Part shown: in pieces, positions 1 to 64,000 of the stretch
Numbering within the stretch: the stretch's first letter is position 1
Layout of the letters: each line of letters starts with the position of its first letter
Assembly (NCBI GenBank): GCA_016648135.1
Contig: JADDOH010002108.1
Location: forward strand, 186,001 to 250,000
Source of the DNA: Agrypnia vestita
Taxonomy: Eukaryota; Arthropoda; Insecta; Trichoptera; Phryganeidae
Direction of reading: 5' to 3'
Length of the DNA: 64,000 bases
Made by a program: the position numbers and the translations under genes
The notes under the pieces: model-generated
Database searches by the model: none
What the model was told of the DNA's origin: nothing
What the model saw: only the letters and a program-made list of their open reading frames with translations

Positions 1-165
1 TTTATAGGATATCCCAGGGTTTACGACCTGTATGAGCTGGCTTAAGCGATCACTTTACACAATGCAACATTCACCGATTCCATCGCAAGAACACCTACAC
101 ATTGTCAAATTTTTGAAAGATGTATATATGCTCCAAATCTGAGAAGCTTTAATACATTTGAAGGG
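1..165 (-). repeat. Dispersed repeat family A, copy 1
   Basis: One of at least eight copies in the window of a roughly 200-270 bp repeat. Shared blocks (minus orientation here) are a GTGTAAAGTGATCACTTAAG-like segment, a CAGGTCGTAAG-like segment and, in most copies, a terminal GCTTCGTCTCTGTGAGAC hairpin. No protein or tRNA-like promoter is visible. This copy is cut by the window edge. Confidence 0.75.
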
Positions 166-902
166 ATTTATCCTTGTCATGAAATAGTATAAACACTGCT
201 GCTAATAATTCGTCGAATCAATTATCTGGAATTTCAAAAATCCTACTCCAGATGCAGCCGCTACCGAACCCAAACCATCTTCCCAATCTAACAACTGTTA
301 CTACCCGGAATTTTTCACACTAGTTACTACCCAGGGTACCTGGGTACTCTACTTGGATGGACGTTCCCCATGCATTATTTTGTTTTGTATATCGCAAATT
401 GATATTGAGCTAATGATCAAATAGCTTCGTTGAAGGTCACTGCTTCTCATAACGATATCTGCATCCCTTTATACCTGATTTTGATCAGTTTGCTTGACAT
501 TGACTAGTACATTTTGACTGAATTTTTCATTTATATCTTCAATTCTAGCTATCTTAGTAAAGTGCGACATGTCTCTTGTGCAATTTATTTATTATATTTT
601 TATAACACTTATAATGTTATATATTATTTACAGTTAAAATTTATTATATGTTTTTTTTCGCGGTCTCAACTTTTTTCAAGATCACTAAAACTTAAGAAAT
701 TATAAAAATGGTAATATACGAGATAACCTTCATGTTTTCTTATTAATATTTTCACTTTAAATGTAATCAAAGATATAAATTTTTTTTTTTGTTGATAGAG
801 CGCTTCTGAAAAACGATTGTTTACTCCAATTACTGGATATGGTCTTAGATACAGAGGATTTTTTGAAAAGCAAGAACGAATATTGGATTTTTAGAGTGCA
901 CT

Positions 903-1965
903 GATCAAAATGAATATTCAAATACAGAAGGTGACGATGAAGAATTAGAAGAAGATATGGACTGTATTGCATTACGCGAAAAATAAGATAGGATAATATT
1001 GAAACACCAACATCTCAAGCTCATTTCCGGGGTGCAATGAAATGATAGGGCATAAAAATTCACATATTCATTATAAAACTACGTCGCATTATATCGTTAT
1101 AACGATATAAAGAAGTGATTTACACGGTTCAAGAAAAGCATTATCTATTAGTATTACATTCAAATGTGTTTTTAAACCAGAAATTGTTGATACTATTGTC
1201 CGTCACACCAATAAAGAGGCCAGGAAATTATATATTGAGTACAACAAACATGATCGTACTAATAAACCACATTAGAAGGATTTGACTTCATCAGAGTTAA
1301 ATGCATTCATGGGTATTCTGATAATATATGGTGCCGATTACCTAAAAACAGATTATATTTTTGATTTGTTCAAATGTAATTTATACCCAGTATCGAGCGT
1401 CGAATTTCCTCGCTTCGATGATGCTAATATGAGGAAATACCGATTGAATGAAGGAAGAGCTGCGTCGATACGTGAAATATGTATAGTTGATACTGAATGA
1501 TAAAAGCATGGTGGATATGTGATGCAGAAAATTATTATCCTCTTACTGGCTAAATGTACACCGGAAAATTAACATCTGGACGAGAAACTCACCATCGTGA
1601 AAGAATTGGCCGCTCAAAGGCTGTGGACGTAATATTACATTGGACATTTTTCCATGACTTCCCAAAGCAAGTCATGGAAAAATGTCCAATGTACTATGCC
1701 AAAGCACAACATATTATTTTATCTTGGCAGAATAGAATATGGCAACCGTTGATACATTGAGATGAAATAAAAAGTATATTCCGGTAAAAGTAAAGGATTT
1801 TTATTTGGATCCAATGATAATGTAAAAAAATGTTATTGTGTGCCAAAAAAACTGAAGAAAGTTATACTTTTATCATCTGCGCATCATGGTGATGTAACGT
1901 CGGGACTCAAAAGCAAACCGAACATGATTTATTTTTACAATAAACGAAATCTGATGGTAAAATAT
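903..1965 (+). pseudogene. piggyBac-like transposase, broken
   Basis: Reading all three frames gives the piggyBac domain order. An acidic N-terminus (EGDDEELEEDMD, about 930-965) is followed by the core start LTSSELNAFMGILIIYGADY (about 1277-1340). Next come IKAWWICDAENYYPL and YTGKLTSGRET (1500-1590), and the late LLSSAHHGDVTSG and IYFYNKRN (about 1868-1950). Stops (for example before KDLTSSEL and before MYTGK) and frame changes separate the pieces. The usual YN-TKGGVD segment carrying the third catalytic aspartate is not preserved. An inverted duplication at 1636-1693 also interrupts it. Non-functional; it can only be a relic or a source of small RNA. Confidence 0.8.
1636..1693. repeat. Perfect 25-bp inverted repeat (hairpin)
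   Basis: Arms 1636-1660 and 1669-1693 are perfectly complementary with an 8-nt loop (CCCAAAGC). It lies inside the piggyBac transposase relic, much less decayed than its surroundings. Confidence 0.9.
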
Positions 1966-2426
1966 ATGTCTATCACCGAATGAGAATATCAATACCGAAT
2001 GGGTACCCGGGTACCCTGGGTAGTAATCAGAGGACTAGACAAGTTTAAGATCATATAATATATCTTTTTAAATATAAAATTATGTCAAACAATACATAAA
2101 TCCCTTTCAAATACCTCAAATAATGGGGATCCGGGCGGACAAAAGCATCAAGAGTTTATGAATAAAATTATTTTTACTTGAAGTCGGAAATGGATATCCG
2201 GGTGCCCGGGTAGTAACATAAGGGTTAATATGAGCTGTAGCAAGCAGTAGCGTTTACTCTTGCGCATAAATGTCTGTTCCACATCTCAACCAATGGATAC
2301 ATCCCGCGCTTCATTTGCTTGGGTGGAAAAAATAAGGGTTCGATTTTATTTGAACACCGTTCTACATTAATATTATTTTAAATGGCATTAGTTCCTTTCA
2401 CATTATTCTTATTGGCCCGTGTATAT

Positions 2427-3079
2427 TGTCAGGTATTATGGCTGCAGGAGGAATTAATGAAAACGCTGGGATTCAGTACAGGATTTATTGAATACCGATT
2501 AATTAATTAAACTAACGTACAAAGTCACTTATCACTATTAAACGTAAAGCTATTCCTTAAATTAAACTATTTTACAAATTTATCACTCGTAAATAGACAC
2601 TTTATATTCGCTTTAACACTTTATTCACTGTTCACTAGAATATTCTATCAATTTTCACACTTATTAATTTCGCTTCGGTTTTATTTCGCTACGTAAGAAC
2701 TTGATAGAATCGCTGTCGAATTACCGCTCGCTTGGCATAACTGGCTTCTCGGCGCTACCGCTCGCTTGGCCGGCCTGACCCGCCGCTCGCGACTATCTTT
2801 GCTTGTATTATCGCTGTCAACGCGCACGGAAAACAACTCACTCCTTACTACCGGGTGTCGTATTTATATGGCCAATGCTGTTATCCAGTCGTTTCCAGTA
2901 TTTACTAGCAAGTACTCATAAATTACAGATGTTCCTGGAAAGTTGCAAATGTCACTCGAAAGTTAGAGGTGATTCCAGATCCTTCGGTAGTATTGTGCCA
3001 ACCTCAAACAACTGTCGCTTGACAGAAGTGCGTGATTCTTTTTTAGCCTCGTTACAATATGAATGAGATTCTTTTGACA
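2427..3079 (-). repeat. Solo LTR-like element
   Basis: Begins TGTCAGG at 2427 and shares GGCTGCAGGAGG with the 26890 and 39156 copies (GGCTGTGGGAGG). On the minus strand it has a TATA-like box (CATATAAATACGACACC, near 2840-2870) placed as in LTR promoters. The outer end is uncertain: TGACA at 3075-3079 is a guess and no target duplication was found. Contains CG-rich short tandem motifs (CCGCTCGCTTGGC twice, 2725-2775). Confidence 0.5.
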
Positions 3080-3829
3080 TTTTCATCTCGAGATAATGTT
3101 TGGGACAAGGATTGTGCTCCGATGGTATTCATTAAAGACATCACCCGGCTTATGTAGTTCTGCGCGTGTGTGGAAACCATGTCTCAGAGATTAGCTATTC
3201 CGTACCACATTTCAAAGTTGTTTTAAGTCAAACGTCAAATGTAGATCTGTTGACCATTGATATTCCATTTACCAATTGAGTAAATTTTAACTACCCCGCA
3301 GCAGTTAAACGAAATGTTTCCGATATTTGGTATGGTTTATACTAGTTTGAATCATATCTCCATCTACCATCAACTCTGAGTTTATCTTCAGATCTAAATC
3401 TCACCACGAGTACTGAAATTTATTTTAACTTATTCTCTGAGAATTATCTCATTACATCTCTTTCCGTGGAGATATACCAAAAGAAATGTTGAATGAGTGT
3501 ATAAATTATTATTATGAAAGGTTTTTGATGAGGTAATAATATATTTTGAAAAAAAATAGTAGAATTTAAGTTGTTACGTCATAATTTATGTATTTACACA
3601 AGCAGCTATATATAAAATTAGTGAAATTTTTGTTTCAACACGGGCATGGCTCAATGAGGCTAACATTATAAAAACAATTTTGCATTATAATGAATGCTGC
3701 GTCATGAGACCCTCTGCATCAATAGGATACATATTTTAAACAAACTATGGGTTCCCTGGGTATACGAAAATTCTCGAGCATTTAAATTTCTATGCAAAAT
3801 TGACCAAACATTACTTGTTTTATTTTTAG
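3080..3829. other. AT-rich intergenic DNA
   Basis: No gene seen. A short segment at 3638-3672 (ACACGGGC..CAATGAGGC) resembles 15508-15535 and may be a remnant of a shared repeat. Confidence 0.5.
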
Positions 3830-4009
3830 TTTACGATAAAAGACAAAGTTTGCCAAGTTTGCGAGTCGTGGAAGCGCTTTCAAGATGCAAACCGTAATCT
3901 ATGTACTATATGGAACTTAAATTTACATTTTAGACAAGAGCATCGTTGGGTAGCAAATATTTGTTCGGGATGTACCGCGTTAGGTTGGGCTAAAAATATT
4001 TCATTTTAA
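3830..4009 (+). CDS. Candidate terminal exon, Cys-rich 59-residue peptide
   Basis: A frame opens directly after a good splice acceptor (CTTGTTTTATTTTTAG, ending 3829) and runs 59 codons to TAA at 4007-4009, overlapping an AATAAA at 4008-4013. The peptide has two CxxC pairs, VCQVC and ICSGC, about 35 residues apart, with an internal Cys and a His (LHFRQEHRW) between them. That is the spacing of a small zinc-binding module. The frame has no ATG and an in-frame TAG lies inside the acceptor, so it could only be a last exon. I do not recognise the family and see no upstream exon. It may also be chance or a transposon fragment. Confidence 0.3.
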   Translation, partial: FTIKDKVCQVCESWKRFQDANRNLCTIWNLNLHFRQEHRWVANICSGCTALGWAKNISF

Positions 4010-5088
4010 ATAAAATATAATTCAAGTAAATACGTTTATATTTTTTTTAAAAGAAAAAATGCAAGAAAAGTATAGAATCAGAAAAAAATATTTATTCATA
4101 TTTTATAATACAAATTATAGGATTTACGTTAAAAAAGGAAACCAACCTAGAAAAAGGAAACAACACAATAACCTTATAACTATCATAATGGCACTATGAT
4201 AGTTCTAGTTATTAGAAAAAATTCGGAAGAGTATATGTATTAAAATCACGTTCAAGATCAAGTTCAACTGAAGCTGATAAAAGGAAATATGGTTTGCGTC
4301 ATAACACATATTTAAATAATCATGTCAAAAAATCCGGTACAATAGAGACTTTATTGACCCGTTGAAGTTGATCTTAATTGATTGTGCAATCAATACGAAA
4401 GAAGTACAGAGGAAGAAAAATAAACACGAAGCTATCGCTGTTTCAAAAAAAATACTAGTAAATGTTGAACCATGAAAGAATACCATGAGCATATGTTCTT
4501 CAGGGAGGGTATACTAAATTATGCTGCTCCCCTTATAAATGGAACAGCCGAGTAAAGAACAAAAAAGTGATATTTTTTGGTATAAAGTCCCTTTTCTCCC
4601 TAAACGGTAAGTGATAGAGAAATTATGCAGTCAGATTCAGAATCAGCTCCCTAGAATCTATAAAATTCAGAGAAAAAATTATAGGGTAGCCAAAAAGGCG
4701 TCTCATTTAAAAAAATACACAACATATTTTTCGCAAAATCATCCCCATAAGTTCATGTGACAACATTAAATTTAAAAAGCTAAATAAAGTGTGCGATAAC
4801 AGAATACATTAATGTTACCTAAAGGTGTATGAAGGACCCTCCAGCTGAATTTTTTACCCTATATAAATCATCCAAGTTTATTAATATTACGATGGTTCAG
4901 AATATCTCCCACGACCTTGCCATCCCTAAAGAATACATTTATATTCTAGACATAGGTAATTGAAATATAATTAATAGATCTTTGAAGGTAAAATTAGAAT
5001 CCATATAAATTTTGGAGATGAATATTTCAGTTTCACTTAAACAACGCTACGATATAAGGGCTCTCAAATATTTAAAACAAATAAACTC
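4010..5088. other. AT-rich intergenic DNA
   Basis: I see no coding, RNA or repeat feature here beyond A/T runs. Confidence 0.5.
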
Positions 5089-5145
5089 TTGATCTCTTCT
5101 CTTCTTCTACAGCCTTCTTTCTCCACTGCTGGATATAGGCCTTTT

Positions 5146-5402
5146 CTAAACCGTTCCATCCTTTCCTGTTGTTTGATTGTAATATCTATTTCTCCCCCGC
5201 CCCCCCACTGTGGCTACATCGTAGGCCCATCTCTTTTGAGGTCTTCCAACGCCACTTTTATTCTCACAAGATCTCCACTTCAGAACTGTGAGAGTCAGTC
5301 TTGTGGCATCCTGCCTCGCAATATGCCCTGCCCATTGCCATTTTAGTTTCGGTACACGATCCATGATATCCATTAGGTACTCTAGTTCTGCGCCTAATTT
5401 TA
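5146..5402 (-). pseudogene. RTE-type non-LTR retrotransposon ORF2 C-terminus
   Basis: The minus strand encodes the post-reverse-transcriptase tail typical of RTE-like elements: KLKWQWAGHIARQDATR, then GVGRPQKRWAYDV. The open frame carries on into the neighbouring Helitron, so the polypeptide of 123 residues is a composite. The reverse transcriptase catalytic region is absent. The fragment is related to the one at 21342-21660, which aligns over the same AGH-ARQDA segment. The 3' part (5089-5146) continues the element without an obvious tail. Confidence 0.8.
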
Positions 5403-5619
5403 TCGAACATAATAATTTCGTTGTCTGTCCGATTGTTTGTCCGTCCGTCTGTCTGTCTGTCTGTCCGTCCTTGTAACGTCCGTAATTTCGTTCGAAGTCA
5501 TGGCAAAAAAAAAACAAATTAAACGGCCAGCAAACTCGAACAGGTCGCTCTACGTATGTTGCTACGGCCGCTTCTCCGTGGACCGCAAAAATGATACATT
5601 TTTGACGGGTTACAGCTAG
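5403..5619 (+). mobile_element. Short non-autonomous Helitron, copy 1
   Basis: Starts with TC (5403) after A and ends with CTAG (5616-5619) before T, as Helitrons do when inserted between A and T. A hairpin, CAAAAATG-ATA-CATTTTTG, lies just before the end. Ends match copies at 14217-14455 and 33311-33553: TCGAACATAATAATTT at the start and TTACAGCTAG at the finish. Near the start it holds a (GTCTGTCC)n microsatellite (about 5423-5472). Confidence 0.75.
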
Positions 5620-5620
5620 T

Positions 5621-7330
5621 GCTAAATATTATTCAATGCAAGTCATAAAAAAGAATTTTGAATATTTAGATATAGACTAACGTTCATTCCCTCAAACGTC
5701 CGTGATAACTGAGTATTAAAAACATAATATTATCATTATAAAGTACCTACATTCACTGCATCTATTGAACAAATAATAATTACTTTTAAAAAAATGTGTT
5801 TAATAAATTAATATTAACGAAAAATATCGGAAAAGTAATTCTTATTTTCGTGATATGATTTAGACGTATTTTAACTAAAGATAGGAAATGTAAATAGACA
5901 CGGGGTGTATAATATTGCTATACGAAAAATAAATTGAATTGATACTTGAGAATCTCGACAAATTTCTAATTTGGTCAATTTGATTTGGAAACACGAACCC
6001 CCTCTCGAACTGAAGGCATGCGTTTGAGATCAAATGCCCATATTTTATATTATTCTTTAAATAACTTTTCCGGAATCCTTTAAGCCAGTTTCATTTTTTC
6101 TTTTTGCAAACAATACCTTAAAGGCATCTCTCATATTGATTGAAAACCTCAAATATAAACTTTTTTAGATAATACCTACCAAAGACTTTTACTGTACTGT
6201 GGAAATTTAGAGATATCTACCTACATATTTTCTGGAGTAGAAATCACTGTTAAATGATTATTTGACCAACGCCCATTTAGATAATTAAAAAATATTTTAT
6301 AATTAAATATAATGTTGCACTCTATCGGTTTATAAGTGGTTAAAATCAAAACAACGTGAGGAACATACCAGCTGTATGATATTATGGCTGTCATTGCTCG
6401 AGTAGGTACCTACACAAATGACGTGCGTGTATTAAAAAATCCGCATCAAATTGTATAATATCGTACAATTTTGAATTTCCGGTCAATTCAACAGTACGGG
6501 AATTCATTTTCATATAATTAAATAAATATTATTACTAAAAACCCCATTAGGCATAGTGTTTTTGAAGCACATTTTTAAAAACAATTATAATTTTATTATA
6601 ATTAATAATTTTATAAAAATTTTAAGTAACATTAATTTACCGTTATATTTATTTTAAACCTTTAAAAATATTTTTTTTATTTGTTAGTACCTGTATTTAT
6701 TATTTGTCCTACACAATACAATATTTCTAATTTAATCCAAGTTTAAATAAGAGAATATAAAACATAAAATGTACGATTTCATTAAGATTAAATTCATTAT
6801 GAAGCCTGGCTTTCTTAGTATTTTCTGTAGCGGTGACCTCTAACGGAATCAGTTCAAAGCTAAGGGTGCTATTCTAGTCGGTAAAACAGGTGATGTGGAA
6901 TGCGGGAAGATCATAAAAAGCTCACCTAGCGGCAGAATAACGAGAACATTTTCTGTAAGTTTGATTGTCTCTTTTTCAAACTTTAAGTTTGAATCAAGTT
7001 ACGCGCGAGATTAAATAAAATAAAATAAGTATGGTCAGATTGGCTCAAAAGGGATTTTAAACGTTTGGACCATAAAATCCCCCTTTACATATAATGAACT
7101 ATTTATTTGTCTTATTTACGTTACAAACATACCAATAATTATAATATATTTTATGTAAAAAAACAATATTACACGAGCATTAGATATACCTATATGTAAT
7201 TTAAAATATTTAATAATATGACGTAAATGATAATTGTCAATAAAAAATAATATTCGTGTTTTGTTGATACAACTTGTGGTACAACGACAAATGATTTTCA
7301 GGAGATAATACAAATTATGTCAACCTCATC
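5621..7330. other. AT-rich intergenic DNA
   Basis: No gene or named repeat seen. Short open frames here look random in AT-rich sequence. Confidence 0.5.
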
Positions 7331-7334
7331 ATCA

Positions 7335-7425
7335 TCGTTACTACTCATTAGCGCCCTTGAGGTGAGTAGGTACTCACGAAAACGGCGCTATATAAATGAT
7401 CCAACTATTATTATTATTATCATCG
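7335..7425 (+). repeat. 3' end of a CR1/L2-like non-LTR element
   Basis: GCGCCCTTGAGG followed by AACGGCGCTATATAAAT and an (ATT)n tail matches the 3' end of the element at 8430-8985 (GCGCTCTTGAAG, AAGGCGCTATATAAAT). The coding part is missing. Confidence 0.7.
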
Positions 7426-7489
7426 TCACTAAAAGAATAAACATCATCATCACCAACATCATCGTCAGATTTGGTGCATAGTGTTTGGA

Positions 7490-7715
7490 CATTATTATTG
7501 AAGGCTACGCGAATGGCTATGCAGGCCGCTTTATGGCTGATCGTGTCCGCTGTGCGGCCATTGGTGTCTGTAATAGGCTTTAGTTGACTACTAATAGCCT
7601 CTGTGGGCGAGTACGATGGCCGCTTCGCAGGTTATAGTGGCCGTTACGCGGCTTTAGCTGATTGCTTCTATTGTCGGCTATGGTGGCCCCTCCGCGGCCG
7701 ATAGAGGCAAGGTCA
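7490..7715. repeat. Degenerate GC-rich short tandem motif
   Basis: About ten irregular repeats of a GGCCGCTTTGCGGCTATAG-like motif, for example GGCCGCTTCGCAGG, GGCCGTTACGCGGC and GGCCCCTCCGCGGCC. Unit spacing varies (about 20-35 bp). CpG-rich against an AT-rich background. Confidence 0.6.
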
Positions 7716-8429
7716 TAATACATCTATGTGTATAAGCTCAGGTATTTTTACTTATTAATTTGGCTTCGTGGATTGTTGTGGCTTAAAAAATTAAATATAT
7801 TTATATTTAATTTGTAGGCTATTTAGTTCTTCTTTTGCGTTTCACGGCAGAAAATATTGATGCGTATTATCAAATAGAGTATGCGTGGTGCGAAAACGAT
7901 CTATGGTTATTCGGATGGACGATCATGTCGACCCTAAAATTGACGCACGTATGTATTTTCGAACTGGACCACGATTTTCGACAAAAAATTGTATATTTTA
8001 CAAGCGTTGTTCTGACGTTAATCTATTCAGTAAAAGGAAAAACAAAACTGAGCACAAATCAGCTGTCAGCTGTCAAATAGGCTGTCGTCGGAAAAAATGT
8101 TGCCAATTCAAAAAAAAAAAAGGTTTTTTTTACTTTTGTGTTACATTTTTTACACTTTTGCATTAGTACACATGTATTATATATAACAGTCTTTTATACT
8201 ATGCCTGTCACATTTACAAATTATGCATTCGGAGATAATAAGGTTTAAAGTTTGAAGTTTTTTACATTTAAATAATAAAGATTATATTTGATCATATGAT
8301 TATGAAAAAATATCAATATTTGGTTCACATTTATTTTAATAAAACAATTACGTGTTAATGCTATATTCCCGCATTGAATTAAAGAAAAATGTATCAAATG
8401 CTAATAATTTAAACAATAATTTACAGTCC
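7716..8429. other. Intergenic DNA with an unrecognised 81-93 codon frame
   Basis: Two overlapping plus-strand frames (7835-8080 and 7885-8166) have less AT bias than the flanks and contain no motif I recognise. Not called as a gene. Confidence 0.3.
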
Positions 8430-8985
8430 CACAGAGACAATATTTTGGTACGTAGTGGAATTAAATTGTAACTCAATATATGCAGGACAGCCTAGGACTC
8501 AACTCGACAGATCTCAGTCAGTGATGAATGCTGCGGCGAGGCTTATATTCAAGGCAATAAAGTTCTCGCGGATATCCTCAATGCTGAAGCAGCTCATACA
8601 TTGGCTTCGTCTAACGGAGCGGATAAATTTCAAACTCTCTCTGAAGGTGTACAAAAGTCTTCAAAGGAAAGCACCACAATATTTGATCGACCTTTGTATC
8701 CCAGACAATATCACTGGAAGACGGCTCACACTGCGGTCAGCTAAATCGGAGGCACTCTGCAGGCTGCTGGTACCAAGGAGACCTGGAGCCACCAAGTTTG
8801 CGGAACGTGCTTTCAGCTATGCGGGCCCAGCTATGTGGAATCAGCTGCCTCCAGTATTGCAATTTATGGAAAACCAGGAACTCTTCAAGAAGAGTCTAAA
8901 AACTCATTTTTTCGGGATGTCGCACATGTAAAGCGCTCTTGAAGCGTCTCTTACGCAAAAAAGGCGCTATATAAATTAACATAAA
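8430..8985 (+). pseudogene. CR1/L2-like retrotransposon RT C-terminal fragment
   Basis: A 158-codon open frame (8455-8931) gives the region that follows the reverse transcriptase in CR1/L2/Jockey-type elements: SQSVMNAAARLIF, LKQLIHWLRLTERINFK, YKSLQRKAPQYL and AERAFSYAGPAMWNQLPP. The catalytic domain and endonuclease are missing, so it is a strongly 5'-truncated copy. After the stop comes the 3' UTR with AAGGCGCTATATAAATTAAC. Still open over its length, so it is probably younger than the other relics here. Confidence 0.85.
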
Positions 8986-9448
8986 CATAAAAGTGTTAAA
9001 AAATGTGACTTTCTTATCTCAAAAACTTTTTTTTAGAAAGGCTATATATAGTCTTGAACTCTGTGTGCGATATGTCAAATGACTCGCCAACTTGAATATT
9101 TTCTCCATCTTACTAAATGGGTCTTTCTGAGAAAGACTTCTATTAACCTTCCAATTAACCCAACAACACTCCTACCATCTTCCTACACAACATCCGTCCT
9201 ACAGGTGTCACGAACCTTATTTGTAAAATAAAAAAGTAAATTAAATATGCGTATTATATATTTTGTTCATTATAATAACATTAAAATGAAAATAATTAAT
9301 TAAATATCAAATTCCTTTTTTTCCTTTCTAATTAACGTAAGATTTTTATGTTCCAGTTGAATCATTGTCGCGTTGGGCCATAGAAAGAGAAGTATTGTTG
9401 GAATTTTTATATTCGACGTTTGACGGAAAACTACTTCTTTCTCCTCTG
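8986..9448. other. AT-rich intergenic DNA
   Basis: Nothing identified. Confidence 0.5.
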
Positions 9449-9496
9449 TAAACTGTATTAGCCCACACATAATGTTGTGTGGGCTAATACAGTTTA
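9449..9496. repeat. Perfect 21-bp inverted repeat (hairpin)
   Basis: Arms 9449-9469 and 9476-9496 (TAAACTGTATTAGCCCACAC...) are perfectly complementary with a 6-nt loop. It sits at the 3' edge of a non-LTR fragment. Confidence 0.9.
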
Positions 9497-9503
9497 AACT
9501 TCC

Positions 9504-9816
9504 TTACATTCGCCGTGTTTTGAATTTCCTTTGGCGGCTATTGAAGATTTTTAGACCATTGTACATCATACAATTTTGTGAGGTGTTTTTCTTTTTCTTC
9601 GGTAGTCTTATGTTGTCGCTTCCTCTTGTATTGTAAGAATGAAAATCCCTATTCAGCTTCATCCTGTCATCAAAGTATTTGGGTACTAATCTGTGTTTAA
9701 TTTTAAATATTTGCACCGATACATTATACTTTATTCTTTGATTTCCTGTTGCTAGTCCTAGAGTATTCAACATTTTTCTTATTTTGGTTCTTCTATTACA
9801 CTCACAATCTCGTTAA
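9504..9816 (-). pseudogene. Jockey/CR1-type RT C-terminal fragment
   Basis: Minus-strand translation gives CNRRTKIRKMLNTLGLATGN, then RIKYNVSVQIFKIKHRLVP and HSYNTRGSDNIRLPKK, then MMYNGLKIFNSR. This is the conserved tail downstream of the reverse transcriptase in Jockey/CR1-type elements. The upstream part ends at the MITE at 9819, which probably inserted into it or marks its edge. No catalytic motif remains. Confidence 0.8.
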
Positions 9817-9818
9817 TA

Positions 9819-10254
9819 CTCCCTTAGTCTTCCGTGACGTCTGTTTGCTTGACGAAAAAACTTTGGATCGATTTTTAATCCTTTTCCCGTAATCTAATCG
9901 ACCTGAAACTTTGCAAGCAGACTCGTGGCGACGATCAAGAAGATCTATCAAATTTTCGTTTAAAAAAAAATAATTTTTGGATTTTTCAAATTTTTAATGG
10001 TTTTTCCATCATTCATATTCATCATTCATATTCCTCATTCATATTCATCATTTCATTAATATTTTCATTTTTTTTTTCAATTACTAAGTTGTATGAAAAT
10101 ATTTCAACGCGTCTGGTAGACACGGAACCTGATTATAGTATAATTTTTGATTTTCGGAAATTTTTTATTACTCCCTTTCGTAACGTCGCTCGACCGAAGC
10201 CCAACGCGTAGGTTAAGCGCCAAACCAGTTTCCACTAGTAAATGAAAAAGGGAG
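9819..10254 (-). mobile_element. TA-inserted MITE family M, copy 1
   Basis: Terminal CTCCCTT at 9819 and AAGGGAG ending 10254 are inverted and flanked by TA on both sides (9817-9818, 10255-10256), as in Tc1/mariner-type MITEs. Interior blocks match copies at 37340 and 58436 (GGATCGATTTTTAATCC, GAAACTTTGCA, AAATTTTCGTTTAAAAAAA). It contains a small (ATTCATATTCATC)n minisatellite near 10008-10052 and an internal second CTCCCTTTCG end at about 10156. Confidence 0.75.
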
Positions 10255-10439
10255 TATAATAAAAACTTGGTTTGTATGGGTTATTTTTATTTTATTTTTA
10301 TTTTCATCTTTTAAATTTTTTGGATAAATATCGTACATCCCAATATTAGTATTTTCAGAATATGGGCGAGTATGCGCCTGAAATTTCAGTAGTTAGTAAT
10401 TATTTTCTTTCTTATTTTGTTACGCACAAATTTAATTAT

Positions 10440-10740
10440 TATTTTAAAACGGTTCATTTGCCAGTTGTTTAGCGCCGCTGCGTTCGCGGCGGATTTTTAA
10501 TCGCGCGCGGGCACAACGATCTGTCGCCAGGGAGCTGGCGCGGACTGCGGGAGCCACGACGACTTCTTCACTTGGCCGTCATTAGGAGCAGACGGGCCGG
10601 AGTAGGTGGCCGCCATTAAATACCGCCGGGACCGAAGAGGGAACAGTAATTAGAGCGAGGGCGCCTCGTGGAAATTGACATTTTTCATTCCATCACGCTG
10701 ATGCCCATTAAAGTTAACTTGGCTGCGGTGATTACAAAAA
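10440..10740. promoter_or_regulatory. CpG-rich island, possible regulatory element
   Basis: Sharp rise in GC and CpG (GCGCCGCTGCGTTCGCGGCG, ATCGCGCGCGGGC) followed by a TAATTAG homeodomain-type core near 10649 and a non-repetitive stretch to about 10740. No open frame of note and no match to the repeats in this window. Could be an enhancer, promoter or conserved non-coding element. Confidence 0.35.
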
Positions 10741-10929
10741 GAAATCACACGCCGTCTTGGCAATGCTTTATTTTTACGCTACTTTTGTGCGCTACCTGGA
10801 AATGCTCAGGATTCAGTAATTGATATTTATTAATTCTTATTTATTGTTGTTTACAAATTCATGGTGAATAATAACGATTTCAAACGAAAAATGGCTGCTA
10901 TATAGATTTCTTAAATTAAGATAGATTAT

Positions 10930-11125
10930 AGAAGCCTTACAGAGACGAAGCTATTTTGATATAATAAGAAACGTATATGGAAGTCTCTTACAGGAAGGCT
11001 CTGTATGAGCTGTCTTAAGTGATCACCCTACACAATGTAACGTTCACCAATTCCATCGTAAGAACATCCATACATTATCATTTTTTTAAATGTTGTACAT
11101 ACGCTCCAATTCTGGGAACCTTCCG
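10930..11125 (-). repeat. Dispersed repeat family A, copy 2
   Basis: Carries the end hairpin (CTTACAGAGACGAAGCTATT), the GTATGAGCTGTCTTAAGTG block and TACACAATGTAACGTTCACC in minus orientation. Confidence 0.8.
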
Positions 11126-11239
11126 CATAATTAAATAGCTTATGCTAGAGACTTAGAGACTGTAGTCTTTTCTCTTGAAACAGTGTAGGGCTATGTACTG
11201 TAGGAAATACACATTAGGAAATTTTTATTTCGCAGATGG

Positions 11240-11372
11240 TACTTTTATATAATATATATTTTTATTTTTTTATTTAACATATAATGGAAACCTGAAAGGT
11301 TTATAGATAACATTTTTACATGATTAAATATAAGAAATGATAATAATATGATTTAGATACAAAGTCATTTTT
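11240..11372 (-). other. Probable 3' UTR of the non-LTR element 11373-13412
   Basis: The A/T-rich stretch after the stop contains a GGAAACCTGAAAGGTTTATAG segment and ends in an A/T-rich tail near 11240-11275 (TTTTTATTTTTTTATTTAAC on the plus strand). Confidence 0.4.
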
Positions 11373-13412
11373 TTATAGTTGGCCGAGTTTTAACATTTTT
11401 GTCACATCTGTTTTGAATTTGTCAGTGGTCAGTTGTTTGGTCTGTTGTGGCAGGTCATTGTATAGTTTTAATCGGCGGTTGCAAATTAGTCGGGATTGTC
11501 CTGTTTTTGTTTTGGCGTGTGTTATGTGATAGTTTTGAGCCATTCTAGTGTTGTGTTGATGTTTTTCATGTATTTTGTGTAATTTTATGTCTTCGTCTTG
11601 TATTTCGCCAATTGCTAGTCTGTGAATGATTTTAAGTGTTTCGATTTTTGTCATGCTTTCGATGTTTAATTGTTGTGTTATATGATATACAGTTTCAGTT
11701 GGTGTCCGGTATTTCAGATCATATACCATTTTTAGTATTTTGTTTTGCTGTCGTTGGAGTCTGTTTAGGTTAGTTTTGTTTCCGGTTCCCCAGAAGGGTA
11801 TCAAATATCTTATTCTACTCTTGAGTCTGCAGAATTTTTATGGTGCAGAATTTTTATGGAACAGCCTGGCAGAATTTTTATGGTCTTTGGTGTGATTTCG
11901 TGTATTTTGTGGAATAGGCTGGTTAGTTTAGTCAGTGAGTCAATTCTTTGTCTATTTGAAAGGTCCTTTTGAGATGTCTGTCTATGTTGAGTCCTAAGTA
12001 TTTAGTATTTTCTAGTTCAGTGAGTGTTTCGTTATGTATTTTTATGTCCATTTTATGCGTTTTCCGTTTGGCCTCAAAGTTAATGTAGTTACATTTTTGG
12101 GCATTTAAGGTTAGAATATTTCTTTTTGTCCATTCAGTTAATATATCTATGTCTTTGTTGATTTGTTTTGTGGTTTCTATGTCATTATTGTTTTCGTAAA
12201 ATATTCCGAGGTCGTCTGCATAGAGTATTATTTTGCCTCTAATATTTAGCTGCTCTAGGTCATTTATATATATTATATAGAGTAATGGTCCTAGGATTGA
12301 TCCCTGTGGAACACCACAGCTGACATTCATATATGTACTTGTGGTTTCGTGTAGCGTGGTGAATTGCTTTCTGTCTTTTAAGTAGCTGTCGAAAATGTTT
12401 AGGACGTTGCCAGTGATTCCAATTTTTGATAATTTGTTGACTAGGGTAGTCAGATGTACCGTGTCAAAAGCTTTTTAAAAATCGAAAACGAGTCTGGAGG
12501 AGCTTTTCCCTTCGTCAATTTTTGTCTGTAAGTAATTTAATAAGTTTATCATGGCTGTAGTGGTTCCCTTTTTTTCTTAAAAGCCGTGCTGTGTTTTCGT
12601 CAGTATGTTGAGTTTATTCAAGTGTTCGAGTAGTCTTTTATGTATTAATTTTTCAAATATTTTACTAAATACAGTGAGATTTGCAATGGGTCTGTAGTTG
12701 CTGGCTTCGTCTTTTTTGCCACTCTTGTATATTGGGGTTATTCTGGCTATTTTCAGCTCATTGGGTAAAATTCCGAGTTTCATGTGTTTATTTATGAGTC
12801 TTTTGATGGTGGGTATTACTGTGTCTTGTATAATTTTGAGTGTTGATGTTTTGATTCTATCATATCCGGCGCATGCATTTTTTTGAGATTTTTTATTATT
12901 AGCTTGATTTCTCTGTCTGTGGTTTGTCTGAAGTACATCGAGGCGTTTGTTTTTGGGTCTTGTGGTGGTGTTGCTTTTTTTGGCTTATTGATTTGCATTG
13001 CTAGGTTTTCTCCAACTGTAGAGAAGTAAGTGTTTATGGTCTTCACTATTTCTTGCGGATCTTCTGTGATAGTTCCATCTCCTTTCTTTATTCTTTTTAT
13101 GTTGGTTTTTTTAATGTCTGAGTGGGATACAATGCTATTGACGATTTTCCAGAGTTTTTTGCTGTTACCCTCAGCTTCGTTTAGTTGTGCACTATAATGA
13201 TCTTTTTTTGCCTTTTTTATAGATGTTTTTACGTCTTTTTGGCAGTAGTTATAATATTTAATAAGTTCGGTGCTATGCGTCTCGTTTTTCATTGTTTTGT
13301 ATGCTTTGTCTCTTATTTTAATCTTTTGGTAAATGTCTTTTGTCAGCCGTCCTTCTTTAATACTGTTTGTATATTTTCTTTTTGTTGTCTCGGTTGATTT
13401 GTTTAGCTCTTC
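11373..13412 (-). pseudogene. Jockey/CR1-type reverse transcriptase, 5'-truncated
   Basis: The best-preserved reverse transcriptase in the window. In order on the minus strand: a linker with KEGRLTKDIYQKIKIRDKAY (from about 13410), AQLNEAEGNSKKLWKIVN, SNYRPIANLTVFSKIFEKL, the motif-A region FDF*KAFDTVH, GVPQGSILGPLLYIIYINDL, the catalytic YADD, and a C-terminal tail (HQHNTRMAQNYHI, RLKLYNDLP). Breaks are a stop in place of a residue after QHGF, a stop inside the motif-A region, and frame changes near 12800 and 11930-11800. The endonuclease domain is absent: homology stops at about 13412. It cannot encode an active protein. Confidence 0.9.
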
Positions 13413-14216
13413 TTACTTGTATACTTTTTAAGATGTAGACGTACAAGCATGTACATAAGTACATATAAAATAAAAATGTATTTAAAAAAACAAACACATA
13501 ATGTGTCAATACAGGGGTTATTCAAAAAATATTCAGATATTTTGTTTTTCAAGTTTTTATTTATTATACGAATAATTTTATCAATATTACTTTTATCTCC
13601 TTCAAAGATGTCCCCAATAATCAGATTAAATACTACTTTACCAAGGTTTTTACTTTTCAATATTGACAAAACTTTGGCATTTTTTTATCTTGAGGTCACA
13701 TGGCAACAATTTTGTAATCCTTGTTCTTATTTTCCGAAAGTAAAATATCACCGAGCACACCAAAACACTTGTGACTTTTTGATAACCAACAATAAAGAGA
13801 TAATCAACAGCAAGAAAAATAAGAGTCATGATATGTCAGGATAAGCTTTCCAATGTAACAAAAAAATTATGGCCAATGCACTTTTTATAATCCCGCAAAA
13901 TTAAAAAAATGTAGTATTTTTTTATCAAACCTCTCAATTCGATAAATATTTAAAAAATTAAGAAAAATAAATTGTGAAAAATTTAAGGTTGTACTTTTAA
14001 AAGCCAAATTCAGTCTTATGTCCAAAACTTTTGATATAAGCCATTGATGATATAAGCCATTGACATTTTCAACTCATATAATATCCAGAAAATTACCTTC
14101 AAAGTATTAAAACTATTCAACAGTTTTCTAATTTATCAACCATGAAAAGGGTATTCCGAAATACGTTATCCTCTAATTGTCATAAAATGTCTTTTTACAT
14201 TTTATTTAAGTAAGTA
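13413..14216. other. AT-rich DNA with an unrecognised 131-codon frame
   Basis: A plus-strand frame (13449-13844) is long for such AT-rich DNA, but its composition (I, K, N, F, L rich) looks like background and the opposite strand is also open. No motif seen. Confidence 0.25.
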
Positions 14217-14455
14217 CTAGCTGCAACCCGTCAAAAATGACGGAACATTGGTTCCCGTCTTTGCTATGCTTTAGTATATATTTATAGCATATTTTTGTCG
14301 CTCCACGGAGAGGCGGCCGTAGTAACATGCGTTGAACGGTCGGTTAGGGTTTGGTGGTCCGGGGTTCAAGCCTCATCTCCGGCCGTTTAATTTGTTTTTT
14401 TAGCCGTGAATTCGAACGAAATTATGGACGATACACGAAGTTACATTATGTTTGA
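14217..14455 (-). mobile_element. Short non-autonomous Helitron, copy 2
   Basis: In minus orientation it starts TC (14455-14454) after A and ends CTAG (14220-14217) before T. The terminal hairpin CCGTCA-TTTT-TGACGG is perfect and lies 7 nt from the CTAG end. The interior, read on the plus strand, has a tRNA B-box-like GGGGTTCAAGCC (14371-14382) that copy 1 lacks in this form. Confidence 0.8.
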
Positions 14456-14961
14456 TCATATATTAAGATCATTAAAGACCTGTTGATGACTGTTATAAAA
14501 ATATAAATATAACCTTAGCAAAAATAGCAGAAACGGCTAAGTATTTAATAAATAATTTATTTATTGCTCATCAAACTGTATTTTTTTTCTTCATTATTTA
14601 ATACACGCGGACATACATATATTATATTATACTTAATTTTGCTGTTGCTTTGGTATTCTATAATGTATACATAGAATCTTTTCATATATTCTTTTTACTT
14701 TCACTATTGCTTTTGTGTTAAAAAATATCTACATTTTTTATTATCCACATTTTATATTTATATCCTCAATTATTGATTAATTTTACAGTCATATGGTATT
14801 TTGTTTTACCTTTATATTGTTTTGTTCTCATTATTTTTTTTAAGCTGCTTATCTCGGCACAGGTTCTTCCTAGTGAGATGAGCGTCTCATTTTCCTAACG
14901 GCATGTGTCAAAATGAAGATAAATAAATAAATTTAATATATATATTCAGAGTTTTTTTTAA
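14456..14961. other. AT-rich intergenic DNA
   Basis: Nothing identified. Confidence 0.5.
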
Positions 14962-15204
14962 TTAAATGTATGTTTTTGGTGGTATTTCTCGCACGCCACT
15001 GCATTTGACCTAGCCCCGACCTGCCCGTTTGATGTCAAGGGGCGTTGCCCGCATCCGTGTAACAAGGGACATACTGTCACGAGGCTCGACCGCGGGCACC
15101 TGGTCAAAAGGCACATTATGCTCGAAACCCTGGAACCTTTGAACAGAACACGACAAAGTGTATTTATTTATACATGGACTAAATCAGAATCGAACTCTCT
15201 TTAA
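14962..15204 (+). CDS. GC-rich orphan open frame (80 codons), unknown
   Basis: An 80-codon frame without ATG runs across a GC-rich island (about 14990-15150) in AT-rich DNA and ends at TAA 15202-15204. The peptide holds a compact Cys/His cluster: TCPFDVKGRCPHPCNKGHTV, then DRGHLVKRHIMLETLE. There is no acceptor at its left edge. The minus strand is also open over the same stretch, so coding direction is unproven. It could be an exon fragment, a retroposed exon or a non-coding GC island. Confidence 0.25.
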   Translation, partial: LNVCFWWYFSHATAFDLAPTCPFDVKGRCPHPCNKGHTVTRLDRGHLVKRHIMLETLEPLNRTRQSVFIYTWTKSESNSL

Positions 15205-16866
15205 GAAAACTCAAATGCTTATTTGTTGATTTTAAGTGTTACAGTGAAGGATTGTTATTTTTTAATGGCGTTTTAATGATCTGGGTTGTTTAGTCTAGTA
15301 GATGGGATACCCTATCTTTAACAACAAGGTCGGGTTTCATATTCCAGATACTCGAGTCAGTTTCAGTTTCACATGGATTGATAATTAGACGGTGCATGTC
15401 CACGCAATCCACGTACATAGATAGTTGCCATAAAGGGCAGTATATTGTCAACACTGACTCATTTTGTGTGTTTTGTATCTACATCTGTCAATGAAAAATA
15501 CTAACTTCAGCACGGGCCCAACGAGGCCAGCATTCAAGACTTTGCTATATGTAGAAACGTTAAAAGAAATATCATTTTTATTCTGTGTTTTTATTGGAAA
15601 AGAAGAGAAGATTGAAACAATTGACATGAATATATTTTTAACGCTAATTTAACAATGTCCCAATTGCTCTGGATACCCAACCAAGAAATACTCATATTAT
15701 GACGTTTCCATATACAAAAAAAATCCTAAGTGGGCCCGTAGTGATAGTGTCCGTAAAACACTCCACGTGTCATTGGTTGTATTCCTTATAGTTTAAAGTT
15801 GTCAAAAATCTATAACTCAATATTTGTCAAAATAAATTTTGCACAAGTACTCTTTAGGACTTGTTGCTAAACACGGCTATTTCTCTTTCTCTTCTGGCCA
15901 CGTCATTACCTGCCACCGAGGTGTATGTATATGTTTTATATTGATTGTCATCGGTTCCAATTTTTTTATCATTAATTTTTAGTACTGTATGCAAAACACC
16001 ACAGACACTCTCACCCCAATAATTTCATCACAATAATAATTTTGTAATAATTATTATGATGAAATAATCTTACAGAATTCGTAAAACATGACATAGAGAC
16101 AAGAAATTCTACATAAGAAATTTAGTCATGCCGGAAATCAAAAAATTTTTAAACACTTAATCTAATACAATTATTAACAAATTGAATTTATCGAATAAAC
16201 CGTTATTTAATATATTCCCCATTTCAAATTCTCTCTTTCAAACACACATCCCTAATATAAACGAGGCCATGGCCCCACCCGATAGTTGTATTATTTACAT
16301 ATTTAATTAAGGGAATTGACTGTCCGTTATTCGTCCGTCCGACGAATATACAGTGGAATCGAAACCGGCCGACGTTAAAAACAATCAGTGTGGTTAACAC
16401 AAAGATAATTAGTTTTTTGAAATAAATAATTTATTTTTGTCTCAAGGTCCCAGCTTACTTACAACATACATCAAACGATTCAAAATGACTAATTAAAATG
16501 TTTTTTTTTTTCATTGTGTTCAGAGTAGTTGGATACAAAATAATAACATAAAATGTCTCTGTCCGAACTCAAAAATGTATGTTTAGCACGGTCTGCTTAT
16601 GCTTCTGTGTCGCCTGCAAATGGCGAGCATAAAAAGAATGAAGGATATTTCATCTACCATTAAAGTGATTCCATTTCAGATATACTCGTATGAAACGCAA
16701 TACGCGCCTATTTAAAAAGGAAAAAAGAGCTTTATCACGAGATAAAGACACTTGCACGGACGATTATTCCACGCTACACGGGGGCGGCTAGAAGCAATAT
16801 GCACGTAATTCAGTTTCGTAGGACCATAACATCTAACAGGGCCTGTCTAATCAAATAATAAATAAA
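15205..16866. other. AT-rich intergenic DNA
   Basis: No gene seen. An imperfect hairpin of about 20-bp arms lies at 16023-16066 (ATTTCATCAC...GATGAAAT). A weak hammerhead-like string (GAATCGAAACCGGCCGACG) lies near 16357-16375. Confidence 0.4.
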
Positions 16867-16925
16867 TTAACCCTTAAGTGCTTGACCCTAGAATTTCTCG
16901 TGATTGCACGGCCGGGTCGTTTGAT
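16867..16925 (+). repeat. Possible piggyBac-type terminus
   Basis: TTAA at 16867-16870 followed by CCCTTAAGTGCTTGACCC is the form of a piggyBac-superfamily end. No matching opposite end was found. Confidence 0.25.
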
Positions 16926-16929
16926 CGTA

Positions 16930-17616
16930 TACATTTACTAGGCAATAAAAAGCAGGGGAGATTCCGTTTACAGATTATATTAAAAAAATAACATTTATTC
17001 ATAAACAAGAGGAATATATACATATAAATATGTATTTTTATTTTAAATAATTATTTCAAATTCATTGACAGTAATTTTTGATAAAATTTGTCATTATTCA
17101 CATCAGTTTACTTATTAGAATCGACTGTTCCGAAAAAAAAAATTTCTACGTCAGGGTGGTAAAAAGATGATTCTATAAAAATTTAACTTTAATGTTTAGT
17201 TTTTAAAAATATATTTTTTAATCAATTATTTCACCAAAGCATAAAATTTTTATATTTTATTTTTAATTGTTTTAATATTTTATACACAGAAATATAATTA
17301 TAACAAATATTAAATTAAACACGAAAATTCGCTTGGCTTTTAAAACACTTTATTTTTGTAACACCAATCGGTTGTTTTTGTATGTGTCTGTTTACATCTG
17401 TTTTTTAAAAATCATATCTCTTTTTAAAAATATTTCAATATTAATATGTATTCCTTAAAACCATTGTTTGTATTAAATGTATCTATCATCAACACTTCTG
17501 AACGTGTCTCTTTCATTATAATTTAATTGAAAAAAAATTAATGTCAGGTGTAAAAGTTGATGGTTGACTGGGGAAAATAATTATAATTGCCCATATTTTG
17601 TCATATTTAGTTTGCA
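16930..17616. other. AT-rich intergenic DNA
   Basis: Nothing identified. Confidence 0.5.
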
Positions 17617-17660
17617 GTTTAACTTGAAGAAGGAACGGTGTTTCTGAAACCGGATGGTGC
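17617..17660 (+). ncRNA. Hammerhead-ribozyme-like motif (decayed)
   Basis: TTGAAGA in place of the CUGANGA core, then a six-pair stem II (AGGAAC/GTTTCT with one G-U), then GAAA and a self-complementary CCGG. Lacks core C3 and a paired stem I, so probably inactive. Confidence 0.4.
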
Positions 17661-18199
17661 TACCAAAAATATAGTGATTTAAACCGAGTGAATATTTATG
17701 ATTAATTTAAATAAAAATTAATAACCAAAATGTAATAGCTGATTGCGCTAGTATAATTTAAAAAAAAATGGCAAGTCCTCAGGCAGCAAATGCATGCTGG
17801 TGTGAGAGGATATCAAACTCTGTAACACAGAAGTATTAAACATAATAAATTTAACTGTTTTTAAATATACATGTCCACATCGACTGATGAACAACTTATA
17901 ATTTATGAACTATCTCCTCCCAAACACAAGTCTTTTCAGTTGTATATTGAAGAGTCTTACATTATTTATTCCCTTTATATCACTAGAAAGTCTGATATAA
18001 TTCAACAGCTTTCTTTGCTGTTTTCTATTTGTTTTCGGTATATCACTTCCTATACTCGTATAATATATCTTTAAAGTTAAAAGTTAATGTCATGAAAGAC
18101 AAGAGAAACCAATTTTAATGATCCAAAGTTATTATTAACATATTATTGAAGGATCTGGCTTTAAACTGTACAGATTATTCATGATGATCGTTAAATTGG

Positions 18200-18350
18200 T
18201 TGAAAAACATTGGCTTTGTTATCTCTACGTGAGTTTCACGATAAATTTAAGTTTAGAGAGCCTGTTAATCTTTTAATAATACTAATAATTCACTCGTCCA
18301 TGAGGAAGTAAATCTCAAAATTTAAATAGTAAAATATAAAATTATTAATA
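18200..18350. repeat. Degenerate divergent pair of family B motif arms
   Basis: The plus arm (about 18283-18350, CACTCGTCCATGAGGAAG) aligns with the family B motif at 31204. The minus arm (about 18200-18245) shares ACGTGAGTTT and TTATCTC with the flank near 34840. Heavily decayed. Confidence 0.35.
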
Positions 18351-18907
18351 ATCTCATCTAGAGGTAAAAAAAGTTAGTTTTATTCACCCGATTTAGTGAT
18401 TATTATTAAGAAATTTATAATAGGAGTGATGTTCAAATTTAGATGGTTGATTAGGATATTTTGATTTTTTCGACAAGATTTAATAATGGTTGGTTTGGAT
18501 ACTATAATTATCAAACAAATTTTTTCGCGCCCCACTTAAGGAACGCCACATTGTTTGTCTTAGGTCGGTCTAGATTTTTTATCTTATCTGATCTAGAATC
18601 CATTTTTAATTAATACATAAATTGACTTAAAATTTTTCAAACAAATGTTTATTTATAACAATACGGCATTGTTGAAAAACGCCGTGACTAATAAACAAAA
18701 AAATACAGAATCTCATTTTTTTTAACGTAATTATTTTGTTCTACGCCAGTTGAGTGATCCACTTTTCTTGTGTAATCAATATGCACACCAAAGCATTGTA
18801 AGTGTTCTCACGACCGTTAATTCTCTTTCAATGTACTTTGTATACCAGGAACTCTGATCCACTCTCGTTGGAGTCCATTAGACCGAAAGTGAACGAGACC
18901 AGACGCC

Positions 18908-18953
18908 GCCGTCTTGATGAGGAGTCAGGAGACTCCTCGTATCGTCTGACGGC
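18908..18953 (+). ncRNA. Structured hairpin, hammerhead-like
   Basis: Outer stem GCCGTC (18908-18913) with GACGGC (18948-18953). Inside it are TTGATGA (18914-18920) and an 8-bp hairpin GAGGAGTC-AGGA-GACTCCTC. The GAAA expected after stem II reads GTAT, so it is at best a decayed ribozyme. Confidence 0.4.
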
Positions 18954-18959
18954 CTGAAA

Positions 18960-20924
18960 GGGAACGCTTGTTCAGCGGACTACGCTTCTCTGAGAAGGGA
19001 AAATATAGTTGAAGGTATACGAGTAAAGTACCTACTTGACTTTTGGCTAGTAAAGAAAAAGTGTAAAAATTAACTATTTCAAAATAAAGCTTCGAGAACA
19101 ATGTTGAATAGAAATAGGTAAAATGAACTCAATGTGATGACTTTCAATAATATATATCAAAATTATAGAAGAGACTGCTATTCAGAAATAAGTAGAAATC
19201 TCAACAAAAAATGACAGTGTGATCAAGATCTTTAATGAAATACTAGAAGAAATAAGAAAGAAAAAAAATATATATATACATATCTTAAATATGCACGTGC
19301 TGTGTAAATTATAGATAGGTGATAAATTTATGAATGTTGCGTTTATATTATAGCATTAATATGTATGTATATGTTTACATACACATTATTTAAAGAATAA
19401 AAAAAAGTTTAATTATAAAAAATTAATAAAAATGGACAAAGAAAAAATAAAAATAAAAATTATTAAAATATAAAATAATCATTTATTTTTATCATTTATT
19501 TATCATTTATTTGAACATGAAGATATTTGTTTTAGTATAAGATAATATATTAATTTTATTTAAAAATTGATAGGTTTTTCTCTTTAAGCTATTTCCACAC
19601 ATGAGAATTTATTATAATTTGACATTCAATGATCCTGGCTCTATATTATTATATTTTTAATACTGCGATATTTTTAAAGTATTTTTTAAATTATTGGTAA
19701 AATTATGTATTCCAAGATTATATTAAGGAGAATAAGGTACTATTTCAATACAAATAAGAAGATATTCAAAGCCAACATGAAAATTTCAGAATGAAACCCT
19801 TCCAAGTTGATAATAAATCGCTTACTTTGTGAACATTTGGAGTTCATGCTTTGGAGTTACTTGATGTTTTCAGAACATTTATTTTTATTTATTTAATATA
19901 TGGTACAATTACAATTCTTATACATTAACATATCAAACTGACATTTTTTTTAATACTTTATAGTCATGTAGACCTCATCTGTGAAGAGTATGCTTTTGAT
20001 TTGGAGGTCATCCTCTTAGAACGTAGAACAATGCATTATTTCATCTGAAGTAGAACTTGCAGTGTTACAAAGCTTGTTAAAAAAAACTATTCTTCTTTGG
20101 GCCCAAAAGATTTAAAAGTTTGGTATTAATAAATTTAAAAATTATAATATATTTCCTTTCACATATATGCCTCACACACATTCCTTTCACATATATTTAA
20201 AAATTATATTTCCTTTCACATTTATGCTACTGTTTCAATTATTTGGCTGGCCTATGGAATTATTCAAATTCTAAGGTGACAGTTAGAATTACGGATTCGA
20301 TATGTTCATTATTTTGATCTCATAAAAAATAAAACTTAAATAATAATTGACACAAATTATTTTTTCGCATTTTTAAATTATTGTACTCTAACACTATACT
20401 TTTTTTAATATCAAGGTTCATTTTCAAAGAATGTGTTCCTCTATGAAGTTTTATTTATAACGAATTCTATAATAATGCTTGGACCACGATGTTCTGAAAA
20501 TTTCGAGCATTCCACCCCCAAGTGACTAATTAGTATGAAACTAGGGCATTAAAAATTATTTATCTTATATTAAAAAGGTTTAAATATAAATAACAAACAA
20601 TAAATGTTACAAGGTTTCCAAACCGTATTTAAAAAATTGCCGAAGTACCGACGATTCGAAATGAAATTAATTTGAACCGCGAAAAGTTTATACGGTACCG
20701 TCTGATAGTTCAACAAACGAATCCAACTCGCTCGGAAGAGCGATCGGATTCTTCTTCAAGATATCATTTAACGAATTCGTACATGTATTGAGAGGAGTTT
20801 TCAAAAACAAAGTTTCAAAGGTATATAAAAACAAAATACAATTAACAAACTTAAAATACGCCATTAAAGTAAGTAGGAAATAAGTAATTTAAAGAATGTT
20901 TTATTTTGACTTTAATACACACAC
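18960..20924. other. AT-rich intergenic DNA
   Basis: No genes. Contains low-complexity A/T tracts (19260-19510) and a short imperfect tandem repeat of TTTCCTTTCACATATATG near 20150-20220. Confidence 0.5.
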
Positions 20925-21033
20925 AATATGAGTTATTTATTACTTCTTTAGTTTCGAGAGTTAAAGTTAGTTATTAAAATAAATTATTAACTTGATGAAA
21001 GGGACTGTTCTTCTCGAAACTGTAGTGGTTTCA
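20925..21033. ncRNA. Divergent pair of hammerhead-like motifs
   Basis: The plus motif (20991-21030) has TTGATGA, stem II GGGA/TCTC and GAAACTGTAG. A minus copy (20927-20965) repeats TCTCGAAACTAAAG and the shared outer flank AACTCATATTGTGT. The two face outward with 25 bp between them. Confidence 0.45.
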
Positions 21034-21090
21034 TAACTCATATTGTGTATGTATCACATTCATAACTCATATTGTGTATGTATTACAAAT
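21031..21090 (+). repeat. Two-copy tandem repeat (~30 bp)
   Basis: CATAACTCATATTGTGTATG occurs at 21032 and again at 21061, followed by TAT and a variable end. Confidence 0.8.
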
Positions 21091-21341
21091 AAAAAATAAA
21101 ACACATTTTAAATCAAAATATTGCACCATAAGATGACTGCAAAATTTTTCAATGATATAGGAAATAACTATATATACAAGATACAAACATTGAGATATTT
21201 TTATACGTAAATATTGTCTCCTATATCAAATTTATTCTCAAATTCAGTACTAAAAAAAGCCTTCGAATCGTGTGTACTGGCAGTGATGACGTTTAAAGTG
21301 GAAACGATGACTCTAACAAAGAAAAGTGTAGAAAAGCTCAA

Positions 21342-21660
21342 ATGCTCATAACATCAGTGCTTGCTATTAGCCTAAGAGATAGAATAAGAAATTATGAAAT
21401 TAGGCGCAGAATAAGAGCATCTAATGGATATGATGGATTGTGTAGCGAAGCTAAAATGGCAATAGGCAGGGCATACTGCAAGGCAGGATGCCATAAGATG
21501 AACTCTCAGAGTTCTGAATTGGAGACCTTGAGAGAGTAAAAGAGGCGTTGGAAGACCTCAAAAGAGATGATCTAACGATATAACCAATGTGGGGGGGAAA
21601 AATGGGTACAAGATGAATTATGAATAAGAAGGCCCACTTTAATACATGGTTACCAGTTAC
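21342..21660 (+). pseudogene. RTE-type retrotransposon C-terminal fragment
   Basis: Across two frames the plus strand gives SLRDRIRNYEIRRRI and then KLKWQ*AGHTARQDAIR, the same segment as at 5146-5402. There are at least three in-frame stops and one frame change. No 3' tail is clear. Confidence 0.75.
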
Positions 21661-21669
21661 CACACACAA

Positions 21670-22297
21670 ATTATTACGGAGAGAGTGAAATAAAGACTAC
21701 AGGTGGCTGAATAAGTTATTTTTTGGAATTATGTACCTACATTAAAAATATAATACATAATTAAAACTTTAAAAATAATTACTTCAACAGCAAAATAATA
21801 TTTTTCTAGTTACTAGAGTTTCGAAGAGCACTAGTTATAAAATTTTATCACGTTGTCTACCAGAAATATTTTACAATAGTTTTCAAACAATGACTGCCCT
21901 CTTACACAGCTAATTAATTTAATGCTCAAATGACGTGATGGAAAATGACGCTGTGGGAACCTAAGTTACATGAATATTCTCCAGTTACCTAGAAGTAATT
22001 TGTACTTAATCAATGTCATTATTTTTTTCCCAGATGGCAGAATAGGAATCCTGACATTGGAACAACAAGATATCATCTGATATTCTTGTATCAAAACTGT
22101 AACAATAATATTCTCTTAAAAATCATGTTTCTAAGTTATCATTTTTACCCGGGTAAAAGAAATTTTGATACTTGAATTAAGGAGCACATAAGATGTTTAA
22201 ATAGCAATAATCAATCTAAATTTTGCAATCATCCTTTGGAAATAAACCATTACTTAGATATTTAAAAAAATCAGGAAACCATTTTTGAAAATAGTTA
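21670..22297. other. AT-rich intergenic DNA
   Basis: Nothing identified. Confidence 0.5.
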
Positions 22298-23144
22298 CCT
22301 TTTAAATTTCTATTCACATCAGTTATTGGTTAGTAGGGGAAGGTGGTGTCAAAAGTAACAAAATAGACATTCTGGTTTATAACAAAATAATTAACCGGTA
22401 AAATTACCTGATTTTTTTTTTCAAAGCTCTTCCATATATTAAGGAACTAAGTGTATGGTTAAAAAAATTTAAGGTATTAAGAATTTTTGTTTATTTGAAA
22501 ATTAAAAAAAGAAGAAAACTGTTACATTTGACACCAGAGTGGTGTCGATAGTAACACTCGTGGTGTCAATTGTAACATAAGTCGCACAAAACACAATGTA
22601 TCTACTTATTTTTATTAGGTATATTTTTATGTACTAAATGACTATAAAGTTGTAAGATACATTAAAATAAAACAAATTATCTAATTATAAAAACCAAAAT
22701 TTATAAAATAATTAGAAAAAATCTAATTTAATATGCTTCCCTAAAATAATTTTAATACCGTGAAAGTAGTTCAATTGCTCAATCATTATCAGATTCACAA
22801 CTGAAACACATAATTTAATTGTTTGGTTTGGGCACAATACTCATGCGCCCATAATTTACAGGAGGAACACTGGATCCAACCCTCTTTGCTTGTTGAATAT
22901 GGTTCGGTACAAATTAAACATAAAGATAAAGCATCATCAGTTTCTTCTTTTTTCTCGGTTAATGTACAAGTTTTTGTTCTTCTTTTATCTTGCTTGCAGC
23001 TTTGTTACTCAATACGAAGGATTCCTTCTGATAAATGCAATCAGCCAATATTTCGAAGCCATACCAACTTCATCCCTACCAGTGGGATATGTCAGAGTTG
23101 AGTTGTTGATGTTATTGGAGTGGATGTTGTTGATAATTTATTTT

Positions 23145-23400
23145 GACTAACTAACTAACTAACCATCACGCCGTTTCCCTGCAGGTGTATGCAGAGAGGA
23201 TTGAACACCACACTCTTCTATCCTGGCACACCACTTTTGCTTCGGCCACATTCATACATCTTCTCATACAAGTTCTACGGTTGTTTGCGGCTTTAAATAG
23301 GGCCATCCTCAAATACTTGTAGTATCTGATCGTGCCAAGTCTTTCACGGACGCCCTCTATTCCTGTTGCCTTCAACACTCGCCTCATGTATGCATGCGCC
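23145..23400 (-). pseudogene. RTE-like retroelement 3' end with (TTAG)n tail
   Basis: The minus strand gives a continuous 80-codon frame (23408-23166) ending EAKVVCQDRRVWCSILSAY, which has the DRxxWRxxL pattern at the end of RTE-type ORF2. On the same strand it is followed by a (TTAG)n microsatellite (23145-23163 as CTAA repeats), a typical RTE tail. Identification of the N-terminal half is weak. Confidence 0.55.
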
Positions 23401-23404
23401 TCAT

Positions 23405-23600
23405 GCAATTATGGCAAAAAAGTATCTGTCAAAGGAAGCAAGACTAGCGGTACACAATAGCGTTCTAGTGCCAACCCTGATGTATTGAAGTGAAGCCTGG
23501 AATTGGCAAAAGAGGAATGAAAGTAGACTGAATGCGGTGGAAATGCGATCACTATGACGCTTGTGTGTAAAATTTTTGGTCGATAGAGTGAGGAATGAAA
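23405..23600 (+). pseudogene. RTE-type ORF2 fragment
   Basis: The plus strand reads YLSKEARLAVHNSVLVPTLM, then WNWQKRNESRLNAVEMRSL and VDRVRNE. This is the conserved region just after the reverse transcriptase in RTE-like elements. Stops replace two residues (after TLMY and after EMRSL). It lies head-to-head with the minus-strand fragment beside it, so at least two insertions or an inversion occurred. Confidence 0.75.
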
Positions 23601-24488
23601 AAATTAGAAATTATTAAAATTCACATTATTTAGCTAATTCTTTTTCTGATTAGATAATAGCTTGTTGTGGGGTAGATATCCTAATACTGGGGCAGATCTA
23701 TCTTTTTTGATGCGTTCCATGTATCTATGAGGAGATACGTGTCATATTTCGATGTGTTTGGCTGCTTTTCTCATTGACACGTTTCCATTTTTTTATAAAA
23801 TATTTTATAAAAGTGTGCTTTCTCAAAGGTTTCTTTGAATGTTTTTCCCCTATTTGTCTTTCGTCCTCTAGGTTTAACCATTTTTAACAACCAGGAACCT
23901 AAAATGACATTAACTTCCAATTACATTACATTATTATCTCGAAAGTGTCAATTGTTACTTGTTACAATTGACACTCTTTACACTGTTACAATTGACACCT
24001 TTTCGCCACATTGCATTAAGGTTATGTTTTATTTTAAAATATTTAAAAAAGCCGTTAAAATATATACACATCATGATAATAAACAATATTCTGAATACTA
24101 ACACACAATAAAATAATAAAAAATACTTACAATTTGACGAATACAAAAAGGTGACTATTTAATAATTTTTTTAATTCACTACGCCGAAATACGATGATAT
24201 CCAATATAACGATACTTTCAAACTGACATTAACGCAAAATGGCGTTCTTTGATAGCTACTGATCCCGTATAATAGACGGTACTGCTTGTCCCATTAAATG
24301 ACCAAAATTTAAAAATATACGGCGACTGTTACAATCGACACCTGTTACTATTGACACCACCTTCCCCTAATTCATCTCCCATACATTACTTTTGATTTTG
24401 TTAGTGTATATACTGCGATTTTTAATTTTTAGTATACATTGTTTTTTATACTATATGTTATACTATATTATATATACATTTTAGTATA

Positions 24489-24600
24489 CCTTTTAAATTT
24501 CTATTCACATCAGTTATTGGTTAGTAATTCATCTCCCATACATTACTTTTGATTTTGTTAGTGTCTATACTGCGATTTTTAATTTTTAGTATACATTGTA
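24489..24600 (+). repeat. Tandem duplicate preserving the empty pogo site
   Basis: This segment repeats 22298-22335 joined directly to 24370-24440. It reads TTATTGGTTAGTAATTCATC with one TA where the element sits in the other copy. Confidence 0.9.
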
Positions 24601-24640
24601 TCCTGATAAAGGGACCATTGGTCCCAAAACATGTTAATTT
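24598..24640 (+). ncRNA. Hammerhead-like motif (one-step decayed core)
   Basis: CTGATAA (CUGAUGA with G8 changed) is followed by a perfect six-pair stem II, GGGACC-ATT-GGTCCC. Then comes AAAA where GAAA is expected, and a self-complementary CATG with TTA after it. The changed residues are essential, so it is inactive as it stands. Confidence 0.5.
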
Positions 24641-24973
24641 AACAAAATAGTGTTTTTTACAAATTGTTTCCTTTATAATTATATAAATAGTGTTACCACA
24701 AAGCTACTATGTTAATGTTACACAGTTAATGAAGAATTTCTTTGTTAGAAAGTAGAACTGCTCGTGTTTAGAATGAGAGTTCGTTTACAGTATAATACAG
24801 TCAAGGTAATGTACATAATTCAGTGTATAATAGATATGTTAGATCTATATAATCAAATTAAATATATGAACTGTAAAAAATATATATGAAATATGTAATC
24901 TTCAAGGTCTGTACTTTAAATATAAATAAAAAATCATGATAGATAAAAAGAATAACTAAGGAGGTGAAAAATT

Positions 24974-25140
24974 AGCTTGTTGGTGTAATGATCATGACGC
25001 TTGCCTAGTGATCTGGTGGTCGGTGGTGCGAGCCCCATTCCAGGACACCATCAAGTTAGTTTTATTCTCATAGCACAAGCGTTTAGCTTATTTTGAGAAT
25101 AGTAATAATATTGATGCGACACGCATTTTTTTTTCGCAAT
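24974..25140 (+). repeat. tRNA-derived SINE family 2, copy 1
   Basis: tRNA-like head with an A-box-like TGGTGTAATGATCATG and a degenerate B box GGTGCGAGCCC (25025-25035). Its body (CACAAGCGTTTAGCTTATTT, ATATTGATGCGACACG) matches the minus-strand copy at 39582-39760. Confidence 0.7.
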
Positions 25141-25271
25141 CCCAATTATTTTTTTTGAAAAAAAATTGAAATTGGAGGAAAAATTGGATTGAAAATGGAA
25201 AAATGGGAAATTGAAAAAACTGTACAAAAATTTTTTGTACAGTTTATTCACTTTTCAATTTTTGAAAAATA

Positions 25272-26554
25272 TTAGGTCCTTACATATGAAATTGGCGTTT
25301 AGTATGGGAGGAACATAAAGCCGATTTTTTTTATTATAATATATTTATTTAATCAAAGTATGTAACATTGCTATCTATGCACTTTTGCCATCTCATAGGT
25401 AGTTCATCGATCCCTTTACTAAAAAAACCATTCGGACGGGAATCAATAAAATCTTTGAAGGCGGTTTGGACTGCCCCATCGGAGTTGAATTTTTTCCTTT
25501 GCAAGAAGTTATCCAAATTTCGAAAAAAATGGTAATCTGTTGGGGCAAGGTCCGGAGAGTACGGTGGATGTCTTAAACATTCCAATTGAAGCTCCTCTAA
25601 TTTGGTAGCCGTCTGTTGTGCAGTGTGTGGTCTAGCGTTATCATGAAGCAGCAGTGGCCTAGAGCGATTAACCAGCCTCGGTTGTTTAGCAGCTAGCTTT
25701 TCCATCATTGTTTGCAGTTGCTGACAATAGACATCTGCCGTAATCGTCTGGCCAGATTTAAGAAAGCTGTAGTGAACGACACCAGCACTAGTCCACCAAA
25801 CGCTCACAAGTAACTTTTTTGGAGTCAATTTTCGCTTGGGCATGGTTTGGCTGGTTCGGCAGGGTTCAGCCATTGCGATGAGCGCTTCCGATTATCGTAC
25901 AGGATTCACTTTTCATCACAGGTAATGATTCGATTTAAAATCCCTTCATTATTGTGCTGGTTGAGTAATACAACGCAGCAGTCAACGCGCGTTTGTTGAT
26001 TTGCTTCACTCAATTCGTGAGGTACCCACCTTTCAAGCTTTTTCACCTTACCATTTGCTTCAAGTGGATTAAAACAGTTTTATCACTAACACCGCAGCCT
26101 GCAGCTAACTCGGATGTGGTTTGCGATGGATCCGCTTCCACAATAGCCTTCAATTCTTCATTATCAACTTTGGTCTCCGGCCGTCCACGGGGCTTGTTCT
26201 GCAGGTCGAAATTTCCAGAACGAAAACGTTGGAACCAAAAACGCACTGTGTTTTTTTTTGCGGCACCGTCGCCATACACATCATTAATCCTTCGAGCCGT
26301 TTCTGCAGCACTGGTGCCACGGTGGAACTCGTACTCGTAAATAACGCGATATTTCAAGTTTTTCATTTTGTAAACTGAGTGACGCAAAGAAAAAAACAAT
26401 TGAGGAAAAAACAAATGAATTATAATTTTCAAAACACAAATACATGAGTAAATAGCTGTATAAATTCGGATTTGGAATTCCTAACCAAAGAGAAGATATT
26501 AGAGATCAAATTTGCCAGTACGGCAAAACGCCAATTTCATATGTAAGGACCTAA
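25272..26554 (-). mobile_element. Full-length mariner element (1,283 bp)
   Basis: Terminal inverted repeats of about 28 bp (TTAGGTCCTTACATATGAAA... at 25272, its complement ending 26554) flanked by TA duplications (25270-25271, 26555-26556). Length is the mariner standard. Encloses a minus-strand transposase with a stop and frameshifts. An isolated 21-bp A/T inverted repeat lies just outside at about 25218-25244. Confidence 0.95.
25349..26366 (-). pseudogene. mariner transposase (DD34D type), inactivated
   Basis: Begins MKNLKYRVIYEYEFHRGTSA at 26366 and reads through the paired helix-turn-helix region (TVRFWFQRFRSGNFDL, KPRGRP, LKAIVEADPSQTTSELA). It shifts frame near 26050 into KVKKLERWVPHELSEANQ, then ITCDEK*ILYDNRKR, where the usual Trp after the first catalytic Asp is a stop. 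It shifts again near 25840 and ends with LLLHDNARPHTAQ and YSPDLAPTDYHFFRNLDNFL, which hold the second and third catalytic Asp. The family encodes a cut-and-paste transposase of about 345 residues acting on TA sites. All catalytic Asp residues remain, so inactivation rests on one stop and two frameshifts. Confidence 0.93.
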
Positions 26555-26556
26555 TA

Positions 26557-26889
26557 TTATATGTTTATACGTGTTGTTATTTTGGAAATTTAATTCATTA
26601 TTATTACAGTAAACTGGTCAAATCTAATTTTAGCTGATAATCTCAGCACGTATCACCTTTTTTTACTGATATCCATATTTTTGAATGAAAATAATACTTA
26701 TCTCTGTTTGAATATCTACATTTGCTAAACTTACCTAAATACAACAATTTAAATTGCTCAAATCGCTCTCGAAGAAAGGATTTCCTACATAAATGAAGAA
26801 GAAATGTAATACCATATTACGAAATAAATTATTTTTAATTTTTTTTTGTTTTTTAAGTATATTTATTTGGTAGATTTTGGTAGGAATAC
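26557..26889. other. AT-rich intergenic DNA
   Basis: Nothing identified. Confidence 0.5.
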
Positions 26890-27436
26890 TGTCACGGGAT
26901 CATGGCTGTGGGAGGCAAATGGATCACTTGAAATTAATTGTCAATTTATTAATAAACTTAAATCACAGGATACGAATTACGAAAACAAATATATCTCCAG
27001 TTAGATCTATTCTGTAATACACATTAATTTTGTAATTTTCACTAATTACTCGTCTATGGAACGCTTTATACTCGCACGTCCGTGGTCGCACTTATTTCCG
27101 AACACCCGTTAGGTTCTCGCTGGTATTGCGCTTTTATCCATGACTTTCACTAGACGTCAACACAAAATTTACCGACACTCGGTGAGTACCATTGTAAATT
27201 TGTTCGCTGGTTGATTATCGCTCTTCGGATCACCGTTCACTTATCGCTTGGCAAAATAACTCTGAACTGCGCAGCTATCCACCATCCCTTATGCACTCAA
27301 AGTAGGTTAGCGAAACATCGGGAATGATTGACTGATTTCTCAAAATATCCAAAGGTTATGGTTTATTGGAGAGTAGTTCATGCAGAATGTTCGAAAGAGT
27401 TCGATGATATAATACCAGTTTAAGACTATCATGACA
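26890..27436 (-). repeat. Solo LTR (547 bp)
   Basis: Starts TGTCACGGG and ends ATGACA. Flanks ATAC (26886-26889) and TTAC (27437-27440) are a one-mismatch 4-bp target duplication. The minus strand carries a TATA box (CGAGTATAAAGCG, near 27065). GGCTGTGGGAGG and ATTACTCGTCTATGGAAC link it to the LTR relics at 39156 and 55385. No internal region is present. Confidence 0.65.
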
Positions 27437-27589
27437 TTACTTTATATTGCAAAAGAATGTTAATTAGAAGATTTTATGTCTATATAATATATTATAGTTT
27501 TCTTAACACAAATTATACTAACGAGACAAGCATAGTCTAACCAAAATTAGATATCATCTTTGAATGAGATTAAATTAATAAAAAAAATA

Positions 27590-27655
27590 AAAAATAAAAT
27601 TATTAATCAATTAGAAAATACATACAGAAAATTCAAATCAACGAAAAAATATTAA
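27590..27655 (-). repeat. SINE family 1 tail fragment
   Basis: ATTAATCAATTAGAAA followed by AAATCAACGAAAAAATATT matches the tail of the SINE at 46655-46800. Confidence 0.5.
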
Positions 27656-28595
27656 TAATTTAAAATTTAGTTTTAAAAATTCACGGGATTTTTTTCTGAA
27701 ATTGCAACTTCACAATAAAAATGTGTTCTTTAATATAATATAAAAATAATTATAATCGTAAATAACTTCCCTCCTAATTTGTAATTTCCTTTCGCACACA
27801 AAAATTTACCTACATTTTAAGGCAAGGGGTGATAGAAATATTTTTACGTTTAAGCTTACGAAAAACAGTACAAAAAAATGCTTCAAATAAAATATATTTT
27901 ACATTTTCTGTACGAAAAATAGTAATATTTTATGTTCATCAGTGAAGTCAAAAGACGGAATAAAACATTAGCGAAAAGAGCAGAACAAATAAAAACTTTG
28001 AATAAAGTATCTTACTAATGCACACAAGAATATTTTTTGTACGAAGCAAAAACTCCCCGACGTCCCCAAAGGATTCTCAAGTATGACGGAAACGCTTTCA
28101 AATATTTAAACGTAGACTAAAATAATACCAACCCAATTACACTCCGCACAAGGGAGGAAAGGCTGGTGGGTGAATTTCTGAAGACTGACCGTATTTATAT
28201 TTTACATCATCGATCGATATTCACTTTTTGGAGTTTTTACACCGAGAAGGTGTTGTAGTGAACCGGCGCTTTGTTAGTAGGGGAAGGGGCGTTCAAAGCT
28301 TGTGGATTTAGGTTAAGAAAATTTATTTAAAAGTAGTGGGAAAAAAAACTGTACCATTTTTAATTTTTTTAAAGGATTATTCAGATAAGAGTATTTAAGT
28401 ACCATACGTCGTATAGGTATTTATGTACCTTTCGCTTCAGCTTAGACTAACACTTAAAAATGTTGATTCATACTTTAGTCAAATCATTAGAAACACCGAC
28501 ATCTATATACTGGTTCACGTGGATGACAAATTTCAACCATAGATGGCGTTAGCGCAAGTCAAAGTGAAAAGAAAAAACGTGATGTATAAAAAACA
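27656..28595. other. AT-rich intergenic DNA
   Basis: Nothing identified. Confidence 0.5.
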
Positions 28596-28599
28596 TATA

Positions 28600-28810
28600 T
28601 ATTTATATCTACAACTTTCAAAAATGTTATACGAGTATATTTGGTGGTCGATCATTGATAGAATTGGTGAAGTTTACATTACGTAAAGGGATCACTTAAG
28701 CCAGCCATATGATAAACGTAAGTCGTAAGCCCTTTAAACACCCAAAGGCGTCCATACCCACTTACACATATAAATAGCTTCGTCTTTATGCGATATGTAT
28801 CTAATCTTAT
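28600..28810 (+). repeat. Dispersed repeat family A, copy 3
   Basis: Contains CTACAACTTTCAAAAATG, GGGATCACTTAAGCCAGCC, GTAAGTCGTAAG and TAAATAGCTTCGTC in family order. Confidence 0.8.
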
Positions 28811-29819
28811 CTAATCCTTGTATCTAATCTAATCTAATCAAAAACTTGCGATTATATTAATGTAAATCTATACAAGAAGATGTCGGTATAATTAAAATAT
28901 ATAAGATAAAAAGACACAACGTGGTGCATCGAAGCATATTGTAAGGCGCAACGTTATTTTTAGGATCTAAACAAATTTATGTACCGGCCAAAGCCATATC
29001 GAACACCCAACAGAGTACGTTTGCACTTGGGATGGTGATCCATGACATTGCACTTAACTTACGTAAGGATTCAGACAATTTTGAATATAAAGATATGAAT
29101 TAAATCAAATCAAGGTAACGAAAATGGCATTAGTCGGCATGTCTTATGTATGTCTTATAAGTTATACATTACGAAATAAAGTAGTCCCTCTGCCAACCAT
29201 TTTTGTTCCTAAAATGTTACTGTATTGTAAAGATTGTTCTTGTCCATTATTTTTTATTTGTTGTTGTTATTGTTATAAATATTTCAAATTTGTTTCTATG
29301 TTAAATACGTATGTTTGATACAGATTCATGCTCTTATACACACAAATACATATCAATAGCGTCTGTTTTATTTCCGAATAAATAAATGTGTATAATTTGC
29401 AATAATTCATTTTAATTTTTATTCTAATTCTACCCTCATTTCGTTCTAAGATTATTTTTTTTTTTAGATAGATTGCAAATAAATAAATAATCTTTGCTTT
29501 ATCATGTTGAATAATCTTAATAAGTATTTCTTTTTTAATTTTTGTTAATGGTACCGACGTTTTACTGTATTAATATAATATGATAAATAAATAGTATTAC
29601 TTCTTGTATTTCGTGCCAAATGACAGCACTGCACTTCTCTAGAAAAAGAGAACGACGCAAAATATCTCTTGTTTCAAAAATGTAATAGATTTCAATATGT
29701 GAATGGAATAATAGTTTAAATTTTCATGGAAACCACCCATAAAAATTCCAATTCATACAACACGATGACTTGACATCGATAAATTTGTTAAAATTTCTAT
29801 TAATCCATCATGTTTCAGG
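28811..29819. other. AT-rich intergenic DNA
   Basis: No gene or named repeat seen. Confidence 0.5.
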
Positions 29820-30180
29820 TTCGATTGTTACGGAACCTCCCCACTCGCCGTAGCACGGGGTGTCCCGCAGGGCTGCTGAAGTAATTGCGTGACTAATGGT
29901 GGCGCGTGGTCCTTGGGGTAGTTTTTCGTTTCTTTTTTTCATTATTTAATACGAAAGTGATCGAGAACACTTTAATAAATGTCAGGCGGGCGCCGCGTGT
30001 TTGATGTTTATTTTGCCCGGATTGTTGGCGCACTTCGGGCTGACGTTCTCCTCGGATTGGTGAAGGATATTGAGGGGATGATTTATTCGCTGGGGTGCTT
30101 GCACGTGCTATACACGAGCCCTACAAGCAGCGCTGAAATCATTATTCACGTGAAAATCGGAAAGAATTCGTTTTTAACGT
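29820..30180 (+). other. GC-rich island with a 67-codon open frame
   Basis: GC-rich DNA between AT-rich flanks. At 29822-29875 the plus strand reads SPLAVARGVPQGC before a stop, which resembles the GVPQG motif of reverse transcriptases, but nothing around it supports a retroelement. From 29979 a 67-codon frame (MSGGRRVFDVYFARIVG...) is unrecognised. It may be an exon fragment or a conserved non-coding element. Confidence 0.25.
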
Positions 30181-30654
30181 AGTTCATAAATCTAACCTTT
30201 TCGTAATATTAAATAAATGTTAAAAAAAACTATAAGAATAATGTTTTTACTGCACAGTTTGATTTAGCTTAATCGAAATATCAACAACTTCCCGATAATC
30301 TAGAGCTTTGAAACATTCAGTATTTATGTATTTTATATGACAGTGCAGTATTCAATTATATTCAACGTGACTTGTTTAACATTATGAGAGATGTAATTAA
30401 TTATATTATTTCATGTAGAGAAAAGAAAGAATTAATAACAAAAACACAGTATTTTGACATTTTAGTCGAGATAAGTATTATTCATAGAAAAAACATGTTG
30501 GATGAGTGTTTATTTTTGTGATATTTTTTACACAAATTCATATTATTTCAATAATTAATTATCTACCTGATAGTTTTTAACTTTTGTTGTTGATGGAATT
30601 GGCGTTAACATTTAGAGATTATTATATAAGGCGGAAAATATTAACTTGTTGCAT
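30181..30654. other. AT-rich intergenic DNA
   Basis: Nothing identified. Confidence 0.5.
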
Positions 30655-30687
30655 TTATGTGAGTTTTATGATATTTTCATAATTTTC

Positions 30688-30729
30688 TACTTAAGTTTCG
30701 AGAGTAACAAAATCTCTCATCAACAGGTG
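30688..30729 (-). ncRNA. Hammerhead-like motif, family B
   Basis: Minus strand TTGATGA, stem II GAGA/TCTC, GAAA, then a six-base palindrome CTTAAG (possible dimeric stem III) and TA. Core C3 is replaced by U. Confidence 0.4.
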
Positions 30730-30874
30730 AAGTATCAAACTGACTACTTTTGAAAATAGAATTATTACATTGATTAAGTTCAAATTCAAATAATTAATGG
30801 GTTAGGTACCGACTAACTAAACTCTTCTCCTCTCTCAATATTTCCGTTAAAACCACCCTCACACCAGTAACTTT

Positions 30875-31101
30875 CAGGGGTGTGCAGTAAGAACAAAAAT
30901 AATGACTTTTATTTAAACATACATTTGGAAAAAAATCGAAATTAAACATTTAACTGGCAGAATATTATAAAATATTAAAATATGAATAATTTGTTAATTA
31001 TTGTGATGGGAATATCACGAGATATATCCCTTATTTAAGTTTCTTTTTAAAATCTGTGCTTAGGAAAAAGTCATGCTTCTTGTTCTGACTGCACGCCCTT
31101 G
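30875..31101. mobile_element. hAT-type MITE, family C, copy 1 (227 bp)
   Basis: Ends CAGGGGTGTGCAGT and ACTGCACGCCCTTG are inverted over about 30 bp. Flanks GTAACTTT (30867-30874) and GTAACTCC (31102-31109) match at six of eight positions, the size of a hAT target duplication. No coding capacity. Confidence 0.75.
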
Positions 31102-31203
31102 GTAACTCCAACTCATTTTGTCAGTACCTAGCTAATAAATTATTTATATTTGAACCTAATCAATGTAAGAATTCTTTATTTAAAAGTAGTCAGTTTAATA
31201 ATT

Positions 31204-31247
31204 CACCAGTCGATGAGGGATTCTGTTACTCTCGAACCTTAAGTAGT
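31204..31247 (+). ncRNA. Hammerhead-like motif, family B
   Basis: TCGATGA, stem II GGGA/TCTC, GAAC and CTTAAG then TAG. Mirror partner of the minus-strand motif at 30688-30729. Confidence 0.4.
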
Positions 31248-31290
31248 TAAATATAAAAATATTATTGAACTCACAAACAACTGACAAATT

Positions 31291-32119
31291 TGGTATTTTT
31301 TACCTAATTGAATGAGTTTCTAGCTTTTCAATTGTTAAAATTAATGTTATAATCCGAATCAATTAAAAAAAGCGCGCACTCATTTTTTTGATTAGCTTCT
31401 TTTAATAGGTAATATCTTGTTTATTCCTACACGGCAGTATTGAAATATAGTGGCCTTAATTAGATGAGACAGGTCTCGTAATGTATCTTCACAAGTCTTA
31501 TTACTGGGTCGCCCTTACAGCTGACCCCAGGGTCTTACCATCCATCCACCATTAAGGAACTCCTCCGGGCCTTGTTTCGCTCAAAATTGTGCAAAGGATA
31601 ATATCTTTTTCTTAAAATATTTATTTATAATTATTTTTCCTAATTTCTTCTGAATAAAATTATTTCTTCTGTATGAATGTTAATAGTACTGCCTCCTACA
31701 TTAAAAAGAATTAATTTTATATCGTTGCTTCACGACTTAGGATCATGATCATCATTTCTGCATTCTGTTCTACTCCTCTGAGATGCCAATTACGATCATG
31801 ATCTGGTCAATCCATGGGGTTAGATTAATTCCTCTTCCTTTCGAGCATAAAACATATCTGCATGCTATCATCTCTTCTTGCGAGTTACCTGAAGTATTGG
31901 AAGACATGTCTTTTTTTTTGTTTACTGTTTTTAATATAATTGAATCTCATTGGTAAGACCGAGATCGGCGTTATATGATGATTTTTGAGTAGGTTTTTAT
32001 ATATTTTGTCTTTTTCGCCATTGAATTTCTCACAATAGAGTATACAAATCAAAATAATTAAATAATATTATTTTTATTTTAAATATTTAAAGCATTAATT
32101 TTGTTGTTAGACATTATAA
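31291..32119. other. Intergenic DNA, locally less AT-rich
   Basis: 31455-31600 and 31735-31880 are richer in G+C than their surroundings but show no frame or motif I recognise. Confidence 0.4.
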
Positions 32120-32161
32120 CAGAGTGTTAGTTAAATAAGTATAAACCACTACCAGATTTTA

Positions 32162-32203
32162 GGTCTACCGGTTTCGAGACATACTCGTCTCTTCGTCAAG
32201 ACG
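32162..32203 (-). ncRNA. Hammerhead ribozyme-like motif (type I form)
   Basis: Minus strand: TTGACGA, a five-pair stem II GAGAC/GTCTC, GAAA, palindromic CCGG and TA, then GACC. Core C3 is U here; the partner at 32348 keeps C3 but has A9 changed, so together they point to an intact ancestor. Confidence 0.6.
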
Positions 32204-32347
32204 GACACTACACTACCTAAGTTCACAACACTATACGAGTGCATGCTAATCTTTGACAAGATCAACACGCATGTGATAAAAATTGGTGAATGGTTAATAG
32301 TACAATGGTTGTGGTACATAGAATAGTGAACATAGTAGTGTTGTGTT

Positions 32348-32389
32348 GGTCCTGACGGAAAGGTGGGTACGTCTCGAAACCGGTAGACC
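32348..32389 (+). ncRNA. Hammerhead ribozyme-like motif (type I form)
   Basis: GGTC-CTGACGG ... GAAA-CCGG-TA-GACC: stem I GGTC/GACC pairs perfectly, CCGG is self-complementary and could form stem III between two copies, and TA is an allowed cleavage site. Stem II (AAGGTGGGTACGTCTC) has decayed and A9 is G. Confidence 0.6.
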
Positions 32390-32433
32390 TAAAGTCTGGT
32401 AGTGGTTTATAATGATTTAACTAACACTGTATA

Positions 32434-33103
32434 ATAATTAAATAACTTATCATTACATTATTCCATTTACTTCATATTCTATTCAAAATATTATAACGGT
32501 ATTGACCCAAGCTTGTCGCGCCCCTGGTCTTAGACTATGACATGTCAAAAAAAAGCATTCTGAGATAATTGGATACAAAGTTTCAATTCTCAGAAAGAAA
32601 TCAAAGAATGTGTAGTAAACCATTATATTTTTCGTATTGTACAAAATAATTTGTATTTTTACACCTCACTTCAATGAAATATTATTTATCCAGTGTGACG
32701 CGTAGAAAAACATTTATAATACATAAAGTTCATGACATAACAATAGATCGCATACCACACTTTTGTCATAATCAAGTTTTTTTGTGTCTTTAAAATGTGT
32801 TGATATGTAATCTGCCAAAAGCTTGTATCTAAAAAACAATTATTTCTGTCTCTTATTCCATTAAAACAATTCTTCATGTTCTATTTATTATAAAGAATCT
32901 AGGTATTATGCGGTTTTTTGCCTCCTCTATAAAATCTGTATTAGGTGAGTGGCTTTTGAGGTATTATTTAATCATAAGCTATATTAATGTCCAATGGTTC
33001 ATTATTTATGATCATGTATTCACTTCTCGTCTGACTTATATTTATAGGGAAGGTTTAACCACTTTAGAGTTTCGTTACCTTGCAGTTCTTAGTAAGAGCA
33101 ACA
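32434..33103. other. AT-rich intergenic DNA
   Basis: Nothing identified; a CGCGCCCCTGG at 32518 recalls hAT-type ends but has no partner. Confidence 0.4.
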
Positions 33104-33139
33104 GGTAAAGGATTACCTTTACCGAAACAATTATGTTTC
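33104..33139 (+). ncRNA. Two adjacent hairpins with GAAAC
   Basis: A perfect 8-bp hairpin GGTAAAGG-ATTA-CCTTTACC is followed at once by GAAACA-ATTA-TGTTTC, a second 6-bp hairpin. The stem-then-GAAAC order recalls hammerhead stem II, but the 5' core (CAACA) does not match. Confidence 0.35.
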
Positions 33140-33243
33140 GGAGGTAATTTATAATATTTTTATTTATAATAACCTCATTAATTCTTAAAATTATATGGTG
33201 TCTCTTTCCATAACTTTTCATGTTGTTAAATGTAAAATATTTA

Positions 33244-33276
33244 GATTGATAATGCCCTCATAAGACGAAAAAAGTA
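33244..33276 (+). ncRNA. Hammerhead-like motif, family D
   Basis: ATTGATAATGCCCTCATAAG then ACGAAAA; same sequence as the minus motif at 34544, with the GCC/GGC stem decayed. Confidence 0.35.
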
Positions 33277-33310
33277 TATAAAACTTCAAAACAAGTGTTT
33301 TTATTTCCTA

Positions 33311-33553
33311 CTAGCTGTACACCCGAGAAAAATCACGGAACATGAAAGTCCTTGTATAATATATATTATATTTTTGACGGTCCACAGAGAGGCGGTAGTA
33401 GCAACATGCGTTAAGTAGCCGTTTCGGGTTTGCTGGTTTGGGGTTCAAGCCCTATCTCCGTCTGTTTTATTTGGTTTCTGTAGCCGTGAATTCGAACGAA
33501 ATTATGAACAGACAGACAGACGGATGGACAGACAACTAAACTATTATGTTTGA
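33311..33553 (-). mobile_element. Short non-autonomous Helitron, copy 3
   Basis: Minus orientation: TC start at 33553 after A, CTAG end at 33311 before T, with a decayed hairpin (CCGTGATTTTTCTCGG) before the end. Its interior holds GGGGTTCAAGCCC (B-box-like, near 33440) and a (GACA)n run at 33510-33533. Confidence 0.8.
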
Positions 33554-33917
33554 TGTGTGAGCAGGAAAGTTGATTGTGAAATGTGGTGAATTCAATTTAA
33601 CTCAATTATTTGATTGACAATTAACTTCAATATGAAACAATTTGGGAAGTGATATATTAATTTAGATCATGTTATGATATTACAAATTTACATATTTTTA
33701 AGGCGGTGGTTCTCCAATGTTTATGTAAATAATGAACACTTTACAAAATTAACATTTTGACATCCAAGGTTGAATGCCCACTTACTCGCATATAATACAA
33801 GTAATACAATAATTATTTAAAAAAAGTGGTTTATCATTTGTTTTTGCTGACCAATCTTAAATAAAAATTTTCAATTCGTTTTCTATTTCATTTCTGAACC
33901 TGAAACTCTCTTGATAT
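33554..33917. other. AT-rich intergenic DNA
   Basis: Nothing identified. Confidence 0.5.
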
Positions 33918-34280
33918 TGTCACGTGTCGTGGCTAGGGATGAATGACTGAAAACACTGGAAATCAATCAGCGATTCATTCAAGTCGCTCTGGTTTATCTG
34001 GCTAACCAGGCACCTCACTCGATTGTTTCGCTTTATTTATCCCTTCGATTATCTCAGAACTGGCCACCCTGGCCTCACGGCTTACGGCTGACTTCGCACC
34101 GAACAAACTGTCAAATACGGCCACTTCCTCTGCCGCGGCGTAGTTCTGTATTTATACCCGAATGCTGGTATTTTCAAACTTTCTAGATTATTCCAGTGTT
34201 TAGGAGAAGGGTCTCATTACTTCTCGTTTGTTACTACTCGTTCGTGTATATTAAGCAAAGTCAGTGATAAAATTGTGACA
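33918..34280 (-). repeat. Solo LTR-like element (363 bp)
   Basis: Starts TGTCACGTG and ends TTGTGACA, an inverted terminal pair. The minus strand has a TATA box (GGGTATAAATACAGAAC, near 34150). The interior is much richer in GC than the flanks. No clear target duplication. Confidence 0.6.
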
Positions 34281-34543
34281 ATTCTGAATAATTGTGCGTA
34301 GGTATATTGTGTTGGTCATTCTACTATATTTAAATAATCATATCCATTATACGTTTTAAAAAGTTAATAAATTAATCTTGGCGTTTATTAATTATTTATG
34401 CACAGAATAATGGCCACAAGTACAAAATAATCGTATTTATTGTTTCGCAAGTAAGTTTATAGAACTGTTTAATCATGATAATAAATCGTACAATGAAAAT
34501 AAAAACACATTGTTTTTGAGTTTTACTTATTTAATTAATTTTT

Positions 34544-34585
34544 GTGAGACGCGTTTCGCCTTATGAGGGCATTATCAATCCAAAT
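34544..34585 (-). ncRNA. Hammerhead-like motif, family D
   Basis: Minus strand TTGATAA, GCC/GGC stem, GAAA, palindromic CGCG then TC. Core C3 and G8 changed. Confidence 0.4.
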
Positions 34586-34686
34586 ATTTTACATTCAACA
34601 CTTTGTATTTATATGAAATAGTTCCTTTTAATAGTTTTCAAGTTCATAATTTAATTACGAAAAACTTTTTGCTTTTTATATTTTTC

Positions 34687-34728
34687 ACTACTTGAGTCGA
34701 GAGAAACCAAATCTCTCATCGACGGGTG
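34687..34728 (-). ncRNA. Hammerhead-like motif, family B
   Basis: Minus strand CGTCGATGAGAGA, TCTC closing the stem, then GACTCAAGTAG in place of GAAACTTAAGTAG. Confidence 0.4.
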
Positions 34729-34920
34729 AAATATCAATTTGACTGCTTTTAAATATAGAGTTTTTACTTGGATTCAGTTCAAATATAAATAATTAAGTTC
34801 AAATATAAACTGAAGTTGTGAAAAATATAAAAATATATTTAAACTCACGTAGAGGGAACAAGGTCAATTTTTTTTTCTTATTTAATGATCTTTATGAATA
34901 ATCTCTACAAATTTTAAAGC

Positions 34921-35106
34921 CAGATGCAGTGCCAATAAGAAGTATGAACTTTATTCAAATGTATATTTGGAAAAAAAAATAATTATCTAGTAGAAAATAT
35001 TAATTATTGTGATAGGAATATTACGAGATGTCTATCTTATTTGGGTTTCTTTTCATAATATATGCTAAGAATATGTCATGCTTCTTGTTCTCACTGCACG
35101 CCCCTG
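34921..35106. mobile_element. hAT-type MITE, family C, copy 2 (186 bp)
   Basis: Right end ACTGCACGCCCCTG matches copy 1; the left end CAGATGCAGTGCC is decayed. Flanks TTTAAAGC (34913-34920) and GTTAACGC (35107-35114) agree at six of eight positions. Confidence 0.65.
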
Positions 35107-35207
35107 GTTAACGCCAAATCCATCAATAATATAGTTTTCAAGTTTTTAAAATTACATAGCTCTTCCTTTCAACAACTTCCATATAACTTGTTGAATATAG
35201 AGTAGTT

Positions 35208-35244
35208 AATTTGGTAAGGCCCCAATAAGGCGAAACGTGTCTCA
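35208..35244 (+). ncRNA. Hammerhead-like motif, family D
   Basis: TTGGTAA, GCC/GGC stem, GAAA, then CGTG and TC. Mirror partner of 34544-34585. Confidence 0.4.
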
Positions 35245-35269
35245 TAAAAATTAAACAAGTAAAATTAAA

Positions 35270-35325
35270 AAACAATTCATATATAAATAGCTTCGTCTCT
35301 GTGAGACTTCTATAATTAATCTTTA
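35270..35325 (+). repeat. Dispersed repeat family A, end fragment
   Basis: Only the terminal part remains: TATAAATAGCTTCGTCTCTG with the GTCTC-TGT-GAGAC hairpin. Confidence 0.7.
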
Positions 35326-35639
35326 ATTAAATAATTATCTCTCTCGGGACCAAATCCAGTAACTGTGTTCTAAGAAACATACTTTCATATAAAAATATTG
35401 TTGAAATATCATATGCTGGTGCAAAATAGGAGTTAAAAATTGAAAATATTGATTTTCAGGCGTATTCTAGTAGATATGTAATAATTCGAAAGAATCATTT
35501 ATACGTTAATTATATATACGTTAATAAGAAATATTGCCAAAAAAACTCCACTATTTATGTATACCAACTTGTTAATGAGAAAAAAATAACAACAGATGTC
35601 TCTAGCAGAGATCAGTGCAATACATGAAATGTTCTTGGT
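35326..35639. other. AT-rich intergenic DNA
   Basis: Nothing identified. Confidence 0.5.
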
Positions 35640-35815
35640 TCAAACGTGTATGTAAAAAAATTGATAATTTGTGGATGATTGAATTGGTGAAAGTTGCATT
35701 GTGTAGAGTGATCACTTAAGTCGGCTCATACAGGTTGTAAGCCCTGATCATCGTATAAGAGACTTCCATCCACTTTTCCCATATATAAATAGTTTCGTCT
35801 CTGTAAGACTGCTTA
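35640..35815 (+). repeat. Dispersed repeat family A, copy 5
   Basis: Contains GAATTGGTGAAAGTTGCATT, GTGATCACTTAAGTCGGCTC and AAATAGTTTCGTCTCTG. Directly abuts the hammerhead candidate at 35871. Confidence 0.8.
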
Positions 35816-35870
35816 ATCTTCCAGTTTGTGGCTTCTGGGGTATCATTCCGCCTTATTACGACTATTCTGA

Positions 35871-35931
35871 CCGACGTTGATGAACACATCAGACCTGATG
35901 ATGGACCCTGCAACGGGATCCGAAACGTCGG
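35871..35931 (+). ncRNA. Best hammerhead ribozyme candidate (type III layout)
   Basis: All invariant core strings are present: CTGATGA at 35895-35901 and GAAA at 35922-35925. CCGACGT (35871-35877) pairs perfectly with ACGTCGG (35925-35931) as a 7-bp stem III, including the A15.1-U16.1 pair. It is followed by U as H17. Stem I can form as GATG-AACA-CATC (35879-35890), leaving AGAC before the core. Stem II (GGACCC/GGGATCC) pairs with one bulge. The imperfect stem I junction and the bulge leave activity uncertain. Outer flanks also pair (CTTCTGG near 35832 with CCAGAAG near 35954). Confidence 0.6.
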
Positions 35932-36086
35932 TAGTAACACGGCACAATATACCAGAAGACACAAACCAGAAGATTCTGATTCAAAATTCTTCTACAATTT
36001 ATCCTTTATTAAAAAACAAGTGTTTTTATTGTCATTCATGCAAAATAGTTAAAAGTTAATTTATTCAAAAGGCAGTCCGTACTTAC

Positions 36087-36465
36087 TAAGTGTCAATAGC
36101 AGAAAGTAGCGCAGATGTTAATCCAGATATCCTTCGCAGCTGAATAATTGAGTTAACCCGCACTCGCGCGAAACGACACACGCGGCGCGCGGCTTTCGGC
36201 AGTGGGCGCCGCGACGGCTCGGCCGATTTCGGCGCCGGATTTGGAGAGCGGAACCCGCTAACTGTTGCTCGCCGCTGGGCCTGGCGCGCCGTGAGGAGCT
36301 GTGGCCGTTGCGTGGCTAATGAGCGAGCGGTGGCGGCATGCAGCGGAGCTGAGTGGTGACGGTGGACTGAGCCGTTGACGGTTCGCTTCCCGGGGGAGGG
36401 GGTCGGTACGTATGCACCGCGAACAGGGGACCTAAACATTCTAATGACTGTTGTATTTTTTTGGT
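36087..36465 (-). promoter_or_regulatory. CpG island, candidate minus-strand promoter and first exon
   Basis: The strongest CpG concentration in the window (CACGCGGCGCGCGG, GTCGGCGCCGCGACGG-like runs), 36150-36420. On the minus strand a consensus splice donor, CTTA|GTAAGTA, begins at 36086 directly at its edge. An initiator-like TCAGT lies near 36367. The minus frame 36517-36086 stays open through the island but is Arg/Pro/Ala-rich, as CpG islands often are, so coding is not implied. This is the most likely place for the 5' end of a cellular gene, running toward lower coordinates. Confidence 0.4.
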
Positions 36466-36982
36466 GTCGGACCACCGAAATGTACAGACATGAAGTAACG
36501 TGGATTCCTTGGCACATGGGTGTGGTACCAATAGGTTTTTAGACTTGTTTAAAAAAGTACCAAAGGTTTGTAAAATTCGTGAAAAATGTGAAAAGGTCAA
36601 ACTCGATATTCTGAAAAAGTATAAATACCTAGTAAATGTGTCGCGCTTTATTACAAATAAAAACTAACCCATAGAAACCATTTTTTTTATTTTTATATAT
36701 ATTTATAAATTTTTTGATATTTATTACATTGTACATATGCCAAACTGCACAGCAGTTTTACGGCATGATTGCCTTCAATATTTGACATTAATTTTTATTT
36801 TATAATGAAGATAGTAGGTCATTATCGAGTGTTGCATGTTTTTTTACAACATGATACATGATATGTAATTATAGATTAATGTAATTTTAGGTATACAACT
36901 TTAATATATATTCTTTTAGCTTGTACTTTTTTGAAGCCAATGGAGTTTTTTTGTCTTGCATCATCTCAAAGAATTTTTTATC
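36466..36982. other. AT-rich intergenic DNA
   Basis: Nothing identified. Confidence 0.5.
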
Positions 36983-37237
36983 TTATTTATTTAAGATTCT
37001 TATATAATCTCTTTTTCTTTTGCCATACACGTTGTTAGTGAGTGGTATTCTCGTTGTTCGTCCTGTCAATCTGGTTGCATAGTTATGGTGCGTGTCAGTG
37101 TGTATATTAATTTTATTTATCATTTCTTCTAATATTATATTATATTTTACTTTTTGGTCAATTGGTAATATTTTTATTATACTCCCTTTCTCATTTGTAT
37201 TGTTTCCAATTTGATATACTATCAACATATTCCTCAT
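36983..37237 (-). pseudogene. Non-LTR retrotransposon ORF2 tail fragment
   Basis: Minus-strand frame of 84 codons with KVKYNIILEEMINKINIHTD, HHNYATRL, TRIPLTNNVYGKRKRDYIR and ILNK. The His/Tyr/Arg block followed by a basic patch and ILNKL-type ending is the form of Jockey/CR1-like C-termini. No catalytic domain remains. Confidence 0.65.
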
Positions 37238-37339
37238 GTTTTAAGTTCATGTGGAAAATCTACTCCATGTATATTATTATTGAACTAACTAACTAATTAA
37301 AACTTGAGTATTGAAAACGTAATAATTGGTATGGGGGGC

Positions 37340-37656
37340 ACGCCGTCGACGAAACTGTCTGATCGGACCAATGGCTCGAGTCAGTCTAGTTGAAACAAGT
37401 TTCGCATCTTCTCCACGCGTCGGGCTCTTTTTTTATTTGTATGGTTTCCAATTTGAAAAGAAGGTAAAAATTCGAAAAATCCAAAGTTATACTAGGTATA
37501 ATTAAATTTTTTTAAACGAAAATTTGTTAGATCATTTTTATCGTCGCCACGAGTTTGCCTGCGAAGTTTCAGCTCGATGGATCACTGGAAAAGGGTAAAA
37601 TCGATCCAAAATTTTTTCGGCAGATAAGCAGACGCTACGAGTTGAAAGAAAAGAAG
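37340..37656 (+). mobile_element. TA-inserted MITE family M, copy 2 (left end lost)
   Basis: Interior matches copies 1 and 3: GAAACAAGTTTCGCATC, ACGCGTCGGGCTC, AAATTTGTTAGATCATTTTT and GTTTCAGCTCGATGG. The right terminus is decayed (GAAAAGAAGTTA for GAAAGGGAGTA). The left CTCCCTT end is not found. Confidence 0.65.
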
Positions 37657-37659
37657 TTA

Positions 37660-38199
37660 AAATACGTTTTTAGTTGAAGAGACTCGGTTTGAAATGATAT
37701 TTTGATAATTTTATTTTTATTTAAGTAATGTACCAGTTTATAATATTTTATTTATTTCTAGTCTATTAAATCTTTAATTAATACACTCAGTTTTATGCGC
37801 TGTACCTCTCCAAAATGTGTCTAACTTGTAAAAAATACGTTTTGTTTAATAGAAGATTTAATTAAACAAGAATAAATACTTAAACTGCATTTTAAACGAG
37901 CCTTTTTTCTGTAATGATACATATTTCCACTGCGACTCAATGTTGTACTCTGTGGGTATGCGATGTGCCTATGTATCAGTGATATATTTTTTGAATAAAA
38001 ATATGTAGGTACTCTGAATATATTTTTTTTTAATATTTCGATTTTTTTTTATATTTAAGTTTAATAAAATTATAAACTTATCCACTACTATATCTCACAT
38101 GCCATTAATATTAATTATTAATCAAAATGTATGATTCACTAAAAAATGTCCGTCACTCGTAACGCTACACATAATAATGAGATGTACAAAAATGCTTAA
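37660..38199. other. AT-rich intergenic DNA
   Basis: Nothing identified. Confidence 0.5.
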
Positions 38200-38565
38200 A
38201 CATTCCTAAATATAACAAAACAGCCACACAACGCCATTACACTTATCTAGGTGTCAAATACTTCAATAACTTACCAATGAATATTAAAACTGAAGAATAC
38301 TATACATAATTCAAAAAACACATAAAATAAATAGAATATACATAATTAAAACAAAAAATAGTTAGAATTATAAAAAATAACGATACTCCGAAATAATTAG
38401 TACACTTGAGCCACTAATGTTTATCTTATGATGTCTGTATTTCTCTACACTGTTTCATTATTAACTTACACATACTTATTCATTCATGCTCTTATGTATC
38501 ATACTCCTGTCCCCAAACACAAGTTTCACTTTACTAGGGACAGTAAAACATGTTTTAAAAAAAAA
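38200..38565 (+). pseudogene. Jockey-type 3' end with poly(A)
   Basis: The plus strand reads IPKYNKTATQRHYTYLGVKY, then FNNLPMNIKTEEYYT*FKKH (38205-38330). This is the final segment of Jockey-type ORF2, with a stop near the end. A 3' UTR follows (TTTACTAGGGACAG) and a poly(A) run at 38555-38570, marking a target-primed insertion end. Confidence 0.7.
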
Positions 38566-38570
38566 AAAAA

Positions 38571-38898
38571 TGTAATAAAAATTCATCGTGTCGTTCTCTT
38601 CTAGGTCTTTACATTCAAATGGTGGGCATGATGTAACTATTCAAATAAGGTATATTTAACTGAAGTATATTTTTTACTTCCCACGTGGTAGCCAAATTTT
38701 TGTGTTCTACCTTCGTCTTGAGAAACGTAATTAAGTAAAAAAGGTAATTAGTTTTAATTTTATAGTATTAAAGCATTCAGCTCACTTCGAATAACATCAG
38801 TAGTTATTAAACAATGAACTTGTAGAAAGTTTTCATCGAAAAATAATTAGAGTTTAACCAGAAATTGTATATTGTAGCATCACTTTTACCTAACCATA
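38571..38898. other. AT-rich intergenic DNA
   Basis: Nothing identified. Confidence 0.5.
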
Positions 38899-39081
38899 TA
38901 TTTTGGAAAAAAATCAAAATAAAACATATATCTCGTAATATTTCTGTCGTGATGATTATTATAATATTCATATTTAAATAAATTATTATATTCTATTACA
39001 AAAATATGTGATCTCGATATTTTTTTCCAAAATATGAGTATAACGTAAACGTCACGTTTCAATGCTAACTGCACGCGCTTG
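38899..39081. mobile_element. hAT-type MITE family C, rearranged copy
   Basis: Right end CTGCACGCGCTTG matches the family. ATTTTGGAAAAAAATC near 38902 is inverted near 39025 (ATTTTTTTCCAAAATAT), so the copy is partly palindromic and its normal left end is missing. Confidence 0.45.
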
Positions 39082-39155
39082 TCAGAAAGAATTGTTTATT
39101 CTAAGATTATCCAGTACTTTAATAAAACAAGAATTCGAAGAAGATTTCATTCAAT

Positions 39156-39575
39156 TTGACGGATTTGCGGCTGTGGGAGGAAAATGAATCACTCAAAACA
39201 ATTAATAAGTTTTTTTATCACACAGTTACAGGACACGGAATTTATCAAAGCACCGTTCTTTAATTCCACTAATTGTCACTAAAATATTCCTTACAGGTTT
39301 GAATTAATTCACGCCAATTTCGTAAATCACACATAAGTCGTCGCACTCATTTTTAAGTACTTCTCTAAATTATTGTCGCTGCTTTTCGGCTCTCTACGCA
39401 AACTCATACGCCGTATCACGGTCCGTTTTTATCTATAGACTTCTATTTAGCGCTATCAAACAACAACTCTCCATGTGCGCGCCCGCTCACCTTTTATATA
39501 AAACGTTGATTTCGCGATGCCTCGAGAACGTTTTACTGGTTTCTCCATATTTTTAGTGACTATGAAAATAGCAGA
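39156..39575 (-). repeat. Solo LTR-like element
   Basis: TTGACGGATTTGCGGCTGTGG at the left aligns with the start of the LTR at 26890. The minus strand has a TATA box (TTTATATAAAAGGTGAGCGG, near 39492-39510). The right end is overwritten by or abuts a SINE. Confidence 0.5.
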
Positions 39576-39581
39576 GTTAAT

Positions 39582-39760
39582 ATTTTTTTAAATAGAGATG
39601 CGAACACAGAATACGTGTCACATCAATATTCTTACTATTTTCAAACTAGGCTAAACGCTTGTGTTATGAAAATAGGATTAACTTACTGGTCTAGAGTGGG
39701 GTTCGAAACCGCAACCTTTGGATCACGATACAAGAGTCCTAACCACAAGACCAACAAGCT
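39582..39760 (-). repeat. tRNA-derived SINE family 2, copy 2
   Basis: Minus strand: AGCTTGTTGGTCTTGTGGTT (A-box region), GGTTTCGAACCCC (B-box-like, near 39694-39706), body with CACAAGCGTTTAGCC, end CTGTGTTCGCATCTC with a T/A run. Too degenerate at the anticodon arm to be a tRNA gene. Confidence 0.75.
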
Positions 39761-40727
39761 ATTCTAATTATAGATTAATGTGGACCATTCGAGAGACTTC
39801 GATTATGCTCAGTTAGAGTCTCGTTACAATATAATTGTAATTTTTCAATTATTTACTACTAAAATGCAAAAATAATAGTTAACTTATTTCTTTTACACCA
39901 TTCTGAAACAATTTTTCCTTAAAGCAGTGCACTACACAGGCGTAACTGATGCAACAGTCGTTAAAAAAACATTAAGAATTCGTGACTGAGGGTTCTCCAT
40001 TTTATTGTATTCAAATAAAATGCCTTAATACATAAATTCCGTCTTTATCGCGAGTTACATCGCTATTCAAGGGGGTAAATGGTAACAAATCAAAGTAAAA
40101 GGGGTAATTAATATAATATTAACCAAACATGCGCGCATGTAATTTGGATACAAGTTGTAACTAAACGTTATATTGTACAAGTATATTCTGTTAAATCAAT
40201 AAAGATGAATTTAATGATTTTTTAATTTTTTTTATTGGACAACTATTTCAGTTAATAGTTAATATAATGGAATACTTGAATAAGATAGACATATTAATAA
40301 TTGTAACAAAAAAAAAAATTACGTGCTACCTTTCAAAGAAAATAAAGCTGCTCGTGTTAAGAGAGGAGTTATTAGAGGAGAGGAGAGAATGTAATACAAC
40401 AATGTGATGTAATTCAATCTAAATATAACAAGTATGTCTGAAATACATTTAAATATTTTATTGAAGTAATAAATAACAAATACTATTAAAAATCAAGTAA
40501 TAATGAAGTATATATTAATAAATAATGAGGGATGTAGATAATAAAAAATGAAATATATTGAAGAAAGTTAAGTTAGTCCTTTTTATATGTTTTTTTTTAA
40601 TTCACGTTTGAATGAATTTAAATTTCGATTTGTTTTTAATATTGCATATATAGGTAGTTGATTAAAATAATTTATTTCTATGAAAGCAGACCTATCATGA
40701 CATGGTATCGAAGCAAGAGCGGACACA
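39761..40727. other. AT-rich intergenic DNA
   Basis: No gene or named repeat seen. Confidence 0.5.
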
Positions 40728-41070
40728 GTGAGAACTAAACATCTCCTCAGAACTACTGAGATGAAGACTCTAAGACCCTTTGCGGGCAAGACCCTCAGAG
40801 ACAGAGTACCCAATACGGAAATCCGCAGAACCTGCGACATACAAGATATTGTAGGATGGAGCAGGCAGAGAAGACGTTTCTGGAGGGACCATGTCGAAAG
40901 AAAGGAGCAGACGAGACTTCCCAGAGCCGTTATTCGCGGGATTCCAGAGGGACGCCAACCACCAGGGAGACCACCAAAGAGATGGAGAGAGAGCTGGACA
41001 TCCTCGTCACGAGACCAGTACTGACCTGTCAACACAGATCAAGGATCTAACAAAAGAAGAAGAAGAAAGT
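40728..41070 (+). pseudogene. RTE-like ORF2 C-terminus with (AAG)n tail
   Basis: A 98-codon open frame reads TEMKTLRPFAGKTLRDRVPN, TEIRRTCDIQDIVGWSRQRR, FWRDHVERKEQTRLPRAV and PPGRPPKRWRESW. This is the region after the reverse transcriptase in RTE-like elements and a different family from the copies at 5146 and 21342. The stop is followed by an (AAG)n tail (41050-41070). The reverse transcriptase itself is missing. The antisense frame (40583-41035) is a shadow. Confidence 0.85.
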
Positions 41071-41154
41071 AGAGTGGTTTTGTACTGCACCAGTATTATA
41101 TTTTGGGTTGTCAAAATTTAAAAATGGTGTTGTATTTTTAGATTTTCGAATACT

Positions 41155-41225
41155 TATTTTTTTTTTTTATAAAAATAGAAATGCGAACACGGAATATTCA
41201 CGTATTATAATTCTTATTAAACTTT
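41155..41225 (-). repeat. SINE family 2 tail fragment
   Basis: AAAAATAGAAATGCGAACAC and GGAATATTCACGTATTATAA match the 3' end of the copy at 39582-39760. Confidence 0.6.
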
Positions 41226-41764
41226 TATTCAATTATAAGCAGAATAAATGGTAGATATCTATCTTCTAATATCAAATTAGATTATTGTTAATTACGTGGG
41301 AAGATCTATCCAGACACAACTTAGTCATTTACATAAATGGAATGTCCAAAATAATAAAACAAATGACAATATTTATTCTTACCAGTCGTATAACGAAATA
41401 GAGAGATGTATAAACTTTTATACTACTATTTTATTTAAAATATACGGCTTACGCTTACAAGTGTTTTAAAGATGTAAGTGATAATATAAAATAATAACTG
41501 ATAATATATACTGCAAAAATATTTAAATGTTGAAACTGTTCACGTTGCAATGAATTCCACAATAATTATGTTTCTAAACGCAAGTAGCACAAAAATTTAC
41601 ACATAAAATAAATATAATTAATTAAGATATCGAGAGTAGACTTCCAAAAGGGCGTTAGTGATTATTTTGAACTCTACAGTAATGGAAAGTTCTGTCAATC
41701 TGATTTTATCAATATTTCTTTTATTATTAAACGATTTCCATTTTTGTTATGGATAAATAGATGG
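41226..41764. other. AT-rich intergenic DNA
   Basis: Nothing identified. Confidence 0.5.
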
Positions 41765-41925
41765 GAAAGTAGGTATGGAAGTTTTTTTGGGTGTCCATAG
41801 GGCTTATGATCTATAAGTACGGCTTAAGTGATCACTTTACATAATGTAACGTTCACCATTTCCACCCATGATAGACTACAATATCTATATAATTTTTGGA
41901 AGAAAATCAATTGACACCCAAAAAT
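41765..41925 (-). repeat. Dispersed repeat family A, copy 6
   Basis: Contains GGCTTAAGTGATCACTTTAC and ATGTAACGTTCACCATTTCC in minus orientation; the hairpin end is lost. Confidence 0.8.
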
Positions 41926-42754
41926 ATCTACATTCCCATATAAAAAAAACTTGATTTTTATGACACATTATAATATACCTATATCTGGATTAACGATGTT
42001 CCCCTGGAGATAAGATCCGGTATTGTGTTCTTGAAAAATTTGAATACTCTGAATAAATATAATTATTGTTTATTTAAAATCCACAATATTCTCTATGCCT
42101 GCTTAGTGCCAGCGTGATCATCATAGAGGTGCACACGTGAAACGTTTTGTTCGTTGAAAAATGTTTTCGCCAGTACACAATACATTTGTTCAAAAGTAAA
42201 AAATATTACATATATAAATAATAAAAAGTATTGTTATAAGACTGTCAGTTCAGGCAACCGATGTGATTGTGGTATACCAATATTTCTATTGAATATTCCG
42301 TATTCCGTGAATAACAAAGTTTTAATGAGTTTTCTTCAGCATTTTTGTCACAACAATGTATGTATTGCTTACCCGACTACAAAAATAATATTTTTCTTCA
42401 TTTTGTAACACGTTTCCCCACAACTGTCGAAGGTTTTTGCTTCATGTTATAAGGCTGCCCATAAACGGAAGGAAGACATACAATTTCTTTACTTTATTCG
42501 ATGCCGGAACATGATGGAATTACCTACAAGGCAGGTATTAACATGTAAATCCATATACTTTCAGACTGATTTCTGTAACCACGTGTTTAATTACAGTTTA
42601 AAATTACATTTTAATTTAATTACATATTTTGTGAGAGAACATTGCTCCTTGTTTTGCCCATCATGTTCACGACGTTTTCACACTTTAATTTTTTTTGTTT
42701 CTTTTATTAGCTTTTTAAATTTTACATGAGAGAGAGATGAAAAAACTTGGCAAT
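41926..42754. other. AT-rich intergenic DNA
   Basis: No gene or named repeat seen. Confidence 0.5.
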
Positions 42755-43302
42755 ACAGGGTGTCTCATAGCTAGTAGCAAAACCTTTACAGGTGGATTCC
42801 TGCCTTGATAATGAGTCGAAAATATTCAAGCAACCAAGACATAATATCAACAGTTACGGAGACATCCAATTTCAAAATTCCTTTTTTTTTTTCAATATTC
42901 CTGACTTATTTTTTGCAAAAAGTTTAACTATCGTAACAGTAACTTACAAAAATTGATACATGAAAAATAAAAAAATGAAAAATTCATTCGTTTTATCATA
43001 AGTAGAATAAAATGATAAAAAACATTCAAAATTGAAAAAATCTACAAGGTTTTTATGATTTTATTTGAGTTGTATTGAAGCAAATGATTTTTTCATAATT
43101 GATATAAGTAACTGTAATGATAGTTCAACTTTTTCTAAAAAATAAGTCAGAAATATTGAAAAAATGCATACTTTGATATTGCATATCTCCACATTAACCA
43201 GTGATATTTAGGTCGTGGTTGCTTGAACTCGACTTTTTCGACTCATTATTAAGGTACCACCTGTAAAGTTTTTGCTTTTAAATACTTATGAGAAACTATG
43301 TA
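42755..43302. mobile_element. Foldback (long inverted repeat) element, copy 1
   Basis: Two arms of roughly 230 bp are inverted: CAAAACCTTTACAGGTGG near 42778 against CCACCTGTAAAGTTTTTGC near 43257, with TGAGTCGAAAA and CTGACTTATTTTTTGCAAAA also mirrored. A short A/T centre separates them. It has no coding capacity; the left end is near TCTCATAGCTAGTAGC. Confidence 0.8.
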
Positions 43303-44560
43303 AAATATTCAAGTAACATTTCCATGAAAAATCTTTTAGCATTTAAGTTACGTGGTATATATAAATTGATTGTTTGTCCTGGCTACTTTCCTAGAATTTT
43401 TTTGAGTTAAAGTAGCCAATTTTTTCGTGGTATTTAGATGATTTTAATTTTAAATAATAAATATATACTAAAATAAATGTTTTAAATATTTCAATACGTT
43501 ATTAATGTTAAGTAGTTTTGTTTTTCATTCAACTGGGAATTTATTGTGTTGCTTCCAAAGATCTCTTGACCCATTTGAATCACAATCTGTGGATCCATTT
43601 AGATCCACAGATTGCGATCCATTGTGGATCTAGCACTAACAAGTAAATTAAATGACTAGAATCAAGGACCAATGTTTTATAGATAAAATTCATTCTAACC
43701 TCGATTAATTTTGATTATAAAAAATAAAAATAAATTCGGTTTCGGGAGTTTCGAGAGGAGAAAAAAGTTTCAGGAGTGATGCTCCCTTCTAAAAAAATGT
43801 ACTAAAATAAATTTTAAAGTACAGACAGGCAGATTGGTTACTTATGGAGGGGGTTAAAATTTGATGTGATTACAAATGAAATAATCACAAAGTAATTAAA
43901 TTACATTGGAATCAGTTAAACCTGTTAAACATAGGAAACAGGTTCAAGAGAGGGTAATTTCAAAAATATATTTGATTATTTAAATACTTTAGCTTTTTTC
44001 AACAAATTTCCCTATTAAGAGTGAAAAATCCTGGTATTGGTATGTAATATTTTGAAACCAGTATTTAAATTAAAAGAGTGATTACGTTCTCATAGGTGAT
44101 TCGGAAATTCTGAATAATTGTTACTGTTTAGTCATCTCAGATGCTAACTAACATTAATAAAGACTTAAAATCTCTAATAGAAATGAAATTTTAAATAACA
44201 CTTATTGCTCCCTTTGAAGCTCCTCCCAACAAAAGTAACAAATTAATCTGTACATTTCAAAATTAGTTTTAGTACAAACCTAGTCCTTAAGATCGTCGCT
44301 AAGATCATCATAAGCATCGCTCCCGAAACATGGAAAAATGTTGTATTCAAATTAATTGTGCTTAAAAAAGTGTCAAATTGAATTTAAAAGTTTTAAGGAA
44401 ACAAATGATTTATTTCCATACGTATGAAAAAAAAGTTCAATGATATATGACAATAGGCGAGCCATATTTCAAGATTTGTAAAAATGTAGTTGATTACCAA
44501 ATAACATTATTCTTCTTGTTGAAACGCCAAAAGTATCATAGTATAGACGAAATTATTTTA
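43303..44560. other. AT-rich intergenic DNA with a 13-bp hairpin
   Basis: The only feature is the perfect inverted repeat CAATCTGTGGATC (43583-43595) with its complement at 43602-43614, 6-nt loop, followed by a further partial copy to 43630. Confidence 0.6.
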
Positions 44561-45599
44561 GTAGTTTCAGTTTCAGTTTGAGTGCCGATAAATCGGCGTT
44601 TATTGGACACATGATTATTACATGCTTAATACATACACATTCCTAAAATAAATATAAGAATGAGAATATATGTAGAAAGCCTCTTAATCACTACCTACCT
44701 CGCTAGGTGTACGTAAATACCTGTTCTAAGGTAGGCAGCTTTTGTTGTTCACATGTCACATTTTTTATTCAGAAGTAAGTAGAGTAAAAATATAATTATT
44801 TTATATAAGTAAAAAAAATAAATTAAATTTTAAAATTCAAAAGGTGTTCTAGAAAAAAATGTGAATAACCAAATAAGGCACTAGAAAAAAACATAATTGG
44901 TAAAAAATAAAAAAAGGATAAAAGCAATAAATAAGCATAATTTAGCAGAAAAGAAAAAAGAATAAAATCATATAAGAATAAAAGCACAATAACACAATAA
45001 AAGTAACAAGGTGGAATAATGTATGAAAAAAAAATATACACAGGAAGGAAATAGAACAAATACACACGATCAGTTTCTCAGTAGAGTTCTTCATTCTGAT
45101 CTCTTGGTAGAGGTCTGAATTGGCATGTCAAATATTGGCGGAGGTAGAAAGATTCTAATTCATCTAAAATCAGTTTTTAAACTCAATTATGAGTTTCTAA
45201 AATCCACCGTTTATTTAACATTTTAAATCAATTTGCGTTTGAACAGACGGGAGCCGTGAATGAATGTCCGTGAGATTCTCTATACAAGCTGCTTCTTTGT
45301 TTGTGTATGCAAATGATATAGTGCGCGAGGCAACAATGGGAAATGTACCATTCACGCCAAGATATTGTCAAATGTGACGGAAATATCCGTAGCCGAGCTG
45401 CGTCTCTGTTAAGATATTGTTTTGTCAGCCTTACGTAAGAATCTGTAATTTAATATTCGCTGTTTTTAATGTACTTAATATATGTATTTAGAATGCTAGT
45501 TATCTCCAAATATGTAATATTGACCTTTGCGACAATGCGAGATGGTAAATTATAAATAAAAATTCTTTCAGACAATGACATCTACGTTTTTCTGGTTGA
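44561..45599. other. AT-rich intergenic DNA
   Basis: 44575-44770 is slightly less AT-rich and may be a retroelement 3' UTR, but no coding tail supports this. 44815-45065 is an A-rich purine tract. 45365-45440 has GAGCTGCGTCTCTGTTAAG, faintly like the family A end. Confidence 0.35.
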
Positions 45600-46010
45600 T
45601 GAAAACATTTTTTATATAAAGAGGTAAAGTTTGTAAGTTTGGATATTTGAGCTAATCTCCGAAACTACTCATTCGATTTCAAAAATTCTTTCACCAATAT
45701 TTAGAATGGACTTTCAGAGTGGACAAAGTTTATAGATTATCCCATTCAAATAAAAAGGCTTTTCGTAGTGACCTATTTTACTACTAAAGTTGACGAAAAC
45801 TTGGTCGAGCTATGCGTTTTTTACGAAAGCTAAGAAGCGTAAGAGATATTTAAATATTTTCTATAAAGAAGTTGTAGAACTCAAAAAATTCTATAAAAAA
45901 GTCCGCGACGATGTTTATCTATATGTTGAGGTTAATATACAAATTGATAAAATATTACTTAAAGTTAATTATTACTTAACATTTATTAATAAAATTAAAA
46001 TATAAATTAT
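45600..46010 (+). repeat. Possible Helitron-like 5' segment
   Basis: TATATAAAGAGGTAAAGTTT and GCTAATCTCCGAAACTACTC are the form seen at the 5' side of some insect Helitrons. Termini cannot be placed. The 71-codon frame at 45790 is lysine-rich and unrecognised. Confidence 0.3.
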
Positions 46011-46654
46011 TAACTGCTGCACGACAATTTCTAATGTGATGTGAATTGATACGTTTTAAAATATGTATGTATAAAGACAGATTTGGTCTGTATTTTTCAA
46101 CAAGCAGCGGAAGACAGGATAATACTTTGGGCTTCTGATTCCCCTAAAATAAGGGGACGAAAATGATGATAATGACTAGAACATTCGAAGTGAAAATGTA
46201 TTAAATACACTTGAAACATGACTGTTTTTATGATGAAGATTTTTAAAAAATATACTAAAACCTTTTTCATTGAGTGTATATTTTATAAATTTTTCAGAAA
46301 TTTTGTAGGTAATTCATATTGAAACTTTATCCCATGTTTTTGATTAATGTTTATAATGCCTTTTTATATTATTAAATTAATAATAATTTAGAATTCTGCG
46401 TATTATTTAATTCAAATCATATTTAAGTAGTATCCAAATACTTCACAGACGGCGAAACTGATCGATATTGTTAGACTCTGTGGACGACTAAACAATTGTA
46501 TCATTAAATTTCATAACTGTCAAGATTGGTGTGGCTTTTAACAAACGAACATTATTGGCGAATGTCTCACAGTTGTCATTTCGTGTAAAATTGATCAGGG
46601 AGCTCGATTGATCATCAATGTTTGTACTCATCTCACTTTTACAACAAAGTTCTG

Positions 46655-46800
46655 TGAAATTTAAAACGAAATTTATTAACCAATTAGAAAGACATACAAA
46701 AAATCAGGTCAACGAAAAATATACGGCTACTACCGGGATTCGAACCACGGATCTCCAACTATCCGCGGCAGGCGCGTTAACCAATTACGCTATAGCGGTC
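46655..46800 (-). repeat. tRNA-derived SINE family 1, copy 1
   Basis: Minus strand from 46800: GACCGCTATAGCGTAATTGG (A box) through GTGGTTCGAATCCCGG (B box, near 46733-46745), then a tail with AATTGGTTAATAAA. The tRNA-like head is well kept but the anticodon arm does not fold as a tRNA and a SINE body follows. Confidence 0.8.
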
Positions 46801-46904
46801 TTGTATATTTCCGTGAATATATCGACCTTATCTGAAAGTCTCATTTATTAATACATTAACATATATTATCAATTTTTAGAGCAATTTTCAAGTTTACACA
46901 ACTG

Positions 46905-47030
46905 CTCCAGATAGTAGGAGATCCGTGGTTCGAATCCCGGTAGCAGCCAAATATTTTTCCGTTGATTTGATTTTTGTCTATGTCTTTCTAATTGATTAAT
47001 AAACATTGGTTTTAAATATTGTGTTTTTTT
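46905..47030 (+). repeat. SINE family 1, copy 2 (5'-truncated)
   Basis: Begins inside the head at TAGTAGGAGATCCGTGG, has the B box GGTTCGAATCCC, and the tail TCTTTCTAATTGATTAATAA. It faces away from copy 1, about 100 bp apart. Confidence 0.8.
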
Positions 47031-47315
47031 TTATTTATCAGTTATCAGTATGAATTCAATAAAAGCTCAAAAAAAAAAAAAAAAATATATATATATGACT
47101 TTATCTCAGCTTAATTTTAAGCACTTAATTTCGCGATATTTATATGTAACATTTTTTATTCTCTGTGAGGTTGCATAAAATACAAAACATATAATTATTT
47201 TCTTACAAATGTAATGTACATCTAGAAAACTTTACCTTACACCCTTTTATAATTTTCTTTCCACGTGCGAGGCATTACAGAGAAATACGTTTCGCGTGTG
47301 TATTTTAAAAGCTGA

Positions 47316-47660
47316 ATGCAGGTAGAACGATACCTGCATCATCTATCGCGCGGAACTTCTCGCTCTGAGAAAGTTTCGCAATTCATGCCGCACATCGTGT
47401 CCTGAATCCCGTCGCACAAATAAAGTGTGCCCGCCACCCATGCATTCCCATAGCGCCTGGGACTATGCAAATTCCCAGCACATTCCGCTATGATGTCACT
47501 TTACTCGCTTTCAATTGGCTAGTCGAGACTCGTTCTGATTCTCCATTATCCAGATACCTACAAAAACAATAGTGCAGTGTTGTGAAAGCGTTTTGAGATG
47601 GTATATTCAACTCTAGTACTCAGACGTAGAGAGTGACAGTTACTTCAGCGACATAAAAAT
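47316..47660. promoter_or_regulatory. Less AT-rich, promoter-like segment
   Basis: Starts with a perfect 9-bp inverted repeat ATGCAGGTA/TACCTGCAT (47316-47339). It contains CpG-bearing sequence to about 47560, a POU-type octamer ATGCAAAT (47465-47472) and GATGTCAC. No repeat family or frame matches. Speculative regulatory element. Confidence 0.25.
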
Positions 47661-47725
47661 AACTAGCTACAATTAATTGTGAATTTTAAAGTGAATTATT
47701 ATTATTTTACCGATCGAAGCATATA

Positions 47726-48160
47726 CACGGTTTCTCGTAGCTTGTAGCAAAAACTTTACTGGTGGGTTTCTGACTGGTAATGAGTCGAAAATGTTCAAGC
47801 AACTGTGAACAACATGACCATGGTCAATAGTTATGGAGATATGCAATATGAAAGTTAGCATTTTTTCCAATATTTTCGACTCATTTTTGCAAAAAGGTGA
47901 ACTATCATTAGAGAAATTTATATCGATTATGTAAAATTCATTCGCTTTAATACGATACTAAGCCGAGTAATACCATAAAAACCTTTGAAAAAAATTGAAA
48001 ATAATTTTCTTTTTACGACGTTTTTATCATTTTATTTGAGCTGTATTTAAGGTTATGAATTTTTATAATGGATATAAGTTACTGTAATGATAGTTTAACT
48101 GTTGCCAAAAAAATAAGTCAGAGATATTGTTAAAAAATGCAAACTTTGATATTGACCTAT
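47726..48160. mobile_element. Foldback element, copy 2 (right end truncated)
   Basis: TTTCTCGTAGCTTGTAGCAA, AATGAGTCGAAAATGTTCAA and, inverted, AAAATAAGTCAGAGATATTG match copy 1. The last part of the right arm is missing beyond GCAAACTTTGATATTG. Confidence 0.75.
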
Positions 48161-48994
48161 ACAATCTCGATTTCAGAACATTATAAAATAGTAATCCTCG
48201 ATGACTGCATTCAATATGTTTTTGATATTGCTGCCTTTGCTTTTATACCCCACATATCTAGTATACAACGATCTTTAATGATAAATTATAATATTGAAAC
48301 TCTTAAACGTAAGGTGGTCCTCGTAATAATAGTTGGCAAGCAAACTGGCTTCTCATACTGAGGGTTTCAGAGTTGATTCCTTGTGAGGTCACATGAGGTC
48401 CTTGTGAGGGTGTGTTTGTGACACGTTTCGATACAATAAATGAACAAAAAATAAAATAAATAAAATTTAAAAGTATATACATGCATTTAATTTCTGAATA
48501 AAAATAGCCTACAATATTTGTAATATATATTATCATGTTAAGGCTTTTTATCAAGCGAAAGCTTTATTTCGATGTGGAGTTTCTTGTCTTGAATTTGTTA
48601 ATTTTGTTATCCTAAAACATGGAGATCCATATAAATTTGTCATCACAAATTTTTATAAAATAATAAATGAAATTCATTTTAGGTGAATCTAGATTGCAAT
48701 CTAAATAAAGAAATTGAGTAATGGTAAAATTTTAAATGATTAACCGAAACCATCTCAATAATATAAATTATTATTTATACTAATAGTTCGTAAACAAAAA
48801 TATTCTGAACTGTTTCACAAAGACGTTCAGAAGTAGGTTCCAAACCATCAAGAAAAGACAACCCTTGTATTTTTCATTACGTAACTGGAAGTATTCTTTC
48901 AGTATTATGAGACAACTTCCTATTTCTGGTTTAAAATGGCAAAGCCTGTGGGACCAAAGCAATTGTCTTGCGATCCAATTTGTCCTCTGTGTAG
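48161..48994. other. AT-rich intergenic DNA
   Basis: Nothing identified. Confidence 0.5.
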
Positions 48995-49525
48995 GTATAT
49001 CTATAAAATATATATTTCATCTATATCTATAAAACTCAATATCTGTCTATCTGTCTGTTTTCTATACAAATCTTTCTATATCTATTATACTAATCCATAT
49101 GATTTAAATTTTGCAAACTTATTCTTTCGGACCCGGTGGGTAACATAGGCGACATTTTTCCCCCGTTACCCCACCCTCTCCACCTGGTATGTTTTCTGTA
49201 CAAATCTGTACCGTTCACCCAAATTTTGCATACTTATTCTTTAGGAACCGGCGGGTAACAAAAGTGACATTTTCCCATTCCCCTTTGCTCCCTTGATATA
49301 TTTTCTCCACAGCTCGACCAGCCTGACCCAAATTTTGCAATATTATTCTTCAGCACCCGGCGGGTATTAAAGGCCACATTTCCCTCCTGGAAAATGTATA
49401 TATTCTAGCTTAAATTTATTGGAAACATTGTTTTTATTGGAGGTTTTGCAAAGTAATGGAACCTCTGTTTCCCCCTGTTTCCCTCACAAACTTATTTTCA
49501 ACTGAAACCTTAACCCGTGCAACGC
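48995..49525 (+). mobile_element. Probable non-autonomous Helitron with internal repeats
   Basis: Left part (CTATAAAACTCAATATCTGT, (TCTG)n) and right part (AACCCGTGCAACGCCGGGTA) have the form of common insect Helitron ends, though the final CTAG is not found. It contains three imperfect tandem units starting AAATTTTGCA at 49106, 49221 and 49330, each with ACCCGGCGGGTAAC-like and CACATTTCCC-like blocks (115 and 109 bp spacing). Confidence 0.5.
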
Positions 49526-49734
49526 CGGGTACTGTAACGATATTGGCCTATTCAAATAGACATTGCTGAAAAATTATACGAAAATATCTATCTGCTAAAG
49601 TTTATAATAAAGAGAAGCTTCACAAACCGTTAAATACTCTATAATTAAATATTTGCCGGATAAGTAGATGCGGACGAGCTTTATTATTTCTGCACGCGGG
49701 CGTGTAAAGCAGGCTTTATGTTATTTTGTTTAAC

Positions 49735-49960
49735 GAGATGTCCAATCACAGACGCGGGCGTTAGCACCGAATCTGACCAATGAAACGCGTCTTTAGAGTT
49801 AGACTTTGACTTTTACACGCGAGTTGGAATCAAAGATGGCGCGAGATAGGGACTATTTTTAGGCGTTACAAATTAGAAAGCGGCACTTGAGTTTTCAGCT
49901 TGAAGGTCGGCGGAGGCTTTGTCGAGGAGAGTCAGTAAGGAAGATAATTTGGCTGGATCG
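49735..49960 (+). promoter_or_regulatory. Candidate promoter with two CCAAT boxes
   Basis: CCAAT at 49742 and 49777, both in ACGCG-rich context, then AAGATGGCG at 49833-49841, a motif common near transcription starts (YY1/Pho-type). A donor-like TCA|GTAAGG follows at 49935. Base composition changes here from AT-rich to balanced, which suits the 5' end of a transcription unit running right into the repeat-rich block. Confidence 0.4.
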
Positions 49961-50500
49961 AGGAAAAAGCCAGAGGTTGATAATAATTCAAAGAGAATTG
50001 GAACAGTGAACAGCTAAGCATTTTCAATATTATTTATTTCTATTGCCTTTTTCGTGTATTCAATTTAGAACTTTCTGGATCGTAACAATTATTGATACAT
50101 GTTGTGGATTGTTTTGTTACGTATTTTGGGCCTAGTGATAATTATTACTATACGCGCTTCGGATTTAATGTACAAGAAATCGTAATGTGGCGACTGTGAT
50201 AGTTATTCAAATTATTGCATAACGCTTATGAAATATATAATTCTGTCGCTGTTCATATGAAAAATCACTTAAATTTGATATTCATATATTACCAAAGATA
50301 TAAAGGCTTTAAAATGGAATACTTTACTGACGAAGGGTGTTTCGTGGGATTTAAAATTTCAGAATAATTATGTATATTCAATGTCGCGAGGTTCGGAATG
50401 TGCGAGAGGTTCTTCAGGGCGGATGTATTCTTATGCTAACGAATGCTTTGTTATCTATACTGGCGATTGAATACGCGGATTTCTATATGATTTGTGTAGA

Positions 50501-51060
50501 TCGTGCGAGGAGTTTCTTACTAATAATATATTTTAAAAATGCTTCTGGATTTTATATTTGTTTTATTAAAACATGATTGTGTGGTTTATTTGAACTCGTT
50601 ACATGTTTTTATTGCGTCATTGGGCAACCGTTCTAAACACAATTTGTTCCTATCAAGTTCTTATAAAACGTATTTCGAATTATACATGTTGTATAGAGAT
50701 AGTTAATTTAGATGCGGCCGGTCTTCAGCTGGGGAACACATTTATGGTTTCTATTGCGGTTAATTATTTTATTATCGGCCTGTATTCGAAGGCGCTGTGT
50801 TGTTTCAATTAATACGAGAATTTAATTATGTGTTTTGATATCACGATTGTAAGCGTGATATAAATTCAAATCGTACGAGGAATTTCCTACAAACAATATA
50901 TTTTAAAAATGCATCTGGATTTTATATTTATTTTATTAAAACATGAATGTGTGGTTTATTTGAACTCGTTACATGTTTGTATTGCGTATCATTAGGCAAT
51001 CGTTGAAAACACGATTTGTTCCTATCAAGTTCTTATAAAGACGTGTTTCGAATTGTATAT
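50501..51060 (+). repeat. Two direct repeats of ~190 bp, 370 bp apart
   Basis: 50501-50690 and 50871-51060 share TCGTRCGAGGARTTTCYTAC, AACATGAWTGTGTGGTTTAT and CCTATCAAGTTCTTATAAA. Confidence 0.85.
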
Positions 51061-51073
51061 ATTCCTTAATTGC

Positions 51074-51330
51074 GATAGTTATTCATATGGCATTGTTTTT
51101 ATTCATTCAATATTAGATATTTGAAATGTTTTTTTTACAACATATTCCATTATTGTGGGTCGTTTACGGTTAGATCAGATCAACCTTCGGTCTTCCGTAG
51201 CCGTGATAGTTTTCATATGACATTGTTTAATTCATTCAATATTAGATATTTGAAATGTTTTCTAGAACATTTTTCACTATTGTGGGCAGATCGCGGTCTC
51301 TTCAGGGGTAGTTAACCTTCGGTCTTCCGT
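51074..51330 (+). repeat. Two tandem repeats of ~131 bp
   Basis: 51074-51204 and 51205-51330 share ATTCAATATTAGATATTTGA, ATTGTGGG and ACCTTCGGTCTTCCGT. Confidence 0.85.
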
Positions 51331-51446
51331 GATCACGTTATTTACTTATATGACAGATTGTTTTGCTTTGTTCGTTTAATATAAGTAATATCATATTTTT
51401 ATGAGTTACCGTAATTATTTATCTATATGATTTTATTATTGAGAGT

Positions 51447-52030
51447 GATGCAACGAATACTACTTTCATGAATACGAATATCAGGCCTACTATTCGGTGA
51501 ATACGAATGCGAATATTTCCACCAAGGTGGGGGAACTTGAACATACTTGTAAATATAATAACCTTGATGCAACGAATACTACCTTCATGAATACGAATAT
51601 CAGGCCTACTATTCGGTGAATACGAATGCGAATATTTCCACCAAGGTGGGGGAACTTGAACATACTTGTAAATATAATAACCTTGATGCAACGAATACTA
51701 CCTTCATGAATACGAATATCAGGCCTACTATTCGGTGAATACGAATGCGAATATTTCCACCAAGGTGGGGGAACTTGAACATACTTGTAAATATAATAAC
51801 CTTGATGCAACGAATACTACCTTCATGAATACGAATATCAGGCCTACTATTCGGTGAATACGAATGCGAATATTTCCACCAAGGTGGGGGAACTTGAACA
51901 TACTTGTAAATATAATAACCTTGATGCAACGAATACTACCTTCATGAATACGAATATCAGGCCTACTACTCGGTGAATACGAATGCGAATATTTCCACCA
52001 AGGTGGGGGAGAACGCAAGCATACTTGTAA
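51447..52030 (+). repeat. 119-bp minisatellite, about five units
   Basis: Units start GATGCAACGAATACTAC at 51447, 51566, 51685, 51804 and 51923. They are nearly identical; the first and last carry the few differences (the last has GGGGGAGAACGCAAGC). Inner motifs GAATACGAAT recur in each unit. The 96-106 codon minus-strand frames here are one frame repeated with a 119-nt shift (not a multiple of 3), not genes. Confidence 0.97.
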
Positions 52031-52069
52031 TTGTATTGTTTATGTCTGCTTGTGATATCACTGTACGGC

Positions 52070-52540
52070 GTAGATGAACTAGTTTGAAAGGGCTTATGTT
52101 CTGCATGTGCTTGGCGTAGAGGGAATAGTTTTCTTGTTTCTAGGATCTAATACAGTTTTACAGGTGCTGATATTGAAATATATGTGTATATGTATATGTA
52201 TATATATATACAAGGAAAACACTATTTTGGGAATCACTAACTGGATGACAGATATTGCAGCACACATACACACAAGGAGGACGTTATGTTAAATACATGA
52301 CTGGAAAGTTGTTATTGGAATACACAGGCGCCACTAGAAGATATGGGCAGTTTGCAGAGAACTTCAACTTCTGTCAGTTAAGGACCTTTTACTATTACTA
52401 TTCTTTCGCCTTTTTGCATAACCGTGGATGAACTAGATTGAAGGGGTTTATGTTCTGTATGTGCTCGGCGTAGAGGGAATAGTTTTCTTGTTTCTAGGAT
52501 CTAATACAGTTTTACAGGCGCTGATATTAAAATATATATA
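52070..52540 (+). repeat. Two direct repeats of ~115 bp, 354 bp apart
   Basis: 52070-52185 and 52424-52540 share GATGAACTAG, GCGTAGAGGGAATAGTTTTC and ATCTAATACAGTTTTACAGG. Confidence 0.9.
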
Positions 52541-54950
52541 AAAGGGAAATGAAGGGCTACACAGGCGCTGGTAATTGCTCAATTTTGGAGAGTTATATTA
52601 CTTCAGATCAGGATGCCATCTCGGAAGCAGACCAACTACAGAACTAAGATAAGAACCTTTAATATTATTTATTCCTGATGTTTTCTTATGTGTAACAAAT
52701 GGAATGTTCGTGCTATATAATTTGTCATTGTCACATGGTCACTATTCATTTCATTACGTGGGTTCAGAGTTCGACGGTAACGGACGCGGAAACAAATTAG
52801 TACTGATGTCGGGACGTAACGTCGGGATTATATCTTAATTATCTTTAGGATAGAAGCGAGGTCATTGTACGTGCATTCTGCATTTCAAACGTCTTACTAA
52901 CATATATAAATACATGTTATTGTGTTTTACAAATTGAATAGGTTCGCGGAAAATAGGCATTTCGCCCGGTTGTGCAATATTAACTTCCAACGTAGCATAA
53001 TGAGATCTTATTACCGGCGCTAGACTCTCAAGGTGAGGCACGCGGGGATTATAAATGGGATAATGAACGAGAACCGAATGGGGAAGTTCGTCTCTTCATG
53101 GTCGGGAGGCGAGGAGTCGTACGCCTTTCACGCCCCGTGATCTTGGGAGGCAGGATTTCGATTGTGGAAAAAGATGAAGTTGGATCTACTCGCGTGGCAA
53201 GACAGGGTCGAATGTCGGAGCGCGCGTTCTCGGCTATGATTAGATTGGAGAGACACCTTAGGTCAGGGACTAGGTAGGGCCATCTTAACTGTATCTACCC
53301 GGTTGTGACTGGGTTTTAAAGCCAAGAATTACAGGATGGTCTGAAGGTCTTGATGCGGTTACCCCTTTAACATCTAAGGGGAAGAACCTCTCACGTCTTT
53401 TCAGTCCCCTTGGTGCGACGAGCTCGGGCTCTGGTTATGAATGTATGTGAATGTAATAACTCCGTACACAAGGACGAGATAGGACGTTCCTCATGAACGA
53501 GAAATTATAAGATGCAGGTAGCAGTTCGACAGTCAATACTTATGCTCGGGGCCGCTTTAATGAACGAGATCTGTTAGCAGTTTAACAATCAATTTTTATG
53601 ATCGGGACCGCATTCAGGCGCGCGATGACATTACTAACACCATCATACTCATCATTCACCACCTTTTCTAACTTGCTGTATACAGAGACCTTCGGGGTTC
53701 TCCTTTCCCGGCCAGCGAGAAACATATCAGGAATTACACAATCAACTGTAATAATCATGCTGTTTTACCATCATTTAATATCTCTAGTCAATAAGACTAC
53801 ACCGTGGGATCAATCACATCAACTATATTTGGCGATGCTAACATGGCTATGACTGACGCGCTCAAGGGAGAGTCTTTTCCAGTCACCCAGTTAGTTCATT
53901 CAGCCCTTTAATCAGCAGTAAACATCATAATAATCCGGCTCATGTAGCCGCAACGTGTGATCCTCATCATATACACCAGTCAATTTGACTGCCCCGCGGG
54001 ACAATATACAAACCTTAATATCAGACGCGGGATTTCTTCCTGATATGTTTGTCGCCGGGAAGCGAGGACTTCGGGGGATTCCAGCAGGAGCAATAGAGTC
54101 TCGGCTTGATCTTGGTCTGCAGCTTAGTGTGGGAGGTTATGTCTAAACAGGAGTTAACCACCGGATGCGGCGATGCTCTGGGGCCGCATCCCCCTCCCCC
54201 TACAGGGGGGGGGCATCTAGAATCCACGTTTGAACAGAAGTGGTTAGACACTTCTTAAATTTCACTTACAAAATTGTATCTTCCATTCCCTTAGAATCTC
54301 GGGCTGTGATAATGTCAGACAAAGCTTGCCCTGAGCCTCTGTTGCGCCTAGTTGTTATGAATATAAATATGTTTGTCTTCCTCTACTATGTACTATGAAC
54401 AGATTGAGCAGATCGGACAACGTGGGATGCGCTATTGGTAGGTTTCTTACTTGTGTTTTGAATATAACGTATGATATTATATCTTGTAAATCTGTCATAA
54501 ATGGGTGCCGCATGTGGTTGTGCTGACACTGTTCTAAGCTGCTATTATGAGATGTTGATAATCAAAGCGGGCGGAATCTTTAGCGTATGCCGTTAACTTG
54601 GCAACGATTGTATTGTTTTATATTACAGTATTTTAACCCCGATGGTATTATAGTTATGGCGGTTCAATGTAAGGGAGTTTTGCTACTAGCGTTTATTCCT
54701 CGGCTACGCAGCATATAATTGGCTTTTAGGCCGACTCCGGACGTGGACGATATCGGCTATCTCTCATATAGGCGAAACTGTAGAATTCTAGAGCGGTTTC
54801 TAGAAGGACGAGTACGGATTAGTTACGTGCGTTTGTTATTTCCATAGTTAGGTAAGAATTCGATCTATATTAGTCTAGTCGCGTTAATAAGAATACGAAT
54901 CTCACCACATATCAAAAGAATTTTGGATAGCTACGGACACAACGGAGGAG

Positions 54951-55384
54951 GAATTTTCCTAACCACTAGATAGATCACGACTGGCCAATTTTGAAAATAT
55001 AAATTCTTAACAAAAAAAAAATAAATAAAATATTAGCTTTCATGTAAATATACTTCCGAAGTTCTAAGTTCAACTTAAGTTTTCATCTAGTAGCTTAAAG
55101 CATAAAGTGTGTGCTTAAAAGTCCCAAAAGCTGTAATAAAGCTCAATTCGGTAGCTTAAAGTCTCAAGCTTTGGGCTTTTCGTAAAACTTACATTATTAA
55201 ACTTTATAGTTAGGTATTTAGCTCAGGTGTACAGGTAGGAAACGTTACAGTACGAACAGCTAGTATCAAGATAAAGCTTAAACGTCGTTGCGTTTTATAT
55301 ACAAATATGATGTCTTCTATCAAGTTTTTTCAAAAAGTAACAATAAATTATAAATATTATATTGTCATTGTATCGAGGCGGTTA
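54951..55384. other. AT-rich intergenic DNA
   Basis: 55060-55190 has loosely repeated TAGCTTAAAG motifs; nothing else identified. Confidence 0.4.
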
Positions 55385-55545
55385 GAAGCAAACCAAACAC
55401 TTGATAATAATTAAAGTTTTCATTTATCGTCAAAGTCACTACACACGAATTTAATTGGTGCACTTTTCTTTAATTCACAAAATTTTGCACTAATCGTCAC
55501 CAATTACTCGTCTGTGGAACACTTTATACTCGTCTTACCAGCTAA
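55385..55545 (-). repeat. LTR fragment
   Basis: ATTACTCGTCTGTGGAACAC and TTTATACTCG match the LTR at 26890-27436 around its TATA region. Confidence 0.55.
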
Positions 55546-55894
55546 GGAGAGTTAAAAGTTTTCAAAATATTTTGAATTTGTCCAAATTTTTCAGAAGACG
55601 GTACTGGATTTTCGTCACAGGGACATCATTAATCATGACATTATAGATGATGTTTAAAAAAGGATGATGGCGTTTAAAAAAAATTGAAATGATTTTTTAG
55701 GCTAAATGATAGTGTAATGCTAATAATTCGGAAGAATCTCATTACACATATAAAATTGCTAAAAAATTTCAATCATAAAAAGAAAATAGATATCTCATTA
55801 TTGACATCTGTGGTTAATTAAGGGGAGTTTTGGACGCCGGTCGCACTAATGATTATTACAATACACATATTAAACAGGTTGTAAAATTTAAATA
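55546..55894. other. AT-rich intergenic DNA
   Basis: Nothing identified. Confidence 0.5.
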
Positions 55895-56075
55895 GATATA
55901 TACAACTTCCAAAAATTTGATGGACGTGGTATTCTGTCAAGGGTGGAAATGGTAAACGTTACATTGTGTAAAGTGATTATTTAAGCCAGCCGTACAGGTC
56001 GTAAGTCGTATGAGCACCCAAAGACTTCTATACTTTTCCTTAAAAAAATATAATTTCGTCTCTACGATACATCTA
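55895..56075 (+). repeat. Dispersed repeat family A, copy 7
   Basis: ATATACAACTTCCAAAAATT, GGTAAACGTTACATTGTGTA, AAGCCAGCCGTACAGGTCGT and AATTTCGTCTCTACG in family order. Confidence 0.85.
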
Positions 56076-56313
56076 AAGTTAAAAGTTAGTTGCGAGTGAA
56101 AGACAATGTAATACACAAGTAATTGCAAGAAGAGAGTTAGTTCGAGTTACGAGCAGTTTATAGTTGCTAGTGCTGCCATCGGCCATCGGATAGCTGAGAA
56201 CAGAAAGAATGACATACAGTCAGCTTCCGGCTTCAACAAGTGCAAAGCTGGAATGATGAAGCAGAAATTACAACAATAAGATCGAGGTCCGGCAGACGAC
56301 AATACCGCTCGAG

Positions 56314-56360
56314 TTCCAGAAACTTCTGGCGTATTTTGGTGAGCTTCTTCCAGAATATTT
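56314..56360. promoter_or_regulatory. Two heat-shock-element-like sites
   Basis: TTCCAGAAACTTC (56314-56326) is a perfect TTCnnGAAnnTTC. TTCCAGAATATTT (56348-56360) matches all but the last base and shares TTCCAGAA. They lie 21 bp apart in a locally less AT-rich, otherwise unassigned segment (56130-56400). No TATA box or heat-shock gene is evident nearby. Confidence 0.4.
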
Positions 56361-56547
56361 TAGTCCGCCCGGGAACCATCGATTATGTACCATTTTCCTA
56401 TCATTTTAGAATCGCGTGACAGTATAATTCCATTTAATATCACGTGACATTTAATATCATGATCCATTGAAGATTTTAACTCCTCATGCACTTGTTTGTC
56501 AATACAGGAAATTGAGTAACTAAATTTTCTCATTTCGTTTTCAATAT

Positions 56548-56841
56548 TGTCAGGGGTGAGACAACCGAAACGTTAAATTCAAATAATCTTTTATTTACAC
56601 ATAAAGTCACAGACACAACTTAACTGTCACACTGTTCTGTGATTCACTCTTATCTTTACCCGAGCATCTTCCACATGTCTATGCATAATTTTATTTACAC
56701 CATTTTGCTATCGTATTAATTCACTCACTAGGATACGAGGTCGGAAGCAGGTAGGAACACTGGTACCTTATACCTGGCTGACAATATTTCAATTGAATCA
56801 CCCGCTCGATTTATCCGTGGAGCTCGCCAGCTGTCACAACA
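56548..56841 (-). repeat. Solo LTR-like element
   Basis: Plus-strand start TGTCAGGGG and end CTGTCACAACA; on the minus strand this reads TGT...ACA. A TATA-like GGTATAAGGTACC lies near 56770 on the minus strand. No target duplication found. Confidence 0.45.
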
Positions 56842-57791
56842 AACTATTAAAATAAGACAATTGCGTAGCGACGGCGTCGCTTGTTTTTATAAGTATGTTA
56901 TTTCGCGAATATTCTCTAACATTAAGTGTATTGTGTAAAAACTTAATCTGGAATTCGTTACTAAATTGTATTTATTGATTTGCGACAATCTTAGTTTGTT
57001 CTGAATATTATTTATAGTTTATTTTATCAAAAGGTATTATTTATTATTAATTTATCATAAATATATTGTATACTAACTTCATATTCAAAATATTCTTAAA
57101 ATATTTATAATTTGTACTCTAACATTTATATATAAGAATCAATAATAATCTGTTTGTTAAAAAATAAAAATTAAAAAGTAACATTATGTACCCCAGATCC
57201 TTTCAGTTCTTTCTTACATGTTAACATTTTTTCTTACATTTATTTTTCTTAAACGGTCAGACTGTGTCGGAAATTCTCGATTATGTACAGTTCTTATCGT
57301 TAATCTTATGGTAATTTTATCACCCAATCTTATAGTCTAGTCAATTATATAATTCAATCAGATTTAGAAATAATATGTCATTTTTATGTATTTGTCATTT
57401 TTTTCTGATTACACTATTTTCTTTTTTAAAATGCAATGAAGATATTGCAAAAAATGTTTTTGGAAATATTTCCATTCAGGAAAGAAGCTTCTATGATTTC
57501 GCCACTATTCGTAGATATTCGTACGCTCACAGCATCCTTTAGGCATTCAAACAAACGATAATTTAATTAGAGAGAGCAATATTGGGGCTACATGGCGGAT
57601 GTAAAAACTAAATCTCGATAACTAAAAATCGCAATCTTCATCATCTATTGCCTATTATTAAGCACAACTACCCACTTACAATATATTTCACCAATGTAAA
57701 GGTAATAATAAAAAAAAATAGATAATTCCTATAGCGCCATTTTGGTAAGAAATTTCTCGTCAATTTTACGAAAACATTGTTTGGTCCTACA
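56842..57791. other. AT-rich intergenic DNA
   Basis: 57450-57610 is less AT-rich and may be part of the same unit as the frame at 57792, but shows no motif. Confidence 0.4.
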
Positions 57792-58026
57792 CTAGTATTT
57801 GATGTAGGTATTTCCATACTGTTTAGGCATTTTTGTTTTATCTATTTTGTGAGGTTTTATACTTTCTGAGCACAAAATTCCGATATTTGGTCGTTGCTCT
57901 TCTACAGGGTAGACAACTAATGGCTTCGCCATTTTGTGTACGCTTCCTTTCCAATTAAGCACGACACGCCATCCATTGGGCGGTGTTAAAACCTTATTTA
58001 GGAACGTATTATCTATGTACACAGCT
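57792..58026 (-). CDS. Unrecognised 77-codon frame, possible terminal exon
   Basis: On the minus strand an open frame follows an acceptor-like ATTTCTAG (58027-58034) and runs to TAG at 57792. The peptide has balanced composition unlike random AT-rich frames: TPPNGWRVVLNWKGSV, then AKPLVVYPVEEQRPNIGILC, and a Lys-rich end. It lacks an initiating ATG at its 5' edge (GTG at 58022), though an internal ATG exists at MAKPL. I do not recognise the family. It may be an exon or an old transposon-gene fragment. Confidence 0.3.
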
Positions 58027-58034
58027 AGAAATTA

Positions 58035-58433
58035 TCATTTTTATGTTATCTACTTTTTGAAACGTTGTATTCAAAAGCGTTGCTTTGTAAAATAATAATA
58101 TGTTTATTTTAAATAAACAACCATAAGACTCTAACGATAGTGGCTACGGGTTTCCGCAGTTCAAATATTAAATCATTTTTTTTCTTCGTTAAGGATTATT
58201 TGTAAATCAACTTCAATTTGCGCAATATTTCTTTTCAAGTAGGTATTTAACATGATGGTGATAAAATATTGGTATCTCACAAAAGTTTAAATATGTTATA
58301 TTAAATATGTTATATCCACAATTTTATATTTGTTAACAAATGAACGTAAAATATTGCGAACTACGTGAAAGCATTTCAATAATGAAAAATCATATTTAAT
58401 AAAAACTAACCCCTAAAAAACAAGTTTTTATTT
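58035..58433. other. AT-rich intergenic DNA
   Basis: Nothing identified. Confidence 0.5.
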
Positions 58434-58435
58434 TA

Positions 58436-58715
58436 CTCCCTTTTTCATTGAAACAAGTTTCGCGCCTACTCCACGCGTTGGGCTCGAAAATTAAACAATA
58501 TATAAATCGTTAAAATTTCGAAAAATCCAAATTATTTAATTTTTTTAAACGAAAATTTGTTAGATCATTTTTATCGTCGCTACAAGTATGCCTACAAAGT
58601 TTCAGCTCGATTGGATCACAGAAAAGGATTAAAAATCGATCCAAAGTTTTTTCGGCAGACAAGCAGACAAGCCGACAAGTAGACAAGCAGATGCTACGAG
58701 TTAAAAGAAAGGGAG
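58436..58715 (+). mobile_element. TA-inserted MITE family M, copy 3 (280 bp)
   Basis: Ends CTCCCTTTTTCATT and AAGAAAGGGAG are inverted, each flanked by TA (58434-58435, 58716-58717). The interior carries a short (GACAAGCA)n tandem at 58657-58695. Best-preserved copy of the family. Confidence 0.85.
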
Positions 58716-58717
58716 TA

Positions 58718-59454
58718 AAAATTTACACAAATTACTCGTTAGATTACTGAATTAAATTATCATTGAGCACACGAGTAGGTAGGCATCTATTTCGGTTGGA
58801 TACGCAAAGCTCTACTACTTATTTTTTGAAAAAATGGGAGGTTCAGAGATTTTTTCTCTATCTATTTTTATGTTTATTATTTTTTCCGAAATACTTACCT
58901 TATTTCACTAAAACAGATATTTAAAATGCGAGAATTTAATGTTGAAAATGTGTTGGAAATGGCATAGCATTAGAAAGGTGCAAGTGTATGTTTAGATTTT
59001 ACCATCATATAAACTACTACACGTTAAAAGTTATTTGGTTAATTAAATAAATGAAGAATAAAATTCATGACACCCATTTTAATTTACAAGTATACGAAAA
59101 TATGTTTCTTTCACAGGTTTCCAAAACTTTTACCCCTTTCCCCTTTACTTGAAGCCACGAAATTGTGTTTATCCACTTTATTAATTATTTTACGATGGCA
59201 GTGACGTGCAAAGGTATGAAAAAAACAACTCATAAAAAGATCTAACACCATCGCACTGTATAATGCGTATATGCACGCAATAATATATATTGATTGAAAA
59301 AAGTTTCGAAAATATAATTTTTTGTCAGAAAATATCATTGAAAGCATCACCTTTTAGGGATTTATTTTTAAGTATTTTTTTTTTATGTCTAAATACAAAT
59401 ATTTTTAAATTAAAGTACATGAATGTATACTTTTGTACTATAAGAAAAAATACA
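58718..59454. other. AT-rich intergenic DNA
   Basis: Nothing identified. Confidence 0.5.
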
Positions 59455-59605
59455 AATATATATACAACTTCAAAAAATTTGACAGATATGGTACTCTATC
59501 TATCATGGGTGGAATTGTGAACGTTATAGTCTGTAAAGTTTCACTTAAGCCAGCCTTATGATTTATATAAAAATGTAGCTTCGTCTCTATGAGACATCTA
59601 TAATA
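59455..59605 (+). repeat. Dispersed repeat family A, copy 8
   Basis: ATATACAACTTCAAAAAATT, GTGAACGTTATAGTCTG, ACTTAAGCCAGCC and GTAGCTTCGTCTCTATGAG. Confidence 0.85.
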
Positions 59606-60179
59606 TAAAAATACTTTAATTGCTTTTATACGTCTCTTAAGAGGCTCTTTTACTTTCAATATTGGCATTAGTTTAATCACTTCCCGCTAAAAATGGCGCT
59701 AGTTTCGCTCAAACATGTATTATTTAAGCACAAAAAACGATATCGAGAAATATACAATACTATAAAACGAAATAGAAATGTGCAAACTTTAACGCCTGAT
59801 CTTTTAACTGCGTAGTGCTACATACGTAACCCTTTCTACATGAACGTAAGTTTTGCAAGTTTGGCGAAATTTTTCTGTACAATAATTATTCGATCCTTAT
59901 ATTAGAGATGTGACAAAGCCGACCATGCAATGGATATTGTTTCTTTCTGAAATTTCACTCAAAATTTGCTTTTTTATGCTATTTTTCTGATTTTTAAGAA
60001 AAACATTTTTTTAAGATCTCCATTACATGTAATATATTATTTATATTATATGTTATTATTTTTTCTTTAGCGTTGAAAAATTGTATGACGTGTGTGAATT
60101 TTCACTATATTTTTTATTGTTTTATAACATTTTGTCTAATATCAATGTTAAATAATTCAAATAAAAACCATTTAAAAAA
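59606..60179. other. AT-rich intergenic DNA
   Basis: Nothing identified. Confidence 0.5.
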
Positions 60180-61660
60180 ATTATGCGTGTACTTATGTAT
60201 GCGCGTTAGAAGTTATACTTAAAAAGTAGAATAAAGACAAAATAATAATAATAATAATATTTTCGTTGTCTGTCCGTAACTTACTGGAAAGACGACTTTA
60301 GATATTTAGAATGTGACAAGCAATCAGCGCTCAACTCATGTTGCGCGGTCACGCAAGAGTTGTTATTAATTACTATACAGTCGTACACCCATAAAAATAT
60401 GGTTAAGTATAAAGAGAATATAGAAATAAAAATATTCTGAATTATCTTTTCAAAACGTAAGACTTTCATGAAAGTAACTTATATCGAATATCTAAAATTA
60501 ATTCGCAATAATAAAAGTCAAATAAAATGATAATCATCCGTATTCTGAACTAAGCAACATTGCTATTTCTGTATCTTGACAGTTATTGTATTACATTGTG
60601 ATGCCGTTTTTTTGACGTTTTATGTTTGACAGGTTTGAAATTAATGAATTCAATCAATTAGAAAGATCATTATTCGTAATTGTGAATACATTAACATTTG
60701 TTTACGTTTTAGGGCTTTCTGATTGATTCATTAATTATTTCAAACATGCCAAACTTAAAACATCGAAATTAGTGTCAATATATTGTTATACATACCTGTC
60801 AAGATTAGGATAAAGATCTGACATCCCAATATTTTCAGAAAAGCACAGATTAACTTTATAAAGTATTATATATTTATCAAATTTCTGAAGGGTGATAGTG
60901 CAAAATGATTAAACATTTTTTTGCTTGTATTGAAGCGAATTTATTTTTAATATTCTACATAAGTTACTTAAATAACAATCAAAAACAGAACATATAAACG
61001 TAAAACCTTATGATTAATAAACATAATAACAAAAGATATAAATCATAAAATCTGATTATGAAAACTGGAGAAAAACGATTATTTGAAAAGATCAACAACT
61101 GACCATAATAAACGATTATAAAAAACATTCATGCATGTATGCGGTAGAAGTAATATTTAAAAACTAAAATAAAGACAAATTATATATTAATGATGCTCAA
61201 AGTATTGAGTTGTATAAATCTACACTGATCATTGTCTATTACTTTATTGAATTTTATGAAAAGAATGAAAACTCATACTTACAGAAATGTAACCTCAAAT
61301 ATCTAAATATAATAATTTGGTTGTCTATCCGTAACTTGCTGGAATGACAACTTTATATAATTAGAGTGTGACACGCAATCAGTGCATGGCTCACGATTAT
61401 TTAAAAAGTATAATAAAAAACGATTAACGGAACATATAAACGAAAACAAAACGATTCATTAAAACAGGGTATTTAAATAATACAACATATAAAGATGTTA
61501 TAAAAGGAAAAAAGAAGGATTCATAAGATCCGATTATATGAACTGGGGTAAAACGATTCATAAAAAATATCGACAATTGACCACAATAAATAAAAATATA
61601 TAACGACGGACGACAAAAATGGAGCATATAAACGGTTCCTTAATAGCCGGAGGATAAATT
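60180..61660 (+). repeat. Degenerate long-unit tandem array
   Basis: 60187-60350 recurs at 61138-61400 (GTTGTCTGTCCGTAACTTAC; GAATGTGACAAGCAATCAG). 61030-61125 recurs at 61505-61605 (ATCTGATTATGAAAACTGG against ATCCGATTATATGAACTGG). GAACATATAAACG recurs at 60985 and 61430. Units are diverged and interleaved. (AAT)n lies at 60243-60259. Confidence 0.65.
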
Positions 61661-61719
61661 AATAATCGGGTTTTGCAAAATGATTTAATAAGTTTATATG
61701 TTCAATTTAGTCGCCCGAC

Positions 61720-62313
61720 CAGAGTTGCCAACAGCGCTTGGCCTAATATCGCCGTTTCCTATACATAAAGTAGCCTAAAGTAGCCCAAACGCCAAAATAT
61801 CAATATGAATAAAATAAAATGTAATTTTTATCAATTTATTTATAACATATTTATAATGTATTGATAAATAGGCCTAAGCCTAATATAAAAAACCGTAATT
61901 TTCGTTAAAAGAAAGTAAAGTAAGTAGATAGGTAGCATTTTAAAAACACCGGAGACGTACATTTTGCTACCAGCGTGAAAACTTACCATGTGATTGCTTG
62001 GTTGAAAGTTGTTGCAACACACCTCTTACATTCATATAGGTACGAATTCTAAGAATAGCGATCAGCATGGGTAGTTGCAGGCGATTCCTTAATTTTGTTT
62101 TAATTGTCCCCATTACGCTTAAAATTCTTTCAATGACAGCATTACACAAAGGTAATTGTATTTTTTTTCTTAATTATTTGCGATTCGGCTGATTTAAATA
62201 ACTTGTCTCTGAAGTAGCCTAGTAGGCGACCAGTCGCCTTTTAGATTTTTTCGTCGCCGATTCTCGTTCTGAGTAGCCTAAATGGCGAAAAATCGCCTAC
62301 GTTGGCAACTTTG
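61720..62313 (-). mobile_element. Internally deleted hAT transposon (594 bp)
   Basis: Flanked by a perfect 8-bp target duplication CGCCCGAC (61712-61719 and 62314-62321), the hAT hallmark. Ends CAGAGTTGCCAAC and GTTGGCAACTTTG are inverted. TAGCCTAAA/GGCGA motifs repeat near both ends. Only the transposase C-terminus remains inside. Confidence 0.93.
61840..62149 (-). pseudogene. hAT transposase C-terminal dimerisation domain remnant
   Basis: Minus strand reads CNAVIERILSVMGTIKTKLR, NRLQLPMLIAILRIRTYMNV, then shifts frame into CCNNFQPSNHMVS. The SNAxxERxFSxMxxIKTKxRN pattern is the hAT-family dimerisation region at the C-terminus. The rest of the transposase, including the catalytic part, is deleted. 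A hAT transposase from elsewhere could still recognise the ends. Confidence 0.85.
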
Positions 62314-62370
62314 CGCCCGACAGCAAATACGAAAATCGTGTACTAGGACCTCTTAATTGAAAATATTTTT

Positions 62371-62490
62371 CAAAACAAACAAACTCAAAACAATATTATA
62401 TCTTTTTACTGAAAATTTTTCAAACAAAACATCAAAACAAACAAACTCAAAACAATATTATATCGTTTTACTGAAAATTTTTCAGTTAAA
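62371..62490 (+). repeat. Two tandem repeats of 62 bp
   Basis: CAAAACAAACAAACTCAAAA starts at 62371 and 62433, followed in both by CAATATTATATC and TTTTACTGAAAATTTTTCA. Confidence 0.9.
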
Positions 62491-64000
62491 ATAAAAACAC
62501 AAAAAAATGCCGGTTCAAAAGATTTCACATCACTATTTTGTGAAAAAATGACAATTACCGTTGAGTAAAGAAATAGACGGAGTATCTTATTTCATTAAAA
62601 ATATTGTTTGCAGGTAAAAGAAAAGACAAAAATTCAGTGTATATACAGAACAAAGTCTATATATCATATTGTTTCAAGAAAACAGATAAGAATAATGGAA
62701 AAAAACATCAGAAGAAGCCCGCAAAAACAAACAAAATTTGACAGTTGTAAAAAATAAAAATGGCGACATTCAAATTCAAGTATTTTTAATACATTTAACA
62801 GTTATTTTCTGCATTTACCGTTGTCCCCGCGATATGGGATTTCTAAAATGCATTCATTATACGGATATCTTCCCTTTATTAACACTCAGGCAAAGTTTAC
62901 GCAGCATTTTAAGATATATTCGTATAAACTAGCGGGAGCGTAACCTGACGACTGGCGTAGTTGGTGTCCAACCAACGACTGATTTGAAAGAAAAATGATC
63001 TTTTAACAGACTATACGATTTAATTAATTCAAATTTTTGTGTATGAGGTAGAAAATTTTGAATATTTTTATATTAATGACAGTGAAATTTTCTTAGTACG
63101 CATGTAAAATTTAATTAAAATAATCAATGTTTTAATGGTTTTTTGGATGCTGCAATATAGGAGACGGAACGTGAATTTTTATCTTTTTGTAAACGTTGTA
63201 TTTAACAACCTACCCAAAAATAATTATATATTTTCCCCCAAACTTTCTGTTTGAACTTCTTTTATTCAATTTATTAAAAAAATATACGGTCTTTACGTGG
63301 AAATATTTCGAGAAAAAGTGTACCAAAGATAACTCTATTGCTAGAAAGATTAAATAGAGCTTCGGGATTATATTTTTTTTGTGAAAATAACAAAGTATTT
63401 TTTAAACTTTTTTTAAACAAATGCTTTAATAGTAAATGGACCTTTCATAATAAAATTGATTGAATGCATGGTTAGCTGCAATTTTGGCAATAATATTCGA
63501 AAACTTTACACTAAATTGACTCTCCAGACAGCAAAAACGTGAATCATGTACTATGGCGCCTTAACGTTGAACGTTTTATATTGGGACTTACTCCCTCAAG
63601 AATCAAGAGTTGTCATAATTAAAGATTTTATTTATTATATATTATACACATAATTAATGATATCATTTGATACGTGGCGTTTTGAAATATTTCAATAGAA
63701 ATATTATATATTGCTTAAAACATTTATTTCCTTTATTTTTTTTTACTTTCGAAATATGTGCGTTAGATTGAAAGCACGCCACTGACTGATGAAACGAATT
63801 CATATAAATGAATCATTTTTAATTTATAATTGCTTCGTTACGGAGAAAATGTAAGCATTTTTCTTTCAATAAAGATTCTTTAATTAATGAAATAGCTTGA
63901 AATTAAAAAATCATAGCTCGCAGCCGGCGAAGAATTTTTCTCAAAGGTCTGCCCGCATTAATAATCAAGCTCAGAATTATTCCAACCATTCTGCGTTAGT
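62491..64000. other. AT-rich intergenic DNA
   Basis: No gene or named repeat seen to the window end. Confidence 0.5.

What the first reader, a model, noticed from the sequence alone, without database searches (positions are those of the whole stretch)
32121..32433. Outward-facing twin hammerhead motifs in an 80-bp inverted repeat
Two copies of a hammerhead-like motif lie in opposite arms of one element, with complementary decay: one keeps C3, the other keeps A9 and stem II. The common ancestor therefore probably had an intact core. Stem III is a self-complementary CCGG, which suits dimeric cleavage as described for short-stem-III animal hammerheads.
Basis: partly seen in the sequence, partly recalled or inferred. 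Interest (0 to 1): 0.8.

Follow-up and report, generated by a model that had tools for sequence, protein, structure and literature searches.

The report
Penelope retroelement scar with dead ribozymes
The spot is an old, broken insertion of a Penelope-type jumping gene whose end repeat, carrying a self-cutting hammerhead RNA motif, was pasted in twice, head to head; the motif's core is intact in many sister copies, but it belongs to an already described kind and both copies here are damaged.

Summary
Window 32066-32432 is one 5'-truncated insertion of a Penelope-like element (PLE) between 13-bp target site duplications. A sense pseudo-LTR with its 3' tail (minus strand, 32075-32234) is joined head to head to an inverted pseudo-LTR (plus strand, 32238-32438). 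In 52 aligned arms from 28 loci of the same genome (two of them this insertion and its near-identical duplicate) the majority core is intact; 27 of 52 arms keep all core letters. The motif also lies just behind RT/GIY-YIG frames of relatives: 35 perfect-core hits in 30 of 50 PLE loci, 32 with self-complementary stem III, none in 30 shuffles, with stems rebuilt by compensatory changes between families. The inverted repeat is no element of its own: junctions differ between copies, as expected for PLE insertion. The two motifs lie on opposite strands, so they cannot form the dimer on one RNA. PLE hammerheads and inverted pseudo-LTRs are both published. New member of a known kind.

The parts
32053..32065 (+). 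target site duplication, left copy (aataattaaataa, 13 bp)
   Evidence: read; TSD comparison (there 15 nt with one mismatch)
32066..32432 (.). whole insertion: 5'-truncated PLE, pseudo-LTR sequence only
   Evidence: between the TSDs; shared extent
32075..32112 (-). 3' tail, present on the sense pseudo-LTR only
   Evidence: tail found in 25 of 28 loci; in 21 of 22 aligned inverted arms the match stops at unit 190-201, before the tail
32075..32234 (-). sense 3' pseudo-LTR arm, unit positions 81-239
   Evidence: converted to window coordinates
32162..32203 (-). hammerhead motif in the sense arm: C3 to U (32199), A9 and stem II kept, cut site would be between 32166 and 32165
   Evidence: CM 77.3 bits; this arm is in the training set
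32235..32237 (.). head-to-head junction, 3 nt between the arms
32238..32438 (+). inverted pseudo-LTR arm, unit positions 1-201 (last 6 nt overlap the TSD by similarity)
   Evidence: converted
32348..32389 (+). hammerhead motif in the inverted arm: C3 and stem I kept, A9 to G (32358), stem II lost, cut site would be between 32385 and 32386
   Evidence: 76.4 bits; in the training set
32433..32445 (+). target site duplication, right copy
   Evidence: read

Best explanation
This is a dead, 5'-truncated copy of a Penelope-like retroelement. Insertion laid down the 3' pseudo-LTR with its tail and, head to head, a second inverted pseudo-LTR copy; the target was duplicated over 13 bp. The pseudo-LTR of this family carries, just behind the stop codon of the RT/GIY-YIG frame, a type I hammerhead with a very short, self-complementary stem III (ACCGGU) and an extra nucleotide after A9. 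In the living element the motif most likely cuts as a dimer between two directly repeated pseudo-LTRs on one multimeric PLE transcript (inferred; reported for PLE hammerheads by reviews). In this inverted copy the motif most likely does nothing: both arms have lost core residues and the two motifs lie on opposite strands.
For: Own genome (G000, 1.32 Gb): 89 matches from 40 scored of 3381 first-look candidates. 52 arms from 28 loci give a majority core CTGACGA/GAAA/UA; 27 of 52 arms keep all core letters; of 24 two-armed loci 8 have both arms so, 8 one, 8 none. TSDs: 14 of 21 two-armed copies score 9 or more against 18 of 420 mismatched flank pairs. In 22 aligned two-armed copies inner junctions vary, the inverted arm ends at unit 190-201 in 21 and at 225 in one, and the sense arm generally goes on to about 240. 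L023 carries a GIY-YIG domain upstream of the arm (23.5 bits, cut-off 22.6). L042 (EN 81% identical to L023) has a 420-aa RT-EN frame with the hammerhead core 123 nt behind the stop. A diverged copy, L079 (EN 64%), has a 733-aa frame, RVT_1 41.1 bits, core 59-60 nt behind the stop. Perfect-core hits: 35 in 30 of 50 PLE loci, 32 with palindromic stem III; none in 30 shuffles of the same 150 kb. In 14 distinct sequences 95.8% of pair cells are paired, 35 cells changed on both sides; 0 of 500 shuffles reach either. Published PLE anatomy (inverted pLTR, optional 31-bp tail, 8-10-bp TSD, mostly head-to-head) is the same (PMC3846280, passages).
Against: Within the family there is no covariation (1 cell changed on both sides, shuffles average 2.4); copies look like neutral decay from one source. 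The cross-family rows were picked by a descriptor that demands 3 pairs in stem I and 4 in stem II, so part of the 95.8% is by construction; two other measures do not stand out (pairs with change on both sides 8 against 6.6, reached by 38 of 500; pair types 16 against 17.1). No hammerhead family of Rfam matches. GIY-YIG in L079 (20.5 bits) and RVT_1 in L042 (25.4 bits) fall below Pfam cut-offs, and L042 shows no GIY-YIG match at E 0.001. The dimer energy is not unusual (156 of 500 shuffles as low), and the lone motif prefers another fold (-16.7 against -14.2 kcal/mol). 17 of 50 PLE loci show no hit even with one mismatch, and the 50 are not all independent (L032 is L023's place; L047 and L048 are 97.5% alike). 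No cleavage or transcript data.
Confidence: 0.95

Rival explanations
1. A MITE-like DNA transposon whose terminal inverted repeats carry a hammerhead.
For: Long, near-matching inverted repeat with similar tips on both sides.
Against: Inner junctions differ between copies, one end alone has a tail, one-armed copies exist; the 14 clear TSDs are 10-15 bp with varied sequence; an arm adjoins a GIY-YIG/RT frame.
Confidence: 0.02
2. A chance resemblance to a hammerhead inside an inverted repeat.
For: A looser descriptor averages 0.25 hits per shuffled window; a plain core pattern is not above chance; no Rfam match.
Against: Intact majority core in sister copies; 35 perfect-core hits around PLE endonuclease hits against none in 30 shuffles; rebuilt stems across families.
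Confidence: 0.02
3. A metazoan retrozyme (small circular-RNA retroelement with hammerheads).
For: Short, non-coding, type I hammerhead; retrozyme RNAs of about 170-400 nt are known in animals (PMC7229834, passages).
Against: Published metazoan retrozymes are direct tandem repeats; the arms here are single or head to head. Outer ends of the inverted arms lie 42-77 nt beyond the cut site (22 copies), so the copied RNA spanned it uncut. Family members carry RT/EN.
Confidence: 0.04
4. The hairpin itself is a functional double-stranded RNA source (siRNA or piRNA precursor) and the hammerhead is baggage.
For: Folding energy -160.4 kcal/mol, z -18.3; sub-threshold miRNA-model matches to sister hairpins.
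Against: Any head-to-head insertion would fold so; no sign of constraint on the inverted form was seen; the matches are below Rfam's cut-offs.
Confidence: 0.05

Closest known systems
Penelope-like elements with head-to-head inverted pseudo-LTRs (Adineta vaga Pen2a and others; PMC3846280, passages read)
   Same: Inverted pLTR pair, tail on one of them, short TSD, 5' truncation, RT plus GIY-YIG frame in the family.
   Different: Here only pLTR sequence remains; TSD 13 bp against the 8-10 bp seen in those passages; 'hammerhead' does not occur in that paper (0).
Hammerheads of Penelope-like elements (Cervera and De la Pena 2014; Lunse et al. 2017; neither held; seen only through passages of the reviews PMC6155905 and PMC7761336)
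   Same: Minimal type I motif in pseudo-LTRs, helix III nearly absent, thought to cleave as dimers.
   Different: An extra nucleotide after A9 in 34 of the 35 perfect-core hits; whether those papers show it I could not check.
PAc, the Anolis Poseidon PLE (PMC11167929, passages)
   Same: Hammerhead at the pLTR/ORF boundary of tandem PLE copies; its authors found cleavage not necessary for insertion in vitro.
   Different: There the motif overlaps the start of the frame; here it was seen behind the stop codon (5' ends of full copies were not examined).
Chrysanthemum chlorotic mottle viroid plus-strand hammerhead (PMC3705267, passages)
   Same: Extra A between A9 and G10.1, with a moderate loss of trans-cleavage rate.
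   Different: Plant viroid, no retroelement; there C or G at that position was reported as detrimental, while here A, U and C occur.
Repeat-type hammerheads with palindromic stem III (Aedes and others; PMC3088659, passages and a supplementary legend)
   Same: Stem III and loop III palindromic, dimer proposed.
   Different: Not placed in PLEs in the passages seen.

Membership tests
Hammerhead ribozyme, type I, short stem III | Core CUGANGA, GAAA, NUH cut site | tested here: met
   Met by the family majority and 27 of 52 arms; not met by either arm of the window copy.
Hammerhead ribozyme, type I, short stem III | Stems I and II kept by compensatory change | tested here: met
   Across families: on rows partly selected for pairing. 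Within the family: no covariation.
Hammerhead ribozyme, type I, short stem III | Self-complementary stem III allowing a dimer | tested here: met
   32 of 35 perfect-core hits palindromic; consensus dimer MFE is the dimeric fold.
Hammerhead ribozyme, type I, short stem III | Self-cleavage at the predicted site | not testable with these tools
   Needs in vitro transcription.
Hammerhead ribozyme (Rfam models) | Match to a curated Rfam hammerhead model | tested here: not met
   No hammerhead match in the window or in the 20 and 9 loci given; it also misses intact copies, so the models seem blind to this short-stem-III form.
Penelope-like element | RT and GIY-YIG endonuclease in one frame | tested here: met
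   For relatives: L023 GIY-YIG above cut-off, L079 RVT_1 above and GIY-YIG below cut-off, L042 RVT_1 below cut-off. The window copy has no coding part.
Penelope-like element | Pseudo-LTR, tail, inverted head-to-head copies, 5' truncation | tested here: met
   and the window copy itself.
Penelope-like element | Target site duplication | tested here: met
   13 bp in the window; 14 of 21 copies against 18 of 420 controls.
Terminal-inverted-repeat DNA transposon (MITE) | Fixed termini and internal structure shared by copies | tested here: not met
   Variable junctions and one-armed copies.
Metazoan retrozyme | Direct tandem non-coding units bounded by the cut site | tested here: not met
   Arms head to head or single; inverted arms end 42-77 nt past the cut site.

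The most novel reading that the evidence does not exclude
The PLE families of this genome share a hammerhead sub-type with an extra nucleotide after A9 and a palindromic stem III, so that cutting can happen only when two motifs sit as direct repeats on one RNA. Head-to-head insertion would then be a built-in off state: it puts the motifs on opposite strands and hides them in a hairpin. The ribozyme would thus act as a sensor of tandem arrangement.
Probability: 0.15. Interest if true: 0.5.

Novelty: new member of a known kind. Interest (0 to 1): 0.33.

Why it matters
It turns a suspected odd twin ribozyme into an explained object and shows how to tell such cases apart: collect copies, find the frame next to the motif, look for TSDs and junctions. 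The genome offers a natural series of PLE hammerheads with rebuilt stems, some decayed and some intact, in direct and inverted order. That suits a test of the open question of what the PLE hammerhead is for. The inverted arms do not end at the cut site, which agrees with the published in vitro result that cleavage is not needed for insertion.

Tried and rejected
Rejected: a hAT- or Tc1-like MITE (my first idea from the CAGTGTTAG-like tips), because junctions vary and a PLE frame adjoins the arms. Rejected: chance, by sister copies. Rejected: retrozyme, see rivals. Rejected: miRNA-model matches as evidence for a miRNA; long hairpins give such sub-threshold scores. Within-family covariation was uninformative. 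Substitution rates against the majority were lowest in the core (25 of 445 cells, against 171 of 1890 and 235 of 1963 in the 3' and 5' flanks; the single extra-A column was lower still), but I made no test of this and do not use it. Dimer energy was uninformative; only the agreement of the MFE structure with the dimeric hammerhead is used. The own-family CM R1 finds the motif in diverged loci only weakly (E 0.003-0.016 at most of the places that the descriptor also found; 18 matches at E up to 1 in 20 loci). A scan of viral contigs for a 20-base piece found nothing. A protein search with a LINE RT from the window did not name the host; from the LINE and mariner remains I guess an arthropod. 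No PDB relative of the L079 frame at E 0.001. Paper searches were seen as listings only.

Rows dropped before counts: L026 (same place as L008) throughout; L002 (same insertion as L001, 99.6% over 2251 bp including flank) from the TSD statistics and the substitution table, but kept in the 52 arms and the 22 junction rows; L009 and L027 are duplicates of one insertion (97.2% over 2586 bp) and both were kept; L014, L024 and L029 had no tail hit and are absent; L019, L021 and L023 have no left arm. Six arms (L002 two, L011 one, L016 two, L020 one) were left out of A1 (46 of 52 rows). Of the 35 perfect-core hits 18 went into A3: near-identical ones, the two with a 4-nt stem III (misaligned in A2) and the L079 hit at 7427-7467 were among those left out.

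Full report
What was claimed. Two hammerhead-like motifs face outward in an inverted repeat at 32121-32433, each decayed differently, so that the ancestor was probably intact and cleaved as a dimer.

The observation. The repeat is there, and the damage is as described: on the minus strand C3 is U with A9 and stem II kept; on the plus strand C3 is kept, A9 is G and stem II is lost (sequence, rows). Both motifs keep GAAA, the palindrome ACCGGU and the UA cut site, and both have one extra nucleotide after position 9. Taken alone the site is only suggestive: a strict descriptor written after seeing it finds only the left arm in the window, and any hit in 4 of 900 shuffled windows; a looser one averages 0.25 per shuffle (60 shuffles); a plain core pattern was not above chance. 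Rfam gives no hammerhead here, but none in sister or relative loci with intact motifs either.

Sister copies. The window is part of a 1.32-Gb assembly, and the element gives 89 matches from 40 scored of 3381 first-look candidates. I aligned 52 arms from 28 loci. The majority reads GGUC CUGACGA A GAGACG GGUA CGUCUC GAAA CCGG UA GACC: an intact core. All core letters stand in 27 of 52 arms; of 24 two-armed loci 8 have two such arms, 8 one and 8 none. The window copy belongs to the last group. L002 is the same insertion as L001 (perhaps an unmerged second assembly of the locus), and L009/L027 are also a duplicated pair. The search returned the copies nearest to the window copy, so they are not a random sample.

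What the element is. 25 of 28 loci show the tail, by which they were oriented. The sense arm runs on into this tail of about 40 nt and then a duplicated target: 14 of 21 two-armed copies have a flank match scoring 9 or more, against 18 of 420 mismatched flank pairs. In the window the duplicated target is 13 bp, 32053-32065 and 32433-32445 (read). In 22 aligned two-armed copies the inverted arm ends at unit position 190-201 in 21 and at 225 in L003, while the inner junction differs between independent copies, with gaps or overlaps of a few to some tens of nt. Some copies have one arm only (L019, L021, L023, L029). Upstream of the single arm in L023 lies a frame with a GIY-YIG domain (23.5 bits against a cut-off of 22.6); L029 shares the end of that stretch. 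A wider search lists 150 matches, scored out of 23202 first-look candidates. L042, whose endonuclease is 81% identical to that of L023, has a 420-aa RT-EN frame followed by the same hammerhead, core 123 nt behind the stop (RVT_1 25.4 bits, below the cut-off). L079, with a 64% identical endonuclease, has a 733-aa frame with RVT_1 (41.1 bits, above cut-off) and GIY-YIG (20.5 bits, below), a second frame head to head, and a hammerhead 59-60 nt behind each stop. RT plus GIY-YIG with pseudo-LTRs, tail, inverted head-to-head copies and short target duplications is the published anatomy of Penelope-like elements (PMC3846280, passages).

Is the motif a hammerhead by descent? In 50 loci around PLE endonuclease hits (150,187 bases, not all independent) there are 35 perfect-core hits in 30 loci, and none in 30 shuffles of the same loci; 32 of 35 have a palindromic stem III, which the descriptor did not ask for beyond its outermost pair. 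Allowing one mismatch, 33 of 50 loci have a hit. Some hits, such as those with a 4-nt stem III in L035 and L052, were not tied to a PLE frame. On 18 chosen rows (14 distinct) 95.8% of pair cells are paired against 78.1% in shuffles, and 35 cells are changed on both sides against 13.3; none of 500 shuffles reaches either; two further measures do not stand out (8 pairs with double changes against 6.6; 16 further pair types against 17.1). The descriptor forces 3 pairs of stem I and 4 of stem II, so the figures lean towards pairing; the fourth pair of stem I, the fifth of stem II and the two inner pairs of stem III were not forced and are paired in 13, 11, 13 and 13 of 14. Within the family alone there is no covariation, as expected for copies of one source decaying neutrally.

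How it most likely works. Shown: the anatomy, the intact majority core, and the conserved core with rebuilt stems between families. Predicted: two consensus motifs fold as exactly the dimeric hammerhead, although the energy is not special and the single motif prefers another fold. Inferred: in a PLE transcript with direct tandem pseudo-LTRs two motifs pair through stem III and cut; L074 shows two direct motifs 294 bp apart. This matches what reviews say of PLE hammerheads (PMC7761336 and PMC6155905, passages). In the inverted copy each transcript has one motif and the complement of the other and is predicted to fold to a hairpin of -160.4 kcal/mol, so no cis dimer can form; both arms are also broken. 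The inverted arms span the cut site and end 42-77 nt beyond it (22 copies), so the copied RNA was uncut there. That fits the report that cleavage is not needed for insertion of the Anolis PLE in vitro (PMC11167929, passages). The head-to-head form has been ascribed to self-priming at palindromes (PMC3846280); I did not test that, though the unit starts with a GCATGC palindrome (unit printed).

Known or new. PLE hammerheads, palindromic stem III with proposed dimers (PMC3088659, passages) and inverted pseudo-LTRs are all in print. The extra nucleotide after A9 has a precedent in a viroid (PMC3705267, passages); here it appears in 34 of 35 perfect-core hits, as A, U or C. Whether that is in the two main PLE-hammerhead papers I could not check, as neither is held. 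In the listings of searches, which cover open-licence papers only, I saw no paper on hammerheads in inverted pseudo-LTR pairs; I did not read all those papers. Verdict: a new member of a known kind, well explained, of moderate interest.

Noticed in passing
L032-L081 (PLE loci of the same genome): Extra nucleotide between A9 and stem II (A, U or C) in 34 of 35 perfect-core hammerheads, and palindromic stem III in 32 of 35 (ACCGGU, ACAUGU, ACGU and others).
   Followed up: partly
G000, whole genome: Large PLE load: 23202 first-look candidates for one endonuclease piece, 150 scored; four places at 64% identity keep open frames of 666-733 aa.
   Followed up: partly
L079 3126-5327 (-) and 5262-6938 (+): Two nearly identical PLE frames head to head, each with a hammerhead behind the stop codon.
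   Followed up: partly
window 51446-52010: Tandem array of a 119-bp unit, 4.7 copies, 99% match.
   Followed up: no
window 25349-26480 (-): Mariner-type transposase split into two frames (Transposase_1 and HTH_48).
   Followed up: no
window 11373-13412 (-): Broken LINE-type reverse transcriptase (RVT_1 in one of several frames).
   Followed up: no
L031 4792-6279: Satellite-like array of an 83-bp unit upstream of a PLE fragment.
   Followed up: no
L035 2646-2685 (+), L052 707-746 (+): A further hammerhead type with a 7-bp stem II and 4-nt stem III (ACGU); its element was not identified.
   Followed up: no
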